Source of the DNA: Psychrobium sp. MM17-31 | Lineage (GTDB): Bacteria; Pseudomonadota; Gammaproteobacteria; Enterobacterales; Psychrobiaceae | Length of the DNA: 64,000 nt | Reading direction: 5' to 3' | Assembly: GCF_022347785.1 (NCBI RefSeq) | Contig: NZ_JAKRGA010000002.1 | Coordinates: 248,001-312,000 of the forward strand | Program-made: the position numbers and the translations under genes | The notes under the pieces: model-generated | The model's database searches: none | Seen by the model: the letters and a program-made list of their open reading frames with translations, nothing else | What the model was told of the DNA's origin: nothing | Shown: one piece after another, positions 1 to 64,000 of the stretch | Position numbering within the stretch: position 1 is the first letter of the stretch | Layout of the letters: the number at the start of each line of letters is the position of its first letter

Positions 1-876
1 TAGATATAACCGCATCAACATCAATGCTTTTTCATAACGTTGATAAACATTGGCAGGTTCAATACCATCAATTCGCGTGTCATTATGCTCAATTAAATAA
101 CCTTGTCCTTGACGACGCATTAAGTCTTGTAACAAAACGCGATTCATTACAGTGATCGTAAATACGTGAATTGGCTTAATGTGCTTGTTGTTATATGGGC
201 TGTAATATGGACGGCTAGGATAGTCGATACCAAACTTAAGCGATGTCGCACTCATCAGGGGATTAAACATATTTTCTGCATTAACAAAAACATCATTGGG
301 CTTAACGCTGTTGTATAACGGGTATTGTTGTTTAACAACGGTGGGAAAATCAGTTTGAACGGCTTTGGTGAGTAATTTTTCTATTTGACCGACCACACGA
401 TACGGCGACGAAGGTAAGATCTTTTTATCCAATAAATTATCGAGTAAGAGATTACAGCGAACTAACACCCGTAACACATCTTTCGGTTTTTTATTTTTAT
501 AGACTTTACTGGTGAAATCGGCCTCAATATTAAACAACTTCAAATTATGCTCAATGGCTAGCATTAAGGTTAATACCTGCGCAGGCGTAATATCTTTGCT
601 GGGAAAATCAGGGCGAATATACTGTGATTTATTACCGAGTTCATTGAGGATAAGTATTTTCTCATTGAGCGCTGTGCCTATCGCATAGACATGAAGTGGT
701 TTAGCGTCGATGAGCTTAATGGTGGCGATGCGCTGTTTTCTATTGCCACTCATCTTCTTAATCACTGACTCTATGGCTTTAACACGGGAATAAACATCAC
801 TTGGAGTAACAGTTGATTGTGCGTCTACAGATAATAACAATCCGCAAATAACAATAAATAACGATCCAAACTTCAC
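1..876 (-). CDS. Exported protein of unknown function, C-terminus cut by window edge
   Basis: An open frame runs from a GTG at 876 to the left edge (292 codons, no stop), so the C-terminus is missing. The start is supported by AAGGAG eight bases upstream. The product begins with a short basic N-terminus, a hydrophobic segment and an Asp-Ala-Gln junction (about residue 18), a plausible Sec signal peptide, so the protein is probably periplasmic. The rest is soluble and mixed in composition. I recognise no catalytic motif or domain. It is divergent from the ABC transporter gene that starts at 1182. The GTG start explains why an ATG-based search would miss it. Function unknown. Confidence 0.72.
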   Translation of the reverse strand, partial: MKFGSLFIVICGLLLSVDAQSTVTPSDVYSRVKAIESVIKKMSGNRKQRIATIKLIDAKPLHVYAIGTALNEKILILNELGNKSQYIRPDFPSKDITPAQVLTLMLAIEHNLKLFNIEADFTSKVYKNKKPKDVLRVLVRCNLLLDNLLDKKILPSSPYRVVGQIEKLLTKAVQTDFPTVVKQQYPLYNSVKPNDVFVNAENMFNPLMSATSLKFGIDYPSRPYYSPYNNKHIKPIHVFTITVMNRVLLQDLMRRQGQGYLIEHNDTRIDGIEPANVYQRYEKALMLMRLYL

Positions 877-1181
877 AATACAATCTCCTTCGCCATTTTC
901 AGTGTGACTCGCTTATGCAGGTGAATACCAGCACATTAATTCAACAAGTTAACGATTTATGCCAGTAAAGCAAGCAAAATCAATTGTTGGCCGTTGATTC
1001 ACGGAGTAACTCAGCAGCCCATCCAACACGGACTACGATAAAAATAGTGAAAATAACGAAAATCTAGTACAGCGAACCTACTAGACATTAACAATAAATA
1101 CCAAGATATTGATATTTAAATAATAAAAACGTTGGCAGAGTCATTGCGTATTGCAAGTAAAAATGACAACAAGGAAATATC
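877..1181. other. Divergent intergenic region, 305 bases
   Basis: This gap separates the minus-strand exported protein from the plus-strand ABC transporter and should hold both promoters. It becomes AT-rich towards the transporter. A small hairpin (CTAGTA at 1064-1069 with TACTAG at 1079-1084) is the only structure I see. I find no convincing promoter, operator, RNA gene or small ORF. Confidence 0.5.
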
Positions 1182-2096
1182 ATGTCTCTGGAAATTAAAA
1201 ACCTACACTTGAGTTACAACAAGAAAAAACATGCGTTAGACAATCTATCCCTCAACAGCAATACGGGAGTGCTTGGCTTATTAGGTCCCAATGGCGCAGG
1301 AAAGTCGTCATTAATGCGAATTTTAGCCACCTTAAAGCAACCAACTTCTGGCGAAGTACTTTGGCAAGGGACAAATATCTGCGATAATCCACAAATTTTG
1401 CGCCACCAACTAGGCTACTTACCACAATATTTTGGCGTTTATGATCAACTTACTGCAAAAGAGTTTTTACATTATCTCGCAGGCTTAAAAGGCCTTGAAC
1501 ATCAGGATGCTGAAACGCGAATAGACGAGCTGTTAAATCAATTTAATCTCAGTCATGTAGCCAATTCGCCACTGGCTAGTTTTTCTGGTGGTATGCGTCA
1601 ACGCATAGGCATTGCTCAGGCTTTGTTAAACTCACCTAAATTACTCATTGTCGACGAGCCTACAGTTGGTTTAGATCCTCATGAACGCTTAGTTTTCCGT
1701 CAAATGATTGCCGATATCAGCAAAGATTCATTGGTCATTCTATCCACGCACATAGTGTCAGACATTGAAACCATTGCCGATTCCATTGCCATTATGAATC
1801 AAGGGCAACTCATCACTCACAACACGCCAGAGCAACTTATCGAAAAAGTCGCGCCCTATTGTTTTGAATTAACGGTGCCGCGTGAAGAAGCAAAAGCACT
1901 GCAAGCTCATTTACAAATAAGCCATAGCGTGCGCCAAGGCGATAATATGACGCTCCATTTTGTAAGCGCTAAAGGGCTGCCAAAAGGTGCGGTCGCGCGA
2001 AAAGCAACTCTCGAAGATGCTTACTTATACTTCGTGAACTCAGGTCATATCACTGAGTCTTCACCTATCACCGACACTACTGTGGAGGTCGCATGA
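1182..2096 (+). CDS. ABC transporter ATP-binding protein (ABC-2 type)
   Basis: This is the nucleotide-binding subunit of an ABC transporter; it would hydrolyse ATP to drive the membrane protein encoded next to it. The 304-residue product has Walker A (GPNGAGKSS, about 35-43), a Q-loop region, the ABC signature SGGMRQ (about 136-141), Walker B (LLIVDEP, about 155-161) and a switch histidine in the STHIV segment. About 80 residues follow the ATPase core, as in the CcmA/DrrA-like subunits of ABC-2 exporters. AAGGAA lies just upstream of the ATG. The stop overlaps the permease start (ATGA, 2093-2096), so the two genes are translationally coupled. The substrate cannot be told from sequence; an export function is inferred from the subfamily. 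Confidence 0.88.
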   Translation: MSLEIKNLHLSYNKKKHALDNLSLNSNTGVLGLLGPNGAGKSSLMRILATLKQPTSGEVLWQGTNICDNPQILRHQLGYLPQYFGVYDQLTAKEFLHYLAGLKGLEHQDAETRIDELLNQFNLSHVANSPLASFSGGMRQRIGIAQALLNSPKLLIVDEPTVGLDPHERLVFRQMIADISKDSLVILSTHIVSDIETIADSIAIMNQGQLITHNTPEQLIEKVAPYCFELTVPREEAKALQAHLQISHSVRQGDNMTLHFVSAKGLPKGAVARKATLEDAYLYFVNSGHITESSPITDTTVEVA

Positions 2097-3640
2097 GCAA
2101 CGTATTATTCGCCAGCATTAAAGCCGATTTTAAACAACGAATTCGCCAATCGAGCTTCCCAGTCACTTTATTGGTAATGGCGCTACTAGCGGTACTATTT
2201 TTCCCTGCGCCAACGTCTGAGTATCAAACCTTGCTCATCAATGGCTACCGCGGTATTTATAACAGCGCATGGGTGGGACTTTGTCTGGTAAGTCTCAATG
2301 TGGTGTTCTTGCCCATCATCTGTTTCTATCTCGTTAAAAATACCGTCAATAATGACCGCTTATTACTCGTTTCAGAGCTTATTGCCGCAACACCTGTCAG
2401 TAAAACGAGTTACCTTGCCGCAAAATGGCTAGTAAGCGTAGCGATTCTGAGCAGTGTGGTTATTGCGATGATTGCGATTAGTGTATTTATGCAGCTGTAT
2501 TTTGGTGAAAGTTATCAGGTAAATTTATGGCAAATTGTCTGGCCACAACTGGTTTTCGTATTACCGTTACTCTTTGCAATTTCGGCTATTGCATTGTTGT
2601 TTGAAACCATTCCATGGCTACGAGGTGGTTTAGGCAATGTGGCTTACTTCTTTATTTGGGTAACATCGATTGCTCAGCTCATCACCTCTGGCAGCGGTAT
2701 CGCGAAAATACATGATCAAGTGCAACAAGATCTCTATCAAATCCATCCACACACCAAAGGCGATAACAGTGTCTCTGTTGGCGCCAGCTCAACCGGTGAA
2801 ATCACGCCAACTTTTGTGTGGGACGGCATAGCCCTTTCTAGCGACTTTATAGTGGGCGCTTTACCCATACTAGCTATCGGCATAGTTGCATTTACCCTAG
2901 CAGTAACCTTCTTCGATAGATTCGCAAATACCGCAGTAAGCAGCAGTAAAACCTCTTCATCATTTATCGACAATAAACTTACCGCTATAGGTTCGCTTGC
3001 CGATAAACTGCTGCTGTCACTGACCAATTTCAGCAGCTTCACCCGCCAAATGCGGTTAGAGCTGCTATTAATGCTCAAGGGGTTATCGAAATATTGGTAC
3101 CTTGCGATAATCGGTGTCAACATTGCACAAGTGGCGGTGCCAATGACAACACTCAACACCGTAGTAATTCCCCTTAGTTGGCTACTTTGTGTGCTGGTAC
3201 TTTCCCCAATTGGTATTCGCTCTCGCCTCGCTAATACACAAGCACTAATGGGCTACTGTGATTTTTCCATCCAGCGTCAAGCTCTCAGCGTAGTCTCTGC
3301 TGCAACTTTACTGTTATTACTAACGACAAGTGGCGCACTGGTTCGAATGCTGGTGACTGGCGAATGGTTGATTGCGCTGCAAATGCTCATTGCTACTAGC
3401 TTTATTAGCGCGTTGGCATTTGCACTGTCGAGTCTAACGAAAACCACCCGCACATTTGAGGTTATCTATCCAGCACTTTGGTATGTGGGACCTGCCCATG
3501 CGATGGTTTATTTTGATTACTTTGGCGTAAAAAGCAGCGCTAGCTGGCAAGCTAAAATGCCAATTTATACGCTGGTTGCTGCAGTATTACTCTTTGCTGT
3601 CGGATTGCTAAAATCTCGCCGTAATTATGCTGTTAGCTAA
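2093..3640 (+). CDS. ABC-2 type transporter permease
   Basis: The 515-residue protein is a multi-spanning inner-membrane protein with roughly ten to twelve hydrophobic segments, for example near residues 20-37, 62-82, 110-133, 148-170, 252-274, 398-420 and 490-508. A more polar loop lies near 200-245. It starts inside the last codons of the ATPase gene (4-base overlap) and is almost certainly its membrane partner. The size suggests two fused six-helix ABC-2 halves in one chain. Nothing in the sequence identifies the substrate. A minus-strand ORF within it (2737-3159) is a shadow. Confidence 0.8.
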   Translation: MSNVLFASIKADFKQRIRQSSFPVTLLVMALLAVLFFPAPTSEYQTLLINGYRGIYNSAWVGLCLVSLNVVFLPIICFYLVKNTVNNDRLLLVSELIAATPVSKTSYLAAKWLVSVAILSSVVIAMIAISVFMQLYFGESYQVNLWQIVWPQLVFVLPLLFAISAIALLFETIPWLRGGLGNVAYFFIWVTSIAQLITSGSGIAKIHDQVQQDLYQIHPHTKGDNSVSVGASSTGEITPTFVWDGIALSSDFIVGALPILAIGIVAFTLAVTFFDRFANTAVSSSKTSSSFIDNKLTAIGSLADKLLLSLTNFSSFTRQMRLELLLMLKGLSKYWYLAIIGVNIAQVAVPMTTLNTVVIPLSWLLCVLVLSPIGIRSRLANTQALMGYCDFSIQRQALSVVSAATLLLLLTTSGALVRMLVTGEWLIALQMLIATSFISALAFALSSLTKTTRTFEVIYPALWYVGPAHAMVYFDYFGVKSSASWQAKMPIYTLVAAVLLFAVGLLKSRRNYAVS

Positions 3641-3694
3641 TCACAATATTGTTTACACTAGAGCCATTGTAAAAAACACTAATTAGGACATTCA

Positions 3695-5359
3695 ATGGCT
3701 CAATTCATTTACTCGATGAATCGCGTTGGTAAAGTAGTGCCACCAAAGCGACATATTCTTAAAGACATTTCTCTGAGTTTTTTCCCCGGCGCTAAGATCG
3801 GTGTACTCGGTCTAAACGGTGCGGGTAAATCAACCCTATTAAAAATCATGGCTGGCCTAGATACTGAGATCGAGGGTGAAGCGCGTCCACTAGCTGATAT
3901 TCGTATCGGTTACTTACCGCAAGAGCCAGTACTCGACGAAGAGCAAACAGTACGCGAAGCCGTTGAAGAAGCCTTCGCACCAGTGAAAAATGCACTATCG
4001 CGTCTTGACGAAGTATACGCTGCTTATGCTGAAGAAGGCGCTGACTTTGATGCGCTAGCTAAAGAGCAAGGTGAACTTGAAGCCTTAATTCAGGCAACTG
4101 ACGGTCACAACCTAGAGCACGCCCTAGAGCGCGCAGCCGATGCCCTACGCCTTCCTGAATGGGAACAAAAAATTAAAGTACTTTCTGGTGGTGAGCGTCG
4201 CCGTGTTGCACTGTGTCGTCTATTACTCGAAAAACCAGACATGCTGTTACTCGATGAGCCTACCAACCACTTGGATGCTGAATCAGTTGCTTGGTTAGAG
4301 CGCTTCTTACACGATTACACTGGCACTGTTGTGGCCATTACCCATGACCGTTATTTCTTAGATAACGTTGCTGGTTGGATCTTAGAACTTGACCGTGGCC
4401 AAGGTATTCCTTGGGAAGGTAACTACTCAAGCTGGCTTGAGCAAAAAGATGCGCGTCTTGCGCAAGAGAAAGCGACTGAGAAAGCCCGTCAAAAATCGAT
4501 TGCCAAAGAGCTTGAATGGGTGCGCTCTAACCCGAAAGCACGTCAAGCGAAAAGCAAGTCGCGTATGGCGCGTTTCGAAGAGCTTAACAACACAGATTAC
4601 CAAGCGCGTAATGAAACCAATGAGCTGTTCATTCCACCGGGTCCTCGCCTAGGTGACAAGGTGCTTGATATTACAAACCTCAACAAGTCATTCGATGGCC
4701 GTGTGCTTATCGATGACTTAAGCCTGAGTATTCCCAAAGGCGCTATCGTTGGTATCGTTGGTGCAAACGGCGCGGGTAAATCAACGCTGTTTAAGATGAT
4801 CAGCGGCACAGAGCAACCAACCTCAGGTGAAATCACCGTTGGTGAAACTGTGGTAGTAGCGAGTGTTGATCAGTTCCGTGACGACATGGATGAGAACAAC
4901 ACCGTATTCCAAGAAATCGCCGAAGATCAAGATATCTTAACTGTTGGCAACATTCAGATCCCATCACGTGCTTACGTTGGCCGCTTTAACTTTAAAGGCT
5001 CTGATCAACAAAAACGCATCGGTGAATTGTCGGGTGGTGAGCGCAACCGTGTGCATTTAGCCAAGCTATTAAAAGCTGGCGGCAACATGTTACTACTCGA
5101 TGAGCCAACCAATGATCTTGACGTTGAAACGCTGCGTGCGCTAGAAGATGCCCTACTGGAATTCCCTGGCTGTGCCATGGTTATTTCCCATGACCGTTGG
5201 TTCCTCGACCGTATCGCAACCCACATCATCGATTACCGCGATGAAGGCAAAATCAACTTCTTCGAAGGTGCTTACTCAGATTATGAGAAGTGGCTAAAAG
5301 AAGAGCTTGGCGAAGCGGCTGTCAATCCACATCGCATTAAATACAAGCGTATTTCTTAA
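3695..5359 (+). CDS. ettA: Energy-dependent translational throttle protein EttA (ABC-F ATPase)
   Basis: EttA is a cytoplasmic ABC-F protein that binds the ribosomal E site and gates entry into elongation according to the ATP/ADP ratio. The 554-residue length matches E. coli EttA closely. There are two ABC domains: Walker A GLNGAGKST (about 39-47) and GANGAGKST (about 357-365), each with an LSGGER signature and an LLLDEPTN Walker B. They are joined by the charged linker typical of ABC-F proteins, and there are no membrane segments. The N-terminal MAQFIYSMNRVGKVVPPKR is characteristic of the family. A strong terminator follows. It lies near radA and serB as in E. coli. Confidence 0.97.
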   Translation: MAQFIYSMNRVGKVVPPKRHILKDISLSFFPGAKIGVLGLNGAGKSTLLKIMAGLDTEIEGEARPLADIRIGYLPQEPVLDEEQTVREAVEEAFAPVKNALSRLDEVYAAYAEEGADFDALAKEQGELEALIQATDGHNLEHALERAADALRLPEWEQKIKVLSGGERRRVALCRLLLEKPDMLLLDEPTNHLDAESVAWLERFLHDYTGTVVAITHDRYFLDNVAGWILELDRGQGIPWEGNYSSWLEQKDARLAQEKATEKARQKSIAKELEWVRSNPKARQAKSKSRMARFEELNNTDYQARNETNELFIPPGPRLGDKVLDITNLNKSFDGRVLIDDLSLSIPKGAIVGIVGANGAGKSTLFKMISGTEQPTSGEITVGETVVVASVDQFRDDMDENNTVFQEIAEDQDILTVGNIQIPSRAYVGRFNFKGSDQQKRIGELSGGERNRVHLAKLLKAGGNMLLLDEPTNDLDVETLRALEDALLEFPGCAMVISHDRWFLDRIATHIIDYRDEGKINFFEGAYSDYEKWLKEELGEAAVNPHRIKYKRIS

Positions 5360-5376
5360 TGAGAAATTAAGCTGTT

Positions 5377-5417
5377 AAAAAGGGGCGATTGACTGAGTCA
5401 ATCGCTCCTTTTTTTCT
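5377..5417 (+). terminator. Rho-independent terminator of ettA
   Basis: A 13-bp stem (arms 5381-5393 and 5397-5409, one G-T pair, 3-base loop) is followed by a run of T from 5409. An A-run before the stem extends the pairing. It lies 17 bases after the ettA stop. Confidence 0.93.
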
Positions 5418-5497
5418 TTAATGCCTTAGTAATTTGCATTCCCCTCGCGCAAGCGCTAAGTTTATAAAACTAGACTAATTTTTTGTTAGAGGTGGTT

Positions 5498-5851
5498 ATG
5501 GAAGAGAAACGCATTTTTCAACGTGTCTTATTTAGCCACGACGCTAAACTCATTTGCAATGGTGAAAGCCATACGGTGCAAGTACTAGATTTATCGATGC
5601 ACGGTTTCTTATGTACGCAACCAAGCTCTGCGCATATCAATCTTAACGATGAAGCAACCTTGATTATGACATTAGAGCAAGGGCGAAAAATCGTGATGGA
5701 ATCAACCGTCGTTCACATCGAAAATTCACACCTAGGTATGGATTGTCATCATATTGATATCGATAGTGTCAGCGAGCTCAAACGATTAATTCAGCTTAAC
5801 CTCGCCAACGATGAATTGCTCAATCGCGATTTAGGACTACTAGCCCGTTAG
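5498..5851 (+). CDS. PilZ domain protein (cyclic-di-GMP receptor)
   Basis: PilZ domains bind cyclic-di-GMP and pass the signal to motility, adhesion or secretion machinery. The 117-residue protein is a single PilZ domain: the arginine motif lies at the N-terminus (RIFQRVLF, about residues 5-12) and the D/N-x-S-x-x-G motif is DLSMHG in the first third. I chose the ATG at 5498, preceded by AGAGGTGG, over an in-frame TTG at 5483 that overlaps this ribosome-binding site. The TAG stop overlaps the TAA stop of convergent radA. The partner is unknown, but the larger PilZ protein beyond radA is an obvious candidate for a related pathway. Confidence 0.88.
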   Translation: MEEKRIFQRVLFSHDAKLICNGESHTVQVLDLSMHGFLCTQPSSAHINLNDEATLIMTLEQGRKIVMESTVVHIENSHLGMDCHHIDIDSVSELKRLIQLNLANDELLNRDLGLLAR

Positions 5852-7218
5852 AAAATAGCATCGAGTGCTTCTGAAAGCTTCTTGACGCCAACTACCTGCA
5901 TTCCTTTTGGCGCTGTTTTTGGTACATTACCCATTGGTACTATGGCACGGGTAAAGCCGTGCTTAGCCGCTTCATTTAGGCGCTCTTGACCACTTGGTAC
6001 AGGGCGAATTTCTCCCGCTAGACCAACTTCACCAAAAATCACCAAATTATGTGGCAAAGCATAATTTTTAAAGCTCGATACCATAGCGCAAAGTAATGCT
6101 AAATCGGCAGCAGTTTCAGCGACGCGCACCCCACCAACAACATTGGCGAAAACGTCTTGATCTGACATCTGTAACCCACCGTGACGATGCAATACTGCCA
6201 GTAACATCGCTAGTCGGTTTTGCTCTAAACCAACGGCAATACGCCTTGGATTTGGCATTTGTGAATAGTCCACCAGCGCTTGTAGTTCCACCAGTAGCGG
6301 ACGGGTTCCTTCCCAAATAACTAAAACCACAGAGCCGGGGCTTTCTTCATCATCACGAGATAAGAAAATCGCCGATGGGTTGGTCACCTCTTTTAGCCCT
6401 TTGCCCGTCATAGCAAAAACGCCTAGCTCATTCACCGCACCGAAACGGTTTTTATGACTGCGCATGGTTCTAAAACGACTATCAGTCGAGCCATCAAGCA
6501 AGATAGAACAATCAATACAATGCTCTAACACCTTAGGTCCCGCCAAGGTGCCATCTTTAGTCACATGACCAACAAGGAAAATCGCTACGCCATACTGCTT
6601 AGCAAATCGGGTTAAAAACGCCGCCGATTCACGCACCTGCGCCACACTGCCCGGCGCCGATTGAATATCCGCTACATGCACAACTTGAATCGAGTCGATA
6701 ACCATTATCTTTGGCTGCTCTTTACGGGCAATATCACAAATGGCTTCAACCGAAGTTTCCGACAGCATTTGCAGCTTATCCGTTGGCAACCCTAAACGAT
6801 TGGCACGCATCGCTACTTGTTGTAGTGATTCCTCACCAGTGACATAAAGCGCTCCCATCGAATTGGCAAGGCCACACATCACCTGTAATAGCAAGGTACT
6901 CTTACCTGCGCCCGGATTACCACCAATCAAAATAGCCGAACCCGGCACTATACCGCCACCAAGCACACGATCGAGCTCAGAGTAGCCACTACCGATGCGC
7001 GGTAGTTCATTTAAGGAGATATCAGAGAGTGTTTGAACCTGACTGCTACCGCTGCCTGCATATCCTGAATAACGTGCACTACGAGCGTCTTGTGCTTTGG
7101 GTGCTTGCACAGCTTCGGTAATGGTATTCCATTCCTTACAGCCATTACATTGGCCTTGCCAACGTGAATGTTCGGTGCCGCAATCATTACAGACATAAAT
7201 TGTTTTTGCTTTAGCCAT
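5848..7218 (-). CDS. radA: DNA repair protein RadA
   Basis: RadA is a RecA-like, DnaB-like ATPase that drives branch migration of recombination intermediates in the cytoplasm. The 456 residues match the usual length. In order: a four-cysteine zinc finger (C10, C13, C24, C27), Walker A GGNPGAGKST (about 99-108), the RadA-specific KNRFG motif (near 255) and a C-terminal Lon-protease-like domain. The C-terminus meets the convergent pilZ stop with no space for a terminator. In E. coli, radA lies between serB and nadR-ettA; here PilZ genes sit on both sides instead. Confidence 0.98.
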   Translation of the reverse strand: MAKAKTIYVCNDCGTEHSRWQGQCNGCKEWNTITEAVQAPKAQDARSARYSGYAGSGSSQVQTLSDISLNELPRIGSGYSELDRVLGGGIVPGSAILIGGNPGAGKSTLLLQVMCGLANSMGALYVTGEESLQQVAMRANRLGLPTDKLQMLSETSVEAICDIARKEQPKIMVIDSIQVVHVADIQSAPGSVAQVRESAAFLTRFAKQYGVAIFLVGHVTKDGTLAGPKVLEHCIDCSILLDGSTDSRFRTMRSHKNRFGAVNELGVFAMTGKGLKEVTNPSAIFLSRDDEESPGSVVLVIWEGTRPLLVELQALVDYSQMPNPRRIAVGLEQNRLAMLLAVLHRHGGLQMSDQDVFANVVGGVRVAETAADLALLCAMVSSFKNYALPHNLVIFGEVGLAGEIRPVPSGQERLNEAAKHGFTRAIVPMGNVPKTAPKGMQVVGVKKLSEALDAIF

Positions 7219-7413
7219 AATTTTTAATTAACTTAGAATTTATTGAGGCACATTAATTGCTTTATTTAACGAAGATATAGTATAAAAAACTGAAATATAA
7301 CCAATTAATGTCTAATTTTTTGGCAATTTCTATTTCAGTTGTTATTTAGTGCCAATTTATTGCCGCTAATTTACCAGTTTTGTGACCTTTTAAATACGGA
7401 TTTTATTGAGTTT

Positions 7414-9864
7414 ATGTCGGTAGACGCTGATCAAGCATTAATAAAAAAGCTGATTCCCTATTATCGAGACGCTAATTTTAACGAGCGTTTTGAGCATGTT
7501 ACTCGTGACATTTCTAAATCACGCCGCTTCCTCGTTAAGATGGAGGTTAACCGTTTATACAACGATTGCAATCGCGTGATAGATTTGCGTGGCCGCGTTG
7601 ACGCACCGTGTTTTGAACATCCCCATGAAGGGCTTAATCACCACCTTGATGATGTAGCACTTAATGTATTTGAAGAAGCGATTTCCGTATATGGCAAGTT
7701 CACCATGGGTGTCTTTGAAGAAGTTACCAACGCCAAAAACAGTTATCGTGAAAAACAGCAACGCGAAGATGAAGCGCGCCGCAACGAGCTCAAAAACAAA
7801 AGCCTTAGCGCTACTAAAAATGCCGCTGAAGAAGCTGATATCGCCCCTGAAGAAATTGTCATTCCGCCAAACTTCGCGAGAAAAATCAGCCTAACTAATC
7901 TTAACCCACGAATCGAAGAGCGTATTAACATCTTAACCCGTGTTAAGGTGCGTCTGGCCAACGGACGAACTATTCACGGCTTAACGACGAACATGTCGAC
8001 TCATGGCGCTAAAATCAAACTGACAAATACCTATAAAATCGCAGTAGGTGATTTACTTTCTGTCGAGTTTGTTGAAATTGAGCAACCCGATGACAACCCA
8101 GTATCTCTTGATTTAAGTTACAAGGTTATCGATGCCCACTCTAATGGCGATCAGCATTGGTTTAATTTACATCGCGTACACCAACAAACGGATGTCGATG
8201 AAGTATTAACTAAATTCATTAAAAAAGAGCGCCCGTCATCATCCACCGATGTTGAGCACATTATTGAAGCGGTTCGCTCATTGGGCTATCAATACATTCA
8301 TCTCAATAAAATGTCTGGCTTACCTATTTTCTTCGAACGGCAAGAAGACACTTATTTACCAATGTTCGCGCTAAGTAATTTTGAAAACAAGAATCTGCTT
8401 AGTTACTGGCACACTCACAACAATATGCTGCGCATTTCATCGCTCATTTCGCATGATCGTATTCAACAAGCATTGGACAATGGCCATCCAGAAAAACCAA
8501 TCTTGTTATTTTGCTTTACCCATATTGCCAAAGGGCGCAAGTTTTTCTACAGCGCCACAGAATACGAGCTAGAACAAACTGGCCTCACTGACTTGTTTAT
8601 GCAATTTGGTGCCAGCAAAGACAGTTGGAAGGTTTATCAGCTATACGTTAGTGACGTAAAAGACTACGAATGGCATATGCCTGACGTGCTTCCACAGCAC
8701 TTAGTACTCAAAGAAAAATCGACCCTTGAGCAGCATCGTCACCTGCTTAAACTTCACGATATCGAAGTCATGGCTTATCTATTTGAAATTGCCACAGGTG
8801 ATAGCTTTAAACATTATCGCATGCGCAAGCCAACAGAAACGCGCATTAATCAGCTGCAGCAATTCGGTCACAAAGACACGAAAGACTCAGGCATTAAACT
8901 GATTGAAACCAGTATTATGACCATGAGTAATCGCCGTGAAGATCGCTTTAACTATCAAACCAAGGTCAGCGTTTTACACAAGCGTAAACAGTTTGCAGGC
9001 ATGACGGTCGATTTTTCGGTGCACGGTATTCAAGTGAATATGAGTGAAACCTTTGACGTTAAAAAAGGTGATATCTTGAATATGGTAATCCCTATTTTTA
9101 ACAAGGCGGGTAAACAACCAGAAGACACCGTTTTGCATTATGAAGTGATGCGAGTTGCCAACGAGGGGAAAATCCTCAACCTGAAAATCTCCATTACCCC
9201 TGAAACGGAATTTGGTCCAAAAGCAGTGTATCGAATTATTAAAGGCAACCAGCACAAGTTAACAGCGCAGATTGCACCACCAGCTAATTTCACAAAATCG
9301 CTGATCCTGCAGTATTGTCATTACATCAGCTCGTTAATCATTATGATTTCGAAGATGCAAAACAGCTATCGGATCTCGCAGGTCGTGACACCGTCACAGC
9401 ACAATCCGCTGTTTAATTTATTTTCGGTGCTATCTTCAATCGACAGTCATTGTGATATGTCACCAATTTCTCAAAATAACCTGTTTAAAGAGATCTTTGG
9501 CAATACCTTAATGCAGTTGGCCGCTAATTCGCCAGCGGCTAGTAAAGAAGTGTACGTGCAATTGATTAACGAAGGGCAAGATTACCGAACCTTGACCCAC
9601 CAATTCGAGAGTTTCACCAGTGCCCAAGAGCATTGTGAATTCATTGAAAGCGCCACTAAAGAAGGACAGCTTTTTGCACTGCGTATTAGCATGAGTCGCA
9701 GTCCAAAAATGAATTACAAGGCGTTTTCACGAGAAATTATCTACGCGGCAAAACAAGCGAGTTTTAAGACGCGACAACTTCAAGCTGAATTAGACGCGGT
9801 GGTTGCCACTGCTGAAATCGTCGATATTATGAGTGAAGTGCGTCAACGCTTTAATTGCACCTAA
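7414..9864 (+). CDS. Large multi-PilZ-domain protein
   Basis: This is a cytoplasmic protein of about 816 residues with at least two PilZ-type modules. One has R-x-x-x-R-like basic residues followed by NMSTHG, near residues 180-280. The other has RREDRF followed by DFSVHG, near residues 505-600. The rest is soluble, with a charged helical stretch near residues 110-150. I prefer the ATG at 7414, with a weak TTGAG upstream, over an in-frame TTG at 7339, because related proteins as I recall begin with the acidic helix that follows this ATG. It is divergent from radA. It probably responds to cyclic-di-GMP, but its output is unknown. No GGDEF or EAL domain is present. Confidence 0.8.
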   Translation: MSVDADQALIKKLIPYYRDANFNERFEHVTRDISKSRRFLVKMEVNRLYNDCNRVIDLRGRVDAPCFEHPHEGLNHHLDDVALNVFEEAISVYGKFTMGVFEEVTNAKNSYREKQQREDEARRNELKNKSLSATKNAAEEADIAPEEIVIPPNFARKISLTNLNPRIEERINILTRVKVRLANGRTIHGLTTNMSTHGAKIKLTNTYKIAVGDLLSVEFVEIEQPDDNPVSLDLSYKVIDAHSNGDQHWFNLHRVHQQTDVDEVLTKFIKKERPSSSTDVEHIIEAVRSLGYQYIHLNKMSGLPIFFERQEDTYLPMFALSNFENKNLLSYWHTHNNMLRISSLISHDRIQQALDNGHPEKPILLFCFTHIAKGRKFFYSATEYELEQTGLTDLFMQFGASKDSWKVYQLYVSDVKDYEWHMPDVLPQHLVLKEKSTLEQHRHLLKLHDIEVMAYLFEIATGDSFKHYRMRKPTETRINQLQQFGHKDTKDSGIKLIETSIMTMSNRREDRFNYQTKVSVLHKRKQFAGMTVDFSVHGIQVNMSETFDVKKGDILNMVIPIFNKAGKQPEDTVLHYEVMRVANEGKILNLKISITPETEFGPKAVYRIIKGNQHKLTAQIAPPANFTKSLILQYCHYISSLIIMISKMQNSYRISQVVTPSQHNPLFNLFSVLSSIDSHCDMSPISQNNLFKEIFGNTLMQLAANSPAASKEVYVQLINEGQDYRTLTHQFESFTSAQEHCEFIESATKEGQLFALRISMSRSPKMNYKAFSREIIYAAKQASFKTRQLQAELDAVVATAEIVDIMSEVRQRFNCT

Positions 9865-9913
9865 CGCACTGCATGACTTGCGTACTTTATTGCAGGTAGG
9901 CCTTTAGTAAGTG

Positions 9914-10957
9914 TTATCTAGATAGGAGCGCGATAACACTGCGTAAATCGCCTGAGTTAATTGCCACATCAGCTTGTTCTTGCACCAGAGGTTTTGCGTG
10001 ATAGGCAATGCCTAATGCGGCCTTTTCCATCATGACCAAATCATTTGCGCCATCGCCAATGGCAATAGTTTGCGACATTTCAATGTCGTATTCTTTAGCA
10101 AGGGCTTCAACGGTATCTGCTTTTACTTGTGCATCGACAATGGTGCCAGCCACTTCGCCAGTTAGCTTACCGTCTTCAATAACCAAGGTATTTGACACTG
10201 CGGCATCTAAGCCTAACAATGCCTTTAGGTTGTCGGCAAAGTAAGTAAAACCACCCGATGCGATAGCAACGCGCCAGCCATGGCTCTTGAACGCCTGCGC
10301 CAACTCTTTCATACCGGGCATTAATGGTAAATCATTGGCGATGGTATCTAATAACGACACTTCAATCCCTCTGAGTTTACTGACTCGTGAACGCAAACTT
10401 TGGGAGAAATCGAGTTTCCCTTGCATCGCCAATTCTGTAATTTCCGCAACTTGTTTACCAACATCAGCCAATTTAGCAATTTCATCGATACACTCAATGG
10501 TAATACTCGTTGAATCCATATCAAGCACAACAAGACCAGGCTTTAATAGCGTTGGTTTGGCAGTTAATTCAATCACATCAAGCTTATGCGTAATACATAA
10601 TTGTTGTAATGACTTTAGCTGCGCACTGGTTAGGTGAACACTGTACGAAACATCAACGCGGGAAACATCAAGGTGTTTTGTCAGCGCGCCTAACTGCCAC
10701 GAGTCACTATCAGTATTAGCAACTAGCTGGCTGATAAAATCGCTTGTAATGTCACTGCCCAAAATAGCGAAGTGCTGAACCGCGATATCACTCTCCACCG
10801 ATGGCTCACAAAGCTGCATTCCCGCTAATGGCAAAGAACTCATGGCTAATTGAGCAACCTTGTTAGAAAAAAGCACGCTAGCTCCTACAGCAAGCTCAGT
10901 GGTAATCAATTGGTAAATATCTTTATTTTCAATACTATAAAACTGTTTTTGTGACAC
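9914..10957 (-). CDS. serB: Phosphoserine phosphatase SerB
   Basis: SerB catalyses the last step of serine synthesis, removing phosphate from L-phosphoserine. The 347-residue protein has an N-terminal regulatory region of about 140 residues and a C-terminal HAD phosphatase. HAD motif I is DMDST (146-150, nucleophile Asp), then the GGF motif near 240 and motif IV GDGANDL near 300. It is slightly longer than E. coli SerB. It is divergent from ytjB, the arrangement also seen in E. coli. It converges with the large PilZ gene; I see no strong terminator in the 49 bases between them. Confidence 0.96.
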   Translation of the reverse strand: MSQKQFYSIENKDIYQLITTELAVGASVLFSNKVAQLAMSSLPLAGMQLCEPSVESDIAVQHFAILGSDITSDFISQLVANTDSDSWQLGALTKHLDVSRVDVSYSVHLTSAQLKSLQQLCITHKLDVIELTAKPTLLKPGLVVLDMDSTSITIECIDEIAKLADVGKQVAEITELAMQGKLDFSQSLRSRVSKLRGIEVSLLDTIANDLPLMPGMKELAQAFKSHGWRVAIASGGFTYFADNLKALLGLDAAVSNTLVIEDGKLTGEVAGTIVDAQVKADTVEALAKEYDIEMSQTIAIGDGANDLVMMEKAALGIAYHAKPLVQEQADVAINSGDLRSVIALLSR

Positions 10958-11158
10958 TGCGCCTATCCCAAGTAGCCAAATCTTTACAATGTCGGTTAAA
11001 CTAGCAAAAATGGATTTGTTTTAATATGCCCATTTAGTGGATTTTTTAGATTATTTAAAAGCGTCCTATTACATTCAATTACAGACAAGCGTTTAAAATA
11101 TGCTTTAATTGAAATGAGTTTATTGAATATTTCAGGGATGGTATTTGTTGGAAAGTGT

Positions 11159-11758
11159 ATGAAAAAGAATTCGTTAAATAAGCAAATAATTATTAGGCGA
11201 TTGTCCCAGTTCTCGCTGGCGCTAGTGTTAGTCGCTGGCCTTGCCTCACTCCTTTGGCACTCCCAACAACAGTCGAAAGAGATGCGTGCACAACAAGAAG
11301 CTTCGGTATCGGGTATTCTAAAGCAGCAATTGGCACTCGCCGCCACTATGGGATTAAAGCTTAACGATCAGCAGCAACTACAGTGGTTAGCCCAAACCCT
11401 TAATGAATCACCGCTGATCAACGGCGTGTGGATCCACCGCAGCGACGGCACCTTAATGGCTGAATCAACGGTGCCACCAGTAGGTCCAACTATTATGTTG
11501 GCAGAAGAAATTCGTCAAGATGCATTACTGGGCTATTTACGACTTCGCTTAAACCAAGATGTTTTCGTGCAGCCGATAGTTGAAATTCAGCAACAGCAAT
11601 TAGAATGGCAACGCTGGTCGTTATTGCTGGCTGGTCTTATCGGTATTTTACTTGCCCGCGCTCTATCGCAGAAACGCGCTAAATATCAGCTGCGAGACTT
11701 ACTCAACAAATATCGTCGTAAAGAGCGCAGCGAACAGCAAGAAATCAAAGAGTCTTAA
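11159..11758 (+). CDS. ytjB: YtjB/SMP (AhpA) family membrane protein
   Basis: A 199-residue inner-membrane protein with one transmembrane helix near residues 15-35, a periplasmic region of about 110 residues, a second helix near 155-175 and a short basic cytoplasmic tail. The layout and the position divergent from serB match the YtjB (SMP) family, called AhpA in vibrios. Its biochemical function is not established. I use the ATG at 11159 with GGAAAG upstream; an in-frame ATG at 11114 would add 15 residues with no clear ribosome-binding site. A terminator follows. Confidence 0.82.
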   Translation: MKKNSLNKQIIIRRLSQFSLALVLVAGLASLLWHSQQQSKEMRAQQEASVSGILKQQLALAATMGLKLNDQQQLQWLAQTLNESPLINGVWIHRSDGTLMAESTVPPVGPTIMLAEEIRQDALLGYLRLRLNQDVFVQPIVEIQQQQLEWQRWSLLLAGLIGILLARALSQKRAKYQLRDLLNKYRRKERSEQQEIKES

Positions 11759-11790
11759 AGATAAAAATTATATATAAAAAACGTAGATAT

Positions 11791-11822
11791 AAAAAAACCA
11801 GTGAATATTCACTGGTTTTTTT
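11791..11822. terminator. Bidirectional terminator between ytjB and deoD
   Basis: A perfect palindromic stem (AAAACCAGTGAAT paired with ATTCACTGGTTTT) is bordered by an A-run and a T-run. It can terminate both ytjB on the plus strand and the deo genes on the minus strand. Confidence 0.9.
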
Positions 11823-11864
11823 ATTGCCTTGAGAAAAGACGCTTAAGTATTAGTCTTTAAACTC

Positions 11865-12575
11865 TTAGTCTTTAAGAAGGGACTCAAGTGCAATTTCGAT
11901 CATGCCATTGAAGGTTAACTGACGCTCTTCAGCAGTCGTTTCTTCACCGGTACGGATGTGATCAGATACTGTCACGATACATAATGCTTTAGCGCCAAAC
12001 TCAGCCGCTACGCCGTATAGACCAGCAGCTTCCATCTCAACACCTAGTACATTCATCTTCTCAACAGTGTCGAACATGCTTGGTTGTGGTGTGTAGAATA
12101 AGTCAGCTGTGTAAACATTACCAACAGCTACATCGATACCATTTTCTTTCGCCGCAGTTACTGCATTGCTTAACATACCGAAATCAGAGATCGCTGCATA
12201 GTCGTGATCTTGGAAACGGGCACGGTTAACTTTAGAGTCAGTACAAGCGCCTTGAGCTACGATAATATCGCGAACTTTAACGTCTGTAGATACAGCGCCA
12301 CAGCTACCAACACGTAGTAAACGCTTAACGCCGTACTCGGTAATTAGCTCTTTCGCGTAAATAGAAATAGACGGGATACCCATACCAGTACCCATTACAG
12401 AAACGCGCTTACCTTTGTAGTAGCCAGTGTAACCAAACATGTTACGCACGTCGTTTACTTGCTCAACGTCAGTTAAAAAAGTCTCTGCGATGTATTTTGC
12501 ACGCAGTGGATCGCCCGGTAATAGAATATCTTCAGCAAATGCGCCTTCTGGAGCGTTAATATGCGGAGTCGCCAT
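11865..12575 (-). CDS. deoD: Purine nucleoside phosphorylase DeoD
   Basis: DeoD phosphorolyses purine (deoxy)ribonucleosides to the base and (deoxy)ribose-1-phosphate. The 236 residues match the hexameric bacterial class. Visible motifs are the phosphate-binding GDPLRAK near residues 20-26, the conserved MGTGMGIPS segment near 60-70 and the catalytic SDHIRTGE near residue 204. It is the last gene of a deoC-deoB-deoD set, 28 bases after deoB. With deoB and deoC it channels deoxyribose-1-phosphate to acetaldehyde and glyceraldehyde-3-phosphate. Confidence 0.97.
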
Positions 12576-12603
12576 AATTGTTTAACCTTTCAAAAAATTT
12601 AAA

Positions 12604-13818
12604 TTATAAAAATGATTTACCGTAAGCTAATGCAGGTAAATTTAAGTAGGTTGCAATGCTTTGACCAATATCGGCAAAAGTCTCTCTCTTGCCAACAAAT
12701 CCACCCTGCATTGATGGGCTATAAAAAATTACTGGGATGTGTTCACGTGTGTGATCACTGCCCGGCCAGCTTGGATCACAACCGTGATCTGCTGTTAACA
12801 CTAATAAATCGTCATCTGCCATTTGCGCCATAAATTCAGGTAAGCGTGAGTCAAAATACTCTAACGCCGCGCCATAACCTGCGATATCGCGGCGGTGACC
12901 ATAGGCTGAATCGAAATCTACAAAGTTAGTAAATACAATGGCGTTCTCTGGCGCGTCTTTATGAGCGGCTAAAGTCGCGTCGAATAAATCTTTAAGACCA
13001 GTAGCTTTAACTTTCTTGGTTATGCCCTGCTGCGCGTAGATATCGGCGATTTTACCAATACTCACGACTTCATTGCCCGCATCTTTAGCGTAATCAAGAA
13101 GCGTTTTTGATGGTGGCAGTACCGATAAATCACGACGATTACCTGTACGCTCGAAACAGGTCTTATCTGCGCCAACGAATGGACGAGCGATAACGCGGCC
13201 AATGTTGTATTCATCAAGCACTTCACGTGCTACCTGACAGACTTCTAATAAGCGCTCTAAACCAAAGGTTTCTTCATGTGCTGCAATTTGAAATACGCTG
13301 TCGCTTGACGTATAGAAAATTGGCTTACCTGTCGCCATGTGCTCTTCGCCAAGTTCGCTAAGAATCGTTGTACCTGAGCCGTGACAGTTACCTAAAATAC
13401 CAGGTAAATCGCAACGCTCAACGATGGTATCAATCAACGATTGTGGGAATGAATTTTCTTTTTCAGTGAAATACCCCCAGTCGAATAATACTGGCGCGCC
13501 AGCAATCTCCCAGTGACCACTTGGCGTATCTTTACCAGTGCTGATTTCAGCGGCGAAACCGTACTGACCAATTGGCGCGGTTGCTTGGTCATTTCCTTCT
13601 GGGAAGTAGCCAGAGCTTTCTAAGCAAGCGTGTGACAAGCCAAGTTTAGTTAAGTTAGGAATTGTCAAAGGACCTTGACGGTTAACTTCTGCCTCACCAG
13701 CTGCACATGCTTTAGCAATAGCACCTAAGGTGTTTGAACCTTCATCGCCAAAATCTTTAGCATCATCGCTAGCGCCAATGCCTAGCGAGTCTAACATCAT
13801 AATAGTTACGCGTTTCAT
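12604..13818 (-). CDS. deoB: Phosphopentomutase DeoB
   Basis: DeoB interconverts (deoxy)ribose-1-phosphate and 5-phosphate. The 404-residue protein is an alkaline-phosphatase-superfamily enzyme. Metal-binding residues are visible in MLDSLG (Asp10 region), the SSDSVFQ segment with the phosphoacceptor region near 95-100 ([12 protein letters not shown]), and the C-terminal [19 protein letters not shown]. The length matches E. coli DeoB. It lies between deoC and deoD. The thymidine phosphorylase gene deoA, which sits between deoC and deoB in E. coli, is absent here. Confidence 0.97.
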
Positions 13819-13841
13819 CGTATAAATTCCTAAATCAACAA

Positions 13842-14615
13842 TTAGTAACCGACACTGTTGGTGTCGATTGCTTGATTATTTAATGTCGCCAATAAGTTAT
13901 TGAGCAAGCTACTGGCACCAAATCTAAAGTGTTTTGGTGTAATCCACTCACTCGATAAAATCGATTCAGTTAGCGATAAGTACGCAGCTACATCTTCACT
14001 ACTCTTAACGCCGCCGGCCGCTTTAAAACCGCACTTGCCACCTGTTTCGCTAATTGCTTGTAGCATTTGCTCAGCCGCTTCTAGCGTAGCATTTACTGCA
14101 ACCTTGCCAGTCGATGTCTTAATAAAATCAGCACCAGCATCGATAGCAATTAAACTAGCCTTCTTAATCAGCTCTGGTGATTTCATTTCGCCAGTTTCAA
14201 GAATGACTTTCAGCAATGCCTTATCGCCACAAGCCGCTTTACATTGTGCCACTAAATCATGACCGACTTGCTCGTTACCCGCTAGAAATGCGCGGTATGG
14301 AAACACAACATCGACTTCATCGGCCCCTAACTCAACGGCTTGTTGTGTCTCTTTAACTGCAACTTGCACGTCACCATTGCCGTGTGGAAAGTTTGTCACG
14401 GTAGCAACGAGTACATTGCTAGCATTTAGCTCGGCTAGCTTCGCCTTAGCTGTTTGAATAAACTGCGGATAAATACAAACTGCAGCGGTATTGCCCGCAT
14501 CAGTAATCGCTTTTTGACACAAAGCCTCGACTTTTTCAGCGGTGTCATCGTCACTTAAGGTCGTGAGATCCATCAGCTGAATACCGTAACAAGCGGCTCT
14601 TTCTAAATCGGTCAT
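13842..14615 (-). CDS. deoC: Deoxyribose-phosphate aldolase DeoC
   Basis: DeoC cleaves 2-deoxyribose-5-phosphate to acetaldehyde and glyceraldehyde-3-phosphate. The 257-residue TIM-barrel protein carries the Schiff-base lysine in DFIKTSTGK and a second conserved lysine in GFKAAGG. I start at the ATG at 14615, preceded by GAGAG. This gives the [10 protein letters not shown]-terminus that aligns with E. coli DeoC; an upstream ATG at 14678 would add 21 residues without family support. It is the first gene of the deo set. I could not identify a CytR or DeoR operator upstream. Confidence 0.95.
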
Positions 14616-14732
14616 TTTTCTCTCAAAATTGGGAACTAAATTACTGCTAACTACGGCGTAATTCATAATAAAACTCAATGTAACCAGTTTTCCTAAGCGT
14701 TACCATCGCCATGATCACATTTGTTGTAAAAA

Positions 14733-15527
14733 CTAGCTTTGAGGCGAATCAGCGTTCGGGAGATTAAAGAGAGATTTCGCATTTTTGCTCGTCAAATAAG
14801 CAACTTGCGTGACTGACATATCCAGTGTGTCTGCCAGTATCTGTGCAATCAGTGGAATGCGATGCGGGAAGTTAACTTGCCCTTGAAAGCCATGAAGCGG
14901 CATATCAGGACTATCAGTTTCAAGTAGCAAGCGATCATGCGGTAATTGCTCAATCACACTGCGCAGTTTATGCCCTCGCGGATAGGTAATGCTGCCACCG
15001 ACACCAATGTAAAAACCCAAATCAATAAAGGCTGTCGCCTGCTGTAAGCTACCTGCAAATGCGTGAATAACACCACCACGTGGCAACTGATAGATGCGTA
15101 ATTGCTTGAGCAGTGCATCATAGGCTTTGTGGCCGTGACAAATCACCGGAAGCGCTAATTCTTTCGCAAGTTTAAGTTGTGGCTTTAAAACTGAAAGTTG
15201 CGTTTCAAGTGAGATGTCTAACGCACCATCTAGGCCAATTTCGCCAATAGCGACTATATTATCTCGCTGTGCTGTCGCTAGCTTGCCGAGCTCATTAAGC
15301 TGATTATCATCACTTAAGAAATAGGGATGCACACCCAAGGCGGCGTAAATAGCAGTGTGCACTTTTGATAATTCCAACACTCGTTGCCAATTATCGGCAT
15401 TGACACTAGGCACAACAAACTGACGCACATTTTCAGCGTTACTTTGTGATAACACATCGTTGAGATCGCCGATGCGGTCGAAGTCTAGGTGACAGTGGGT
15501 GTCGATGAAGTAATGTTCTTCTTTCAC
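14733..15527 (-). CDS. yjjV: TatD-family metal-dependent hydrolase YjjV
   Basis: The 264-residue protein is a TatD-type TIM-barrel hydrolase, a family of metal-dependent deoxyribonucleases. It has the N-terminal metal motif DTHCHLD (about 9-15), the GEIGLD glutamate near residue 95, a CHGH histidine segment near 135 and ETDSPDMPL near 205. Among the TatD paralogs it looks most like YjjV, which also lies next to the deo genes in E. coli. It is upstream of deoC on the same strand but separated by about 117 bases, so cotranscription is uncertain. Confidence 0.88.
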   Translation of the reverse strand: MKEEHYFIDTHCHLDFDRIGDLNDVLSQSNAENVRQFVVPSVNADNWQRVLELSKVHTAIYAALGVHPYFLSDDNQLNELGKLATAQRDNIVAIGEIGLDGALDISLETQLSVLKPQLKLAKELALPVICHGHKAYDALLKQLRIYQLPRGGVIHAFAGSLQQATAFIDLGFYIGVGGSITYPRGHKLRSVIEQLPHDRLLLETDSPDMPLHGFQGQVNFPHRIPLIAQILADTLDMSVTQVAYLTSKNAKSLFNLPNADSPQS

Positions 15528-15645
15528 AAGTAACTCGCAACTCTAAAAACTTAATTACAGATTCAGCGAGGCAACAAAAGTCTGAGGAATTTATGATGTG
15601 CTAGGAAAGTAATGCGCTCAATTAAACTCTGGTGAGAGCACATCA

Positions 15646-15679
15646 GTTACTTTTCTTTGCGTCGCCAAAGAAAAGTAAC
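15646..15679. repeat. Perfect 14-bp inverted repeat (dispersed intergenic palindrome)
   Basis: GTTACTTTTCTTTG (15646-15659) and its exact complement (15666-15679) are separated by six bases. It is followed by AAAAGAAAGGCG. I recall sequences of this type as widely dispersed palindromic repeats in proteobacterial genomes; copies elsewhere in this genome cannot be checked here. It lies in the 336-base gap between yjjV and prfC. Confidence 0.75.
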
Positions 15680-15700
15680 CAAAAGAAAGGCGAACCGCAA

Positions 15701-15827
15701 ATTTATCGTTGATTCTGAAATGATAAATTGACTGCTCGATAACGCATTTAACCTGCGTCCGTGCAGAAAATGCTAAAAATCATCCATGATTTTTTTATCG
15801 GTCAATTTCTAATTTCAGACGATAAAT
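15701..15827. repeat. Imperfect long inverted repeat, about 30-bp arms
   Basis: The left arm (15701-15732) and right arm (15801-15827) are complementary except for a few bases and small gaps. Both outer ends read ATTTATCGT / ACGATAAAT and both inner ends AATTGAC / GTCAATT. The spacer is about 68 bases and non-coding. Together with the adjacent 14-bp palindrome this could be a small non-autonomous mobile or extragenic repeat element. The rest of this gap holds no gene I can see. Confidence 0.6.
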
Positions 15828-15863
15828 AGCGGCCTAAATTGTCACTCAACCTATTGCTGTTGA

Positions 15864-17444
15864 CTAATTTTCTCTTGTCTCTCTAAACGTAATCTCAGGA
15901 TAACGCTCGTAAGCTAAATTCAAGTTCACCATTGTTGGCGCAATGTAAGTTAGGTTATCACCGCCATCTAATGCCAAGTTATCGAAAGCTTTCTTTCTAA
16001 ACTTCTCTAGCTTGATTGGATCTTCACAATCAACCCAACGTGCTGTTGCAACAGATACAGGTTCATAAATCGCCTCAACCTTGTATTCTGATTTCAGACG
16101 AGCAACAACTACGTCGAACTGAAGAATACCGACCGCACCTAGGATTAATTCGTTTGAACGCAGTGGTCTAAATACCTGTACCGCGCCTTCTTCTGATAGC
16201 TGAATTAGACCTTTTTGCAGCTGCTTCATCTTCAATGGATCTTTAAGCAGAATACGACGAAATAGCTCAGGCGCGAAGTTTGGAATACCGCTGTATTTCA
16301 GCATCTCACCTTGAGTGAAAGTATCACCGATCTGGATAGTACCGTGATTATGTAAACCGATAATATCGCCAGAAGTCGCGCCATCAGCATGAGCACGATC
16401 TCCCGCCATAAAGGTCAATGCGTCAGAAACATTGATGTCTTTACCGATACGCACGTGCTTCATTTTCATGCCTTTCTCGTATTTACCCGAACAAATACGC
16501 ATGAATGCGATGCGGTCACGGTGCTTAGGATCCATGTTAGCTTGAATCTTAAATACGAAGCCTGAGAATTTCTCTTCTGTCGCTTCGACTTCACGTTGTT
16601 CAGTCACGCGATTTACTGGAGTTGGTGCCCAATCAACGAAAGCATTTAGCATGTGATCGACACCGAAGTTACCCATCGCAGTACCGAAGAATACAGGTGT
16701 TAACTCACCTGCTAAGAACATTTCTAAATCAAATGGGTTAGATGCGCCTTGCACTAGTTCCATAGTTTCACGCAGTTCTTCAGCGTAGTAACCGATTTCT
16801 TCATCCAGCTCTGGGTTATCTAAGCCTTTGATTGTACGAACTTCTTGAATGGTGTGCCCCTGACCAGTTTGGTATAGCACGGTTTCATCAGTTAGTAGGT
16901 TATAAATACCTTTGAACTCTTTACCCATGCCAATCGGCCATGTAATAGGTGCACAAGCGATATCAAGTACGTCTTCAACTTCATCCATTAACTCAAGCGG
17001 ATCGCGTGTATCACGGTCAAGTTTATTCATGAAAGTCACGATAGGCGTCGTACGCAAACGTGTTACTTCCATCAATTTAATGGTGCGTGCCTCTACACCT
17101 TTCGCTGCATCTATTACCATCAAACACGAATCTACCGCCGTTAGAGTACGGTAAGTATCTTCCGAGAAATCTTCATGTCCCGGTGTATCAAGTAAGTTGA
17201 TAAGACAATCTTTGTAAGGGAACTGCATTACCGAGGTCGTGATAGAGATACCACGCTCTTTTTCCATATCCATCCAGTCAGACTTTGCGTGCTGACCAGA
17301 CTTTTTACCTTTTACCGTACCCGCTTTTTGTAGCGCTTGTCCGAATAATAATACTTTTTCGGTGATGGTAGTTTTACCGGCATCGGGATGCGAAATGATC
17401 GCAAAGGTACGTCGTTTATTGACGGAAGTTTCAAAAGGCGTCAT
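15864..17444 (-). CDS. prfC: Peptide chain release factor 3
   Basis: RF3 is a translational GTPase that removes RF1/RF2 from the ribosome after termination. The 526 residues match the family. G1 is HPDAGKTT (about 19-26), G3 DTPGHEDF, G4 NKLD, and the RF3-typical [18 protein letters not shown] switch region is present. The C-terminal domains II and III follow as in E. coli RF3. It is transcribed alone here. In E. coli, prfC is close to rimI and holD, as it is here. Confidence 0.97.
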
Positions 17445-17724
17445 AGAAATCTCTATAGCAAATAGTGTTCGTAAAAATTTAATGGCGGCGATTATAACGG
17501 ATTTTGCACTGAGTTGTACGATGTTTTACCAAGACTGTGGTTTATCACTAACAAAGCATTCACAACCAAATTAAAACAAATGTTTAAATATTCATTTGCA
17601 TCGTTGAAAATTCGTGTTAAGTTCACAACTAGAGTTAATACTCTAATAGGTGTTTGATAATAATTTATTGATGGCACCGATAACAATTAAGCTTTAGCAA
17701 CATAAAGAATAATAAGGAAAAATT

Positions 17725-18036
17725 ATGTCGAGCGTAGCAGAATATAAAGAAATCCTAGCTAGTAAATTTGATGCCAATGCAGCGGCTGGTTTAGATGAAG
17801 TGTTTCAATTTGATTTAGAAGGCGAACTGTTTCACCTAATCGTTAAAGATGGCGAGTACGCTATCGAAGCCGGTGAGCACGATGATCCATCAGTTACCCT
17901 ACAACTGGCTAGCGATACATTAAAAGGCCTGCTGGATGGTAGCGTTAACGGTATGACTGCTTTTATGATGGGTAAAGTAAAAGCCATTGGTAATATGATG
18001 CTAGCCACTAAGCTAACGCAGTTATTCCCAGCTTAA
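17725..18036 (+). CDS. SCP2 sterol-binding-domain protein
   Basis: A 103-residue protein made entirely of an SCP2-like domain, a fold that binds lipids or acyl chains in a hydrophobic tunnel. The order VFQFDLEGELFHLIVKDGE, a DPSVTLQL strand and a C-terminal GKVKAIGN segment followed by a hydrophobic helix is typical of the small bacterial members. AAGGA lies upstream of the ATG. No partner domain is present and the physiological ligand is unknown. It is a single-gene unit ending in a terminator. It converges with rimI. Confidence 0.87.
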   Translation: MSSVAEYKEILASKFDANAAAGLDEVFQFDLEGELFHLIVKDGEYAIEAGEHDDPSVTLQLASDTLKGLLDGSVNGMTAFMMGKVKAIGNMMLATKLTQLFPA

Positions 18037-18060
18037 GTAACAATATATAAGTCGTTTATT

Positions 18061-18092
18061 AAAGCCCGCATGCTCTCCCGCGGGCTTTTTTG
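18061..18092 (+). terminator. Rho-independent terminator of the SCP2 gene
   Basis: The stem AAAGCCCGC / GCGGGCTTT with a ten-base loop is followed by T residues. It sits 25 bases after the SCP2 stop. The A-run at its left edge could also help terminate rimI transcription from the minus strand. Confidence 0.9.
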
Positions 18093-18125
18093 TGTCCTAT
18101 TCTCTGTAGCCCTAAAGGTTATAAA

Positions 18126-18572
18126 CTAGAAATGGATATAACTCATGATAATGGCATCTTCCTTACCATTAGCCGTCGGATAATAATTAATACGGCGATC
18201 GACTTCATTAAATGCCATCGATTGATAGAGTTGATGAGCAGCAACATTCGACTCTCGTACCTCCAACCAACAACTCATCGCGCCGCGCTCTTTCGCTTGG
18301 CCCAAATAGTGGTCGAGTAATTGTCGACCCAGGCCTTGTCCCTGAAATTTAGGAGAAATACAGATTTCGATAAGTGATGACTCATCCACTACAATATCGC
18401 CGATGTAAAAACCTGCGAGGCAGTCATCAACATAGATAGCAGCATTGAAATAGCGTTTTCCCAAACAAGAATGCATTACAGAAAGTGACATTGGATGTGA
18501 CTGTGCGGCAGTTTCTATTTGATAGATAGCATCCACATCATCTCTAGTAAAAGGAAGAAAACTGATAGTCAT
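18126..18572 (-). CDS. rimI: Ribosomal protein alanine N-acetyltransferase RimI
   Basis: RimI acetylates the N-terminal alanine of ribosomal protein S18. The 148-residue protein is a single GNAT domain with the acetyl-CoA pyrophosphate loop QGQGLGRQLL (about 78-87) and a RESNVAAHQLYQSMAF segment typical of RimI. It starts two bases after holD ends, as in E. coli where holD and rimI overlap. This operon context supports both calls. Confidence 0.93.
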   Translation of the reverse strand: MTISFLPFTRDDVDAIYQIETAAQSHPMSLSVMHSCLGKRYFNAAIYVDDCLAGFYIGDIVVDESSLIEICISPKFQGQGLGRQLLDHYLGQAKERGAMSCWLEVRESNVAAHQLYQSMAFNEVDRRINYYPTANGKEDAIIMSYIHF

Positions 18573-18574
18573 AG

Positions 18575-19000
18575 CTACTGCTTATCTGAAAGCTCACTAA
18601 GAAGCGTCCATAGTGATTTCTTCAATGACGGCGTGCTAAATACCGCCTCTAACGGCGGTAATTGCAGCTCATTGTCACGCCATTGAATTTCGCTAGCATC
18701 AACATTAACCTGCCATGAAATGTTTTGTTGCGAAGATTCCTTAGCGACATAATTTAATACCTTTTCTAGCTGAGATAATAAATGTGCAGGCGCTTGATAA
18801 GCAGACTTGTTATACGGAGCCTGTGCTTCGGCAACCTGAGTGGCAGGAGTCCCCTCTCGATTTATAGAAGGCTGTTCTATTTTAACTTGCTCAGATTCTA
18901 TTTCTGTCGTCATCGATGCCAATTTCAATCGCGATTGAAACTGCGGGATCCCGATGCCAGCTAAGCAATGCTGTTGTAATGACGATAATTCAAGACTCAT
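18575..19000 (-). CDS. holD: DNA polymerase III psi subunit (HolD-like)
   Basis: HolD (psi) links the clamp loader to the chi subunit and single-strand-binding protein. The 141-residue product has the family's N-terminal pattern (LQQHCLAGIGIPQF, which parallels WQLQQLGITQW in E. coli) and a C-terminal SLKKSLWTLL that parallels the family's closing helix. The central part is poorly conserved and rich in Gln and Glu. I use the ATG at 19000; an in-frame TTG at 19006 has no better signal. The direct junction with rimI is the strongest evidence, because psi is a fast-evolving protein. Confidence 0.82.
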   Translation of the reverse strand: MSLELSSLQQHCLAGIGIPQFQSRLKLASMTTEIESEQVKIEQPSINREGTPATQVAEAQAPYNKSAYQAPAHLLSQLEKVLNYVAKESSQQNISWQVNVDASEIQWRDNELQLPPLEAVFSTPSLKKSLWTLLSELSDKQ

Positions 19001-19067
19001 AAGCAATCTAAAGTAATAGGTATTAAGCGCAAATAATACTTAAAATTTGGCGCTGTTGATAGGCTTA

Positions 19068-19688
19068 TCAAGCGACTTTTCGAAACAAGCAGTAGGTAAA
19101 TTGCTGCGTTATATCGAAAGGCGTAATGTGGCTTTCATTACAATGTGCTACTAGTTCGAAACTATCACCAACGAAGTCTGCTAGCGTCTGCCAACTGTAT
19201 TGTACAATATCGATACCACTGCACTTAGTTGGCCCACCGATATCGAAAGTAGCAATAATCGCATATCCACCCACTTTAAGGGCATTATTAAGCTGTTGTC
19301 GATAGGAGGCCTTATCGTTCTCACTCGTCAAAAAATGAAATACCGCGCGATCGTGCCATATGCTAAATTGTCCGGTATTAAATTCAGCGTTCAATAAGTC
19401 TATCGCTAACCAGTCTACCCTTTCAGCTTGCTTAGCAAGGCGTGATTTAGCAACTTCAAGAGCCTGCGATGAAATATCTAATACGCTAACATTGCTGTAA
19501 TCTAGGGCTAATAGCTCATCTACCAAGACTGACGCCCCGCCCCCAATATCGATAATAGCCTCAGATTTATCTAACTCGCTCTGCATTATATACGCTAATG
19601 ACTGCGCTGCGCTTTGCTGAAACCAGCTCAATTGCTGGGTATCTTTGGTGCTGTAAACTTGCTGCCAGTGAGCTTGTCGTGTATTCAT
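19068..19688 (-). CDS. Class I SAM-dependent methyltransferase
   Basis: A 206-residue cytoplasmic enzyme with a Rossmann-type SAM-binding core. Motif I is DIGGGAS (about 47-53), motif II is SVLDIS near residue 70, and LLNAEF lies near 100. The substrate is not evident; a trailing DITQQFTYCLFRK strand and the length fit small-molecule methyltransferases of the thiopurine/tellurite type. It lies upstream of holD on the same strand with about 67 bases between, where E. coli has rsmC, but this protein is too short and different to be RsmC. Confidence 0.8.
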   Translation of the reverse strand: MNTRQAHWQQVYSTKDTQQLSWFQQSAAQSLAYIMQSELDKSEAIIDIGGGASVLVDELLALDYSNVSVLDISSQALEVAKSRLAKQAERVDWLAIDLLNAEFNTGQFSIWHDRAVFHFLTSENDKASYRQQLNNALKVGGYAIIATFDIGGPTKCSGIDIVQYSWQTLADFVGDSFELVAHCNESHITPFDITQQFTYCLFRKVA

Positions 19689-19758
19689 AAAGTTCTCATC
19701 CTAATTGTCTAAAAGAGCAGATTATCTGCAATGGCGCTGTTCCAAGCTATCCCTCATA

Positions 19759-19942
19759 AACATATCGGCTCCTTGTCATCCGTGGCGCCGCTCGATTGCT
19801 TACATGGATGTAAGTACATAGATTCTCAGGAGTTCAGAATCTTGACCATTCATCCTCGGCTCTAGCTCCTGCTTCACTCTAACTCCTAAATCCATTTAGT
19901 CGTGAACATATCGGCTCCTTGCCATCCATGGCACCGCTCGAT
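19759..19942. repeat. Pair of 38-bp direct repeats with internal palindromes
   Basis: The segments 19759-19796 and 19905-19942 match at 35 of 38 positions and lie in the same orientation, 108 bases apart. Between them are a palindrome (CTTACAT-GG-ATGTAAG, near 19799-19814) and a GATTCT/AGAATC hairpin. No coding sequence is evident. It fills most of the 328-base gap between the methyltransferase gene and fusA2 and looks like degenerate intergenic repeat material. Confidence 0.75.
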
Positions 19943-19960
19943 ACCGTTCATCCTGAACAT

Positions 19961-19994
19961 AAAAAGCCCCGCTAAGTTGCCTTAGCGGGGCTTT
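19961..19994 (-). terminator. Rho-independent terminator of the second EF-G gene
   Basis: A 14-bp perfect stem (AAAGCCCCGCTAAG / CTTAGCGGGGCTTT, 4-base loop) is followed by a T-run when read on the minus strand. It begins 22 bases after the stop of the elongation factor gene. Confidence 0.93.
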
Positions 19995-20016
19995 GAGTAA
20001 AGCATTTAACTAAAAA

Positions 20017-22095
20017 TTATTTTTTAGCAGCTTTAACTTCTTCGATAACTTTTTCAGCTACGTTTTGTGGACATGGGTTGTAGTGTGAGAACTCCATAGA
20101 GAACTGACCACGACCTGAAGTCATTGTACGTAGTGAACCGATGTAACCGAACATTTCTGATAGAGGTACGTCACCTTTGATGCGAACGCCAGTTACGCCA
20201 GCCATTTGATCTTTGATCATACCACGACGACGGTTAAGGTCACCGATTACGTCACCAACGTGATCGTCTGGCGTGAATACGTCAACTTTCATGATTGGCT
20301 CGATTAGCTGTGGAGCAGCTTTTGGAATCGATTGACGGAATGCACCTTTAGCAGCGATTTCGAACGCAACAGCTGATGAGTCAACTGCGTGGAAAGCCCC
20401 ATCGTAAAGTTCAACTTCAACGTCTAATACTGGGAAGCCAGCTAGAGTACCTTCGTCCATCATACCCTTGAAACCTTTCTCGATTGCAGGGAAGAATTCT
20501 TTAGGTACGTTACCACCAACAACGGTAGATGAGAAAGTGAAGCCTGAACCAACTTCGCCTGGCTTGATGCGGTAATCGATCTTACCGAACTGACCAGAAC
20601 CACCAGATTGTTTCTTATGCGTGTAGCTATCTTCAACTTCAGCTGTGATAGTTTCACGGTAAGCTACTTGTGGTTGACCTACTTCTAGCTCTACGCCGTA
20701 AGTACGCTTAAGGATGTCAACTTTGATGTCTAAGTGAAGTTCACCCATACCTGAAAGGATAGTCTCACCTGAATCTTCGTCAGTTTCAACGCGGAATGAT
20801 GGATCTTCTGCAACCATCTTACCGATAGCGATACCCATTTTCTCAGTTGAACCTTTATCTTTTGGCTTAACAGAGATAGAGATTACTGGCTCAGGGAATA
20901 CCATTGCTTCAAGAATACAAGGTACTTTAGCATCACATAGAGTGTGACCAGTTTGAACGTTCTTCATACCAACAACAGCAATGATGTCACCGGCTTGCGC
21001 TTCAGTTAACTCGTTACGCTCGTCAGCTTGCATCTCAACCATACGGCCGATACGCTCAGTCTTACCAGTTGCAGAGTTAAGGATAGTGTCACCCTTACGC
21101 ATTACACCTGAGTAAATACGGATGAAGGTTAAGGCACCGAAACGGTCATCCATGATTTTGAATGCTAACGCACGTAATGGCTCGTCAGTAGCAACAGTTG
21201 CTACTTCACCAGTAGGCTCACCTTCTTCGTCAGTTAGTGGCTGTGGATCAACTTCTGTTGGGCTTGGTAGGTAATCAACAACAGCGTCAAGTACTAATTG
21301 AACACCTTTGTTTTTGAATGCAGAACCACAGTAAGTTGGGAAGAAGTCCATTGTACGAGTACCTTTACGGATACAACGCTTGATGTCTTCCATTGAAGGC
21401 TCTTCACCTTCCATGTACGCTTCCATTAGATCGTCGTCTTGCTCAACAGCAGACTCGATTAATTTTTCACGCCACTCTTCAACGTCGTCAACCATGTCAG
21501 CTGGAACGTCTTGGATTTCGTAGTTTTCTGGAAGACCTGAGTCATCCCATACGTATGCTTTACGAGTTAGTAGATCTACAACACCAACGAACTGATCTTC
21601 AGTACCGATTGGTAGAACCATTACTAATGGGTTTGCAGCTAGTACGTCTTGAGTTTGCTTAACAACACGGTAGAAGTCAGCACCTAAACGGTCTAGTTTG
21701 TTAACGAAAATGATACGAGCAACTTCAGATTCGTTCGCGTAACGCCAGTTAGTTTCTGATTGAGGCTCAACACCACCAGAACCACAGAATACACCAACAC
21801 CACCGTCCAGTACTTTTAGAGAACGGTATACTTCAACTGTGAAGTCAACGTGTCCAGGAGTATCGATAACGTTTAAACGGTGGTCGTTCCAGAAACAACT
21901 TACCGCTGCAGATTGGATAGTAATACCACGCTCAGCTTCCTGATCCATGAAGTCAGTAGTTGACTCACCGTCATGTACTTCACCAGTTTTGTGGATTTGA
22001 CCAGTAAGCTTCAAGATACGTTCTGTGGTAGTTGTTTTACCAGCATCAACGTGAGCGAAGATACCAATATTTCTGTATTTTGATAAATCTGCCAT
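20017..22095 (-). CDS. fusA2: Elongation factor G, second paralog (EF-G2)
   Basis: EF-G is the translocation GTPase. The 692-residue protein has G1 [12 protein letters not shown] (about 14-25), G3 DTPGHVDF, G4 NKLDRLG and domains II-V. It ends in [16 protein letters not shown], typical of EF-G. The N-terminus ([19 protein letters not shown]) and the variant [18 protein letters not shown] match the second EF-G found in Vibrio and Shewanella rather than the EF-G1 encoded in the str operon with rpsL and rpsG. It is a single gene with its own terminator, which supports this. The conditions under which it replaces EF-G1 are not known from sequence. Confidence 0.93.
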
Positions 22096-22299
22096 TGTTT
22101 TACTCTATTAAAGTTGCAATTTAAAATTAATGTGAGAGGGCTACAAACCGCATAAACACACGATTTTTGTCATAACCATCCCCATAGGGTTCTTTTTGTG
22201 ACGCGACATTATAAAGGAATGACCACCAGATGAAAACTAGTAGTCACAAAAAAGATAGCGGCTCGGGTCACAAACCGCTAAACGGTGATTCTTCCATCA

Positions 22300-23262
22300 C
22301 TAAGAATTGATATGCACGCTATAACGGTCGCGTTCTCTTGCCAAGATATCAACAATTTGCGGCGTTTTGTTTAACGTGCGTATCTGACCAAAGAGCTCTT
22401 TCGCTTCGGGGTATTGCTGGCGTAAGTAAGTCAGCCACTGTTTGATGCGATTGGGATAGTAAAGTCCTTTATCGCCCTCCACCTCAAAAGTGGTGTAACG
22501 ACTAAGCAGCTCTAACAGCTGGGCGTAGCTCATAGGTGCTTGTTGTCCTTTTATCACCGCCGCTAAATTGGGCAATGCTAGTGCGCCGCGACCAAGCATT
22601 AGATTCTCACAGCCTGTCATACACTGGCATTCAAGCGCATCTTGCTGACTCCAAATCTCACCATTAGCAGTTAGACTAATTTCACCTTTAGCCGCAATTG
22701 GCGCTATCGCTTCCCACTTAATCGCATCACTTTTATAACCGTCGACCTTGGTACGAGCGTGAATGGTTAGCTCATTTGCCCCTGCACTAATTATCGCATC
22801 ACTAATTTCATGGACGGCATTAGCGTCATCCCAACCAAGACGAATTTTTACGGAGAAGATATGCTCAGGTGCAATACCCTCACGCATTGCCTTAACAAGG
22901 TGATAGATAGTTTCTGGCTCTTTGAGCAGTACCGCACCACCTTTGTTAGAATTAACAATTTTACTAGGGCAGCCAAGATTCAAATCAATGCCATGGCTAC
23001 CAAGCTCAATGGCGCGGTTAGCGTGATCCGCCATCAACTGTGGATGTTGCCCCAGCAGTTGCATCCGAATAGGCACACCTGCAGGTGTCAAGCCACCATT
23101 ATGCAGTTCTGGGCACAACTTATAAAAGCTACGCTCAGGCATAAAGGTGTCAGACACTCGCATAAATTCGGTGATACACAGATCAAACCCACCAATTTCG
23201 GTGAGTAAATGCCTAACCAAATGATCGATAACCCCTTCAAGGGGTGCTAATACTAACTTCAT
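22300..23262 (-). CDS. dusC: tRNA-dihydrouridine(16) synthase DusC
   Basis: DusC is a flavin enzyme that reduces uridine 16 of tRNA to dihydrouridine using NADPH. The 320-residue TIM barrel starts with MKLVLAPLEGV, which is DusC-type rather than DusA or DusB. It carries the catalytic cysteine in NLGCPSKIVN (near residue 98) and FMN-binding segments HARTK and NGEIW. A C-terminal helical domain follows. It is 20 bases downstream of the DUF885 gene on the same strand, so it may be cotranscribed with it. Confidence 0.93.
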   Translation of the reverse strand: MKLVLAPLEGVIDHLVRHLLTEIGGFDLCITEFMRVSDTFMPERSFYKLCPELHNGGLTPAGVPIRMQLLGQHPQLMADHANRAIELGSHGIDLNLGCPSKIVNSNKGGAVLLKEPETIYHLVKAMREGIAPEHIFSVKIRLGWDDANAVHEISDAIISAGANELTIHARTKVDGYKSDAIKWEAIAPIAAKGEISLTANGEIWSQQDALECQCMTGCENLMLGRGALALPNLAAVIKGQQAPMSYAQLLELLSRYTTFEVEGDKGLYYPNRIKQWLTYLRQQYPEAKELFGQIRTLNKTPQIVDILARERDRYSVHINS

Positions 23263-23282
23263 TACTACTTGTTACTTCATCG

Positions 23283-25100
23283 CTATTTAGCTAATTTAGT
23301 CGCTATCCATCGATCGATTTTAGACTCCAGTACCGCAAGAGGTAATGCACCGTCGAGTAATACTTGGTTGTGGAATTCTTTAATATCAAACTTATTGCCA
23401 AGTTTGTCTTGAGCGCGCTTACGCAGTTCGATAATTTTTAACTGACCAATTTTGTATGACAGTGCCTGTCCCGGAAGTGCCATATAGCGTTCTACTTCGG
23501 CAATCACATCTGACTCAGCCATAGTAGAATTTGCAAGCATGTAAGCAATGGCCTGCTCACGACTCCAACCTTTTGCGTGCAATCCTGTATCGACTACCAA
23601 GCGCATGGCACGAAGCATTTCGTCCGCAAGCTTGCCAAAGTATTGATAAGGATCTTCAAATAACCCCATTTCAATACCTAAATATTCACTGTATAGCGCC
23701 CAACCTTCAATAAATGCAGTTTGCCCACCAAACTTTTGAAAATCAGGTACACCTTCAAGCTCTTGCGATAATGAGATCTGAAAATGGTGACCCGGTGCCG
23801 CTTCGTGTAACGATAAAGTCATCATGCCCCATTTCGGCTGAGCTTTAAGGTTATAGGTATTGATATAAAATACTCCAGGGCGAGTACCATCAGGACTTCC
23901 CGGCATATACGAAGCACCTGCGGCACTCTGTTCTCGAAACGCTTCCACCGCCTTAACGATGTAAGGTGATTTAGGCATTACGCCGAAATATTGTGGTAGC
24001 ACCTTGTCGATACGTTTTTTAAATTCTTGATAACCGTCTATTAAATCTTGTTTTTCACTAAAGTAATATTGTGGTGAGTTACTTAAATGCTCAAAAAATG
24101 CTTTGAGGTCGCCATCAAAACCTACTTTTTCGCGAATGCCATTCATCTCTTTTAAGATGCGCTTGACTTCTATAAGCCCTAACTCATGAATTTGTGCAAC
24201 ATCCATCGTTGTTGTAGTATGAGTGTTCGCTAGATATTGATACCACGGTAACCCGTTAGGCAGTGAGCCATAGCCATCTGTTGCGCGTGTATGAGGTAAA
24301 TAATCTTCATTTATAAAATCGATTAATCCTTGATAGGCTGGTATCAGTTCATCTGCGATCAAAGATTCATAGGTTTTACGAATGGCATTAGCTTCTGATT
24401 GAGGGATGTCATCACCAATCTCTATAATTGGCTGATAGAAAATACTGTCTTGCGATTGTTTGACAACTTGGGCTTCTAATTGCCCTAAGAGACGCTTAAC
24501 GAGCACTCGCGGCAGGACAACTTTATTGTTAACGCCTTCAGCTAAACGCTGTTTCGCGGAATCAAACCATGTGATGTAACCACGTAATCGCTGGGCAAAA
24601 TCTCGATAATCCTGCGCCGTTTTGAACGGCTGAGCGCTCTGCCCAGAACCGAGTTGAGCCATAGTGCTCATCAACGAATCGAACTGTGAAAAAGGTAAGA
24701 AGTGACTCGGGAACGCATTACCTTGTAATTCGTTTTGTAAATTTCCCTTGAGAATTTGATAGCTTATTTGATTTTCTAGCGATAGCTTTTCAATAGATAA
24801 ACCATTTAAAAAAGCTAGTGTTTTAGTGGTTAAATCATGACGCTGCTTTAAATAGTCATCTGTTAAATCATTCACAAACTCACCATTATGCGAATAATCA
24901 CCAATATAAAGAGCATAGATTGGATTCAGTGCGATATGCTGCTCAAAGTAATCTTTTGCTAACCGCGCAAAGTTTTGATTCTCATCCGCCACTTTATTTG
25001 GCATTTCCACCGCTATATTCTGCTGCGCTACTTGATAACTGTTGTCACAACCTACCAACGCTAAGGCACCACACAGTAATAACGGTTTCATCAACTTCAT
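23283..25100 (-). CDS. DUF885 family lipoprotein, putative zinc peptidase
   Basis: The 605-residue protein starts with a lipoprotein signal (LVGC lipobox, Cys about residue 18), so it is anchored in the cell envelope. The mature part is a helical DUF885 protein. The family motif HEAAPGHHFQ lies near residue 430 and FIEGWALYSEYLG near 465, which together resemble HExxxGH and downstream glutamate zinc ligands. Peptidase activity is inferred from these motifs and not proven for the family as a whole. AAGGG lies upstream of the ATG. The substrate is unknown. Confidence 0.85.
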   Translation of the reverse strand: MKLMKPLLLCGALALVGCDNSYQVAQQNIAVEMPNKVADENQNFARLAKDYFEQHIALNPIYALYIGDYSHNGEFVNDLTDDYLKQRHDLTTKTLAFLNGLSIEKLSLENQISYQILKGNLQNELQGNAFPSHFLPFSQFDSLMSTMAQLGSGQSAQPFKTAQDYRDFAQRLRGYITWFDSAKQRLAEGVNNKVVLPRVLVKRLLGQLEAQVVKQSQDSIFYQPIIEIGDDIPQSEANAIRKTYESLIADELIPAYQGLIDFINEDYLPHTRATDGYGSLPNGLPWYQYLANTHTTTTMDVAQIHELGLIEVKRILKEMNGIREKVGFDGDLKAFFEHLSNSPQYYFSEKQDLIDGYQEFKKRIDKVLPQYFGVMPKSPYIVKAVEAFREQSAAGASYMPGSPDGTRPGVFYINTYNLKAQPKWGMMTLSLHEAAPGHHFQISLSQELEGVPDFQKFGGQTAFIEGWALYSEYLGIEMGLFEDPYQYFGKLADEMLRAMRLVVDTGLHAKGWSREQAIAYMLANSTMAESDVIAEVERYMALPGQALSYKIGQLKIIELRKRAQDKLGNKFDIKEFHNQVLLDGALPLAVLESKIDRWIATKLAK

Positions 25101-25121
25101 TTTTTTACCCTTTAAAAAATC

Positions 25122-25150
25122 AAAAAAAAGCCCCGCACGAGGCGGGGCTT
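25122..25150 (-). terminator. Terminator of the TonB operon
   Basis: The stem AAGCCCCGC / GCGGGGCTT (25128-25136 with 25142-25150) is followed on the minus strand by a run of T (25122-25129). It lies 29 bases after the stop of the TPR protein gene and before the DUF885 start. Confidence 0.93.
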
Positions 25151-25178
25151 ATCTTAGCAAATTAGAATGTGTTATGAA

Positions 25179-26438
25179 TTAAATTTTCACTTTACGACGC
25201 TTTGCAGTGTCTTCAATGTATTTAACCCAAATCTTAGCATTCTTAGCAACACTTCGTGTTTTAGCATTTTGCATAGATTTCATTGTTCGATGAGCAGTTT
25301 TATATTGCCCATTGTAGAAATATGCTTGTGCTAGAGTAAACATAGCGTTGTCTGGTTTACGCAGCTTTTTGTCTTCTAAAGCTAACTTAAGGGCTTTAAT
25401 AGCATCCTTGTGTTTTTCTAGCTCAAACGACAATGTACCTTGTTTATAGTACAGCTCACCATTATTTTCGATAGCAGCAGCTTCACCGTAGTACTTAATC
25501 GCTCTTTTGGTTTCTTTAGCTTGATGCCAAGAAGCAGCGATTAATTTAAGCATACGCTCGTCACGTGGAATCAAACCTGATTTCATGTGTTTCTCGAGTA
25601 CTACAGCCGCACGATAAGGAATCATGTTGTTAGTATAAAGTTGCGCTAACACTAAGATTTGACTCTTCGTTGTTAGGTAACCATTAATGTAAGCAATATG
25701 CATTGTTTCTAATGCCTTTTCATATTGCTCATCCAACATGTAGAACTGACCTAACTGAGCCCAATATTTAGCTTCAGCTGGGAAAAGCCCTACCATAATT
25801 TCTAAAACACCAATGGCTTTTTTCGGTTGCTGACTTTCGTAGTAAGCGCCCAATTTTAAACGATATGGTGCATCGTCCGGTTTTGCTTTTTGCAATTCGA
25901 TAGCTTTATCTGCTGGTGCTATAACATTGTTGTACTCTTTGAGTTCCATGTAGGCAACACCGATACGAATATACACTTTAGGATCTTCTTTACCTGTAAA
26001 GTCCATCCATAAGCGATAGTTTTTAATCGCATCTTTGAAAAGCTTTTCTTGTACTTGCAAATCTGCAAGCGTTCGAATTGCATTACCGTGCTCATTGGTA
26101 CTTAAGATATCAGCATCTACAGATGCTTGAAGATACTTAATTGCTTCTAAGCCTTTACCTTTTTGACCAGCATACATACTACCCAGAAATTTCGCCATGT
26201 AAGCCTTATCATATGGCTTCTTCGGTTTTATTTCTAAAGCTAGCGTAATAGCTTCGTCAATCTGATCAGCTGCATAAAGATCGTAGATTTTCGCTACTTT
26301 CTTACCTACACGCTCTGAGAGCGTATAGGTTTTACGTTCAGAGTTATCTTGAGCGTAAGCAAATGCATCAGAAGATACGCTTGACATGCCGATTACTGAA
26401 GTCAGTAACAACGCAGCAAATTTAGCTGAATATTTCAT
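25179..26438 (-). CDS. TPR protein of the TonB complex, periplasmic
   Basis: A 419-residue protein with a clear signal peptide (cleavage after about residue 27, AFA). Almost the whole mature chain is helical tetratricopeptide-like repeats, for example at AKYWAQLGQFYMLDEQYEKA and PDNAMFTLAQAYFYNGQYKT. TPR arrays mediate protein contacts. It is the last gene of the DUF3450-ttpC-exbB-exbD-tonB operon, six bases after tonB. It is known as a conserved member of such loci in vibrios and shewanellae, where it may bridge the complex to outer-membrane receptors. Its exact role is inferred from context. Confidence 0.87.
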   Translation of the reverse strand: MKYSAKFAALLLTSVIGMSSVSSDAFAYAQDNSERKTYTLSERVGKKVAKIYDLYAADQIDEAITLALEIKPKKPYDKAYMAKFLGSMYAGQKGKGLEAIKYLQASVDADILSTNEHGNAIRTLADLQVQEKLFKDAIKNYRLWMDFTGKEDPKVYIRIGVAYMELKEYNNVIAPADKAIELQKAKPDDAPYRLKLGAYYESQQPKKAIGVLEIMVGLFPAEAKYWAQLGQFYMLDEQYEKALETMHIAYINGYLTTKSQILVLAQLYTNNMIPYRAAVVLEKHMKSGLIPRDERMLKLIAASWHQAKETKRAIKYYGEAAAIENNGELYYKQGTLSFELEKHKDAIKALKLALEDKKLRKPDNAMFTLAQAYFYNGQYKTAHRTMKSMQNAKTRSVAKNAKIWVKYIEDTAKRRKVKI

Positions 26439-26444
26439 CTTCTA

Positions 26445-27062
26445 TTACCTCTGCTTATCAAGTGTAAAGTCTAATCGTACAGTCTGATTAGGTACTTTCT
26501 GTGGTTTGCCATCAACCAACTTCGGCTTGTACTTCCAACGTTTCAATGCACGTCTGGCTTCTTTATCAAACAATCGCTTTGGTTTAGCTTCGATAACTTT
26601 TACGTCATCTACACCACCAATCTCATTGATTGTAAAGCTAAGCACAACATAACCTTCTTTACCATCACGAGCCGCTTTGATTGGGTATCTAGGGTCGATT
26701 CGTACAATAGGTGTTGCTTCACCATCTTGCATACCACCGACACCAGGACCGTCCATCGTGCTGCTAACACCACCTACATCAACCCCACCAATATCGAACT
26801 GCATGCCTGCACTACTATCGTTAGTATCAGGCTCAGCCGGGGCTGGCGGTGGCGGTGCATCTGGTGGTGGTGGCGGCTTCGGTTTGAAGCGCGTTTTTTG
26901 CGTTGTCTTCGAATCTTCCCTATCAGGATTGATTACTAAAGGTGGCGTTTTTTCACCTTTATCCAGACGTTCGCCACCAAGGCTAACCAAAAATGACATA
27001 AAGGCAAATAATGCGAAAGTGACAACGGCACCAAGAATTACGGCTACCAATGCTCTTATCAT
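26445..27062 (-). CDS. tonB: TonB energy-transducing protein
   Basis: TonB carries proton-motive energy from ExbB-ExbD across the periplasm to TonB-dependent outer-membrane receptors. The 205-residue protein has one N-terminal membrane helix (about 5-27) and a proline-rich periplasmic spacer (KPKPPPPPDAPPPPAPAEP, about 62-80). The C-terminal TonB domain (about 120-205) carries DPRYPIKAARDGKEGYV and the closing RRALKRWKYKP. The compact domain and the operon resemble the TonB2/TonB3 type rather than the long E. coli TonB. It lies two bases after exbD. Confidence 0.94.
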   Translation of the reverse strand: MIRALVAVILGAVVTFALFAFMSFLVSLGGERLDKGEKTPPLVINPDREDSKTTQKTRFKPKPPPPPDAPPPPAPAEPDTNDSSAGMQFDIGGVDVGGVSSTMDGPGVGGMQDGEATPIVRIDPRYPIKAARDGKEGYVVLSFTINEIGGVDDVKVIEAKPKRLFDKEARRALKRWKYKPKLVDGKPQKVPNQTVRLDFTLDKQR

Positions 27063-27064
27063 AA

Positions 27065-27466
27065 TTACTCTCCTTCAGCGTTAACCATTATCTTATCGAT
27101 ACCCGCTGCTTTAACTTGGTCCATGACCTTAACAACAATACCGTGCTTAGCGTCAACATCTGCCATGATCATCACAGCTGCTTCCGGCGACTCAGCGAGC
27201 ATACGCTCTACGTTCGCACGAACGCGTTTGATATCAACAACACGTTTTTCCATATGGATTCGGCCAGCTTTATCAACAGCGATGAAGATATTTGCTGATG
27301 GCTTTTTAGTAGCCTGTGCCGCTTGTGGCTTATTAACATCAAAGCCGGCTTCTTTAACGAATGAAGTTGTTACGATGAAGAAGATCAACATGATGAATAC
27401 GATGTCAAGCATCGGCGTCATGTCTACTTCAGCTTCATCTTCTTCATGAAAACGTCTACGTGCCAT
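27065..27466 (-). CDS. exbD: ExbD biopolymer transport protein
   Basis: The 133-residue protein has one membrane helix (about 17-38) containing the essential aspartate in VDMTPMLDIVFIMLIFFIV and a periplasmic domain of about 90 residues. ExbD forms the proton-conducting stator with ExbB. The preceding acidic RRRFHEEDEAE segment is typical of the TonB2/3-associated ExbD. It is 14 bases after exbB and two bases before tonB. Confidence 0.95.
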   Translation of the reverse strand: MARRRFHEEDEAEVDMTPMLDIVFIMLIFFIVTTSFVKEAGFDVNKPQAAQATKKPSANIFIAVDKAGRIHMEKRVVDIKRVRANVERMLAESPEAAVMIMADVDAKHGIVVKVMDQVKAAGIDKIMVNAEGE

Positions 27467-27480
27467 AATTTATTCTCTCT

Positions 27481-28008
27481 CTAATGATGTGGCATACTGT
27501 CAACTAGCGTTTCACGTGCAATTTTTAGCTGACCAGCTAATCGTGCACTAAAGAAAACACCAGAAAGCGCAGCAACCATACCAGCCATCGTTGGCATTGT
27601 AGCCATCGAAATACCGCCCGCCATTAAACGTGCGTTCGAGGTACCTACTGTTGCCATAACCTCAAATACGCTGATCATACCTGTTACGGTACCTAGCAAT
27701 CCGATCATCGGACACATTGCTACTAGCGTTTTGATAATGGTCATACGCGCAGTTAATTTTTCATTGGCTTGGGAAATCCAGGCCTCACGGATGCGCTGGG
27801 CATACCAAGAAGTTGTATCTTCTCTGGCGTCCCACTCTGCAATAATACGCTTGCGCTCTTTTGGAAATACGAGACGTAAGTACATATAACGCTCGAGCAT
27901 CAAGCTCCACATTAGGAACAATGTCACCGCTACGAATAGTAGGACATCGCCACCAGTGGCCATGAAGTCCCTGATAGATTCCCAAAGGCCCATCAGGTAA
28001 TAAATCAT
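27481..28008 (-). CDS. exbB: ExbB proton channel family protein
   Basis: A 175-residue MotA/TolQ/ExbB protein with three hydrophobic segments (near 20-40, 90-115 and 135-160). The family core CPMIGLLGTVTGMISVFE links the second and third helices. It would form the inner-membrane proton channel with ExbD. Its ATG overlaps the ttpC stop by one base (TAATG), so the two are coupled. It lacks the long periplasmic extension of the paralog upstream. Confidence 0.94.
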   Translation of the reverse strand: MIYYLMGLWESIRDFMATGGDVLLFVAVTLFLMWSLMLERYMYLRLVFPKERKRIIAEWDAREDTTSWYAQRIREAWISQANEKLTARMTIIKTLVAMCPMIGLLGTVTGMISVFEVMATVGTSNARLMAGGISMATMPTMAGMVAALSGVFFSARLAGQLKIARETLVDSMPHH

Positions 28009-29354
28009 TACTTAGACTCCTTCTCGGCGTGCTCAGCGATAAGACCTACGCTTTGCTCTTCAAGAACGTGTTGTAATGCTTTTGAACGACCAGATACTAA
28101 TGCGTGAACTAACATTAATGGTAGTGCAGCAACTAGACCTAGAACCGTTGTAACCAATGCAGTAGAGATACCGCCAGCCATCATTTTAGGGTCACCAGTA
28201 CCGAATAACGTGATAGATTGGAAAGTTGCAATCATACCAGTTACTGTACCTAGAAGACCTAGCATTGGAGCGATTGCCGCCAATACTTTGATGATTGAAA
28301 TACCGCGTTCAATACGTGGTGCTTCTTTCAAAATAGCTTCATCAAGTTTCAGCTCTAATGTTTCAACGTCTGAATCTTTGGCACTGTGGTACACTTTTAA
28401 GATACGACCAAGTGGGTTGTCACCTGGGTTGTTAGGGTTCTTAAGTTGAGCTTTAACTTTACCGCTTAATAGAGTCAGAGTAATTACACGCTCTAATGCG
28501 ATTAGAAGACCTAAGATTAATACTGCAGTAATGATGTAACCAACAGTCTCACCTTGGTGGTATTTTTCTTCTAGCGTTGCTTGACCAGTTAGTAGGCTTA
28601 ATAAACCGCCACGAGCTGGATCAAGGAATAACGATTGGTAACCAGAAGTTGAATCTAAGTATGGCTTAACAGTAGCAAGCATGTGACCTTCTGGTTGACG
28701 CGCTAGCTCAGACACACCATCTTCAGTGTAAACTAAGAAACCGTTGTCATCTAAAAGGTTGAAAGCACCAATACGAGTTACTTTACGCTCAGTAGTGTTA
28801 CCTTGAACGTCAGAAACAGGTACTGTGAAAGTAGAGATCTTTGCAGACTCAGTCATTTCAGTTTGTAGTGCGAACCATAGGTTTTCTAGTTCAGCTAGAC
28901 CAGGTAGACCTTTAAGTGCACCGATAGCCGCTAGCTCTTCAGCACGACCTGGGTATTGTGCAGAGATAACAGATGCAGCAACGATACCAGTAGAGTCACC
29001 AGCAACACCACGTACAACACCGAATGCCTCTTTTAAGTCACCCTGTGCAGCAGCAAGATCAGCTTCTAACTCAGCCATGCGGCGTTCGTTGTCAGCGTGT
29101 TGCTTTAGAAGGTTCTCACCACGTACTTTTTCAGCAGCTAATTCAGCTTTAGCTTTACGTAATAAAGCAGCTTTATCAGCACGAGCGCTACGGAACTCAG
29201 CTTCACGTTTCTTATCGATACGCGCTTCAGAGATACGCTCTTTTTTGATTTTTTCTAATAGTTGGTCAAGTGTTACAGACGGCGCTGACGCTTGAGCAAA
29301 AGATGCAGACATTGCAATTGAAGCAATCGCTAAACCTTTAAATAACTTATTCAT
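28008..29354 (-). CDS. ttpC: TtpC: ExbB/TolQ-family protein with a periplasmic N-terminal extension
   Basis: The 448 residues comprise a signal peptide (about 1-23), a strongly charged coiled coil (about 30-110), a periplasmic region of about 150 residues and a C-terminal MotA/TolQ/ExbB domain (about 265-448) with the core APMLGLLGTVTGMIATFQ. TtpC is known in Vibrio as an extra component needed for TonB2-dependent transport. The coiled coil could reach towards TonB or the cell wall. It overlaps its neighbours by one base on each side, which shows tight translational coupling. Two ExbB-like proteins in one operon is normal for this subtype. Confidence 0.93.
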   Translation of the reverse strand: MNKLFKGLAIASIAMSASFAQASAPSVTLDQLLEKIKKERISEARIDKKREAEFRSARADKAALLRKAKAELAAEKVRGENLLKQHADNERRMAELEADLAAAQGDLKEAFGVVRGVAGDSTGIVAASVISAQYPGRAEELAAIGALKGLPGLAELENLWFALQTEMTESAKISTFTVPVSDVQGNTTERKVTRIGAFNLLDDNGFLVYTEDGVSELARQPEGHMLATVKPYLDSTSGYQSLFLDPARGGLLSLLTGQATLEEKYHQGETVGYIITAVLILGLLIALERVITLTLLSGKVKAQLKNPNNPGDNPLGRILKVYHSAKDSDVETLELKLDEAILKEAPRIERGISIIKVLAAIAPMLGLLGTVTGMIATFQSITLFGTGDPKMMAGGISTALVTTVLGLVAALPLMLVHALVSGRSKALQHVLEEQSVGLIAEHAEKESK

Positions 29355-30136
29355 TATTTAGCGCTCCCTAGTGCTGGTACAGGTAGTTTAACTAAGTTAG
29401 GTGACTTATCTTTACGTACAACGTCAATCGCGTTGCGGATTGGACGACGCCATTCTTCACCTAATGCATCCCATTGCTTAGAGCTCTTGTTCCAAACCCA
29501 TTGCTGTTTTGAGTCAAGAGTTTGCGCTACTAGCGTTACACGGCCAAATTGAAGTACGTCAACAGTAAGTTCTTTACCACCGATGTTTTCTTTGCCTTGA
29601 GTAACTTGAGAAGTACGACCTGACTGCAGTTCGATTTGGTAAGCTTCTAATACTTTACGGTATTTTTCAGCGGTAGAAACGTTTGAGTCAAGCATCATTT
29701 CTTTAAGATAAGCGATACGATCTTCACGCTCTTTCTTTTCGAAAGGTAGATCAAGAGCAACGAACTCTTCAATTGTATCGATCATTTTAAACATCAGAGG
29801 TACTAGACCTTGGCGAGTTTTATCGATGCCGTTGATATCAGCTTGAATAGCGTCAATCTTAGCTTGTTGGTCAGCAACAAGTGTAGCAACGTAATCGTTG
29901 TATGAGCGACGACCATCTGTGTCATCAACAACTTGGCGATATTGGAATACTAGATCACCAGCTTGCTCATGCAATTTGTTCACTTTCTTTTGTGAATTAG
30001 CTGCGGCTTTTTGAATAGTACCGTCTGCGTTTTGAAGTTTTTTAACGTCTTCAGTAGCAGAGGCTGCGAAGGTTGTTGAAAGAGCAACGGCTCCCGCTAT
30101 TGCTATAGCGATTTTATTTTTACTTAACTTGGACAT
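29354..30136 (-). CDS. DUF3450 protein, first gene of the TonB operon
   Basis: A 260-residue periplasmic protein: signal peptide with cleavage near residue 27 (ASA), then a long charged helical and probably coiled-coil region (about 30-190), then a short mixed domain with VLQFGRVTLVAQT and a Trp-rich segment. This is the DUF3450 family, which is nearly always found ahead of ttpC-exbB-exbD-tonB. Its role is unknown, but the coiled coil is a likely partner of the TtpC coiled coil. It is the first gene, and its leader contains a hairpin near 30248-30270. Confidence 0.88.
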   Translation of the reverse strand: MSKLSKNKIAIAIAGAVALSTTFAASATEDVKKLQNADGTIQKAAANSQKKVNKLHEQAGDLVFQYRQVVDDTDGRRSYNDYVATLVADQQAKIDAIQADINGIDKTRQGLVPLMFKMIDTIEEFVALDLPFEKKEREDRIAYLKEMMLDSNVSTAEKYRKVLEAYQIELQSGRTSQVTQGKENIGGKELTVDVLQFGRVTLVAQTLDSKQQWVWNKSSKQWDALGEEWRRPIRNAIDVVRKDKSPNLVKLPVPALGSAK

Positions 30137-30430
30137 AGTTCCTAACCAAATTTATTGTGGAAACTGCTGAGGTATCGTAAGTACAAATGTACATACTTAT
30201 GACACTCACAGAACGTCTTTAGGTTTTAATATTATATTATTTATACCTGAACCCTTCGGTTTGAAGGGGCAAAACCGATGACATCATTTCACATTCAGGT
30301 TTTCACTGTCAACACAAAATCCCACCTAAAACCACCAAGCAACAACCAACATAACCAATTGATAAAAAACAGGATTAACAAAAAATTAACAAACGATTCA
30401 CACGACAAAAACATATCTTGTTATCTACAA

Positions 30431-30447
30431 TTGACATACTATGTCAA
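30431..30447. promoter_or_regulatory. Operator-like palindrome TTGACAT-ACT-ATGTCAA
   Basis: Perfect seven-base arms with a three-base spacer, 295 bases upstream of the DUF3450 start. The shape resembles operators of GntR-type dimeric regulators. The regulator is not identified and no such gene is adjacent. Confidence 0.4.
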
Positions 30448-30927
30448 ATATCAGACCAAGATTTCGAGCAATACACCTTCTGTTACACAAAACTTAAAAC
30501 GTAACTATTTATTGATTATCGTCAAAATGTATTATTAATAAGAATGCTATAGAAAGGCATAATAACGCACAAAGACTACAATAAAATGTTGTTTTAAAAT
30601 AAATTAATTGGCACAACACATATTTTAACAACAACAAAAGAGTTAATTTTCAACCGTGGGTCAGAATTAAGTTGAATGGAGAATCATTTGTCACTTTAGA
30701 TAAATAAATATGCATTTGCCATTCGTAACAAAATGTTAATTTAATGTAATTTTGAATTTTTTATGACAAAAAACACACTTTTCGTACAAAAATCCCTCGT
30801 AAGCAGCTAATAATTAAAGAATTGTTTAATTGATAAACAAATTCGAATTAATTTATTAAATTTTGAGCTAGGCATCTCTTCTAAGCATTTCGCTAAATTC
30901 AGGAGAGTTATGCTTATTTATGCGTAA

Positions 30928-30946
30928 GTTTGATATGATATCGAAC
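30928..30946. promoter_or_regulatory. Palindrome upstream of dinG
   Basis: GTTTGATAT-G-ATATCGAAC has nine-base arms with one mismatch and ends 26 bases before the dinG ATG, so it overlaps the expected promoter or leader. It is not a LexA box (CTGT-N8-ACAG), which would be the expected control for dinG in E. coli. Confidence 0.35.
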
Positions 30947-30972
30947 AATTTAATGCCTCACAGATATTCTCA

Positions 30973-33045
30973 ATGCTCTCTGCAAAAGTTCAAAAGTCGA
31001 TTCAACACTGCTTTAAGCAATTTAAGACGCAAATACCTAATTTCATTTCGAGAAAAGAACAAAATTATATGGTGGCGCAAACAGCTAAAATTTTAGCGGG
31101 CGAGTTTGATAAATCACGTCGAATTGGTGTGATTGAAGCTGGGACTGGAACCGGAAAATCTCTTGCTTATTGTTTGGGCTCTATTGTTTTAGCGCGTGCG
31201 TTAAATAAGAAAGTGTGTATTTCGACGGCAACAGTTGCCCTCCAGGAACAACTACTCAATAAAGACTTACCAATGTTTCGCCAGTATAGCGATCTCGATT
31301 TTTCTTTTGGCTTAATTAAAGGAAGACAACGTTATATTTGCACCAGCAAGTTAGAACTACTTGCCGATCCTAACGCCTCTGACTCTGCCCTGTGGCAACA
31401 GCCACCCGATGAGGCGATTATTAAGCTAACAAAAGAACTCTGGCGAGCTTGGACAAACAAAGAGTGGGATGGCGAGCGTGATAGCTGGCCAAAACCAATT
31501 CCCGATACTTTGTGGTACCAAATTCAATGCGACAAGTTCGGATGCAATAAGCAATTAAGTGCTCATCGCAATTGTCCATTTCATAAAGCACGAGAAAAGA
31601 TTGATAAACTCGATGTGCTAATCGTCAATCACAGCTTATTATTGGCTGACCTCGAACTAGGTGGCGGTAAAATTCTGCCCGAGCCACAAGATATGTTTTA
31701 CATTATCGACGAGGCTCACCACTTACCAGAAAAAGCTCGCGACTTCTCAAGTGCATCCTCGAGTGTTTTAGCGACAATGGATTGGCTTAGTAAAATTCAT
31801 GTTCTTGGTAAGAAAATCTCCGACAGTATGCGTAGTGACTCACTGATTGGCCCATTAATGAAACTCAGTGATCACTGCAATGAATTAAGCTCTGAGATCA
31901 AGCTGATTCATCAATGGCTCACAGCAAACTTGTCATTGTTTAGCAATGAAGATAAACGGCATCGTTTTGAAGGTGGCATAGTGCCGGAGAGTCTGATGCC
32001 ATTGGTAGCTAACAGCGATGAAATGAGCAAGCTCGCCCTGCGCGATCTTAATAAAATCCACCAAGTTGTCCTGGACTCTTATAAAGACGGTGATGTTAGC
32101 CCATGGAAAATAGAGGCCATCCTCGGCGACCTAGGAACTGCAATTGCGCGGATGGAAAATCATCAAAAGTTATGGGCGATGTTCAAACGAGTCGATAGCA
32201 AAAACAGTGCGCCAACGGTTCGTTGGGTCGAGTTAACCGACGACGTCAAAAACGAGTTCATTTTGCACGCAGCGCCGATAGAAGTCGGCTATTTTCTTGA
32301 AGATTATTTGTGGTCACAAGCAATGGGCGTTGTCTTGTGTTCAGCAACTGTTACCGCGCTAAATTCATTTGATCACTTTAGGCGCAGTGCTGGCTTGAAA
32401 ACCAACGATGGCACCCAATACATTAAGCTAAACTCGCCTTTCGATTTTCCTAACAATGGTGAATTGATTATTCCGAAAATGGCCATCGAGCCTAATAGCG
32501 ACTCCTTTACGCATGAGCTAGTAAAAGATCTTGCCACTCGCCTCAATAATAAAGACGCAATACTTGTGTTGTTTTCCTCGTATTGGCAAATGAATCAAGT
32601 GGCTAAAACGTTGCGTGAAAAGCACAAATTTTCACTGCTTGTTCAAGGCGAAGCTTCTCGCAATGCCCTTTTAAAACTCCATAAGGATAAATGTGATAAC
32701 AACCACGGTAGCATTTTATTTGGTACTAGTAGTTTCTCAGAAGGTCTCGATTTACCAGGAAATTACCTGACGAATTTGATCATTACGAAACTGCCCTTTG
32801 CAGTACCTAACTCCCCCATAGAGCAAGCCCATAGTGAATACATTAGGAGTAAGAACGGCAACCCCTTTATGATTTTGACTATTCCTGATGCATCACGAAA
32901 ACTGATTCAATCCTGTGGTCGCCTCTTGCGCAATGAAAAAGATAAAGGCACTATCACCATCTTAGATCGCAGACTTGTTACCAAGCGCTACGGTCAATCA
33001 CTAATCGACTCCCTTCCGCCATATAAGGTTACCATTGAGCGTTAA
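30973..33045 (+). CDS. dinG: ATP-dependent DNA helicase DinG
   Basis: DinG is a 5'-3' superfamily 2 helicase that unwinds R-loops, D-loops and G-quadruplexes. The 690-residue protein has Walker A EAGTGTGKS (about 55-63), the DEAH box (IIDEAHHL, near 257), a LCSATVTAL motif near 455 and a C-terminal QSCGRLLRNEKDKG motif VI. Cysteines at YICTSK (near 119) and CDKFGCNKQLSAHRNCP (about 193-207) are the iron-sulfur cluster ligands of the XPD/DinG family. The ribosome-binding site is weak. A palindrome rather than a LexA box precedes it. The TSUP gene follows four bases after the stop. Confidence 0.93.
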   Translation: MLSAKVQKSIQHCFKQFKTQIPNFISRKEQNYMVAQTAKILAGEFDKSRRIGVIEAGTGTGKSLAYCLGSIVLARALNKKVCISTATVALQEQLLNKDLPMFRQYSDLDFSFGLIKGRQRYICTSKLELLADPNASDSALWQQPPDEAIIKLTKELWRAWTNKEWDGERDSWPKPIPDTLWYQIQCDKFGCNKQLSAHRNCPFHKAREKIDKLDVLIVNHSLLLADLELGGGKILPEPQDMFYIIDEAHHLPEKARDFSSASSSVLATMDWLSKIHVLGKKISDSMRSDSLIGPLMKLSDHCNELSSEIKLIHQWLTANLSLFSNEDKRHRFEGGIVPESLMPLVANSDEMSKLALRDLNKIHQVVLDSYKDGDVSPWKIEAILGDLGTAIARMENHQKLWAMFKRVDSKNSAPTVRWVELTDDVKNEFILHAAPIEVGYFLEDYLWSQAMGVVLCSATVTALNSFDHFRRSAGLKTNDGTQYIKLNSPFDFPNNGELIIPKMAIEPNSDSFTHELVKDLATRLNNKDAILVLFSSYWQMNQVAKTLREKHKFSLLVQGEASRNALLKLHKDKCDNNHGSILFGTSSFSEGLDLPGNYLTNLIITKLPFAVPNSPIEQAHSEYIRSKNGNPFMILTIPDASRKLIQSCGRLLRNEKDKGTITILDRRLVTKRYGQSLIDSLPPYKVTIER

Positions 33046-33048
33046 TGA

Positions 33049-33819
33049 ATGATTGAGTTTCTCGACAGTATCCCGTTGTGGCTTATTTTATCTAGTGTTG
33101 CCATAATCGCAGGCTTCGTAGACGCTATTGCTGGCGGCGGCGGATTACTTACCGTACCAGCACTACTAAGTACAGGTATGCCAGTTCACATGGTATTAGG
33201 CACCAATAAGCTCGCGTCAAGCTTTGGTACTGCGACAGCCAGTTATACCTTCTATCGCAACAAACTATTTTCTCCAAAACTCTGGATTCACTGCGCTATC
33301 TCAACTTTTATTGGCGCGGCGCTAGGCGCAGGGGCTGTTTATCTCGTTAATGGTGATTTCTTAGAGAAAATATTGCCACTACTTATTATGGTAACGGCAA
33401 TTTACACCTTATTTAAAAAGACGCCATCAACCCATACCTGCCTTAAGACCACCCAGCCTTGTAAAGTAAAACAGTGGTTTCAAGGCTTATCTATCGGCTT
33501 TTACGATGGTTTTGCAGGACCTGGTGCTGGTGCGTTTTGGACAGTATCAGGTCAAGTACTTTATAAAATTGATATTCTTTTGAGCAGCGGTGTTGCTCGT
33601 ACCATGAATTTTATTAGTAACTTCACCGCACTTATTACCTTTATTATTCTCGGCCAAGTTGATTACATGATCGGCATCAGCATGGGTGTATGTTTAATGA
33701 TCGGTTCAGTGATTGGTGCCAAAGCCGCCATCCGATTTGGCAGTGACTTCATCCGGCCGATTTTTATATTTGTCGTGTTATGCATCAGTGCCAAATTAGC
33801 GTGGAGTGCTTGGCTATGA
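33049..33819 (+). CDS. TSUP/TauE-SafE family membrane protein (YfcA-like)
   Basis: A 256-residue inner-membrane protein with about eight hydrophobic segments. The family repeats are visible as GFVDAIAGGGGLLTVPALL (about 22-40) and GFYDGFAGPGAGAF (about 149-162). TSUP proteins carry small organic or sulfur anions; the substrate here is unknown. The start lies four bases after dinG and the stop overlaps the priC start (ATGA), so dinG-TSUP-priC-ybaM are likely one transcript. Confidence 0.9.
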   Translation: MIEFLDSIPLWLILSSVAIIAGFVDAIAGGGGLLTVPALLSTGMPVHMVLGTNKLASSFGTATASYTFYRNKLFSPKLWIHCAISTFIGAALGAGAVYLVNGDFLEKILPLLIMVTAIYTLFKKTPSTHTCLKTTQPCKVKQWFQGLSIGFYDGFAGPGAGAFWTVSGQVLYKIDILLSSGVARTMNFISNFTALITFIILGQVDYMIGISMGVCLMIGSVIGAKAAIRFGSDFIRPIFIFVVLCISAKLAWSAWL

Positions 33820-34451
33820 GAAAAGAGCTCAACAAAATACGCGAAGTACTTTCAAAGCTGGCCGCTGACGCACAAATTTACGATCAGACAAATATCATCC
33901 CTGATTTAGCCCGCAAAGCACTCTTTGAAGAGCGCTTATTCAAGTCTCAATCGCGTCAACTAAGTCATTACGTCAAAGAAAGCCAAGCCTTAGTCATTCA
34001 CGTACAAGCACTCATCGATAGTAATAGCGCCAACTCGATCATCGCATTTCAATGTGAAAAACTCGTCGACCAATGCCAAGCCATCAAAAAAGAGTTATCA
34101 AGCCAAGAGCTACAAGGGCGTAGCTATAAAATAGATAAAGCGAGCAAAGCGAAACAATTTGCCAAAAAACAGCAAAATAGTGGCGATAACTTTAAATGGT
34201 TGGCACAAAAAATCATGAGCAATAGCCAACATCTCTATCAAGAGCTATCGAAACATCACGAATATCGCAGTAGATTTAATCAACGGATACACCAGTTAAA
34301 CGAACAACTAGCCAAAGCGAATCAAGACCAAAAAATAGGTCTACAGCAAGAAATCCTAAAACTACAGAAACGTTTAGGCCAATGTAATAAAGCGATTTAT
34401 TTCATCGAGCAAAAAATTGAAAACCTAGAAAAAGGCAAGCGTCCATTTTAA
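33816..34451 (+). CDS. priC: Primosomal replication protein PriC-like (N'')
   Basis: PriC helps reload DnaB helicase at stalled forks. The 211-residue helical, basic protein has the family's LFEERLFKSQ segment near residue 30 and a C-terminal pattern (HEYRSRFNQRI, then LQKRLGQCNKAIYFIEQKIE) that parallels HQDFERRL and RLARCRHALEKIE in E. coli PriC. I start at the ATG at 33816, which overlaps the TSUP stop, rather than at 33780 inside that gene. The next gene is ybaM, the same neighbour as in E. coli, which strengthens a call that sequence similarity alone would leave uncertain. Confidence 0.82.
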   Translation: MRKELNKIREVLSKLAADAQIYDQTNIIPDLARKALFEERLFKSQSRQLSHYVKESQALVIHVQALIDSNSANSIIAFQCEKLVDQCQAIKKELSSQELQGRSYKIDKASKAKQFAKKQQNSGDNFKWLAQKIMSNSQHLYQELSKHHEYRSRFNQRIHQLNEQLAKANQDQKIGLQQEILKLQKRLGQCNKAIYFIEQKIENLEKGKRPF

Positions 34452-34467
34452 CTGAGCAGGAAAGACT

Positions 34468-34620
34468 ATGAGCCAATCGACCCCATTAGAACAAGCGCCG
34501 GATTACATAAAACTCGCCGTCGATCTCATCGAAATACTAGAAGAGACGAAACTGCCAAAAGAAACAGTTTTAAAAGCACTAGAAATCGTTAAAAACGATT
34601 TCGAAAAGCATCAACAGTAG
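34468..34620 (+). CDS. ybaM: YbaM family small protein (DUF2496)
   Basis: A 50-residue ORF with AGGAAAG upstream of the ATG. The segment [17 protein letters not shown], then [19 protein letters not shown], closely parallels E. coli YbaM (NAPDDVKLAVDLIVLLEE and TVLRALDIVKRDYEK). It is two predicted helices, soluble and acidic. Function is unknown. It follows priC by 16 bases, as ybaM follows priC in E. coli. It is too short for most ORF cut-offs. Confidence 0.88.
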
Positions 34621-34629
34621 TCACTGAAC

Positions 34630-35793
34630 ATGAAAAGACTCTTATTTGCTTCAACACTGATTATTAGCTTAGTGCTCGTTGCTTTATTGGTTCCTCCTTA
34701 TATAGACGAGCAACGTAACGCTATTACCTCCCATACGCCATACAAGGTTTCAGCGACAAACCAAACGTTTCATCAATCATTATTCATCGGCGATTGGCAC
34801 AGTGACAGCTTGCTTTGGAATCGCAATATTCTAGAGCGCTCTGATTATGGTCATATGGATATTCCTAGACTGCAAGCAGGTAACGTTGCACTTCAAATGT
34901 TTACCACGACGACAAAGAGTCCGCGCAATCAGAATTATCACAACAATAATAGCGATGCCTTCGACAACATTACTTTACTTGCCATGGTGCAAGCGTGGCC
35001 TCCTAGAACCTGGTTTAATCTCACCGAGCGCGCGTTATATCAAAGTAAAAAACTAAAAACAGCTATTGCTAATGCACCGCAACAATTAATGCTCATCACC
35101 AGCCAACAGACTTTGCGACAATTTATTAGCAAACGTAAAGAAGCCCCCGCGATGCTTGGTGCACTTTTAGGCACAGAAGGCTCCCACGCATTGGAAGGCG
35201 ATCTTAATAATATAGACGTACTGTATGACGCGGGTTTTCGCATGATGAGCTTACAACACTTCTTTGACAACAAACTCGGCGGCTCACTCCATGGTCAATC
35301 AAATCAAGGCCTTACCGAATTTGGACGACAAGTAATTAAAAGACTCAATCAAAAATCAATTATTATCGATGTTTCCCACTCATCTTCCCAAGTAGTGAAA
35401 GATATTTTAGCCCTATCTAAACGACCGATTATTGTGAGCCACACAGGACTGCAAGGTTTTTGTGATAGTGCACGGAACATTGATGATAGTTTAATGATAC
35501 AAATCGCCAATAAAGGTGGCTTAATTGCCCTTGGTTATTGGTCTGCAGCAGCGTGTGATACCTCACCGCAGCAAATTGCGAAACAAATTGCCTATGGCAT
35601 TAAGCTCGTTGGCCCACAACATATTAGCCTTGGCTCAGACTTTGACGGCGCAGTTACCACGGCGCTTGATACCTCTGAGATCGCAATTATCACCCAAGAA
35701 CTATTAAAGTTGGATATTTCAAAATCAGATATTCGACTAGTAATGGGTGAAAATATGAAAAACTTTTTGTTAGCGCAATTGCCACAAAATTAG
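34630..35793 (+). CDS. Membrane dipeptidase (peptidase family M19)
   Basis: A 387-residue zinc dipeptidase of the renal dipeptidase family. An N-terminal hydrophobic segment (about 5-25) acts as signal or anchor, so the enzyme is periplasmic. Metal-site motifs in order: GDWHSDSL (about 53-60), the bridging glutamate in GTEGSHALEG (near 180), SLQHFFDNKLG (near 210), VSHS and SHTG (near 250-275) and GSDFDGA (near 335). It would cleave dipeptides, including D-residue dipeptides. It starts nine bases after ybaM and may share its transcript. Confidence 0.92.
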   Translation: MKRLLFASTLIISLVLVALLVPPYIDEQRNAITSHTPYKVSATNQTFHQSLFIGDWHSDSLLWNRNILERSDYGHMDIPRLQAGNVALQMFTTTTKSPRNQNYHNNNSDAFDNITLLAMVQAWPPRTWFNLTERALYQSKKLKTAIANAPQQLMLITSQQTLRQFISKRKEAPAMLGALLGTEGSHALEGDLNNIDVLYDAGFRMMSLQHFFDNKLGGSLHGQSNQGLTEFGRQVIKRLNQKSIIIDVSHSSSQVVKDILALSKRPIIVSHTGLQGFCDSARNIDDSLMIQIANKGGLIALGYWSAAACDTSPQQIAKQIAYGIKLVGPQHISLGSDFDGAVTTALDTSEIAIITQELLKLDISKSDIRLVMGENMKNFLLAQLPQN

Positions 35794-35825
35794 AAAGTTT
35801 AAAGGGATATATTGAAGAAGTGAGT

Positions 35826-35933
35826 GGTAACTAATCAGCCACACCTCGGCACACGAGTCGATCGCTACGGTTGCTCCCTTCCGGGCCTGGCCGGGTTCAC
35901 CATCTATCGTTGCGAGGGGACCAATTAGTCACC
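35826..35933 (-). ncRNA. ffs: Signal recognition particle RNA (4.5S RNA)
   Basis: Read on the minus strand, the segment contains the conserved SRP apical loop with the GGCCAGGCCCGGAAGGGAGC core, equivalent to GGUCAGGUCCGGAAGGAAGC in E. coli 4.5S RNA and binding the Ffh M domain. The ends pair fully: 35919-35933 with 35826-35840 form a 15-bp terminal stem with several G-U pairs, giving about 108 nucleotides. The GTGTGCCGAGG stretch also matches the family. The exact 5' and 3' ends are estimated from the stem. It lies between the M19 dipeptidase and ComEA-like genes, in the 292-base gap that otherwise appears empty. Confidence 0.95.
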
Positions 35934-36085
35934 GAGGCGCATTATCCATGACCAACGCCGTTTAACGCAAGTACTTTTTAGTAAAATTAGCAGCAGGATA
36001 AATCAAACGCGCAAATATCCAGCAGACATAACAATCCCTTCTATACTTAAAGCCCGACAATGGAAAAGTAATAAAGGAAATAACT

Positions 36086-36502
36086 ATGTCTATATTTCAC
36101 CGTCTCATCACCCCACTCGTTGCACTAAGCCTATGTTGCGCAGCCCCTCTTGCTGTTGCCGCTGATACGACTAGCGATAAAGCCAAGACAACTAAACAGG
36201 AAGCTAAAGCGCAAAAGGACAAACTGAAGAAATCACACAAAACCGATAAACTGAAAAAGAAAGCCAAAAAGCAAACGCTAAAATACAGCTCAGTAAATAT
36301 CAATAGCGCCAGCGCCGAAGAGATTATGCTGAGCTTAAAAGGCGTAGGTAAGAAGAAGGCGAAAGCCATTGTCGATTACCGCAAAAAGAACGGTAAATTC
36401 ACAACTATCGATGATTTAATGAAGGTTAAAGGTATTGGCAAAAAGCTGATTGCCAAAAACAAAAAGCGCGTGCGCTTCTCGGGTAAAAATGTGTTGGAAT
36501 AA
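36086..36502 (+). CDS. ComEA-like helix-hairpin-helix protein
   Basis: A 138-residue protein with a signal peptide (cleavage near residue 25, AVA), a very lysine-rich linker (about 30-68) and a C-terminal double helix-hairpin-helix domain (about 70-135) with NINSASAEEI, LKGVGKKKAKAIVDYR and VKGIGKKLIAKN. ComEA proteins bind DNA in the periplasm and pull it in during transformation. The unusually lysine-rich linker could add nonspecific DNA affinity. Short ComEA-like proteins of this kind are common in Gammaproteobacteria that are not all known to be competent. Confidence 0.88.
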   Translation: MSIFHRLITPLVALSLCCAAPLAVAADTTSDKAKTTKQEAKAQKDKLKKSHKTDKLKKKAKKQTLKYSSVNINSASAEEIMLSLKGVGKKKAKAIVDYRKKNGKFTTIDDLMKVKGIGKKLIAKNKKRVRFSGKNVLE

Positions 36503-36532
36503 AGCCAACCTTCTTGATACTTAGGAAAATAT

Positions 36533-36564
36533 CGCTGAGAGCCATTACAACTAAGCTCTCAGCG
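36533..36564. terminator. Hairpin between convergent comEA-like and lysR genes
   Basis: A perfect ten-base stem (CGCTGAGAGC at 36533-36542 with its complement at 36555-36564). There is only a weak T-rich flank on either strand, so termination efficiency is uncertain. Confidence 0.55.
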
Positions 36565-36585
36565 GTTAATCAATCCACGCGCAAG

Positions 36586-37473
36586 CTACTTGGCAAACTC
36601 TTCAATAATTAGCTCGCTTAACAGCTGACCAGCTCGCCCTAGCGGACGCTCACTCGAATGTACTAAGCGCGGCGTGAAGGTGTGACTCGCACCGCCAACA
36701 AAATCTAATTCTACTAAATCACCAGCGGTTAGTTCATCGCTAATCAAATAATCTGGTACCCAACCAAAACCAAGCCCAAGCATGATGGACTCTTTCTTCG
36801 CCATAAAGCCATTGAGATAAAACACGCGATCTCCGCCAAACTGCAATTCATCTTGCGATTGTGGATCTGTATTACCCGAATCTGCGATAGTTAGCTCAAC
36901 GTGCTCGTGAAGGTTTTTTAGCTCTACATTTTTCATTTGTGCAAGCGGATGCTCTTTTGATACCACTAATTTGAAATCAATTGGTTGCAGTGGCTTTGCT
37001 ACAAGATATGGCGTTGATTGATAATCTTTAACTAACATCAGATCTGAGCTTTGCTTGTCAAACCAACGTTGACAACCGCTCAAAAACTCAGTGCGTAGCT
37101 GAACGCGAGTCGACACATCCATTTCAGATAAACGCTTTAACGCTTTCATCACTGGTGCCATTGGCACTGAGCCGTCAATAACAATCTCTAAACGTGGCTC
37201 CCAGCCCTGACTAAAACGCTCTGCCAGAATTTCTAGGTTATGTGCTTGCTGGAGTAATCGACGCCCTTCAGTCAAAATTGCATTACCTTCAGGCGTTAGC
37301 TCCGCGCGATATTTACTGCGGTCGAAAAGATTAACCCCAAGGTGCTGCTCAAGTTTCTTAACTTGGTAACTAATTGCTGACTGCGCGCGATTTAATTGGT
37401 CTGCCGCCTTGGCAAAACTCCCCAAGCGGACGATCAAGTCTAAAATTTTCAGCGTTTCTATATCTAATCTCAT
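36586..37473 (-). CDS. LysR-family transcriptional regulator
   Basis: A 295-residue LysR-type regulator: winged helix-turn-helix at residues 1-65 (FAKAADQLNRAQSAISYQVK), a linker helix, and a periplasmic-binding-protein-like effector domain (about 90-295). It is divergent from hppD with 179 bases between the starts, a layout in which LysR proteins often control the neighbour. A perfect 18-bp palindrome lies in this gap. The effector could be an aromatic amino acid or keto acid, but that is inference from position only. Confidence 0.9.
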   Translation of the reverse strand: MRLDIETLKILDLIVRLGSFAKAADQLNRAQSAISYQVKKLEQHLGVNLFDRSKYRAELTPEGNAILTEGRRLLQQAHNLEILAERFSQGWEPRLEIVIDGSVPMAPVMKALKRLSEMDVSTRVQLRTEFLSGCQRWFDKQSSDLMLVKDYQSTPYLVAKPLQPIDFKLVVSKEHPLAQMKNVELKNLHEHVELTIADSGNTDPQSQDELQFGGDRVFYLNGFMAKKESIMLGLGFGWVPDYLISDELTAGDLVELDFVGGASHTFTPRLVHSSERPLGRAGQLLSELIIEEFAK

Positions 37474-37578
37474 GTTACCAAGCCTTAAAATACAATCTAA
37501 ATATCAAATCATGTTGATTAAAACATAATAATATTTTTCGAACAAGATTAAAGATATGATTATTTGCAATTGGGCGAG

Positions 37579-37596
37579 ACACTCTTGCAAGAGTGT
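37579..37596. promoter_or_regulatory. Perfect 18-bp palindrome upstream of hppD
   Basis: ACACTCTTG followed directly by its complement CAAGAGTGT, 56 bases before the hppD start. The position fits an operator for hppD and possibly the divergent lysR gene. The binding protein is unknown; the adjacent LysR protein is the first candidate. Confidence 0.55.
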
Positions 37597-37652
37597 TGGT
37601 AAGCACGATATCAAAACTATTATTAAAAACAACCCAAAGTAGAGTATATATT

Positions 37653-38693
37653 ATGACAGATTCAGCAAATCCAATTGGCCTGTGCGGCATCGAATTTACA
37701 GAATTTGCAACACCTGATTTCGATTTCATGCATCAGGTATTTTTAGATTTCGGTTTTTCTCGTATTAAAAAACACAACGAAAAAGAGATTTACCACTACA
37801 AACAAAATGACATTAATTTCTTAATTAATACCGAGCGCAAAGGTTTTTCTTTCGAGTTCGCCAAATCTCACGGCCCAGCAATTTCATCAATGGGCTGGCG
37901 TGTCGAAGATGCAAATCAAGCATTCGACGAAGCGACAAAGCGTGGCGCTAAAGCCGTTAGCGACGAAGATAAAGACATGCCTTACCCAGCTATTTACGGT
38001 ATTGGCGACAGCATTATCTACTTCATCGACGCATTTACTGCAGACAACAATATCTACAACAGCGACTTTAGCGATTTAGAAAATCCAGAAATCGTTGAAG
38101 AAAAAGGCTTCCTACGCGTCGATCACCTAACAAATAACGTTTACAAGGGCACCATGGAAAAATGGGCCAACTTCTACAAGGATATCTTTAACTTTAGCGA
38201 AGTACGTTACTTTGATATTAACGGTGCTAAAACTGGCCTTGTATCATATGCACTGCGTTCTCCAGATGGCAGTTTCTGTATTCCAATCAACGAAGGTAAG
38301 GACGACGATAAGAACCAAATCGACGAGTACCTCAACGAATACAATGGCCCAGGTGTACAGCACCTTGCCTTTGAATCTCGCGATATCGTCGCGTCACTCG
38401 ATGCCATGGAAGGAACTAGCATTCGTACCCTTGATATTATCGATGAGTACTACGACACCATCTACGATCGCGTACCGCAAGTTACTGAAGATCGCGACCG
38501 CATCAAACATCATCAAATCCTTGTTGATGGCAATGAAGATGGTTACCTATTACAAATCTTTACCCAAAATCTATTTGGCCCAATCTTTATCGAGATTATT
38601 CAACGTAAAGACAACCTAGGTTTTGGTGAAGGTAATTTCCAAGCACTATTCGAATCAATCGAACGCGATCAAGAGCGTCGCGGTGTTTTATAA
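37653..38693 (+). CDS. hppD: 4-Hydroxyphenylpyruvate dioxygenase
   Basis: HppD converts 4-hydroxyphenylpyruvate to homogentisate in tyrosine breakdown, with non-heme iron. The 346-residue protein has two vicinal-oxygen-chelate domains. Iron ligands are visible as the histidine in RVDHLTNNV (near 157), the histidine in VQHLAFES (near 236) and the glutamate in IFIEIIQRK (near 319). I use the ATG at 37653, which gives a family-like start; an upstream TTG at 37593 overlaps the palindrome. Homogentisate dioxygenase (hmgA) and maleylacetoacetate isomerase, often adjacent, are not in this window. Spare homogentisate could form pyomelanin if hmgA is weak or absent. A terminator follows. Confidence 0.95.
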   Translation: MTDSANPIGLCGIEFTEFATPDFDFMHQVFLDFGFSRIKKHNEKEIYHYKQNDINFLINTERKGFSFEFAKSHGPAISSMGWRVEDANQAFDEATKRGAKAVSDEDKDMPYPAIYGIGDSIIYFIDAFTADNNIYNSDFSDLENPEIVEEKGFLRVDHLTNNVYKGTMEKWANFYKDIFNFSEVRYFDINGAKTGLVSYALRSPDGSFCIPINEGKDDDKNQIDEYLNEYNGPGVQHLAFESRDIVASLDAMEGTSIRTLDIIDEYYDTIYDRVPQVTEDRDRIKHHQILVDGNEDGYLLQIFTQNLFGPIFIEIIQRKDNLGFGEGNFQALFESIERDQERRGVL

Positions 38694-38714
38694 GCACTAG
38701 CAAACTCTATAGAC

Positions 38715-38748
38715 AAAAAAAAACCAAGTCGATTGACTTGGTTTTTTT
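38715..38748 (+). terminator. Rho-independent terminator of hppD
   Basis: The stem AAAACCAAGTC / GACTTGGTTTT (4-base loop) is preceded by an A-run and followed by a T-run. It lies 21 bases after the hppD stop. Confidence 0.94.
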
Positions 38749-38759
38749 ATTACTTTTGT

Positions 38760-39026
38760 TAGGGCCTGTTGATCTTTGGTGAAGTTTTTTGCAGCGAATT
38801 GTTCGGGTTTTATACAAGGCAGAGCCTGCGACGCTTAGTGGGCTAAGCTAGCAGGCAATAACGCCGTAGAAATCACGAACAAACGCTGTCCTTCGGATGC
38901 AATGACAAGATATTTTCGCTGCGTTTTTCGTCGCTCGCCTAGGTAAACTAGGCGTCGCTCCTCATGCCTTGCGAAAACGCCTTGTCAATTGCACAAAATT
39001 CATCCTCGAAAGATCAACAGGCCCTA
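38760..39026. mobile_element. MITE-like element with perfect terminal inverted repeats and TA flanks
   Basis: A 263-bp non-coding element spans 38762-39024. Its ends are perfect 16-bp inverted repeats, GGGCCTGTTGATCTTT at the left and the exact complement at the right. TA dinucleotides directly flank both ends (38760-38761 and 39025-39026), as expected if TA was duplicated on insertion, in the way of IS630/Tc1-mariner elements. Internal hairpins include GCTTAG/CTAAGC near 38841 and GCCTAG/CTAGGC near 38938. No transposase is present, so movement would need one encoded elsewhere. It lies between the hppD terminator and the diguanylate cyclase stop. Confidence 0.82.
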
Positions 39027-39032
39027 AAACCG

Positions 39033-40298
39033 TTATTCGAATCCCAACGGCTCATTTTCCCAAATCACCACGTTGCGGCCACTCTCTTTTGCTTGATAAA
39101 GCGCGATGTCAGCTTGGTTGATTAAATCATCTAAACTCTCAACCTGATTAATATTGTTGGCAACGCCGATACTCGCGGTAAAGTTAATGGTGTGCTCATC
39201 AATATCAAATTGCTGCTGTGCCGTGTATTCACGAAAAGCATTCAATAAGGTGTTTACCTTACTAGCGCTTAAGTCTTCGATCACAACGATAAACTCTTCG
39301 CCGCCATAACGGGCTACTAACATGCCTTCAAACCATTTGTTTAGAATGGCAGCCATTTCAATTAATACTGTGTCACCGACATCATGGCCGTAGTTATCGT
39401 TAATCTTCTTAAAAAAATCGATATCCATAAGCGCAACACTAAAGTTGCTACTGTCATTTTTAGCTTGTTCAAATGCAGTCTCACCAACGTTAAAAAAGTA
39501 ACGTCGATTATAGAGTTTGGTCAAGTAATCACGATTTGCCGCATCGCGAATTTCTTTGATAAGAGCAATCTGTTCCATAGCTTTAATAATGCGCCACTGA
39601 AACTCTTCTTGCATGAATGGCGTCACCAAGAAGTCATTGGCACCATGCTTAATAAATCGTGCCGACAAAGTCGGATCATTCGACGACGACAAGCCTATGA
39701 TCGGGAACTCATCCCGCAGACGGCTCTGACGAATATGGCGAATAAGCTCGATACCATTCATCTTCGGCATATTGTAATCGGTAATCAACAGCCCTGTATC
39801 TGGGTGCTCAGTTAAACGCTTAATAGCCTCAACACCATTTTCAGCCTCGATCACTTGATATAACAGTTTCGACAACTGCGACTTGATATAACCGCGCAGC
39901 GTTTTAGAATCATCTGCCACCAATACTTTAATGTCTTGATTAAGAATTAGCTGATTGATTAGCCTAATCGCGCTGACATAGGAATCGCGATTCTCTTTAA
40001 AGATGTAATCAAGTACCCCCATTGCTAATAACTTTTTACGCAACTCCTCATTGGTGGTTGCCGTTAAAACAATGGTAGAAATCCCTTGCTCTAGCGTAAG
40101 TTGAACTACTTCACCATTAGGGGCATCGGGTAAATTAAGGTCAGCTAATGCCAAAAAATAATCGTTGTTGGCAATAAGCTCTTTGGTCTGAGCATAACTT
40201 TCGGCAAAGTCAAATTCACAGCTCAATTCCGTTGTTGCTAAATGCTTAATAACTTTACGAATAAGGGGACTATCTTCAATAATCAACAGTTTTGACAT
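39033..40298 (-). CDS. Response regulator with two receiver domains and a GGDEF domain (PleD-like diguanylate cyclase)
   Basis: The 421-residue cytoplasmic protein has receiver 1 (about 1-118, phosphoacceptor in ALADLNLP), receiver 2 (about 125-240, acidic VADDS and phosphoacceptor in LLITDYNMP) and GGDEF (about 255-415) with the active motif ARYGGEEF. It should make cyclic-di-GMP when phosphorylated. The second receiver has FLVTPF where most have a conserved lysine (FLxKP). The RxxD inhibitory site expected five residues before GGEEF is absent (FEGM), so product inhibition is probably lost. No cognate histidine kinase is adjacent. It could supply the signal read by the PilZ proteins in this window. 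Confidence 0.92.
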   Translation of the reverse strand: MSKLLIIEDSPLIRKVIKHLATTELSCEFDFAESYAQTKELIANNDYFLALADLNLPDAPNGEVVQLTLEQGISTIVLTATTNEELRKKLLAMGVLDYIFKENRDSYVSAIRLINQLILNQDIKVLVADDSKTLRGYIKSQLSKLLYQVIEAENGVEAIKRLTEHPDTGLLITDYNMPKMNGIELIRHIRQSRLRDEFPIIGLSSSNDPTLSARFIKHGANDFLVTPFMQEEFQWRIIKAMEQIALIKEIRDAANRDYLTKLYNRRYFFNVGETAFEQAKNDSSNFSVALMDIDFFKKINDNYGHDVGDTVLIEMAAILNKWFEGMLVARYGGEEFIVVIEDLSASKVNTLLNAFREYTAQQQFDIDEHTINFTASIGVANNINQVESLDDLINQADIALYQAKESGRNVVIWENEPLGFE

Positions 40299-40381
40299 GT
40301 TTCTACGTAATTTCCAGTTTTACTACTACAGTCAGAATTAAGACTAAGTTACTATATTTTAAACACATTACAACTAAAGAA

Positions 40382-41074
40382 TTAGAAAAAAGACGAATAC
40401 TGTTGCTCGGTCAATCTAACCCAGTCTCCTTGTTGAAGTGAACCATCAAGTCTAACACTACCTACTCGTGATCGATGCAATGCAGTGACATGATTGCCAA
40501 CGGCCGCAAACATGCGTTTAACCTGATGATATTTTCCCTCGCTGATAACCAGTTCAGCGCGATGTTCATTAAGAATAGTCAATTGAGCTGGTTTCGTCGG
40601 TTTATTTTCATTATTTAGCATGATGCCATTAGCAAAAACTTCTACAAGCTCCTGAGTAAGAGGCCTGTCTAACGTTACTTCATATGTTTTATCACACTTA
40701 GAGCTTGGCGAGGTAATTCGATGTGACCACTGCCCGTCGTTGGTTAGTAAAACTAGCCCAGTGGTATCCTTATCTAAACGTCCGGCAATATGCAGTTGCT
40801 CGCACCACGGCTCATCAATTAAATTGAGCACGCTAATGCCATCATCATCGACAGTCGAACAAACATAGCCTGCTGGTTTGTTTAGCATAATATAAAGCTG
40901 CCCTATAGGTGACACTTGTTGTCCCGCAAGCATGACGCATTGCTGATCTATTTTAAGATCGCCTTTTCTTACTATCACGCCATCGACTGTCACATATCCG
41001 CGATGTAATGCCTGTTTAGCGGTTTTACGCGTTAAGTTAGCGTTGTCGCTCAAAAATTTATCTAACCGGATCAT
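40382..41074 (-). CDS. rsuA: 16S rRNA pseudouridine(516) synthase RsuA
   Basis: RsuA converts U516 of 16S rRNA to pseudouridine. The 230-residue protein has an N-terminal S4 RNA-binding domain (about 1-60) and the RsuA/RluB catalytic domain, with the nucleophilic aspartate in AGRLDKDTTGLVLLT (near 100). ISEGKYHQVKRMF near 180 is the typical RsuA-family motif. I use the ATG at 41074; an in-frame GTG at 41086 adds four residues. Small-subunit specificity (RsuA rather than RluE or RluF) is judged from the overall pattern and is likely but not certain. Confidence 0.88.
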   Translation of the reverse strand: MIRLDKFLSDNANLTRKTAKQALHRGYVTVDGVIVRKGDLKIDQQCVMLAGQQVSPIGQLYIMLNKPAGYVCSTVDDDGISVLNLIDEPWCEQLHIAGRLDKDTTGLVLLTNDGQWSHRITSPSSKCDKTYEVTLDRPLTQELVEVFANGIMLNNENKPTKPAQLTILNEHRAELVISEGKYHQVKRMFAAVGNHVTALHRSRVGSVRLDGSLQQGDWVRLTEQQYSSFF

Positions 41075-41093
41075 TATAATTTTCACTTTGCCA

Positions 41094-41127
41094 TAAAAAA
41101 TGCCAGCAACAATATTGCTGGCATTTT
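41094..41127 (-). terminator. Terminator of the FabH-like gene
   Basis: An 11-bp perfect stem (41099-41109 with 41115-41125, 5-base loop) is followed by T residues on the minus strand. It separates the FabH-like gene from rsuA. Confidence 0.92.
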
Positions 41128-41143
41128 CATTATATCAGGCAGC

Positions 41144-42262
41144 CTAAATATGTTCGATGATCAAACAACCCGCTGAATAACCGGCGCCAAACGAACAGAT
41201 AATAGCTTTATCGCCAGCAACCATATCATCGTGGAACCGGTGAAAAGCGATAATAGATCCCGCTGAAGCCGTATTAGCAAACTCATTTAAGATAATAGGC
41301 GCATCATCACCTTCTGGATCGCGTCCCAATACTTTCTTGGCAATAAAAGTATTCATATTGATGTTAGCTTGATGCAAGAATAAGCGCTTTAAATCATCCT
41401 TACCGATATTAGCTAATGTCATTTGCTCATCAATTAGCTTAGATACCATCGGCAATACTTCTTTAAAGACTTTACGCCCCTGCTGAACAAACAGCTTATC
41501 GCCTTCAAACGCCTGCTCTGGTGTATGGCGAGCGAGATGGCCAAAGTTACTGCGAATATTGTTTGAGAATGTGGTGATTGGCTTTTTAGCTAACAATCTA
41601 AAAGCATGGTCACTGGTTGCAGTTTTTTCTTTCTCAACCACAACCGCAGTTGCGACATCGCCAAAGATGAAGTGGCTATCGCGATCGCAATAATTAATTT
41701 GCGGCGAAGCAATTTCCGGACTGATTACTAATACGGTATTTGCCGTGCCACTCTCAATCGCATTTGACGCATTCATAATGCCAAAAGTCGCCGACGAACA
41801 TGCCACCAGCATATCAAATGCCCAACCGCCACAACCAAGCTCTTTTTGCACTTCAATCGCTATCGCAGGATAGGCACGCTGGGTGTATGAACAAGCGACA
41901 ATGACTAAATCAATATCTTCAGGCTTTTTATTGGCGTTTTCTAATGCTTGCTTAGCTGCACCAATTGCCATTTCAGCTTGTAGTGACACTTCTTCATTAG
42001 TGCGCGACGGCGTTAACGGCATCATGGTTTTAGTATCTAAAATACCTTCTTTGGTCATTACGTAGCGGTTTTCAATACCTGATGCCTTGGTGATGAATTC
42101 ACTGCTAGAGTGTTTTAACGCTTCTAATTCACCAGCTTCAATGGCTTGCTCATTTGCCGCATTGAACTCATCAACATATTGGTTAAAAGCGCCAACGAGT
42201 TCGTCGTTAGAAATTTTGTGAGGCGGTGTATATAAACCAGTTCCACTTAATACAATTGACAT
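41144..42262 (-). CDS. 3-Oxoacyl-ACP synthase III family protein (FabH-like)
   Basis: A 372-residue thiolase-fold enzyme that condenses acyl-CoA primers with malonyl-ACP, or a related reaction. The catalytic triad is visible: Cys in VACSSATFG (near 155), His in HQANINMN (near 300) and Asn in EFANTASAGS (near 329). It is about 55 residues longer than E. coli FabH, mainly through an N-terminal insertion near 25-100. It is not next to plsX, fabD or acpP, so it is not the standard fab-cluster FabH. Substrate is unknown. It is a single gene with its own terminator. Confidence 0.85.
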   Translation of the reverse strand: MSIVLSGTGLYTPPHKISNDELVGAFNQYVDEFNAANEQAIEAGELEALKHSSSEFITKASGIENRYVMTKEGILDTKTMMPLTPSRTNEEVSLQAEMAIGAAKQALENANKKPEDIDLVIVACSYTQRAYPAIAIEVQKELGCGGWAFDMLVACSSATFGIMNASNAIESGTANTVLVISPEIASPQINYCDRDSHFIFGDVATAVVVEKEKTATSDHAFRLLAKKPITTFSNNIRSNFGHLARHTPEQAFEGDKLFVQQGRKVFKEVLPMVSKLIDEQMTLANIGKDDLKRLFLHQANINMNTFIAKKVLGRDPEGDDAPIILNEFANTASAGSIIAFHRFHDDMVAGDKAIICSFGAGYSAGCLIIEHI

Positions 42263-42292
42263 TCTTTACTCTCTCAAGCCCCGCAAGGCTAT

Positions 42293-43402
42293 TTACTTAT
42301 CAGCCGTTTCGCTAACGACTGCATTATCATTATTTTCATTGCTTTCAGTTCTATCACTGTGATTACGTACGGCAGCGATTTTTCCTTCTCGCGCAGCTAG
42401 ATTGAGATCTATTACCACAGTGGCTGAAATCTTGTCTTGAATAGCTTGGCGATTAGCATCCCAATAAACTTGGATAAATCCCAACAACCCTGTTGCTAAA
42501 CCAGCCCCATAGCCGCCGTAGCGACCAAAAGAGTCCCACAGCCCCATAGGTTCATTACTCAGTTGTAAAACACGTGTATTAAACAGCATTTTACCTAAAG
42601 TTTGGCCGTTAAACCATGCGGTAAAGCACGTAAAATAAATTGCGGCAAAACCAAATCCCAATCCGAGATCATTGATAAAGCCAAATAACCACTGCATTGG
42701 CGATGATGCTGACGACGCTTGTTCACTGTTGTCAGTTGATTCTTTCGATTCTTTGTCAGCATCATTTGTTAGCACGATTTCAGTCGCATCACTTTGAGGC
42801 TCTTGTGCTTGGTCATTTTTCCAACCGTCATACGTCTGTGACCACTGGCGCAGCGCTTGTTGCTCAGTTTCTTCAATGCCGCTGGTTTTCAAAAATTTTT
42901 CGACAATTTCAACAACATCAGATTGCTGAGGTTGCTCGTTCGTTGCAAGCTGTTGTGCGATGACAATCTCAAGCACAGGTTTCCAACACTCAGCATCAGG
43001 ACATTGGCTGTTGTTATAAGCAGAGAGCCCGGCTAACGCCAGCTCAGCAACCAAGGAGTCATCATCATCATTGTTACTCTGACTATTGGTTTGACTCACC
43101 ATTAAACTCGCCAAATAAAAACCCGTGATAACAATCATTAGACTGCCGCCGCGAATAAGCCAAACGCCGTGTCTTGGTATTCTTCCCAGCAGCTGCCATA
43201 CCCGCGCTTTGTGAAATAACCACACGACGAGCAACATACTTATCAGCACCACATCATCCATTGATGTTAAAACAGCGACAATCATTAAATCACATAACAT
43301 CGCCCCAGCTCTTCGCCACGGACGCGCTAAAGGTAGATCAAACAAGGATTCATCAGGAGCGAAAGCGACAGGCGTGATCCTATCCTTTGTATCTTCATTC
43401 AC
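42293..43402 (-). CDS. RDD family membrane protein with a long hydrophilic insertion
   Basis: The 369-residue protein starts with the RDD signature region (ARPWRRAGAMLCDLMIVAVL, about 25-44). It has hydrophobic segments near 35-75, 85-105, 245-270 and 295-315. Between the second and third lies a polar, acidic stretch of about 130 residues (NNDDDD at its start), much longer than in typical RDD proteins. The function of RDD proteins is mostly unknown; some act as ion antiporters. It lies about 31 bases downstream of the VWA gene on the same strand and is likely part of that unit. Confidence 0.82.
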   Translation of the reverse strand: MNEDTKDRITPVAFAPDESLFDLPLARPWRRAGAMLCDLMIVAVLTSMDDVVLISMLLVVWLFHKARVWQLLGRIPRHGVWLIRGGSLMIVITGFYLASLMVSQTNSQSNNDDDDSLVAELALAGLSAYNNSQCPDAECWKPVLEIVIAQQLATNEQPQQSDVVEIVEKFLKTSGIEETEQQALRQWSQTYDGWKNDQAQEPQSDATEIVLTNDADKESKESTDNSEQASSASSPMQWLFGFINDLGLGFGFAAIYFTCFTAWFNGQTLGKMLFNTRVLQLSNEPMGLWDSFGRYGGYGAGLATGLLGFIQVYWDANRQAIQDKISATVVIDLNLAAREGKIAAVRNHSDRTESNENNDNAVVSETADK

Positions 43403-43433
43403 TTATCGCTCTCCTCTACAGATTTATACTCAG

Positions 43434-44606
43434 TTATCGCAATGCCTTAATGGCATTTTCCAGTCCAGCAATAGTCATCGGAAACATGCTGTCGCTCATT
43501 AGTTGCTTAATATAGTCAATACTCACTGTATAACGCCAGTGTTCTTCTTTTACCGGATTGAGCCAAGCGACATTATCAAAATGACTGGTTAAGCGGCTCA
43601 ACCACATCTCGCCAGATTCCTCATTCCAATGCTCTACGCTACCGCCCGGATAACTTATCTCATAAGGGCCCATAGACGCATCGCCAACGAAAATCACTTT
43701 ATAGTCACGGCCATAGGTGCGAATTAATTCCCACACATCCTTTTTATCGGTATAGCGACGATGGTTATCTTGCCACACTGATTCATAAACACAGTTATGA
43801 AAGTAAAAGTACTCAAGATGTTTAAACTCAGTTTTCGCAGCACTAAACAGTTGCTCAACTTGTTCGATATAAGGATCCATCGAGCCGCCAACATCAAAAA
43901 ACATGAGTACTTTTACCGCATTGTGGCGCTCCGCTTTCATTTTTATATCGAGATAGCCGGCATTATTAGCTGTAGACTTGATGGTTTGGTCGAGATCGAG
44001 CTGATCTTGTGCCCCGGTGCGGGCGAACTTGCGCAAGCGGCGCAGTGCCACTTGCATATTGCGACTGCCCAGCAGTTCGTTATCACTCAGGTTGGCAAAC
44101 TCACGCTTATCCCATACCTTAGCGGCGCGATTGTGACGGTTACCTTTTTGACCAATACGCACACCTTGCGGGTTATAGCCATAAGCACCAAATGGCGATG
44201 TACCACCAGTGCCTACCCATTTATTACCGCCTTGATGACGCTTTTCTTGTTCTTTTAAACGTTGCTGCAGCGTATCTAATAGTTCATCCAAGGACCCCAT
44301 CGCTTCAAGCTGTGCTTTCTCCTCCTCGGAAAGATACTTCTCTAATTCCTTACGCAACCAGTCATCGGGAATGTCTTTATCAAACAAATCAATAGAGCTA
44401 ACACCTTCAAAGTAATCAGCAAAAGCGCGATCGAATTTGTCATATTGACTTTCATCTTTGATCATTACGATGCGCGATAATTGATAAAACTTATCGATGT
44501 CACCAAAGATGACTTGTTTATCTAACGCCTGCAATAAATCGAGCAACTCACGCACACTGACCTTGAGCTCGTATTTACGCAGAGTAAAGAAAAAGTCGAT
44601 GAGCAT
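43434..44606 (-). CDS. VWA domain protein, CoxE-like
   Basis: A 390-residue cytoplasmic protein. The N-terminal half is helical with a charged region (about 90-125). The C-terminal half is a von Willebrand factor A domain starting with the metal-ion site FFDVGGSMDPYI (near 238). CoxE/VWA proteins act with MoxR-type AAA ATPases as chaperone pairs that mature or insert metal cofactors. Its ATG overlaps the stop of the MoxR gene by one base (TAATG), which is strong evidence that the two work together. The client protein is not apparent. Confidence 0.88.
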   Translation of the reverse strand: MLIDFFFTLRKYELKVSVRELLDLLQALDKQVIFGDIDKFYQLSRIVMIKDESQYDKFDRAFADYFEGVSSIDLFDKDIPDDWLRKELEKYLSEEEKAQLEAMGSLDELLDTLQQRLKEQEKRHQGGNKWVGTGGTSPFGAYGYNPQGVRIGQKGNRHNRAAKVWDKREFANLSDNELLGSRNMQVALRRLRKFARTGAQDQLDLDQTIKSTANNAGYLDIKMKAERHNAVKVLMFFDVGGSMDPYIEQVEQLFSAAKTEFKHLEYFYFHNCVYESVWQDNHRRYTDKKDVWELIRTYGRDYKVIFVGDASMGPYEISYPGGSVEHWNEESGEMWLSRLTSHFDNVAWLNPVKEEHWRYTVSIDYIKQLMSDSMFPMTIAGLENAIKALR

Positions 44607-45448
44607 TATTGCTGCCTACGCGCTAAAAAAGCGATTTTTTCAAACAACGTCATATCTTGCTCATTTTTAAGCAGCGCGCCATAAAGGGGCATAATTGAAT
44701 CATCGTGCTGTTTATCGCGCAGCACTTCAGGGGCGATATCTTGCGCTAGTAGTAACTTAAGCCAATCGAGTAACTCAGAAGTCGATGGCTTTTTCTTGAT
44801 GCCGCCTAACTGACGCATCTCAAAAAAACGAGTCAACGCTTGCTCTAACAATTTTGGCTTAATGTTTGGATAGTGCACATTCACAATCTCTTGCATCTGC
44901 GCTTCATCAGGGAATTGAATGTAATGGAAGAAACAGCGACGCAAGAAGGCATCTGGCAACTCTTTCTCATTATTTGAGGTAATAATCACAATCGGACGAA
45001 CTTTGGCTTTTACTTGCTGCTGAGTTTCATAAACAAAGAACTCCATTTTATCGAGCTCTTGTAGCAAGTCGTTTGGAAATTCGATGTCTGCCTTATCAAT
45101 TTCATCAATCAATAAAATAGGACGCTGCTCGCTTTCAAAGGCTTGCCACATTTTGCCTTTAACAATGTAATTGCCAATGTCTTTAACGCGATCGTCGCCA
45201 AGCTGTGAATCACGAAGTCGAGAAACGGCGTCGTACTCATATAAGCCTTGCTGCGCTTTAGTGGTTGATTTGATGTGCCATTGGATCAGCGGCGCGTTCA
45301 TCGACTTGGCTAGCTCCAACGCCAACATGGTTTTACCGGTCCCCGGTTCACCTTTGATCAGTAATGGTTTTTCAAGGGTAATTGCCGCATCAACAGCAAG
45401 GCGCAGTTCGTCGCTAACGACGTAGTTCTCAGTGGATTCAAATGACAT
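44606..45448 (-). CDS. MoxR-family AAA ATPase
   Basis: A 280-residue AAA+ ATPase. Walker A is GEPGTGKT (about 37-44), Walker B is LLIDEIDKAD (near 112-121), sensor 1 is IIITSNNEKELPDAFLRR (near 155-172), and a C-terminal lid follows. MoxR ATPases are chaperones that act on partners recognised through VWA proteins. It is the first gene of the MoxR-VWA-RDD unit. Related MoxR-VWA pairs are common in proteobacteria with varied clients, so no specific role is assigned. Confidence 0.92.
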   Translation of the reverse strand: MSFESTENYVVSDELRLAVDAAITLEKPLLIKGEPGTGKTMLALELAKSMNAPLIQWHIKSTTKAQQGLYEYDAVSRLRDSQLGDDRVKDIGNYIVKGKMWQAFESEQRPILLIDEIDKADIEFPNDLLQELDKMEFFVYETQQQVKAKVRPIVIITSNNEKELPDAFLRRCFFHYIQFPDEAQMQEIVNVHYPNIKPKLLEQALTRFFEMRQLGGIKKKPSTSELLDWLKLLLAQDIAPEVLRDKQHDDSIMPLYGALLKNEQDMTLFEKIAFLARRQQ

Positions 45449-45685
45449 AACAACAGAATAAAGTAGTGATTAAACGGATGTTTAAACCCTAACATAAAAC
45501 AATCTCGAATAGAAAAGCTTCCTCCAACACGCTAGAACTATTGATATAAAAACTTAGTTTTTTATTACATATCGTTATAACAAAATATCATTTCACTTCC
45601 GTCGTCAAATCTATAGGCTAGCTATAACAGAGAAATCTCAAACAATTTTGGCACTTTCAGCCTAACGATCAGTGAGGAAAGCACA

Positions 45686-46654
45686 ATGGCTAACATCGCA
45701 GAAGACAATTCATTAACCATCGGTAAAACGCCGCTGGTTCGTTTAAACAAAGTTTCTAACGGCAAAGTTATCGCTAAGGTAGAAAGCCGTAATCCAAGTT
45801 TCAGTGTTAAGTGTCGTATCGGCGCTAACATGATTTGGGCCGCTGAAAAAAATGGCGAGTTAACTAAAGACAAAGAACTGATTGAAGCGACAAGTGGTAA
45901 CACAGGTATCGCACTAGCCTTCGTAGCTGCATCACGCGGTTACAAGCTAACCCTTACTATGCCAGACACCATGAGTCTTGAGCGTCGCAAGCTACTAAAA
46001 GCATTAGGAGCTAATCTAGTGCTTACTGAAGGTGCTAAAGGCATGGGCGGCGCTATTGCAAAAGCGCAAGAGCTAACGGATAGCGCACCTGAAAAATACG
46101 TGTTATTAAAGCAGTTCGAAAACCCAGCAAACCCAGAAGTTCACGTCCAAACCACAGGTCCAGAAATCTGGGAAGACACTGATGGTGAAATCGATGTATT
46201 CGTTGCTGGTGTCGGTACTGGTGGTACTATTTCTGGTGTGAGCAAATACATCAAACAAGTACAAGGTAAAGCAATCACTTCTGTGGCTGTTGAGCCAACT
46301 GCTTCACCTGTTATTACACAAGCTAAAGCAGGCGAAGAATTAACACCAGGTCCACACAAAATTCAAGGTATCGGCGCTGGTTTTATTCCTGCAAACCTAG
46401 ATTTAGACCTCGTTGATTTAGTTGAACAAGTAAGCAACGAAGACGCTATCGAAATGGCACAACGTCTAATGGACGAAGAAGGCATCCTAGCGGGGATTTC
46501 TTCAGGTGCCGCTGTTGTTGCTGCAAACCGCATCGCTGAGCGTCCAGAATTTGCTGACAAAAACATTGTTGTAATCTTACCAAGCTCTGGTGAGCGTTAC
46601 CTATCGACTGCATTGTTTGCTGATATCTTTAGCGATAAAGAAAATATTCAGTAG
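45686..46654 (+). CDS. cysK: Cysteine synthase A
   Basis: CysK makes cysteine from O-acetylserine and sulfide with PLP. The 322-residue protein has the PLP lysine K42 in [11 protein letters not shown], the substrate-binding TSGNTGIA (about 70-77), the phosphate-binding GTGGTISG (near 177-184) and the ISSGAA segment near 271. These are CysK-like rather than CysM-like. AGGAAAG precedes the ATG and a terminator follows. CysB control would be expected, but I cannot identify a site with confidence in the 237-base gap upstream. Confidence 0.97.
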
Positions 46655-46675
46655 TCGCGAATGACAAAATAATGG

Positions 46676-46703
46676 AAAGGGAAACTTAGGTTTCCCTTTT
46701 TTG
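46676..46703 (+). terminator. Rho-independent terminator of cysK
   Basis: The stem AAAGGGAAAC / GTTTCCCTTT (4-base loop) is followed by T residues. It lies 21 bases after the cysK stop. Confidence 0.93.
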
Positions 46704-46858
46704 TTATTAACCCTCACCACACCTTGCAGATCCCAAGCTATAGCAGGTAGACTAAACCGCTCTAGACACTTTGAAAATACAGCTGAGAAATACAGCCGGA
46801 AAATAAAACTTTAGTTAAAGTGTAGAAATGGATAGCCGTCATTCGTGGAGCGAAATTA

Positions 46859-47254
46859 ATGCCAATACAGACACTAGCAGTACTGCAAACAGAGTTTACT
46901 ATTCACAGCTTTACGCCTGAAACACAGCCAGATGCCAGCATTTTTACCCAAGACATCTACTTTATTGGTAAAACCAGCGATGAATTATCCGTTGTTGTGC
47001 CATCAGAGCTCAAACTTAACAGCCTCGATAGTGAAACTGGCTGGCGCTGTTTAGAAGTGATGGGGCCACTTAATTTCTCACTCACTGGCATTTTATCTGG
47101 TATCGCGGGCGTCCTCGCCAGTGCCGATATTAGTATTTTCGCGATTTCTACCTTTGACACCGACTACATTCTCGTTAAACAAGACTGCTTGTCTAAAGCC
47201 GTCGAAGTACTAGAGAAAAACGACTACAAAGTTAACCAACTCGTTGAATCATAG
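46859..47254 (+). CDS. ACT-domain protein
   Basis: A 131-residue protein resembling the ACT_7/CASTOR-type amino-acid-sensing domains. It has an N-terminal strand-rich half and a C-terminal ACT fold with LNFSLTGILSGIAGVLASADISIFAISTFDTDYILVK spread over about 78-117, written here only as landmarks: GILSGIAGVL (helix) and ISIFAISTFDTDYILV (strand). ACT domains bind small molecules, usually amino acids. GGAG lies nine bases before the ATG. It is the first gene of a run leading to dapE, so lysine or diaminopimelate sensing is a possible but unproven role. Confidence 0.85.
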   Translation: MPIQTLAVLQTEFTIHSFTPETQPDASIFTQDIYFIGKTSDELSVVVPSELKLNSLDSETGWRCLEVMGPLNFSLTGILSGIAGVLASADISIFAISTFDTDYILVKQDCLSKAVEVLEKNDYKVNQLVES

Positions 47255-47260
47255 CGGCCG

Positions 47261-47752
47261 ATGACCACTGCAGAAAAACCAGCTCAGCAACTTGTAAAAC
47301 TACCACTGCTTGCACCAGTAAGCGGTGAGGCATTGCCCATTTCTCAGCACTATGAGCCAGCAATCAGCCACGGTTTGCAAGGTCAAGGCGTGATGTTTAA
47401 GCCACTAGGCAGCCGCCTTGTTGCGCCTTGTGACGGCATAATCAGTGAAATAGCCGCGACCAATCATCAGCTAAAAATGCAGGCGTCACACGGCGTTATT
47501 GTTGAAATAACCTGTGGCTATCAAGCGCTCGATACCCATGGTTGTGGCTTTGTGCGCAAGGTCAACGTTGGTCAGCGAGTGAAGTGTGGCGACGTGCTGC
47601 TAGAACTCGACTTAATTAACATTCGAAAACAAATACCTCACCTTGATATTGCCCTACTTCTCACTAACGGTGTACTTACCGTTAAGCCTCACTATGGCAA
47701 TGTCAGAGCCAATGAAGAAACCGTCCTCACTGGCGTGATTAAACCCAAATAA
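47261..47752 (+). CDS. Stand-alone EIIA(Glc)-like protein lacking the phosphorylation histidine
   Basis: The 163-residue protein is similar along its whole length to the glucose-specific EIIA of the phosphotransferase system: LLAPVSGEALPI near 16-27, RLVAPCDGIISEI near 52-64, NHQLKM with the conserved auxiliary histidine at H69, then GQRVKCGDVLLELD. In EIIA(Glc) the next block is VHFGIDTVEL, where the histidine accepts phosphate. Here the aligned block is ITCGYQALDT, with Thr84 at that position. It therefore probably cannot take part in phosphotransfer. It sits six bases after the ACT gene and 16 before yffB. A regulatory, ligand-binding or structural role is inferred. Confidence 0.85.
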   Translation: MTTAEKPAQQLVKLPLLAPVSGEALPISQHYEPAISHGLQGQGVMFKPLGSRLVAPCDGIISEIAATNHQLKMQASHGVIVEITCGYQALDTHGCGFVRKVNVGQRVKCGDVLLELDLINIRKQIPHLDIALLLTNGVLTVKPHYGNVRANEETVLTGVIKPK

Positions 47753-47768
47753 CATTCTAAGGATCATC

Positions 47769-48116
47769 ATGACTACTACCATTTACGGCATCAAAAACTG
47801 CGATACCATCAAAAAAGCACTCAAGTGGTTAGATGCCAATGGCGTTGAATACACTTTTCACGACTATCGCGTAGATGGCTTAGATGCCGCGCTACTAGAC
47901 TCTCTCGTGGCCGTTAGCGACGTAGAGCAAATGCTAAACAAGCGCAGTACAAGTTATCGCGACCTGAACGATGAGCAAAAAGCAGATACTTCTGAAGGTG
48001 CACTAAAGGCGCTGTTTATAGAAACGCCGACACTCATTAAGCGCCCATTACTAGTTAGTGGCGACAAAACACTGCTCGGCTTTAAAGACGCGCAGTACCA
48101 AGAATTTTTCGCTTAA
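47769..48116 (+). CDS. yffB: ArsC/Spx-family protein YffB
   Basis: A 115-residue thioredoxin-fold protein of the ArsC family. [10 protein letters not shown] carries the single N-terminal cysteine (C11), [10 protein letters not shown] lies near 57-66 and the [17 protein letters not shown]-terminal motif follows. YffB-type members are thought to be glutathione-dependent reductases. It lies directly upstream of dapE, the same neighbour as in E. coli and many other bacteria. Confidence 0.93.
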
Positions 48117-48145
48117 TTCCCATCAATAAAAGTAGTTCGCCACCT

Positions 48146-49300
48146 ATGTCATATCTCAACGCCGTTAACGATCAAGCCCTACTCGATTTGAGTATCGATT
48201 TACTCTCTCGCCCGTCTATTACACCTCTTGATGAAGGCTGCCAAGACTTAATGGCGAGCTACCTTGAACCACTTGGTTTTAACATAGAGCCAATGCGCTT
48301 TGAAGATACCCAAAACATGTGGGCGCGCAAAGGCGACAGCGGCCCGCTGTTTTGTTTTGCTGGCCACACCGATGTGGTACCAGTTGGCGAAGAAAGCCAT
48401 TGGCACAATCCGCCGTTTGAACCCAAGCTCATCGACGGCATGTTACACGGGCGCGGCGCGGCGGACATGAAAGGCAGCCTTGCGGCGATGGTTATTGCTA
48501 CCAAACGTTTCGTCGAGCAGCATCCAAATCACAAAGGCTCTATTGCGTTTTTGATCACCAGTGATGAAGAAGGACCTTTTATTAACGGCACAACCCGCGT
48601 AGTAGACACCCTTGAAGCGCGCAACGAAAAGATTCAATACTGTATCGTGGGCGAGCCAAGCAGCACCGCTAAATTAGGCGATGTCGTAAAGAATGGACGC
48701 CGAGGCTCCTTAACAGGTGATCTCGTCATCAAAGGAAAACAAGGCCATGTTGCCTATCCGCATCTTGCTACCAACCCCATTCACAAAGCGATGGCTGCGC
48801 TAGATGAGCTAGCAAAAACGGTATGGGATAACGGCAATGAGTATTTCCCGCCAACCAGTTTCCAAATTTCCAATATCAACGGCGGCACAGGCGCAGGTAA
48901 TGTCATTCCGGGAATTTTAAAAGTCCAATTTAACCTGCGATTCTCCACTGAATTGACCTTCGATTTAATCAAGGCGCGCATCATTGCCATTCTGGATCAA
49001 CATGGCCTTGATTACGATATCGATTGGACCTACAACGGCCTACCGTTTTTAACTGACCACGGTCAATTGTTAAACGCTGTCCGTTCATCCATTAAAGAAA
49101 TTACGGGCTATGATACCGATCCACAAACCAGTGGCGGCACCTCTGACGGTCGCTTTATTGCGCCAACGGGCGCCGAGTTAGTCGAATTGGGACCTGTTAA
49201 CGCAACTATTCACCAAGTCAATGAATGCGTGAAGTTTTCTGATTTAGAAATACTCACCGATGTTTATCAGCGCCTACTCGAAAAGCTATTGCTTGATTAA
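48146..49300 (+). CDS. dapE: Succinyl-diaminopimelate desuccinylase DapE
   Basis: DapE removes succinate from N-succinyl-diaminopimelate in lysine and peptidoglycan precursor synthesis. The 384-residue di-zinc M20 enzyme has the metal ligands in FAGHTDVVP (near 70), GRGAADMKG (near 103) and TSDEEGP (near 136), and a late histidine in TIHQVNECV (near 355). Its length matches the family. The start lies 29 bases after yffB. Confidence 0.96.
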
Positions 49301-49304
49301 AGTT

Positions 49305-49997
49305 ATGACTGATTTTACGCTGCCACAACAGATTGCCCTAGGCCTCAGTGAAACCCATTTAACCGAGGTGCTATCTAATGGCAAGGCGCATCAATTGCAC
49401 CAGCAAGTGAAAAGTGATTGGCAGCGATTATTCACAAGCGCTCAAAATGACGGCATCGACTTAACCATAGCTAGCGCCTATCGCTCATTTGAACGTCAAC
49501 GGATGATTTGGAACAACAAAGCCAACGGCCTGCGCCCAGTTAACGATGCCAATAATCAGCACCTTGATGTTGCATCACTTACAAAAGAGGAACTGCTGTT
49601 TCACATACTGCATTGGTCAGCTCTGCCCGGCGCTAGTCGCCACCACTGGGGCACAGATCTCGATGTCTATGCGCCAAGCATGCTAACGCAATCGTTGCAA
49701 TTAGAGCCTTGGGAATACGATGCAGGTGGGCCTATGGAACAACTTGGCACTTGGCTGATTGAAAACCTCAATGATCATGGCTTTTTTCTGCCCTATCAAT
49801 CCTATAACGGCGGCGTAGCACGTGAACCTTGGCACATCAGTCATATAGAGCAATCTCAGCAATACAGCGATACGTTAAACCTAATGCTATTAGAACAATG
49901 TGTTGAGCAGCACGAGATGGGCCTAAAAACACAAATACAACGCAATTTGGCAGAAATCTACCAGCGGTATATCATCAACATCGTGAAATCGAGCTAA
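49305..49997 (+). CDS. M15 family D-alanyl-D-alanine carboxypeptidase
   Basis: A 230-residue zinc peptidase of the VanY/DdcB type. The motifs are IASAYRSFERQ near 60, the zinc ligands in SRHHWGTDLDVY near 109-120, and the third ligand in EPWHISH near 178. No signal peptide is seen, so export or cytoplasmic action is uncertain. I use the ATG at 49305, four bases after dapE, because the upstream start at 49260 overlaps dapE. It probably trims peptidoglycan peptides, which fits the position after dapE. Confidence 0.88.
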   Translation: MTDFTLPQQIALGLSETHLTEVLSNGKAHQLHQQVKSDWQRLFTSAQNDGIDLTIASAYRSFERQRMIWNNKANGLRPVNDANNQHLDVASLTKEELLFHILHWSALPGASRHHWGTDLDVYAPSMLTQSLQLEPWEYDAGGPMEQLGTWLIENLNDHGFFLPYQSYNGGVAREPWHISHIEQSQQYSDTLNLMLLEQCVEQHEMGLKTQIQRNLAEIYQRYIINIVKSS

Positions 49998-50010
49998 CGA
50001 GAGGAAAGCC

Positions 50011-50160
50011 ATGCTTTGGATCTTAATTATCATCGGCGTTGTACTGGGTATAGTGCTACTGCAATTTTCCCTCATCAAAGCCAGCAACAAAATAAAAATG
50101 CCACCACCGAAAGAGTCTACCTATGACGACAAATGGGATGAAGACGAAGAAAAGTGGTAA
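50011..50160 (+). CDS. Small single-pass membrane protein, DUF2897-like
   Basis: A 49-residue ORF preceded by a strong GAGAGGAAAG site. Residues 2-20 form one hydrophobic helix (LWILIIIGVVLGIVLLQF), followed by a short basic region and a very acidic tail ending in DEDEEKW. Small proteins of this design follow dapE-region genes in related marine bacteria, and I place it tentatively in DUF2897. Function unknown. It is 13 bases after the M15 gene and so belongs to the same operon. Confidence 0.75.
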   Translation: MLWILIIIGVVLGIVLLQFSLIKASNKIKMPPPKESTYDDKWDEDEEKW

Positions 50161-50226
50161 CGGGTGCCAACTGGTATTAATTAATTTCAAATACATAAAA
50201 CAATAAAAATCATTGAGAGAACCTTT

Positions 50227-51915
50227 ATGAAAAAATCATCGATTGCCCTGCTTGTTTCAGGCATTATCGCATTATCAGGTTGTGGCGAGACAGCCAAACC
50301 AGCGGCAGAAACCGCCCCTGCGAAACAAGAAGTTGCAGCAACGGGACCACAGCTTCTACCTGCGTTTAAAAATAGCTTAGACGTGTACCAAGAAGTTACC
50401 CTAACTACTGATTTATCACACCTTTCAGCTAATCAAAAACTAATGTTAGGTAAGTTAATTGACGCTAGTGTCATTATGGATGACCTTTTCTGGAAACAAG
50501 CCTACGGCAATGACAAAGCAGGCTTCCTTGCTAGCATTAACGATCCTAAAGTGCGTGAGTTTGCCAAGATTAACTATGGTCCATGGGATCGCCTGCAAGG
50601 TGATAACCCGTTTTTAAGTGGTTTCAGCGAAAAAGCCAAAGGCGCGCAGTTCTACCCGCAGGACATGACCAAACAAGAACTTGAAAATGCCCCAGCAGGT
50701 GTCGATAAGAAAGGCTTGTACAGCGTTATTCGCCGCGACGATGCAGGCGCGTTAATGTCGATTCCTTATTCAAAAATCTATGAGAGTGAATTAAAGCAAG
50801 CGAGTAAGTTATTACTTGAAGCATCAGCGCTAGCCGATGATAAAGATTTTGCCAACTACCTAAAAATGCGCTCAGTAGCGTTGCTAAACGACGATTTCCA
50901 AGCGTCTGACTTTGCATGGATGGACATGAAAAACAACCCGATTGACGTGGTTATCGGTCCAATCGAAACATACGAAGATCAACTCTTTGGCTATCGCACG
51001 GCTTATGAATCTTACGTACTAGTTAAAGACATGGCGTGGTCAAAACGTCTAGCAAAATTCGCTAGTTTCTTACCTGCACTGCAACGCGGTTTACCTGTTG
51101 ACGAAAAATTTAAGCAAGAAACACCGGGCACAGATGCAGACTTAAACGCCTACGACGTTATCTACTACGCTGGTCATTCAAATGCTGGCGGTAAAACTAT
51201 TGCCATTAACCTGCCGAATGATGAAGAAGTACAACTCAAAAAAGGTACCCGTCGTCTGCAACTTAAAAACGCCATGAAAGCGAAATTCGATCACATTCTA
51301 CTGCCGATTTCAGACGTTCTTATTGCACCAGAACAACGTAAACACGTGACTTTTGATGCCTTCTTCGGTAACACCATGTTCCACGAAGTAGCCCACGGTC
51401 TTGGCATTAAAAACACCATCAACGGCAAAGGCACTGTTCGTCAATCGCTAAAAGAGCACGCGTCAGCACTAGAAGAAGGCAAAGCCGACATTCTGGGTCT
51501 TTATATGATTACCGAACTGTTTAAGCAAGGGCAAATCTCTGAGGGTGTGGTTGAAGATAACTACGTGACCTTTATGGCGGGCATCTTCCGCTCTGTACGC
51601 TTTGGCGCAAGCTCTGCTCACGGCAAAGCCAACATGATGCGCTTTAACTACTTCCAACAACAAGGCGCATTCGAGCGCGACGCCAATGGTTTCTATCAAG
51701 TGAACTTTGAAAAAATGGCCAAAGCCATGGCGTCACTGTCAAATCTTATCCTAACCATTCAAGGCACTGGTGATTACGACAAAGTTGACCAGCTGATCAA
51801 AGACACTGGTCTTATCAAACCAGAGCTAGCGGCTGACTTAGATAAACTGACTAAAGCCAATATTCCAGTGGATATCGACTTCAAACAAGGTAAAGAAGTA
51901 CTAGGCTTAAAATAA
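50227..51915 (+). CDS. M49-like (dipeptidyl-peptidase III family) metallopeptidase lipoprotein
   Basis: The 562-residue protein has a lipoprotein signal (LSGC lipobox, Cys about residue 19) and an Ala/Pro/Glu-rich linker, so it is anchored in the envelope. The zinc site reads FHEVAHGLG (near 385-393) with the downstream glutamate in EEGKADILGLY (near 418), the order found in the M49 family, where the motif is HExxGH. Here it is the shorter HExxH form, which marks a divergent branch. The predicted role is cleavage of small peptides in the periplasm. A terminator follows. Confidence 0.85.
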   Translation: MKKSSIALLVSGIIALSGCGETAKPAAETAPAKQEVAATGPQLLPAFKNSLDVYQEVTLTTDLSHLSANQKLMLGKLIDASVIMDDLFWKQAYGNDKAGFLASINDPKVREFAKINYGPWDRLQGDNPFLSGFSEKAKGAQFYPQDMTKQELENAPAGVDKKGLYSVIRRDDAGALMSIPYSKIYESELKQASKLLLEASALADDKDFANYLKMRSVALLNDDFQASDFAWMDMKNNPIDVVIGPIETYEDQLFGYRTAYESYVLVKDMAWSKRLAKFASFLPALQRGLPVDEKFKQETPGTDADLNAYDVIYYAGHSNAGGKTIAINLPNDEEVQLKKGTRRLQLKNAMKAKFDHILLPISDVLIAPEQRKHVTFDAFFGNTMFHEVAHGLGIKNTINGKGTVRQSLKEHASALEEGKADILGLYMITELFKQGQISEGVVEDNYVTFMAGIFRSVRFGASSAHGKANMMRFNYFQQQGAFERDANGFYQVNFEKMAKAMASLSNLILTIQGTGDYDKVDQLIKDTGLIKPELAADLDKLTKANIPVDIDFKQGKEVLGLK

Positions 51916-51938
51916 GCTAGACTCAACTTTGCGCAATG

Positions 51939-51966
51939 AAAAGCACGCTATTTGGCGTGCTTTTAT
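51939..51966 (+). terminator. Terminator of the M49-like gene
   Basis: The perfect stem AAAAGCACGC / GCGTGCTTTT (6-base loop) ends in a T-run, 24 bases after the stop. Confidence 0.93.
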
Positions 51967-52009
51967 TACTTATAGCTAAATTTAATCTTCATTTTATAGG
52001 GATAATTAA

Positions 52010-52549
52010 ATGAAAATAAATTCCGATCTGTTTCTGAAAAAGCTACTTTGCGTAGCATCCATTTTATTTATCAATTCACTCATAAGTCCTGCACTAGCAT
52101 GTTCTTTTATGAGTATTTATACAAAACTAGATATTGAAAGTTATACCGGACCGGCGGTAAAAGCGGTTTCACCGAACTTCAAAGTAGAATCGATTAAGCG
52201 TGGTTCAGATGATGGAAATTTCGCTTCATGCTCCGATGCTGGAGTTTTAAAGCTAAGAAATAGTAATCATAGTTCAGACCAACAAGGCTATGTTTTTGAG
52301 GTTGTAGAAGGCGCATACAAAGAGCCTATTTTTTCAGGCGATATCTTATTTCCGGATAAGCTATGGCACGATAAGAGCCTATATAAAATCATTTGGTTTG
52401 ACGGAAACACAAATGAGCAAGAGCCATTTAATATTTTAGTAAAAATAACGGCAGTCTCGATTTCTGGAGATAAAAGTGAACCACAATATCTCGCAATTAA
52501 ACACTCCGGAACTAAAGCTCAAAGAGATTGGATTGAAGTCGAGCTATAA
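52010..52549 (+). CDS. Exported protein of unknown function
   Basis: A 179-residue protein with a signal peptide (hydrophobic core about 12-27, cleavage ALA near 31). The mature chain begins with cysteine-serine-phenylalanine and is beta-rich with no motif I recognise. A second cysteine (FASCSD, near 74) could pair with the first. AGGGAT precedes the ATG. The gene is more AT-rich than the operon before it and starts an accessory-looking block. Function unknown. Confidence 0.72.
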   Translation: MKINSDLFLKKLLCVASILFINSLISPALACSFMSIYTKLDIESYTGPAVKAVSPNFKVESIKRGSDDGNFASCSDAGVLKLRNSNHSSDQQGYVFEVVEGAYKEPIFSGDILFPDKLWHDKSLYKIIWFDGNTNEQEPFNILVKITAVSISGDKSEPQYLAIKHSGTKAQRDWIEVEL

Positions 52550-52659
52550 GTTTAATTATCACTCAATAAATAGTTACAAAAGTATACAAATTAAACATTG
52601 TTCAATTTTTGTCATGCTTTACTGTATTTACCTAAAATAACAATAACAAAGGTAAAACT

Positions 52660-53538
52660 GTGAACATTTTCAAAGGACTTTTTTACACAACAACCTTGTT
52701 GACTAGCCTTGCCGTAAACGCCAATCAAATCTCTATCAAAAACAGTGTTAATAGCGATGGGCAGGTTTCGATGCTTTGGCCGATTCAAGACAAAGTACAA
52801 AAACCGCTAACTGTAAACGAGCAAGCATGGGCGACTTTGATATCAAAAAAGAAAGATGTTTGGCGCACACAATTTGACACCTTAGCAATTCCATTTTCAG
52901 AGACACCAATCACACGAGATATTTCAATTATCATAGGCAACCGAGGTGGTCGAGATGGCTTTACCATCACCAACAAACATCCAACCCATATATATTTTAA
53001 CGTCAGTGTATTATCACGATCATACGGTGATGCTAATTCGGTCCAAAACCAAACGCGTATCTCTAGAATTTTCGCCCACGAGTATACCCACCTACTGCAA
53101 TACCAATGGCTAAAAAGAAATCCTTACCCAATAAAAACGCCACTTCAACAAGCTCTTTATCAATCTTATATCGAAGGTCTTGGTCATTTTCGGTCTATCT
53201 CTAACAAATGGCGTGACGAGCACGGGCGTATAACACCACATGCAGAAAATCGGTTACGAGACTTAGAAAAGACCTTTGTTAACCGATTAATCGCTTTAAA
53301 AACGGCGAATAAAGAGCAAGTAGATGAGTTATTACGCGGTTTAGCTTCAGGTCCTTTCCATAAGAAATGGGGAGCATTAACTGTTGCCTTATGGCTAACT
53401 AAGGAATCTCAAGGTGATGACAAAAAACTCAGAAAGTGGGTCAACCTAGGTCCCAATGGCGTTTATCAATTGGCGGATAAGTACTTGTCCAATGATCTAA
53501 AATCTAAACTAAGCAGCCATAATATTTCTACTCTATAA
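52660..53538 (+). CDS. Secreted putative zinc metalloprotease (HExxH)
   Basis: A 292-residue protein starting at a GTG with AAAGG seven bases upstream. A signal peptide (cleavage near residue 21, VNA) is clear. The sequence FAHEYTHLLQYQW (near 141-153) is an HExxH zinc motif. About 25-30 residues later YIEGLGHF offers a third glutamate ligand, so it has the order of a gluzincin. The family is not recognised. A secreted protease or lysin role is inferred from the motif only. Confidence 0.72.
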   Translation: MNIFKGLFYTTTLLTSLAVNANQISIKNSVNSDGQVSMLWPIQDKVQKPLTVNEQAWATLISKKKDVWRTQFDTLAIPFSETPITRDISIIIGNRGGRDGFTITNKHPTHIYFNVSVLSRSYGDANSVQNQTRISRIFAHEYTHLLQYQWLKRNPYPIKTPLQQALYQSYIEGLGHFRSISNKWRDEHGRITPHAENRLRDLEKTFVNRLIALKTANKEQVDELLRGLASGPFHKKWGALTVALWLTKESQGDDKKLRKWVNLGPNGVYQLADKYLSNDLKSKLSSHNISTL

Positions 53539-53701
53539 CTGATTTTATTTATTCGCGACGAGATATTAGAACCTCAAAAAACATTTTTGTATAAATAACT
53601 TATCTATTAATAGAGCACAAATGCATGGATACAAAATTATACAATTTCACTAACTGCCATCAGTTACATTAAGGCATACATAAAAGCATAGACGGATATT
53701 T

Positions 53702-53986
53702 ATGAAAACTATTACCCTATCATTAGTGATTCTGCTGCAAGGCTGCTCAGCAGTTGGTGCAGCGCTAGATAGTGCATTAAAGACCGACGAAAATAAGCCT
53801 TCACTAGCAGATGTGGGTGCTAAAGTTGATGGCGAAATGATTGTCTATGGTATTGAAAAAAGCTTATTTGTACCCAAACATCCGAAGCGCTGTAAAGAGC
53901 TCCATAAATCAGATCAAGCGGCGTGTGAGCAAAAAGTAAAACAGCTCAATCAACATTTAAAAAAATACACCGATGGTGCGGAATAA
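53702..53986 (+). CDS. Small lipoprotein of unknown function
   Basis: A 94-residue ORF with a lipoprotein signal (LLQGC, Cys15), so it is likely attached to a membrane facing the periplasm. The mature part is short, lysine-rich and has two more cysteines (KRCKELHK and AACEQK), which may form a disulfide. No family recognised. It lies in the accessory block and ends inside a hairpin. Confidence 0.7.
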   Translation: MKTITLSLVILLQGCSAVGAALDSALKTDENKPSLADVGAKVDGEMIVYGIEKSLFVPKHPKRCKELHKSDQAACEQKVKQLNQHLKKYTDGAE

Positions 53987-54000
53987 TCTAACACCATCGG
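53970..54000 (+). terminator. Hairpin after the small lipoprotein gene
   Basis: Nine-base perfect arms (CCGATGGTG at 53970-53978 and CACCATCGG at 53992-54000) enclose the stop codon. The following bases are only weakly T-rich, so it is a possible but not strong terminator. Confidence 0.45.
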
Positions 54001-54106
54001 AATATTTGAAGATTAGCTGTATTAATATATGTTATCAATTACGAGATTACTGAGAATACGCACACCTAACTTGTAGTAGCGAGTTTTAAAGTTCTTATGA
54101 TAAGCA

Positions 54107-55624
54107 TCATATTGGCTTTAATGGCATTGAAGTTCGCACACTGTTGCCAGTATCGCTGCAACCTGGAGCGCAAGGCACACGGTAAGTTGTTCTATTTTGA
54201 TACCATTTGTAGACGTTGCTACCGCCACGTAACACATCGTTGCCACATTGACGCGAATAGTCATAATTAGAGCCATCACAGCGCCATGAATACGGTGCTC
54301 TATCTTCACTAACATACTCTAATAAATTACCTAGCATTCCCAAAAGCCCAAATGCATTAGGTAGCTTTTGATCAACAGCGGTAAAAGTATGGTATTCGCC
54401 TTGTTTCTTCAAAATATCGCGTTTAATGACTCTCCATACTTTCTTGAAAATTGAAGGAGGCGGCAATATCCCATTGCGCTCTTGAGAGGCTTCAAGATCA
54501 AATTCGCAATTATTATCAACCCACGCATATCGATTACTAGGCTCATTTCCCCAATAGAAAAAATCTTTCGAACCTGCGCGACAGGCATACTCCCACTGTA
54601 ATTCAGTCGGAACCATTAACCCAGATTTTTCACACCAGTTATGTATATCGACAAGCTCTACACCATTTACAGGGTAATCGTCTCCAAAATTCCAGAATAG
54701 TTTTACATCAGAAAATTTCTTCCAAGCATATTCTGTAAGTAAGTACTCTGCCATTAAAAATGGCATAACTTCTAACTTTATTGGCATATCTATATATGAT
54801 TCTGATGCGAGCTCATCGTTTGTAATTCCCCAGATAGCTAGTTGTTCTTCTGTCGCTCCAGGATAAAAGAATCCTCCTGGAATTAAGTGAAAATTCATGC
54901 GAGTTTCACGATGAAAAAAGCGAGCTATTACATTGGAATTTCGGTTACAGCGAAAACGCTTAAATCCGAGAAAATCAAATTGTTCTTTTAATTGATATTG
55001 CATTAAAAATTCAACTTCCGCTAAACGCTCTGCATCACTTGCTTTATTCCAGTCATCAAAGTCAGAAATAAGGCTAGTAGTTGGGAAGTCGTAATATAAA
55101 ACATCTCGCCAATTACCTAATCCTAGTGTGTTGGCAGCGTATAGATATTGTTTACTGAATCCACTCTCTTCTTCTCCTGCCAAGGCATGAAAAGTGTCTA
55201 CAGCTTTATCTATGTCGTAAGATAAATCTTGAATCTGTTCAAATAGAGACTTATTTTGCTCTTCTAGATCATCATCTATCAAATCGAATATTTCTCCTGC
55301 TTCCAACACGAAGAATTCCCTATTAAAGTCCCAAATTCCTAATGCAGATTCAGCATCTTTAATAAGCTTCTCAGTTTCCTCATTTTTAATACGCTCTAAA
55401 AACTCGAAGAGTCTTTTCCTTCCTTCTAAATAATCTCCAGAAATAGCAATTTGTAAATCACCTTTCCAAATTGATGACTTACAAACTCTGGTTTGTGCAG
55501 AAACTAAAACCTTATAGACTAGAGGAATATCAGAATTCCATTCTGATATTCCTTTTAATTGGGGACGCTTACGTTGCTGATTTGGGTGAATCCCACAAGA
55601 ATAAAGATAACTTCTATTGGCCAT
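54107..55624 (-). CDS. N-terminal MANRSYLYS-type domain fused to an FGE-sulfatase-like domain
   Basis: A 505-residue cytoplasmic protein. The N-terminal part (about 1-200) starts MANRSYLYSCGIH and holds GISEWNSDIPLVYKVL and KSSIWKGDLQIAISGDY; from memory it belongs to a family of uncharacterised proteins, DUF7822. The C-terminal part (about 275-505) is a formylglycine-generating-enzyme/sulfatase-modifying-factor fold with VPTELQWEYACRAG, PNAFGLLGMLGNLLEYVS and LRGGSNVYKW. The usual GFR-cysteine end is altered (CAPGCSDTGNSVRTS), so true formylglycine activity is doubtful. I use the ATG at 55624. AT-rich and flanked by unknown genes. No role can be assigned. Confidence 0.75.
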   Translation of the reverse strand: MANRSYLYSCGIHPNQQRKRPQLKGISEWNSDIPLVYKVLVSAQTRVCKSSIWKGDLQIAISGDYLEGRKRLFEFLERIKNEETEKLIKDAESALGIWDFNREFFVLEAGEIFDLIDDDLEEQNKSLFEQIQDLSYDIDKAVDTFHALAGEEESGFSKQYLYAANTLGLGNWRDVLYYDFPTTSLISDFDDWNKASDAERLAEVEFLMQYQLKEQFDFLGFKRFRCNRNSNVIARFFHRETRMNFHLIPGGFFYPGATEEQLAIWGITNDELASESYIDMPIKLEVMPFLMAEYLLTEYAWKKFSDVKLFWNFGDDYPVNGVELVDIHNWCEKSGLMVPTELQWEYACRAGSKDFFYWGNEPSNRYAWVDNNCEFDLEASQERNGILPPPSIFKKVWRVIKRDILKKQGEYHTFTAVDQKLPNAFGLLGMLGNLLEYVSEDRAPYSWRCDGSNYDYSRQCGNDVLRGGSNVYKWYQNRTTYRVPCAPGCSDTGNSVRTSMPLKPI

Positions 55625-55797
55625 GTTCAATCCATGAAAAATTAAATGAGAGCTAAGTATAAGCATTTCCGCTTAAAAGTCACCGCTATCAATACTTTAA
55701 CCTGTATACATGAATACGTATGCACCTGCTATCCATCGATTGCTGGTTTGATTAGCATGTTACGACTAGATAGTTGCTTATGATAAAAAGGGTAATA

Positions 55798-58527
55798 ATG
55801 AAAAAATTAAGCATGGTCATGTTGGGAGTTTTAGGATTAAGTGGCTGCATGGCTACAACACCATCCCAGCAAATAGACAACACGATATTCACGCAACCAA
55901 GCGCTGATTTTTCTGCTCACTGGTTGACGCCAAACTTAATGTTATTACCCCAAAGTAACGCGACAACCACCGTCTTGTATGTCGGTGGCGATACGCCACA
56001 GCGCATTAAATTATCAACGGCAACATTACCTGAAGCTATTGCCAAACAATTTCCACACCTCAAAGACTTTCAAGCCTATCAATTATCACAATCAGCTGAT
56101 GATATTAAACAGTGGTTAACACAGCCATTAATGGTTAAGCAAAGTTACGAGGGCAAAAGCGCTAGCTTTTCGCAAGTGCAGTTTGGCAATTTACTCGATG
56201 CGCTATACACCCAAGGCAGTAACGATGCTAATGAACTAACAGATCTTGGCGCTACTACGATTGATCACCACACCCAATTTAAGCTGTGGGCACCAACTGC
56301 GCAGCAAGTATCGGTATTGGTTTACGGTAAAGATAAAAGCGCGCCAGCGCAGCAACACGTTATGACATTTGATGATAAGACTGGTGCATGGTCATACAAA
56401 GCTAAAGATGATTTATCTGATCACTACTATCAGTATCAGCTTAATGTGTTTCATCCACAATCTCGACGTGTGGAAACACTGACGATTAGCGATCCCTACT
56501 CGCTTAGCTTATCCACCAATAGTCAGCTATCACAGGTTGTCGATCTCAATGATGCGAGCACCAAACCAAAAGGCTGGGATAACCAACCCGATGTCAAGGT
56601 TAACAATTCACTGGATAACATCTTTTACGAGACGCATATTCGCGATTTCAGTGCTAGCGATAAAACCGTGCCTGTTAATCTCAGAGGGAAATACGCCGCC
56701 TTTTCGCAAAAAAATAGCGATGGTATTAACCACCTAAAATCGCTAAAAGAAGCTGGGATTAATACAGTACATCTACTCCCGGCGTTTGATATCGGCACCG
56801 TTAACGAAAATCACGATACCGTATTAACACTAGACTCTTCGATGAAAGAGTTATGCCAGCAAGTAACTTCGCTGAAGCAATGTAAAGAAAGCAATCAGAC
56901 GCAATCCATCCGTGATCATTTATCACAACAAGCAGCAACCAGTGACAATCAACAAGCTGTGGTGAGCGCTATGCGTCAACTTGATAACTATAACTGGGGC
57001 TACGACCCCTATCACTACGCCGTACCAGAAGGCAGCTATGCCCAAGATCCTGACGGCAGTGCGCGTATCGTTGAGTTTCGTGAAATGGTGATGAATCTGC
57101 ACGAGCTTGGCTTTCGTGTCGTGATGGATGTGGTCTATAACCACACTCACCAAGCAGGCCTTTCTGGTACTGCCGTGTTAGATAAAATAGTGCCTAATTA
57201 TTATCACCGCCTCGATCCTATTACTGGCAAAATAGCGCAATCAACCTGCTGCGATAACACCGCCACCGAGCGCGCGATGATGGACAAACTAATGGTGGAT
57301 ACCTTAGTGGTGTGGGCGCGCGATTATAAAATCGATGGTTTTAGATTCGATTTAATGGCTCATCAACCCAAAGATGCCATGCTGCGCGCACGCGATGCAG
57401 TTCACGCCGTTGATAGCGACAACTACTTCTACGGCGAAGGTTGGAACTTTGGTGAAGTTGCTAATAATCAGCGTTTCGTGCAAGCAAGCCAATTAGAGCT
57501 TGGCGGCACGCAAATAGGTACCTTTACCGATCGTCTGCGCGATGCCGTACGCGGCGGCGCTTTTAACGCTACCGCACTAGATATTCGCAAAAGCCAAGGT
57601 ATTGGCAGCGGACTGGTGACATCACCGAATGAATTAACGCAAACGCCAAATCGCGATGATTACCGTCACAAGATGGCTCAACTACGCATTGGCCTCGCGG
57701 GTAATTTACGTCACTTTCCTTTAGAAAACGCCAAAGGTGAACAAGTAACAGGGGAAATGATTCCTTACGGTGGCCAACCAACAGGCTATGCGCTGCATCC
57801 TGCCGATACCATTAACTATGTGTCGAAACACGATAATCAAACGCTATGGGACAACAACCAATACCGCTTGCCATATGATATGAGCACAGAAGATCGCGTG
57901 CGTATTCACAATCAGAGTCTGTCTTATGCTGTACTTGCACAGGGCATTCCGTTTATTCACATGGGCAGTGAGTTATTACGCTCAAAATCATTCCTTCGCG
58001 ACAGCTATGATTACGGCGACTGGTTTAACAAAGTCGATTTCAGCAAGCAAAGTAATAACTACAATGTTGGCTTACCGCCAGCTGAGAAAGACGTCGCCAA
58101 TTGGCAGTTAATCAAAACCCTAATCGCTAACAACGAAGGACGAGATACACCACAACCAAAAGATATCGCTTTTGCCGATAGTGTGTTTAAAGAGTTCATA
58201 AAAATTCGCATGACTAACCCGATCTTCAGACTGCAAACAGCCGATGAAATCATCAAGCAAGTGCGCTTTTTAAATACCGGAATAGATCAGCAAGATGGCA
58301 TTATCGCGATGCAAATTAATGCAGCGCCAAATACAGAGCAGCAGTCAGTTGTCGTTATCTTTAACAGCAACGAAAGTGAGCAGTCACTGTCATTTAAAGA
58401 TGCAGATAAATTCAAGTTACACCCAGTACAACAACAAGGTGCCGATAAGACGTTGCGCAGTACTAGTGCCAAGAAAAACAGTTTAACTGTCCCTGCACTG
58501 TCAACTGTGGTCTTTGTTAAAAAGTAA
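55798..58527 (+). CDS. pulA: Pullulanase-type alpha-1,6-glucosidase lipoprotein
   Basis: A 909-residue glycoside hydrolase family 13 enzyme that cleaves alpha-1,6 branch points. It begins with a lipoprotein signal (LSGC, near residue 16). An N-terminal pullulanase-specific region (about 20-155) is followed by a CBM48-like domain (FKLWAPTAQQVSVLVYG, near 162-178). The GH13 barrel (about 270-760) holds nucleophile GFRFDLMAHQ (near 513), acid/base YGEGWNFG (near 542) and SKHDNQTLWD (near 677). A C-terminal beta domain completes it. I chose the ATG at 55798 with AAGGG upstream. A terminator follows. It would digest starch or glycogen fragments at the cell surface. Confidence 0.93.
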   Translation: MKKLSMVMLGVLGLSGCMATTPSQQIDNTIFTQPSADFSAHWLTPNLMLLPQSNATTTVLYVGGDTPQRIKLSTATLPEAIAKQFPHLKDFQAYQLSQSADDIKQWLTQPLMVKQSYEGKSASFSQVQFGNLLDALYTQGSNDANELTDLGATTIDHHTQFKLWAPTAQQVSVLVYGKDKSAPAQQHVMTFDDKTGAWSYKAKDDLSDHYYQYQLNVFHPQSRRVETLTISDPYSLSLSTNSQLSQVVDLNDASTKPKGWDNQPDVKVNNSLDNIFYETHIRDFSASDKTVPVNLRGKYAAFSQKNSDGINHLKSLKEAGINTVHLLPAFDIGTVNENHDTVLTLDSSMKELCQQVTSLKQCKESNQTQSIRDHLSQQAATSDNQQAVVSAMRQLDNYNWGYDPYHYAVPEGSYAQDPDGSARIVEFREMVMNLHELGFRVVMDVVYNHTHQAGLSGTAVLDKIVPNYYHRLDPITGKIAQSTCCDNTATERAMMDKLMVDTLVVWARDYKIDGFRFDLMAHQPKDAMLRARDAVHAVDSDNYFYGEGWNFGEVANNQRFVQASQLELGGTQIGTFTDRLRDAVRGGAFNATALDIRKSQGIGSGLVTSPNELTQTPNRDDYRHKMAQLRIGLAGNLRHFPLENAKGEQVTGEMIPYGGQPTGYALHPADTINYVSKHDNQTLWDNNQYRLPYDMSTEDRVRIHNQSLSYAVLAQGIPFIHMGSELLRSKSFLRDSYDYGDWFNKVDFSKQSNNYNVGLPPAEKDVANWQLIKTLIANNEGRDTPQPKDIAFADSVFKEFIKIRMTNPIFRLQTADEIIKQVRFLNTGIDQQDGIIAMQINAAPNTEQQSVVVIFNSNESEQSLSFKDADKFKLHPVQQQGADKTLRSTSAKKNSLTVPALSTVVFVKK

Positions 58528-58541
58528 TGACTAACAAACAC

Positions 58542-58572
58542 AAAAAGAGCGACGATTAAGTCGCTCTTTTTA
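58542..58572. terminator. Bidirectional terminator after pulA
   Basis: The stem AAAAAGAGCGAC / GTCGCTCTTTTT (6-base loop) is flanked by A and T runs and sits between the convergent pulA and ohrR genes. It can serve both strands. Confidence 0.93.
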
Positions 58573-58592
58573 TTTCAAATCTCACCTAATAA

Positions 58593-59027
58593 TTATTGAG
58601 ACAAGGTTGCCGTCAATTGCTGTAATTGCTCTTTCAGGCTAATTAATGCCTCGACATCTCCCTGCGCGTTACACAGCATTTCTTGGCGCATTGTCAGTGC
58701 ATCTTGTTCTAGTGCTTGACCTTGCGACGTTAAAAACACTTCCACTACTCGCTCGTCATCGCTGTTGCGCTTGCGACTGACTAATTCATTAGCCTCTAAA
58801 CGTTTTAACAGCGGTGTTAACGTGCCGGAGTCTAAAGACAATCGTTCGCCAAGGGTTTTAACGTTAGTCACACCATATTGCCAAAGAGATAGCATCACAA
58901 CGTATTGTGGATAAGTAAGTCCCAACTTTTTAAGATGAGGTTGATATGTCTTAGTCATTGCTCTACTTGCATTATAAAGTGCAAAACACAGCTGATTTTC
59001 CAAGGCTAATTCTGGATGATTTGCCAT
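58593..59027 (-). CDS. ohrR: MarR-family peroxide-sensing regulator OhrR
   Basis: The 144-residue winged-helix protein carries the reactive cysteine C14 in ENQLCFALY, the hallmark of OhrR sensors that lose DNA binding when oxidised by organic hydroperoxides. The wing and recognition helix follow (LSLDSGTLTPLLKRLEAN). It follows the glutathione peroxidase gene by 17 bases in one operon. In most OhrR operons the target is an ohr gene; here it is a peroxidase of different type. Confidence 0.92.
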   Translation of the reverse strand: MANHPELALENQLCFALYNASRAMTKTYQPHLKKLGLTYPQYVVMLSLWQYGVTNVKTLGERLSLDSGTLTPLLKRLEANELVSRKRNSDDERVVEVFLTSQGQALEQDALTMRQEMLCNAQGDVEALISLKEQLQQLTATLSQ

Positions 59028-59044
59028 ATCTATAGTCGCTTTAA

Positions 59045-59527
59045 TTACAGTAATTTTTCGATATCGGCAGCAATGGCTTCTGGTTTAGTCGTTGGCGCAT
59101 AACGCTTTAATACCTTGCCATTTTTACCGACTAAAAACTTAGTGAAGTTCCATTTGATACGTTTAGAACCCAAGATGCCGCGGGCGTTATCTTTAAGGTA
59201 GTTATATAACGGCGCAGCATTGTCGCCATTGACTTCGATTTTTTCAAACAATGGAAAGGTCACGCCAAAGTTAAGCTCACAAAATTGTGAAATTTCGTCG
59301 CTATCACCTTTTTCTTGCTCACCAAATTGATTACAAGGAAAACCAAGTACCGCCAACCCTTGATCTTTATGGGCTTTATAAAGGCTTTCTAAACCAGCAT
59401 ATTGCTTAGTAAAACCACATTGACTTGCCGTATTAACAACTAAAACAACTTGCCCTTCATATTGAGAAAGCGACACTTGCTCGCCGGTAATAGTATTAAC
59501 TGAAAACTCGTGAATTGATTGGCTCAT
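59045..59527 (-). CDS. Glutathione peroxidase family protein
   Basis: A 160-residue thioredoxin-fold peroxidase. The catalytic cysteine C37 is in NTASQCGFTKQY (the position of selenocysteine in animal enzymes), with the conserved glutamine in FPCNQFGEQE (near 70-79) and tryptophan in KWNFTKFLV (near 130). It detoxifies hydroperoxides, with thioredoxin or glutathione as donor. It is the first gene of the gpx-ohrR operon. A MarR-type palindrome lies upstream. Confidence 0.94.
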   Translation of the reverse strand: MSQSIHEFSVNTITGEQVSLSQYEGQVVLVVNTASQCGFTKQYAGLESLYKAHKDQGLAVLGFPCNQFGEQEKGDSDEISQFCELNFGVTFPLFEKIEVNGDNAAPLYNYLKDNARGILGSKRIKWNFTKFLVGKNGKVLKRYAPTTKPEAIAADIEKLL

Positions 59528-59547
59528 AATAGTTACCTAATTTTAAT

Positions 59548-59568
59548 ACGCCACCAAAAGGGTGGCGT
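59548..59568 (-). terminator. Hairpin downstream of hmp / upstream of gpx
   Basis: ACGCCACC and GGTGGCGT (perfect eight-base arms, five-base loop). On the minus strand the following bases are AT-rich but not a clean T-run. It may end hmp transcription or lie in the gpx leader. Confidence 0.5.
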
Positions 59569-59599
59569 TAATTTGATAACCAGCATCATATCAAAAAAT

Positions 59600-59615
59600 A
59601 AATTGTTCACAATTT
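59600..59615. promoter_or_regulatory. Putative OhrR operator of the gpx-ohrR operon
   Basis: AAATTGT-TC-ACAATTT is a perfect seven-base inverted repeat 73-88 bases upstream of the gpx start. AT-rich ATTGT/ACAAT palindromes are typical of OhrR/MarR sites. Binding by the adjacent OhrR is inferred. Confidence 0.55.
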
Positions 59616-59645
59616 AATTTTTAGCAATATAATTAACAATGTGAT

Positions 59646-60833
59646 CTACAACGATTCATGTGGGCCAAATACTTCATAATGAATGCGTGATTCATCAACG
59701 CCTTTTGCCATTAATTCTTGCTTAGCAAATTGCATAAAGCCAACAGGTCCACATAAATAAAAATGGCCATCATTAATCGGCAACGCCCTCACTTCAAAGT
59801 GCATAAAACCACTAGCGATATGGCTATCACTCTGCGCGCCAGATTGATACCAAACCTTATAGTCCCAACCATGTTCATCACAAATTTCTTTATTTTGCTT
59901 ATTAAACGAGTGTTGCTCGCTATTTTCACAGGCGTGATAAAAGCTCACAGGGTGTTGGTACTTTGTCTTGGCTAAGGTTTCTAACATCGATTGCATTGGT
60001 GTTATACCAACACCAGCAGAAAGTAAAACAACTGGCGATTGACGATCGACAAAATAGAAATCGCCGGCGGGAGGATATAAATCAATAACATCACCTACTT
60101 CAATGTGCTCATGTAAATAATTAGACACCAAACCTTGTGGGGTATCGCCGCCGAGTTCGCGTTTTACACTAATTCGATAATTACTATCATTGGCCGCTTG
60201 AGAAATTGAATATTGGCGAATTTCTCGATATTCACTCTGCTGCGGTTTAACTTCTAATCCTAAATATTGTCCGCTTTCATAGCTCAATACTGCACCACCA
60301 TCAACAGGCTCGAATACAAAGCTAGTGACTAGTTTCGATTCTATTTGTTTTGCCACAACCTTAAATTTACGTCGCCCTTGCCAACCGCCATTAGCGACTT
60401 TACGTTCTTGATATAACTCCCCTTCACGACCAATAAAGATGCTAGATAATAAACCGTAAGCCGCTGTCCACGCCTCTTCAACTTCAGCAGTGAATGCTTC
60501 AGGTGCAAGTTCTCGCAATGTTTCAATTAAATGGTGCCCCACAATTTGATAATGCGCAGGTCGAATATTAAAACTGGTATGCTTTTGCGCAATACGCTCC
60601 ACGGCCCCTGTTAGCTGAGGCAAATCCTCAATAAACTTGGCATAAGCAGCAATAGCTTCAAACAAAGCGAACTGCTGTCGACCTGTAGCCTGATTAGTAA
60701 GATTGAAAATGTGTTTTACTTCTGGGTTTTCACGAAACATCCGTGTGTAAAAATGTTCCGTTAACCCACGTCCAGCATCTTCCAGTAACGGAATAGTACT
60801 TTTGATGATTGGGATATGACGTTCTTCTAGCAT
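59646..60833 (-). CDS. hmp: Flavohemoprotein, nitric oxide dioxygenase
   Basis: Hmp oxidises nitric oxide to nitrate with NAD(P)H and O2. The 395-residue protein has a globin domain (about 1-138, proximal heme histidine near 85 in IRPAHYQIVG), an FAD-binding domain (YREIRQYSIS near 204) and an NAD-binding domain (SAGVGITPMQSML near 270 and the closing VFGPHE). I use the ATG at 60833 with GGAG upstream; an in-frame TTG at 60845 would destroy this site. It follows nnrS by 114 bases with no terminator seen, so it probably shares the NorR-controlled transcript. A local promoter in the gap cannot be excluded. Confidence 0.95.
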   Translation of the reverse strand: MLEERHIPIIKSTIPLLEDAGRGLTEHFYTRMFRENPEVKHIFNLTNQATGRQQFALFEAIAAYAKFIEDLPQLTGAVERIAQKHTSFNIRPAHYQIVGHHLIETLRELAPEAFTAEVEEAWTAAYGLLSSIFIGREGELYQERKVANGGWQGRRKFKVVAKQIESKLVTSFVFEPVDGGAVLSYESGQYLGLEVKPQQSEYREIRQYSISQAANDSNYRISVKRELGGDTPQGLVSNYLHEHIEVGDVIDLYPPAGDFYFVDRQSPVVLLSAGVGITPMQSMLETLAKTKYQHPVSFYHACENSEQHSFNKQNKEICDEHGWDYKVWYQSGAQSDSHIASGFMHFEVRALPINDGHFYLCGPVGFMQFAKQELMAKGVDESRIHYEVFGPHESL

Positions 60834-60947
60834 GTTTGACTCCAATAGCTAAACAATAAACAAGGCGCACCTCTGCCCCTCGCCATTTCGACGAAAGACA
60901 TAACAATGCAATTAAAAAAATTAAAGAGTTAGAAATTCAGGAAAGAA

Positions 60948-62174
60948 TTAAGATTCGTTACGCCACAAGATGGGACTATAGAGCACAAGGAATATTACAC
61001 TGGCGACAACCCACATTGCCGCGCTAATAATCCAGCCCCATAGGTTGTGGTGAGTAATTGCCATAATAACGCGAACAAAAGCTGCTCCCGCCATTAGTGC
61101 ATAAATCAGATTGACCCAACGGCTCGGTTGCAACGCTCTACCAGTATGTCCGAGCGATACGCGGCTCATCATTGAAAAAATCATCAAACCAATCGCGCCA
61201 ATCGTAATCAAATGTAAGGCATCGCTAAACATTAAGCCATCAAGGTGATAGCTCAGACCGATAGCAATTAAACCAAGCCCCATCAATAAATAAGACAAAT
61301 GTAATGACCACAGCAGTGGGATCTTAAAAGTCACGGCTGATTTCCAAAAACTCAAGCGCCACAAATGTAAAGCACCACCTAACATCATGATGGCAGCAGG
61401 CGTAAATGGTAACTCTACAAACCCACTGATGAAAAATATCAATACGCCGATAACTGATACACTAGCTACTAGTGGTGTTAACCAACTTGGCGATTGTGGT
61501 GCAGGAACTCTGGCGCCAGAAGCTGTGAAAAATGGAATTACGCGTCCGCCAATCAGTCCCATCAAAATGACAAACATCAAAATAGCTGTGCGCGCGATGT
61601 GCAATGTAACTAGTGGCGACTCAACAAAAAATGGGCTGGTAATTACGGCGATATTAAGCGCGCCTATTACGCTAATAACAGGTATCAACACATAGTTACG
61701 TTTGTTCTCGCTTTTAAAAAGTAACCTTGAGAACCCACCGATGACTATCACCCACCAAATCAACTGAACAACGATAGCTATAGTCAGTGAGGCCTGTGAG
61801 TTAATGTATAAACCAGCTCTTACGGCGAGCCACATAACAACTAATGTCAGCACCCAGCCCTTAGATAAACTTGGTAATTTAGTCCATGTTTGTACCGCGG
61901 TCAGGACAAATCCAACAGCGACGGTGGCAGCAAAACCAAAAATCATTTCATGAACATGCCAGACTGTCGGTGTCATAAACGCATCATCTTGAAAGGTATA
62001 ACCCAAAAAGAAACCAACCCACATCATTAGGCTAAGCGCAGAAGCACCAGCGGCTAGCAAGAAAAATGGTCTGAATGCCAAACTTAGAAAGTCGTGATTA
62101 AGAATCTTATCGAGCCCTTGATGCTGAGGCTTATCACTCGCTAAACGCGGATCCTGCGGTTGTAATACTGCCAT
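60948..62174 (-). CDS. nnrS: NnrS family heme-copper membrane protein
   Basis: A 408-residue inner-membrane protein with about twelve hydrophobic segments. NnrS proteins bind heme and copper and protect cells from nitric oxide stress. Conserved histidines are visible in TVWHVHEMIFGF (near 71-82), ALHLWRLS and DALHLITIGAIGLM. The RPFFLLAAG segment near 35 is typical of the family. It lies two bases after the small membrane protein gene and upstream of hmp. Confidence 0.94.
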   Translation of the reverse strand: MAVLQPQDPRLASDKPQHQGLDKILNHDFLSLAFRPFFLLAAGASALSLMMWVGFFLGYTFQDDAFMTPTVWHVHEMIFGFAATVAVGFVLTAVQTWTKLPSLSKGWVLTLVVMWLAVRAGLYINSQASLTIAIVVQLIWWVIVIGGFSRLLFKSENKRNYVLIPVISVIGALNIAVITSPFFVESPLVTLHIARTAILMFVILMGLIGGRVIPFFTASGARVPAPQSPSWLTPLVASVSVIGVLIFFISGFVELPFTPAAIMMLGGALHLWRLSFWKSAVTFKIPLLWSLHLSYLLMGLGLIAIGLSYHLDGLMFSDALHLITIGAIGLMIFSMMSRVSLGHTGRALQPSRWVNLIYALMAGAAFVRVIMAITHHNLWGWIISAAMWVVASVIFLVLYSPILWRNES

Positions 62175-62176
62175 CT

Positions 62177-62446
62177 TTAAAAAGCCTTATGTCCTAAATT
62201 AAATGCACCGACGCAACGCATAGCATAGCCAAGCTTAAAAATCGCAGCACTGATAATAGTCAATAAATGTGCTGCTACTTCTGCTGCCAAGATTAGAGAT
62301 TGCTCTATGCCATAAGAAACCCAAACGGACGCCAGAAAAAAGCTCAGAGACACCAACATAATTTTGTTAGCAAACTTGATCAATCGCTTGTGTTTATCTT
62401 TCAGAGCAACAACCGATTTAATAGGAATGTCGATAGCGCTAGCCAT
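62177..62446 (-). CDS. Small two-helix membrane protein of the NO-response operon
   Basis: An 89-residue protein starting at the ATG at 62446, with GGAGA eight bases upstream. Two hydrophobic helices (about 30-47 and 52-75) are separated by a short turn and followed by AIFKLGYAMRCVGAF. The C-terminal KLGYAMR pattern recalls small proteins labelled PpyR-like transmembrane regulators, but this is a weak resemblance. It is the first gene of the sigma-54 operon ahead of nnrS. Role in nitric oxide response is inferred from position. Confidence 0.78.
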   Translation of the reverse strand: MASAIDIPIKSVVALKDKHKRLIKFANKIMLVSLSFFLASVWVSYGIEQSLILAAEVAAHLLTIISAAIFKLGYAMRCVGAFNLGHKAF

Positions 62447-62493
62447 TAGGATATCTCCATAAAGTAACTTCAAATACAATTAACGCTTTAATA

Positions 62494-62508
62494 GCAACGC
62501 CAGTGCCA
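62494..62508 (-). promoter_or_regulatory. Sigma-54 promoter of the nnrS-hmp operon
   Basis: Read on the minus strand, TGGCAC-N5-TTGC matches the sigma-54 consensus at every specified base, with GG and GC ten bases apart. It predicts a start of transcription about 12 bases downstream and a leader of roughly 36 bases before the ATG at 62446. The neighbouring gene encodes NorR, a sigma-54 activator. Confidence 0.93.
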
Positions 62509-62561
62509 ACTTTTATAATCACTAATTATCAACAACTTAAATAGACAAAAACAATAATAGA

Positions 62562-62572
62562 GTCATAATGAC
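62562..62572. promoter_or_regulatory. NorR-binding site 1 (GTCA-N3-TGAC)
   Basis: GTCATAATGAC is a perfect inverted repeat that fits the NorR consensus GT-N7-AC. It lies about 55-65 bases upstream of the sigma-54 promoter, a normal distance for an enhancer site. Confidence 0.82.
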
Positions 62573-62586
62573 ACTTTTAATTTAGA

Positions 62587-62597
62587 GTCAATATGAC
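62587..62597. promoter_or_regulatory. NorR-binding site 2 (GTCA-N3-TGAC)
   Basis: GTCAATATGAC, a second perfect inverted repeat, 25 bases from the first. Together they should recruit a NorR hexamer. Confidence 0.82.
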
Positions 62598-62605
62598 TAC
62601 ACTGG

Positions 62606-62616
62606 GTCAAAATGAT
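62606..62616. promoter_or_regulatory. Possible degenerate NorR-binding site 3
   Basis: GTCAAAATGAT differs from the other two sites by its last base. E. coli uses three NorR sites, so a third, weaker site is plausible. It lies 17 bases before the norR start, so binding could also limit norR expression. Confidence 0.45.
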
Positions 62617-62633
62617 TTATCGAATGAACGCTA

Positions 62634-64000
62634 ATGCATCCAATTACCTCTGACTCATTGCTCGCCTTGTCGCTTGATTTAGCAACGAGCCTCACCACTA
62701 AAGATCGCTTTAACAGATTGTTAGCGACGGTGCGAAAAACCATTACTTGCGATGCTGTAGCGCTGCTTTCATTTGATAACGACACCCTGACACCTCTTGT
62801 GCAACAAGGATTAAAAAACGACGTGTTAGGTCGCCGTTTTCACATTGATGAGCACCCGCGCTTTGAAGCCATTTGCCAATCACTACATCCAGTGCGTTTT
62901 AGCGCCACCAGCCCACTGCCGGATCCTTATGACGGATTATTAATTGAGCACGATGGCGATTTGCCAGTGCACGCGTGCATGGGCTTACCACTGTATTTTG
63001 ATCAACAACTTATCGGCGTTCTTACCCTTGATGCTCTCCAGCCAAACGTTTTTGACAATATAGCCAAGCGCACGCTTGAAATTATTTCGGCATTAGCTGC
63101 AGTTAGCCTCAATACCGCAATGACCTTAGACTTGCTAGAAAAGCAAGCAATGCACAACAAACAAGTTGTTGAAACACTTGCCATGCAACCGGGTAATATT
63201 AAGAGCAGTGAAATCATTGGTAATAGCTCAGCAATGATCAAACTAAACAACGAAATACGTCTTGTTGCTCCCTCGCCATTTACCGTACTCATTCAAGGGG
63301 AGACTGGCGTAGGCAAAGAGTTAGTGGCCAGCGCAATACACGCCAATTCATCACGTGCTCAAGCAGCGATAGTGCATGTAAACTGCGCTGCACTGCCGGA
63401 AAATCTAATAGAAAGTGAGTTATTTGGTCACGTTAAAGGTGCCTTTACTGGCGCAGAAAAAAACAGAGCTGGTAAGTTTTCCATTGCCAACGGCGGCACA
63501 TTATTTTTAGATGAGATTGGCGAGCTACCATTAAGTGCACAAAGCAAATTACTGCGTGTATTACAAAACAATGAGATCCAAGCCCTTGGTCAAGACAAAG
63601 TCGAAATTGTCGACGTGCGAATTATAGCTGCCACTAACCGTGACTTGGCTCTAGAAGTGGAAGACGGGCGATTTCGCGCAGACTTGTATCACCGTTTAAG
63701 CGTATTCCCAGTGAGCGTTCCGCCGCTGAGAGATCGTATTGGCGATGTTCACCTATTAGCAGGTTATTTTTGTGAAAAGTTAAAACGAAAACTAGGCTTG
63801 GCGCAAATAGCACTGAGCAGCGACTTTTTAGACGCGCTTGAACAATATCAATGGCCCGGAAATGTCAGGGAATTAGAGCATTTTATAAACCGAGCCACCT
63901 TAAAAGCCAAAGCGCAAAACAAGCCGCCATTTGCAATAAAAATCAATGCGTTAGACGCTGGTGAACTTGTCAATGAACCTATGGTTAGCACCGCAGTTCA
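62634..64000 (+). CDS. norR: Nitric oxide-responsive sigma-54 activator NorR, cut by window edge
   Basis: NorR senses nitric oxide with a mononuclear iron in its GAF domain and activates sigma-54 promoters. The open frame starts at the ATG at 62634 and runs past the right edge (455 complete codons visible). The GAF domain (about 15-165) shows HPRFEAI, PLPDPYDGLL, VHACMGLPL and the TLDAL segment, matching the positions of iron-ligand residues known in NorR. The AAA domain (about 185-415) has Walker A GETGVGKE, the sigma-54 loop GAFTGA and LFLDEIGELP. The C-terminal DNA-binding helix-turn-helix lies beyond the window. It is divergent from the operon it probably controls. Confidence 0.95.
   Translation, partial: MHPITSDSLLALSLDLATSLTTKDRFNRLLATVRKTITCDAVALLSFDNDTLTPLVQQGLKNDVLGRRFHIDEHPRFEAICQSLHPVRFSATSPLPDPYDGLLIEHDGDLPVHACMGLPLYFDQQLIGVLTLDALQPNVFDNIAKRTLEIISALAAVSLNTAMTLDLLEKQAMHNKQVVETLAMQPGNIKSSEIIGNSSAMIKLNNEIRLVAPSPFTVLIQGETGVGKELVASAIHANSSRAQAAIVHVNCAALPENLIESELFGHVKGAFTGAEKNRAGKFSIANGGTLFLDEIGELPLSAQSKLLRVLQNNEIQALGQDKVEIVDVRIIAATNRDLALEVEDGRFRADLYHRLSVFPVSVPPLRDRIGDVHLLAGYFCEKLKRKLGLAQIALSSDFLDALEQYQWPGNVRELEHFINRATLKAKAQNKPPFAIKINALDAGELVNEPMVSTAV

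Follow-up and report, generated by a model that had tools for sequence, protein, structure and literature searches.

A crr descendant without the phospho-acceptor histidine in Psychrobium, in genomes with no match to EI or HPr

Gene content of the locus

The window is a stretch of 64,000 nucleotides from the marine bacterium Psychrobium sp. MM17-31 (contig NZ_JAKRGA010000002.1, positions 248,001 to 312,000). It carries a gene for an EIIA(Glc)-like protein, called here the crr-like gene, among the following features (positions of the window).

45686..46654, + strand: cysK, cysteine synthase A (TIGR01139, 467.5 bits, cut-off 350.95); left boundary of the earlier cysK-ptsHI-crr gene order
46674..46701, + strand: terminator-like hairpin 3' of cysK (pattern scan alone)
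46859..47254, + strand: ACT-domain protein (ACT_7, CASTOR1-like), 131 aa (PF13840, 76.6 bits)
47261..47752, + strand: crr-like gene, EIIA(Glc)-like protein without the acceptor histidine, ATG start, 163 aa
47465-47467, + strand: His69 codon (CAT), corresponding to E. coli H75 (TNH69 against TNH75, alignment to 1f3g)
47510-47512, + strand: Thr84 codon (ACC), at the phospho-acceptor H90 position (IT84CG against VH90FG, alignment to 1f3g)
47769..48116, + strand: yffB, ArsC-family reductase (NF008107, 136.3 bits, cut-off 121)
48146..49300, + strand: dapE, succinyl-diaminopimelate desuccinylase (TIGR01246, 561.6 bits, cut-off 361.8)

The end of the ACT gene and the start of the crr-like gene are separated by 6 bases. 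Because a terminator-like hairpin follows cysK, the ACT, crr-like, yffB and dapE genes are probably transcribed separately from it; a promoter scan of the + strand ahead of the ACT gene did not find a sigma-70-like site. The best PDB matches of the ACT protein were to human CASTOR1/GATS-like protein 3 (E 2.5e-17); CASTOR1 is the human arginine sensor. When PADLOC was applied, neither the crr-like protein nor the ACT protein gave a match, and a defence-system role was rejected.

The crr-like protein matched PF00358 (PTS_EIIA_1) over residues 16-136 with 84.1 bits (cut-off 27.2), the only such match in the source genome. In phmmer, residues 14-124 aligned without gaps to residues 13-123 of E. 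coli IIAGlc (1f3g) with an E-value of 3.5e-18. The scores lay below the NCBI cut-offs for a named Crr or glucose IIA protein (PRK09439, 81.3 of 212 bits; TIGR00830, 73.9 of 97.5). Though descended from crr, the protein lacks some of the features that define an EIIA(Glc) phosphocarrier.

Orthologues and PTS genes in the genus

The genus set consisted of nine genomes (G000 to G008) from the same genus and family (f1) as the window, three of which are less than 90 % complete (80, 82 and 88). NCBI taxonomy places Psychrobium in the Shewanellaceae, Alteromonadales. Exactly one PF00358 match was found in each of the nine genomes, and the crr-like open reading frame was single and intact in every one. 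At the H90 position the orthologues carry Thr (4), Ile (3), Val (1) or Tyr (1), and histidine in 0/9. For comparison we used a canonical set of 28 sequences, made up of the best matches and the inspected dapE loci (a subset of the matching genomes, with the fused proteins of G050 and G086 excluded); H90 was present in all 28. The H75 position is His in eight orthologues and Tyr in one (G008). Two residues, R52 and H93, are newly invariant in the genus and replace canonical K58 and K99.

When the models for EI (PF05524), HPr (PF00381) and EIIA_2 (PF00359) were searched, each matched in 0/9 genus genomes, and E. coli and the other controls were positive. The inventory covers these three models and PF00358. 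The nitrogen PTS is missing from the genus as well, the EI N-domain, HPr and EIIA_2 models matching none of the nine genomes. By these models, the genus has no phosphate donor for a sugar relay or for a nitrogen relay.

An earlier note on this DNA had described an EIIA(Glc)-like protein that keeps His69, has Thr84 at the acceptor site and sits in an operon with no other PTS component. This observation is correct and wider than stated. The PF00358 match and the 1f3g alignment agree with its description of the protein, and the lack of other PTS components extends genome-wide for EI, HPr and EIIA_2, without a second PF00358 match. The note had suggested looking for a canonical crr elsewhere, and the sole PF00358 match proved to be the crr-like gene itself; it had also asked whether close relatives keep the histidine, and none of the nine orthologues does. 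The threonine is another matter: it is present in the protein of the window and is not conserved among the orthologues (T/I/V/Y). A conserved Thr serving as a new phospho-acceptor is ruled out by this variation.

Origin of the crr-like gene

In some PTS-positive relatives of the same order, the genes run cysK-ptsH-ptsI-crr-yffB-dapE, with HPr of 85 aa, EI of 573-575 aa and H90 present in the crr product. The HPr and EI frames were read directly in three families, at loci L143 (f12), L129 (f10) and L125 (f13), and the spacing is the same in L154 (f12). At L122, L124 and L126 (f6, f20 and f16) crr, yffB and dapE are adjacent and no cysK lies within the stretch. Of the 14 genomes from other families that carry crr and were inspected, seven have the gene next to yffB; in two (G018 and G028) it is a matter of kilobases further upstream, and in the other five it falls outside the fetched stretch. 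From the seven genomes with crr beside yffB, the ancestral order would have been cysK-ptsH-ptsI-crr-yffB-dapE.

The order cysK-crr-like-yffB-dapE was observed at all eight genus loci with enough flanking sequence (the window and seven relatives). The ACT gene lies between cysK and the crr-like gene, in the slot of ptsH-ptsI of the PTS-positive relatives, at seven of these eight loci and is absent from L024. At that locus (G002, 7844-7995) the cysK and crr matches are about 150 bases apart, with no ACT gene.

Because the gene occupies the same slot as crr in the relatives, we read it as the remnant of crr in its own place. It is most simply a vertically inherited, in-place orthologue of crr, left after the loss of ptsHI, and foreign acquisition is ruled out by the shared slot. 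Synteny, gene inventory and alignment carry both the loss of ptsHI and the retention of crr. An ancestor with the full cysK-ptsH-ptsI-crr-yffB-dapE arrangement would have lost ptsH and ptsI from between cysK and crr, where the ACT gene now lies, and crr would have stayed; with no phosphate donor, the constraint on the acceptor histidine and on the docking face would then have been lost. In the phylogenetic tree, the nine genus members formed one group and the canonical sequences another, with at least five changes of the histidine state, a count drawn from few columns and long branches. The tree was not used to place family f7 (see below), given the few columns and the long f7 branches.

A possible cause of the loss comes from Shewanella. 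In the part available of a paper on sugar utilisation in that genus, the role of ptsHI-crr and ptsG is called a mystery, and it is argued that cells whose glycolysis is incomplete (no Pfk) are unable to supply a glucose PTS (PMC2996990). By analogy, incomplete glycolysis could be why the relay was lost in the Psychrobium lineage.

The same loss in a second family

Family f7, another family of the same order (196 genomes, 52 genera sampled), has the same locus and the same histidine loss and is a second instance of what was found in the genus. The crr-like profile matched in 93 of the 196 genomes and in none of the other 103. Fifty of the 93 matching genomes entered the alignment; 43 were left out, including the fused proteins of G389 and G412. 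The H90 histidine is lost in 42 of the 50 aligned sequences (Gln in 25) and the H75 histidine in 33. Both histidines occur in only three sequences, all from genus g93 (L055, L056 and L058, from G436, G455 and G395). On the tree these three sit among sisters with Gln at position 90, and their acceptor histidine may have come back.

When 39 f7 loci with the crr-like gene were inspected (L082-L121 without the fused L107), the neighbours of that gene included yffB at 38 loci, dapE at 37 and ACT at 26. As for the genomes with no match, 22 loci were inspected, and no EIIA was found before yffB in any of the 21 informative ones; the ACT gene stands directly before yffB at 14 loci. The remaining genome, G193 (L161), has a contig end 430 bases before yffB; it was kept outside the 21 and was scored as lacking the crr-like gene in the kinship-aware test described below.

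Matches to the EI N-domain were present in 195 of the 196 f7 genomes. Among the matches listed, the open frames are 694-848 aa long and none has the 573-575 aa of PtsI, so that by length these proteins appear PtsP-like. The fused loci L054 and L059 (G389 and G412) contain open reading frames of 845-859 aa with an EIIA_1 match. An EI N-domain shares the frame with EIIA_1 in G389 (848 aa) and in one of those in G412 (845 aa), a multi-domain PTS protein.

Predicted fold and docking face

The best AlphaFold2 model of the crr-like protein, built from eight sequences, had a mean pLDDT of 73.8 and a pTM of 0.71 (the other four models had pLDDT 41-50). At E <= 0.001 it gave seven PDB matches, all of them IIAGlc structures (3our_B, TMq 0.81; 1gla_F, TMq 0.78). 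An M23/LytM-type hydrolase, which has the hybrid-motif fold in common, was rejected, as its best match had an E-value of 1.6e-3 and TMq did not exceed 0.46 among the matches listed. By prediction, and with a conserved Gly/Pro scaffold, the EIIA fold is kept.

The docking face was tested with 24 patch columns invariant in the canonical set, the patch residues being those of EIIA(Glc) complexes. With this list, 20 % of the canonical-invariant patch residues are kept in the genus and 16 % in f7, compared with 35 % and 34 % of the other invariant residues and 84 % and 69 % of the other invariant Gly/Pro. In the canonical set, mean entropy is 0.06 bit in the core patch against 0.67 bit in the rest. 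The corresponding values for patch and rest are 1.12 and 1.15 in the genus and 2.67 and 2.32 in f7, where the patch is the worse of the two. Canonical F71, F88 and V46 correspond to A65, E82 and Q40 in the protein of the window. Judged from these alignments, the scaffold has been preserved but the old EIIA docking face has not, and the suggestion in the earlier note of a retained EIIA interaction surface does not hold.

Selection

Selection was measured on the closest pair (G007 and G001); in the other pairs dS of the crr-like gene is saturated. For this one close pair dN was 0.037, dS 0.460 and dN/dS 0.081, with 40 synonymous and 14 nonsynonymous changes. In the same two genomes, dN/dS of the neighbours was 0.013 (cysK), 0.020 (dapE), 0.036 (yffB), 0.061 (ACT) and 0.122 (VanY, which is cut by a contig end). 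Mean identity of the crr-like protein within the genus is 51 %. In this pair the gene is under purifying selection and is less constrained than cysK, dapE, yffB and ACT. A pseudogene is ruled out by the ratio; the relaxed evolution against which the earlier note had weighed its own reading was not seen, though the gene does evolve faster than those four neighbours. Because the fold is kept and purifying selection acts, the protein still has a job.

Function and candidate partner

Among regulators that depend on phosphorylation, EIIA(Glc) is the textbook case. The known route of phosphate transfer is closed to the crr-like protein, which therefore cannot work as an EIIA(Glc) phosphocarrier in that way: H90 is found in none of the nine orthologues and EI and HPr in none of the nine genomes. 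Together with purifying selection, these results support the phosphorylation-independent role that had been suggested for it. The protein probably regulates something without phosphorylation, and its job would be a protein contact that no longer uses the canonical face.

As its partner in the genus we tentatively name class I adenylate cyclase, at less than even odds the likeliest candidate on grounds of co-occurrence and divergence. The crr-like protein would be a constitutive regulatory subunit on the C-terminal half of the cyclase, through a contact that goes back to EIIA(Glc) and was later rewired. PF01295 (class I adenylate cyclase) was found in all nine genus genomes and in the four PTS-positive genomes tested. 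In f7, 24 genomes from 11 genera had a PF01295 match above the cut-off; every one belonged to the 93 genomes with an EIIA match and none to the 103 without (Fisher's test, 2.8e-9 ignoring kinship; 0.0011 by genus). The value is 1.1e-9 without the fused G389 and G412 and the short doubtful match of G400, all three of which are included in the 93. G403, whose PF01295 match has five stops and lies below the cut-off, was scored as having no cyclase. The kinship-aware test found two independent pairs on supported branches and six on all branches, numbers at which significance is unreachable, and 69 of the 93 matching f7 genomes have no such cyclase. G316, G350, G351 and G380 each gave two matches to class I adenylate cyclase, within about 3 kb of one another in G350 and G380 (the f7 cyclase loci are L174-L200).

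The five f7 cyclases read are 648-661 aa long and lack the last ~150 residues at the C-terminus. The genus cyclase is complete, with 803-808 aa in the five sequences read and with both Pfam domains in G000. When compared in blocks of 100 with the canonical cyclase of G256, its C-terminal half shares 22-28 % identity, against 42-59 % in a canonical pair; within the genus this half is 82-93 % identical between G000 and G007 and 47-78 % identical to G002 and G005. Such divergence is compatible with a partner surface that evolved along with the crr-like protein, but also with drift after PTS control was lost. According to the part available of PMC6877527, stimulation of the cyclase in enteric bacteria requires EIIA(Glc) in its phosphorylated form, and for that reason any contact with the crr-like protein must work differently. 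An inherited contact must also have changed, because the old docking face is gone. For the explanation as a whole, an in-place crr descendant with a rewired, phosphorylation-independent contact and the cyclase as the most likely partner, we put the chances at about even.

Alternative explanations

The best-surviving alternative is that the protein is disappearing: after the loss of ptsHI it would have kept a marginal role under weakened selection, with deletion lineage by lineage, and a defined partner would not be needed. The dN/dS of 0.081 in the closest pair speaks against this, as does the intact single frame in 9/9 genus genomes and in 50 f7 sequences. It would account for evolution faster than that of cysK, ACT, yffB and dapE, the 51 % mean identity in the genus, the docking face that is not kept, and the lack of a match in 103 of 196 f7 genomes with 21 informative loci of such genomes without crr. 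We consider it unlikely.

The ACT gene suggests another possibility, in which a CASTOR-like ACT protein would sense an amino acid and control the crr-like protein, replacing phosphorylation as the input. The two genes are 6 bases apart, ACT is present at seven of the eight genus loci and at 26 of the 39 in f7, its sequence resembles CASTOR1, and dapE, a gene of the diaminopimelate/lysine pathway, lies downstream in the operon. However, neither gene needs the other, as the crr-like gene occurs without an adjacent ACT in L024 and at 13 of the 39 f7 loci, and ACT remains at 14 f7 loci from which crr is gone. We regard such coupling as improbable. Its fuller form, in which an ACT protein that took the position of EI and HPr after the loss of the relay would supply the new input and make a regulator of amino-acid status out of one of carbon status, perhaps with class I adenylate cyclase remaining its target, is likewise a long shot.

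Still less credence is given to the form proposed in the earlier note, in which the protein would keep the EIIA surface as a permanently unphosphorylated inhibitor of glycerol kinase and permeases. The Gln at the H90 position in 25 of 50 f7 sequences does resemble dephospho-mimetic mutants such as V. cholerae H91A (PMC6877527, part available), but of the canonical-invariant patch residues 20 % survive in the genus and 16 % in f7, below the other invariant residues (35 % and 34 %) and far below Gly/Pro (84 % and 69 %). Continued phosphorylation, whether on His69, on a different residue or from a different donor, is hardly credible, as EI, HPr and EIIA_2 are absent from the genus, Thr84 is not conserved and H75 is Tyr in G008, even with His69 kept in 8/9 orthologues and His93 invariant in the genus. 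The reading we retain is the rewired contact without phosphorylation.

Relation to known systems

The crr-like protein resembles EIIA(Glc)/Crr of E. coli and V. cholerae in homology over most of its length, in predicted fold and in the auxiliary histidine, and it sits in the same genomic place as Crr of some relatives. Unlike Crr, it lacks the acceptor histidine, the canonical docking face and, in the genus, EI and HPr, and it scores below the NCBI Crr cut-offs. In the part of PMC6877527 available, dephosphorylated EIIA(Glc) acts by protein contact on PdeS and FapA, and the contact with IDE is reported as phosphorylation-independent. The regulation without phosphate proposed here would be similar; in the PdeS and FapA systems, however, the PTS sets the state of the protein, and no such switch is left for the crr-like protein.

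Brucella melitensis has an incomplete, regulatory-only PTS that keeps EI(Ntr), NPr and EIIA(Ntr), as far as the available part of PMC2937029 describes it. PTS proteins are kept there without PTS permeases; in Psychrobium, in contrast, the donors tested and the acceptor residue are gone. Shewanella, in the NCBI family that includes Psychrobium, also has a PTS of unclear use, but its relay genes are still present (PMC2996990, part available). Among titles and abstract openings, with most subscription papers outside the scope, no EIIA(Glc) without its acceptor histidine or without EI and HPr was described in this order. In PMC2405797, crr, Alteromonadales, Colwellia, Idiomarina, Pseudoalteromonas and dapE are all unmentioned.

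A lineage that keeps an EIIA(Glc)-like protein without donors or acceptor residue raises the question of which EIIA(Glc) jobs never needed phosphate. One bacterial order holds a series of intact pts operons, ACT-crr loci without the histidine and ACT-yffB loci without crr, in which the dismantling of an operon is on record, and this series makes the question testable. Annotation by PF00358 alone may label such proteins as sugar-PTS components, which, in genomes without EI and HPr, they would be unable to be by the known route.
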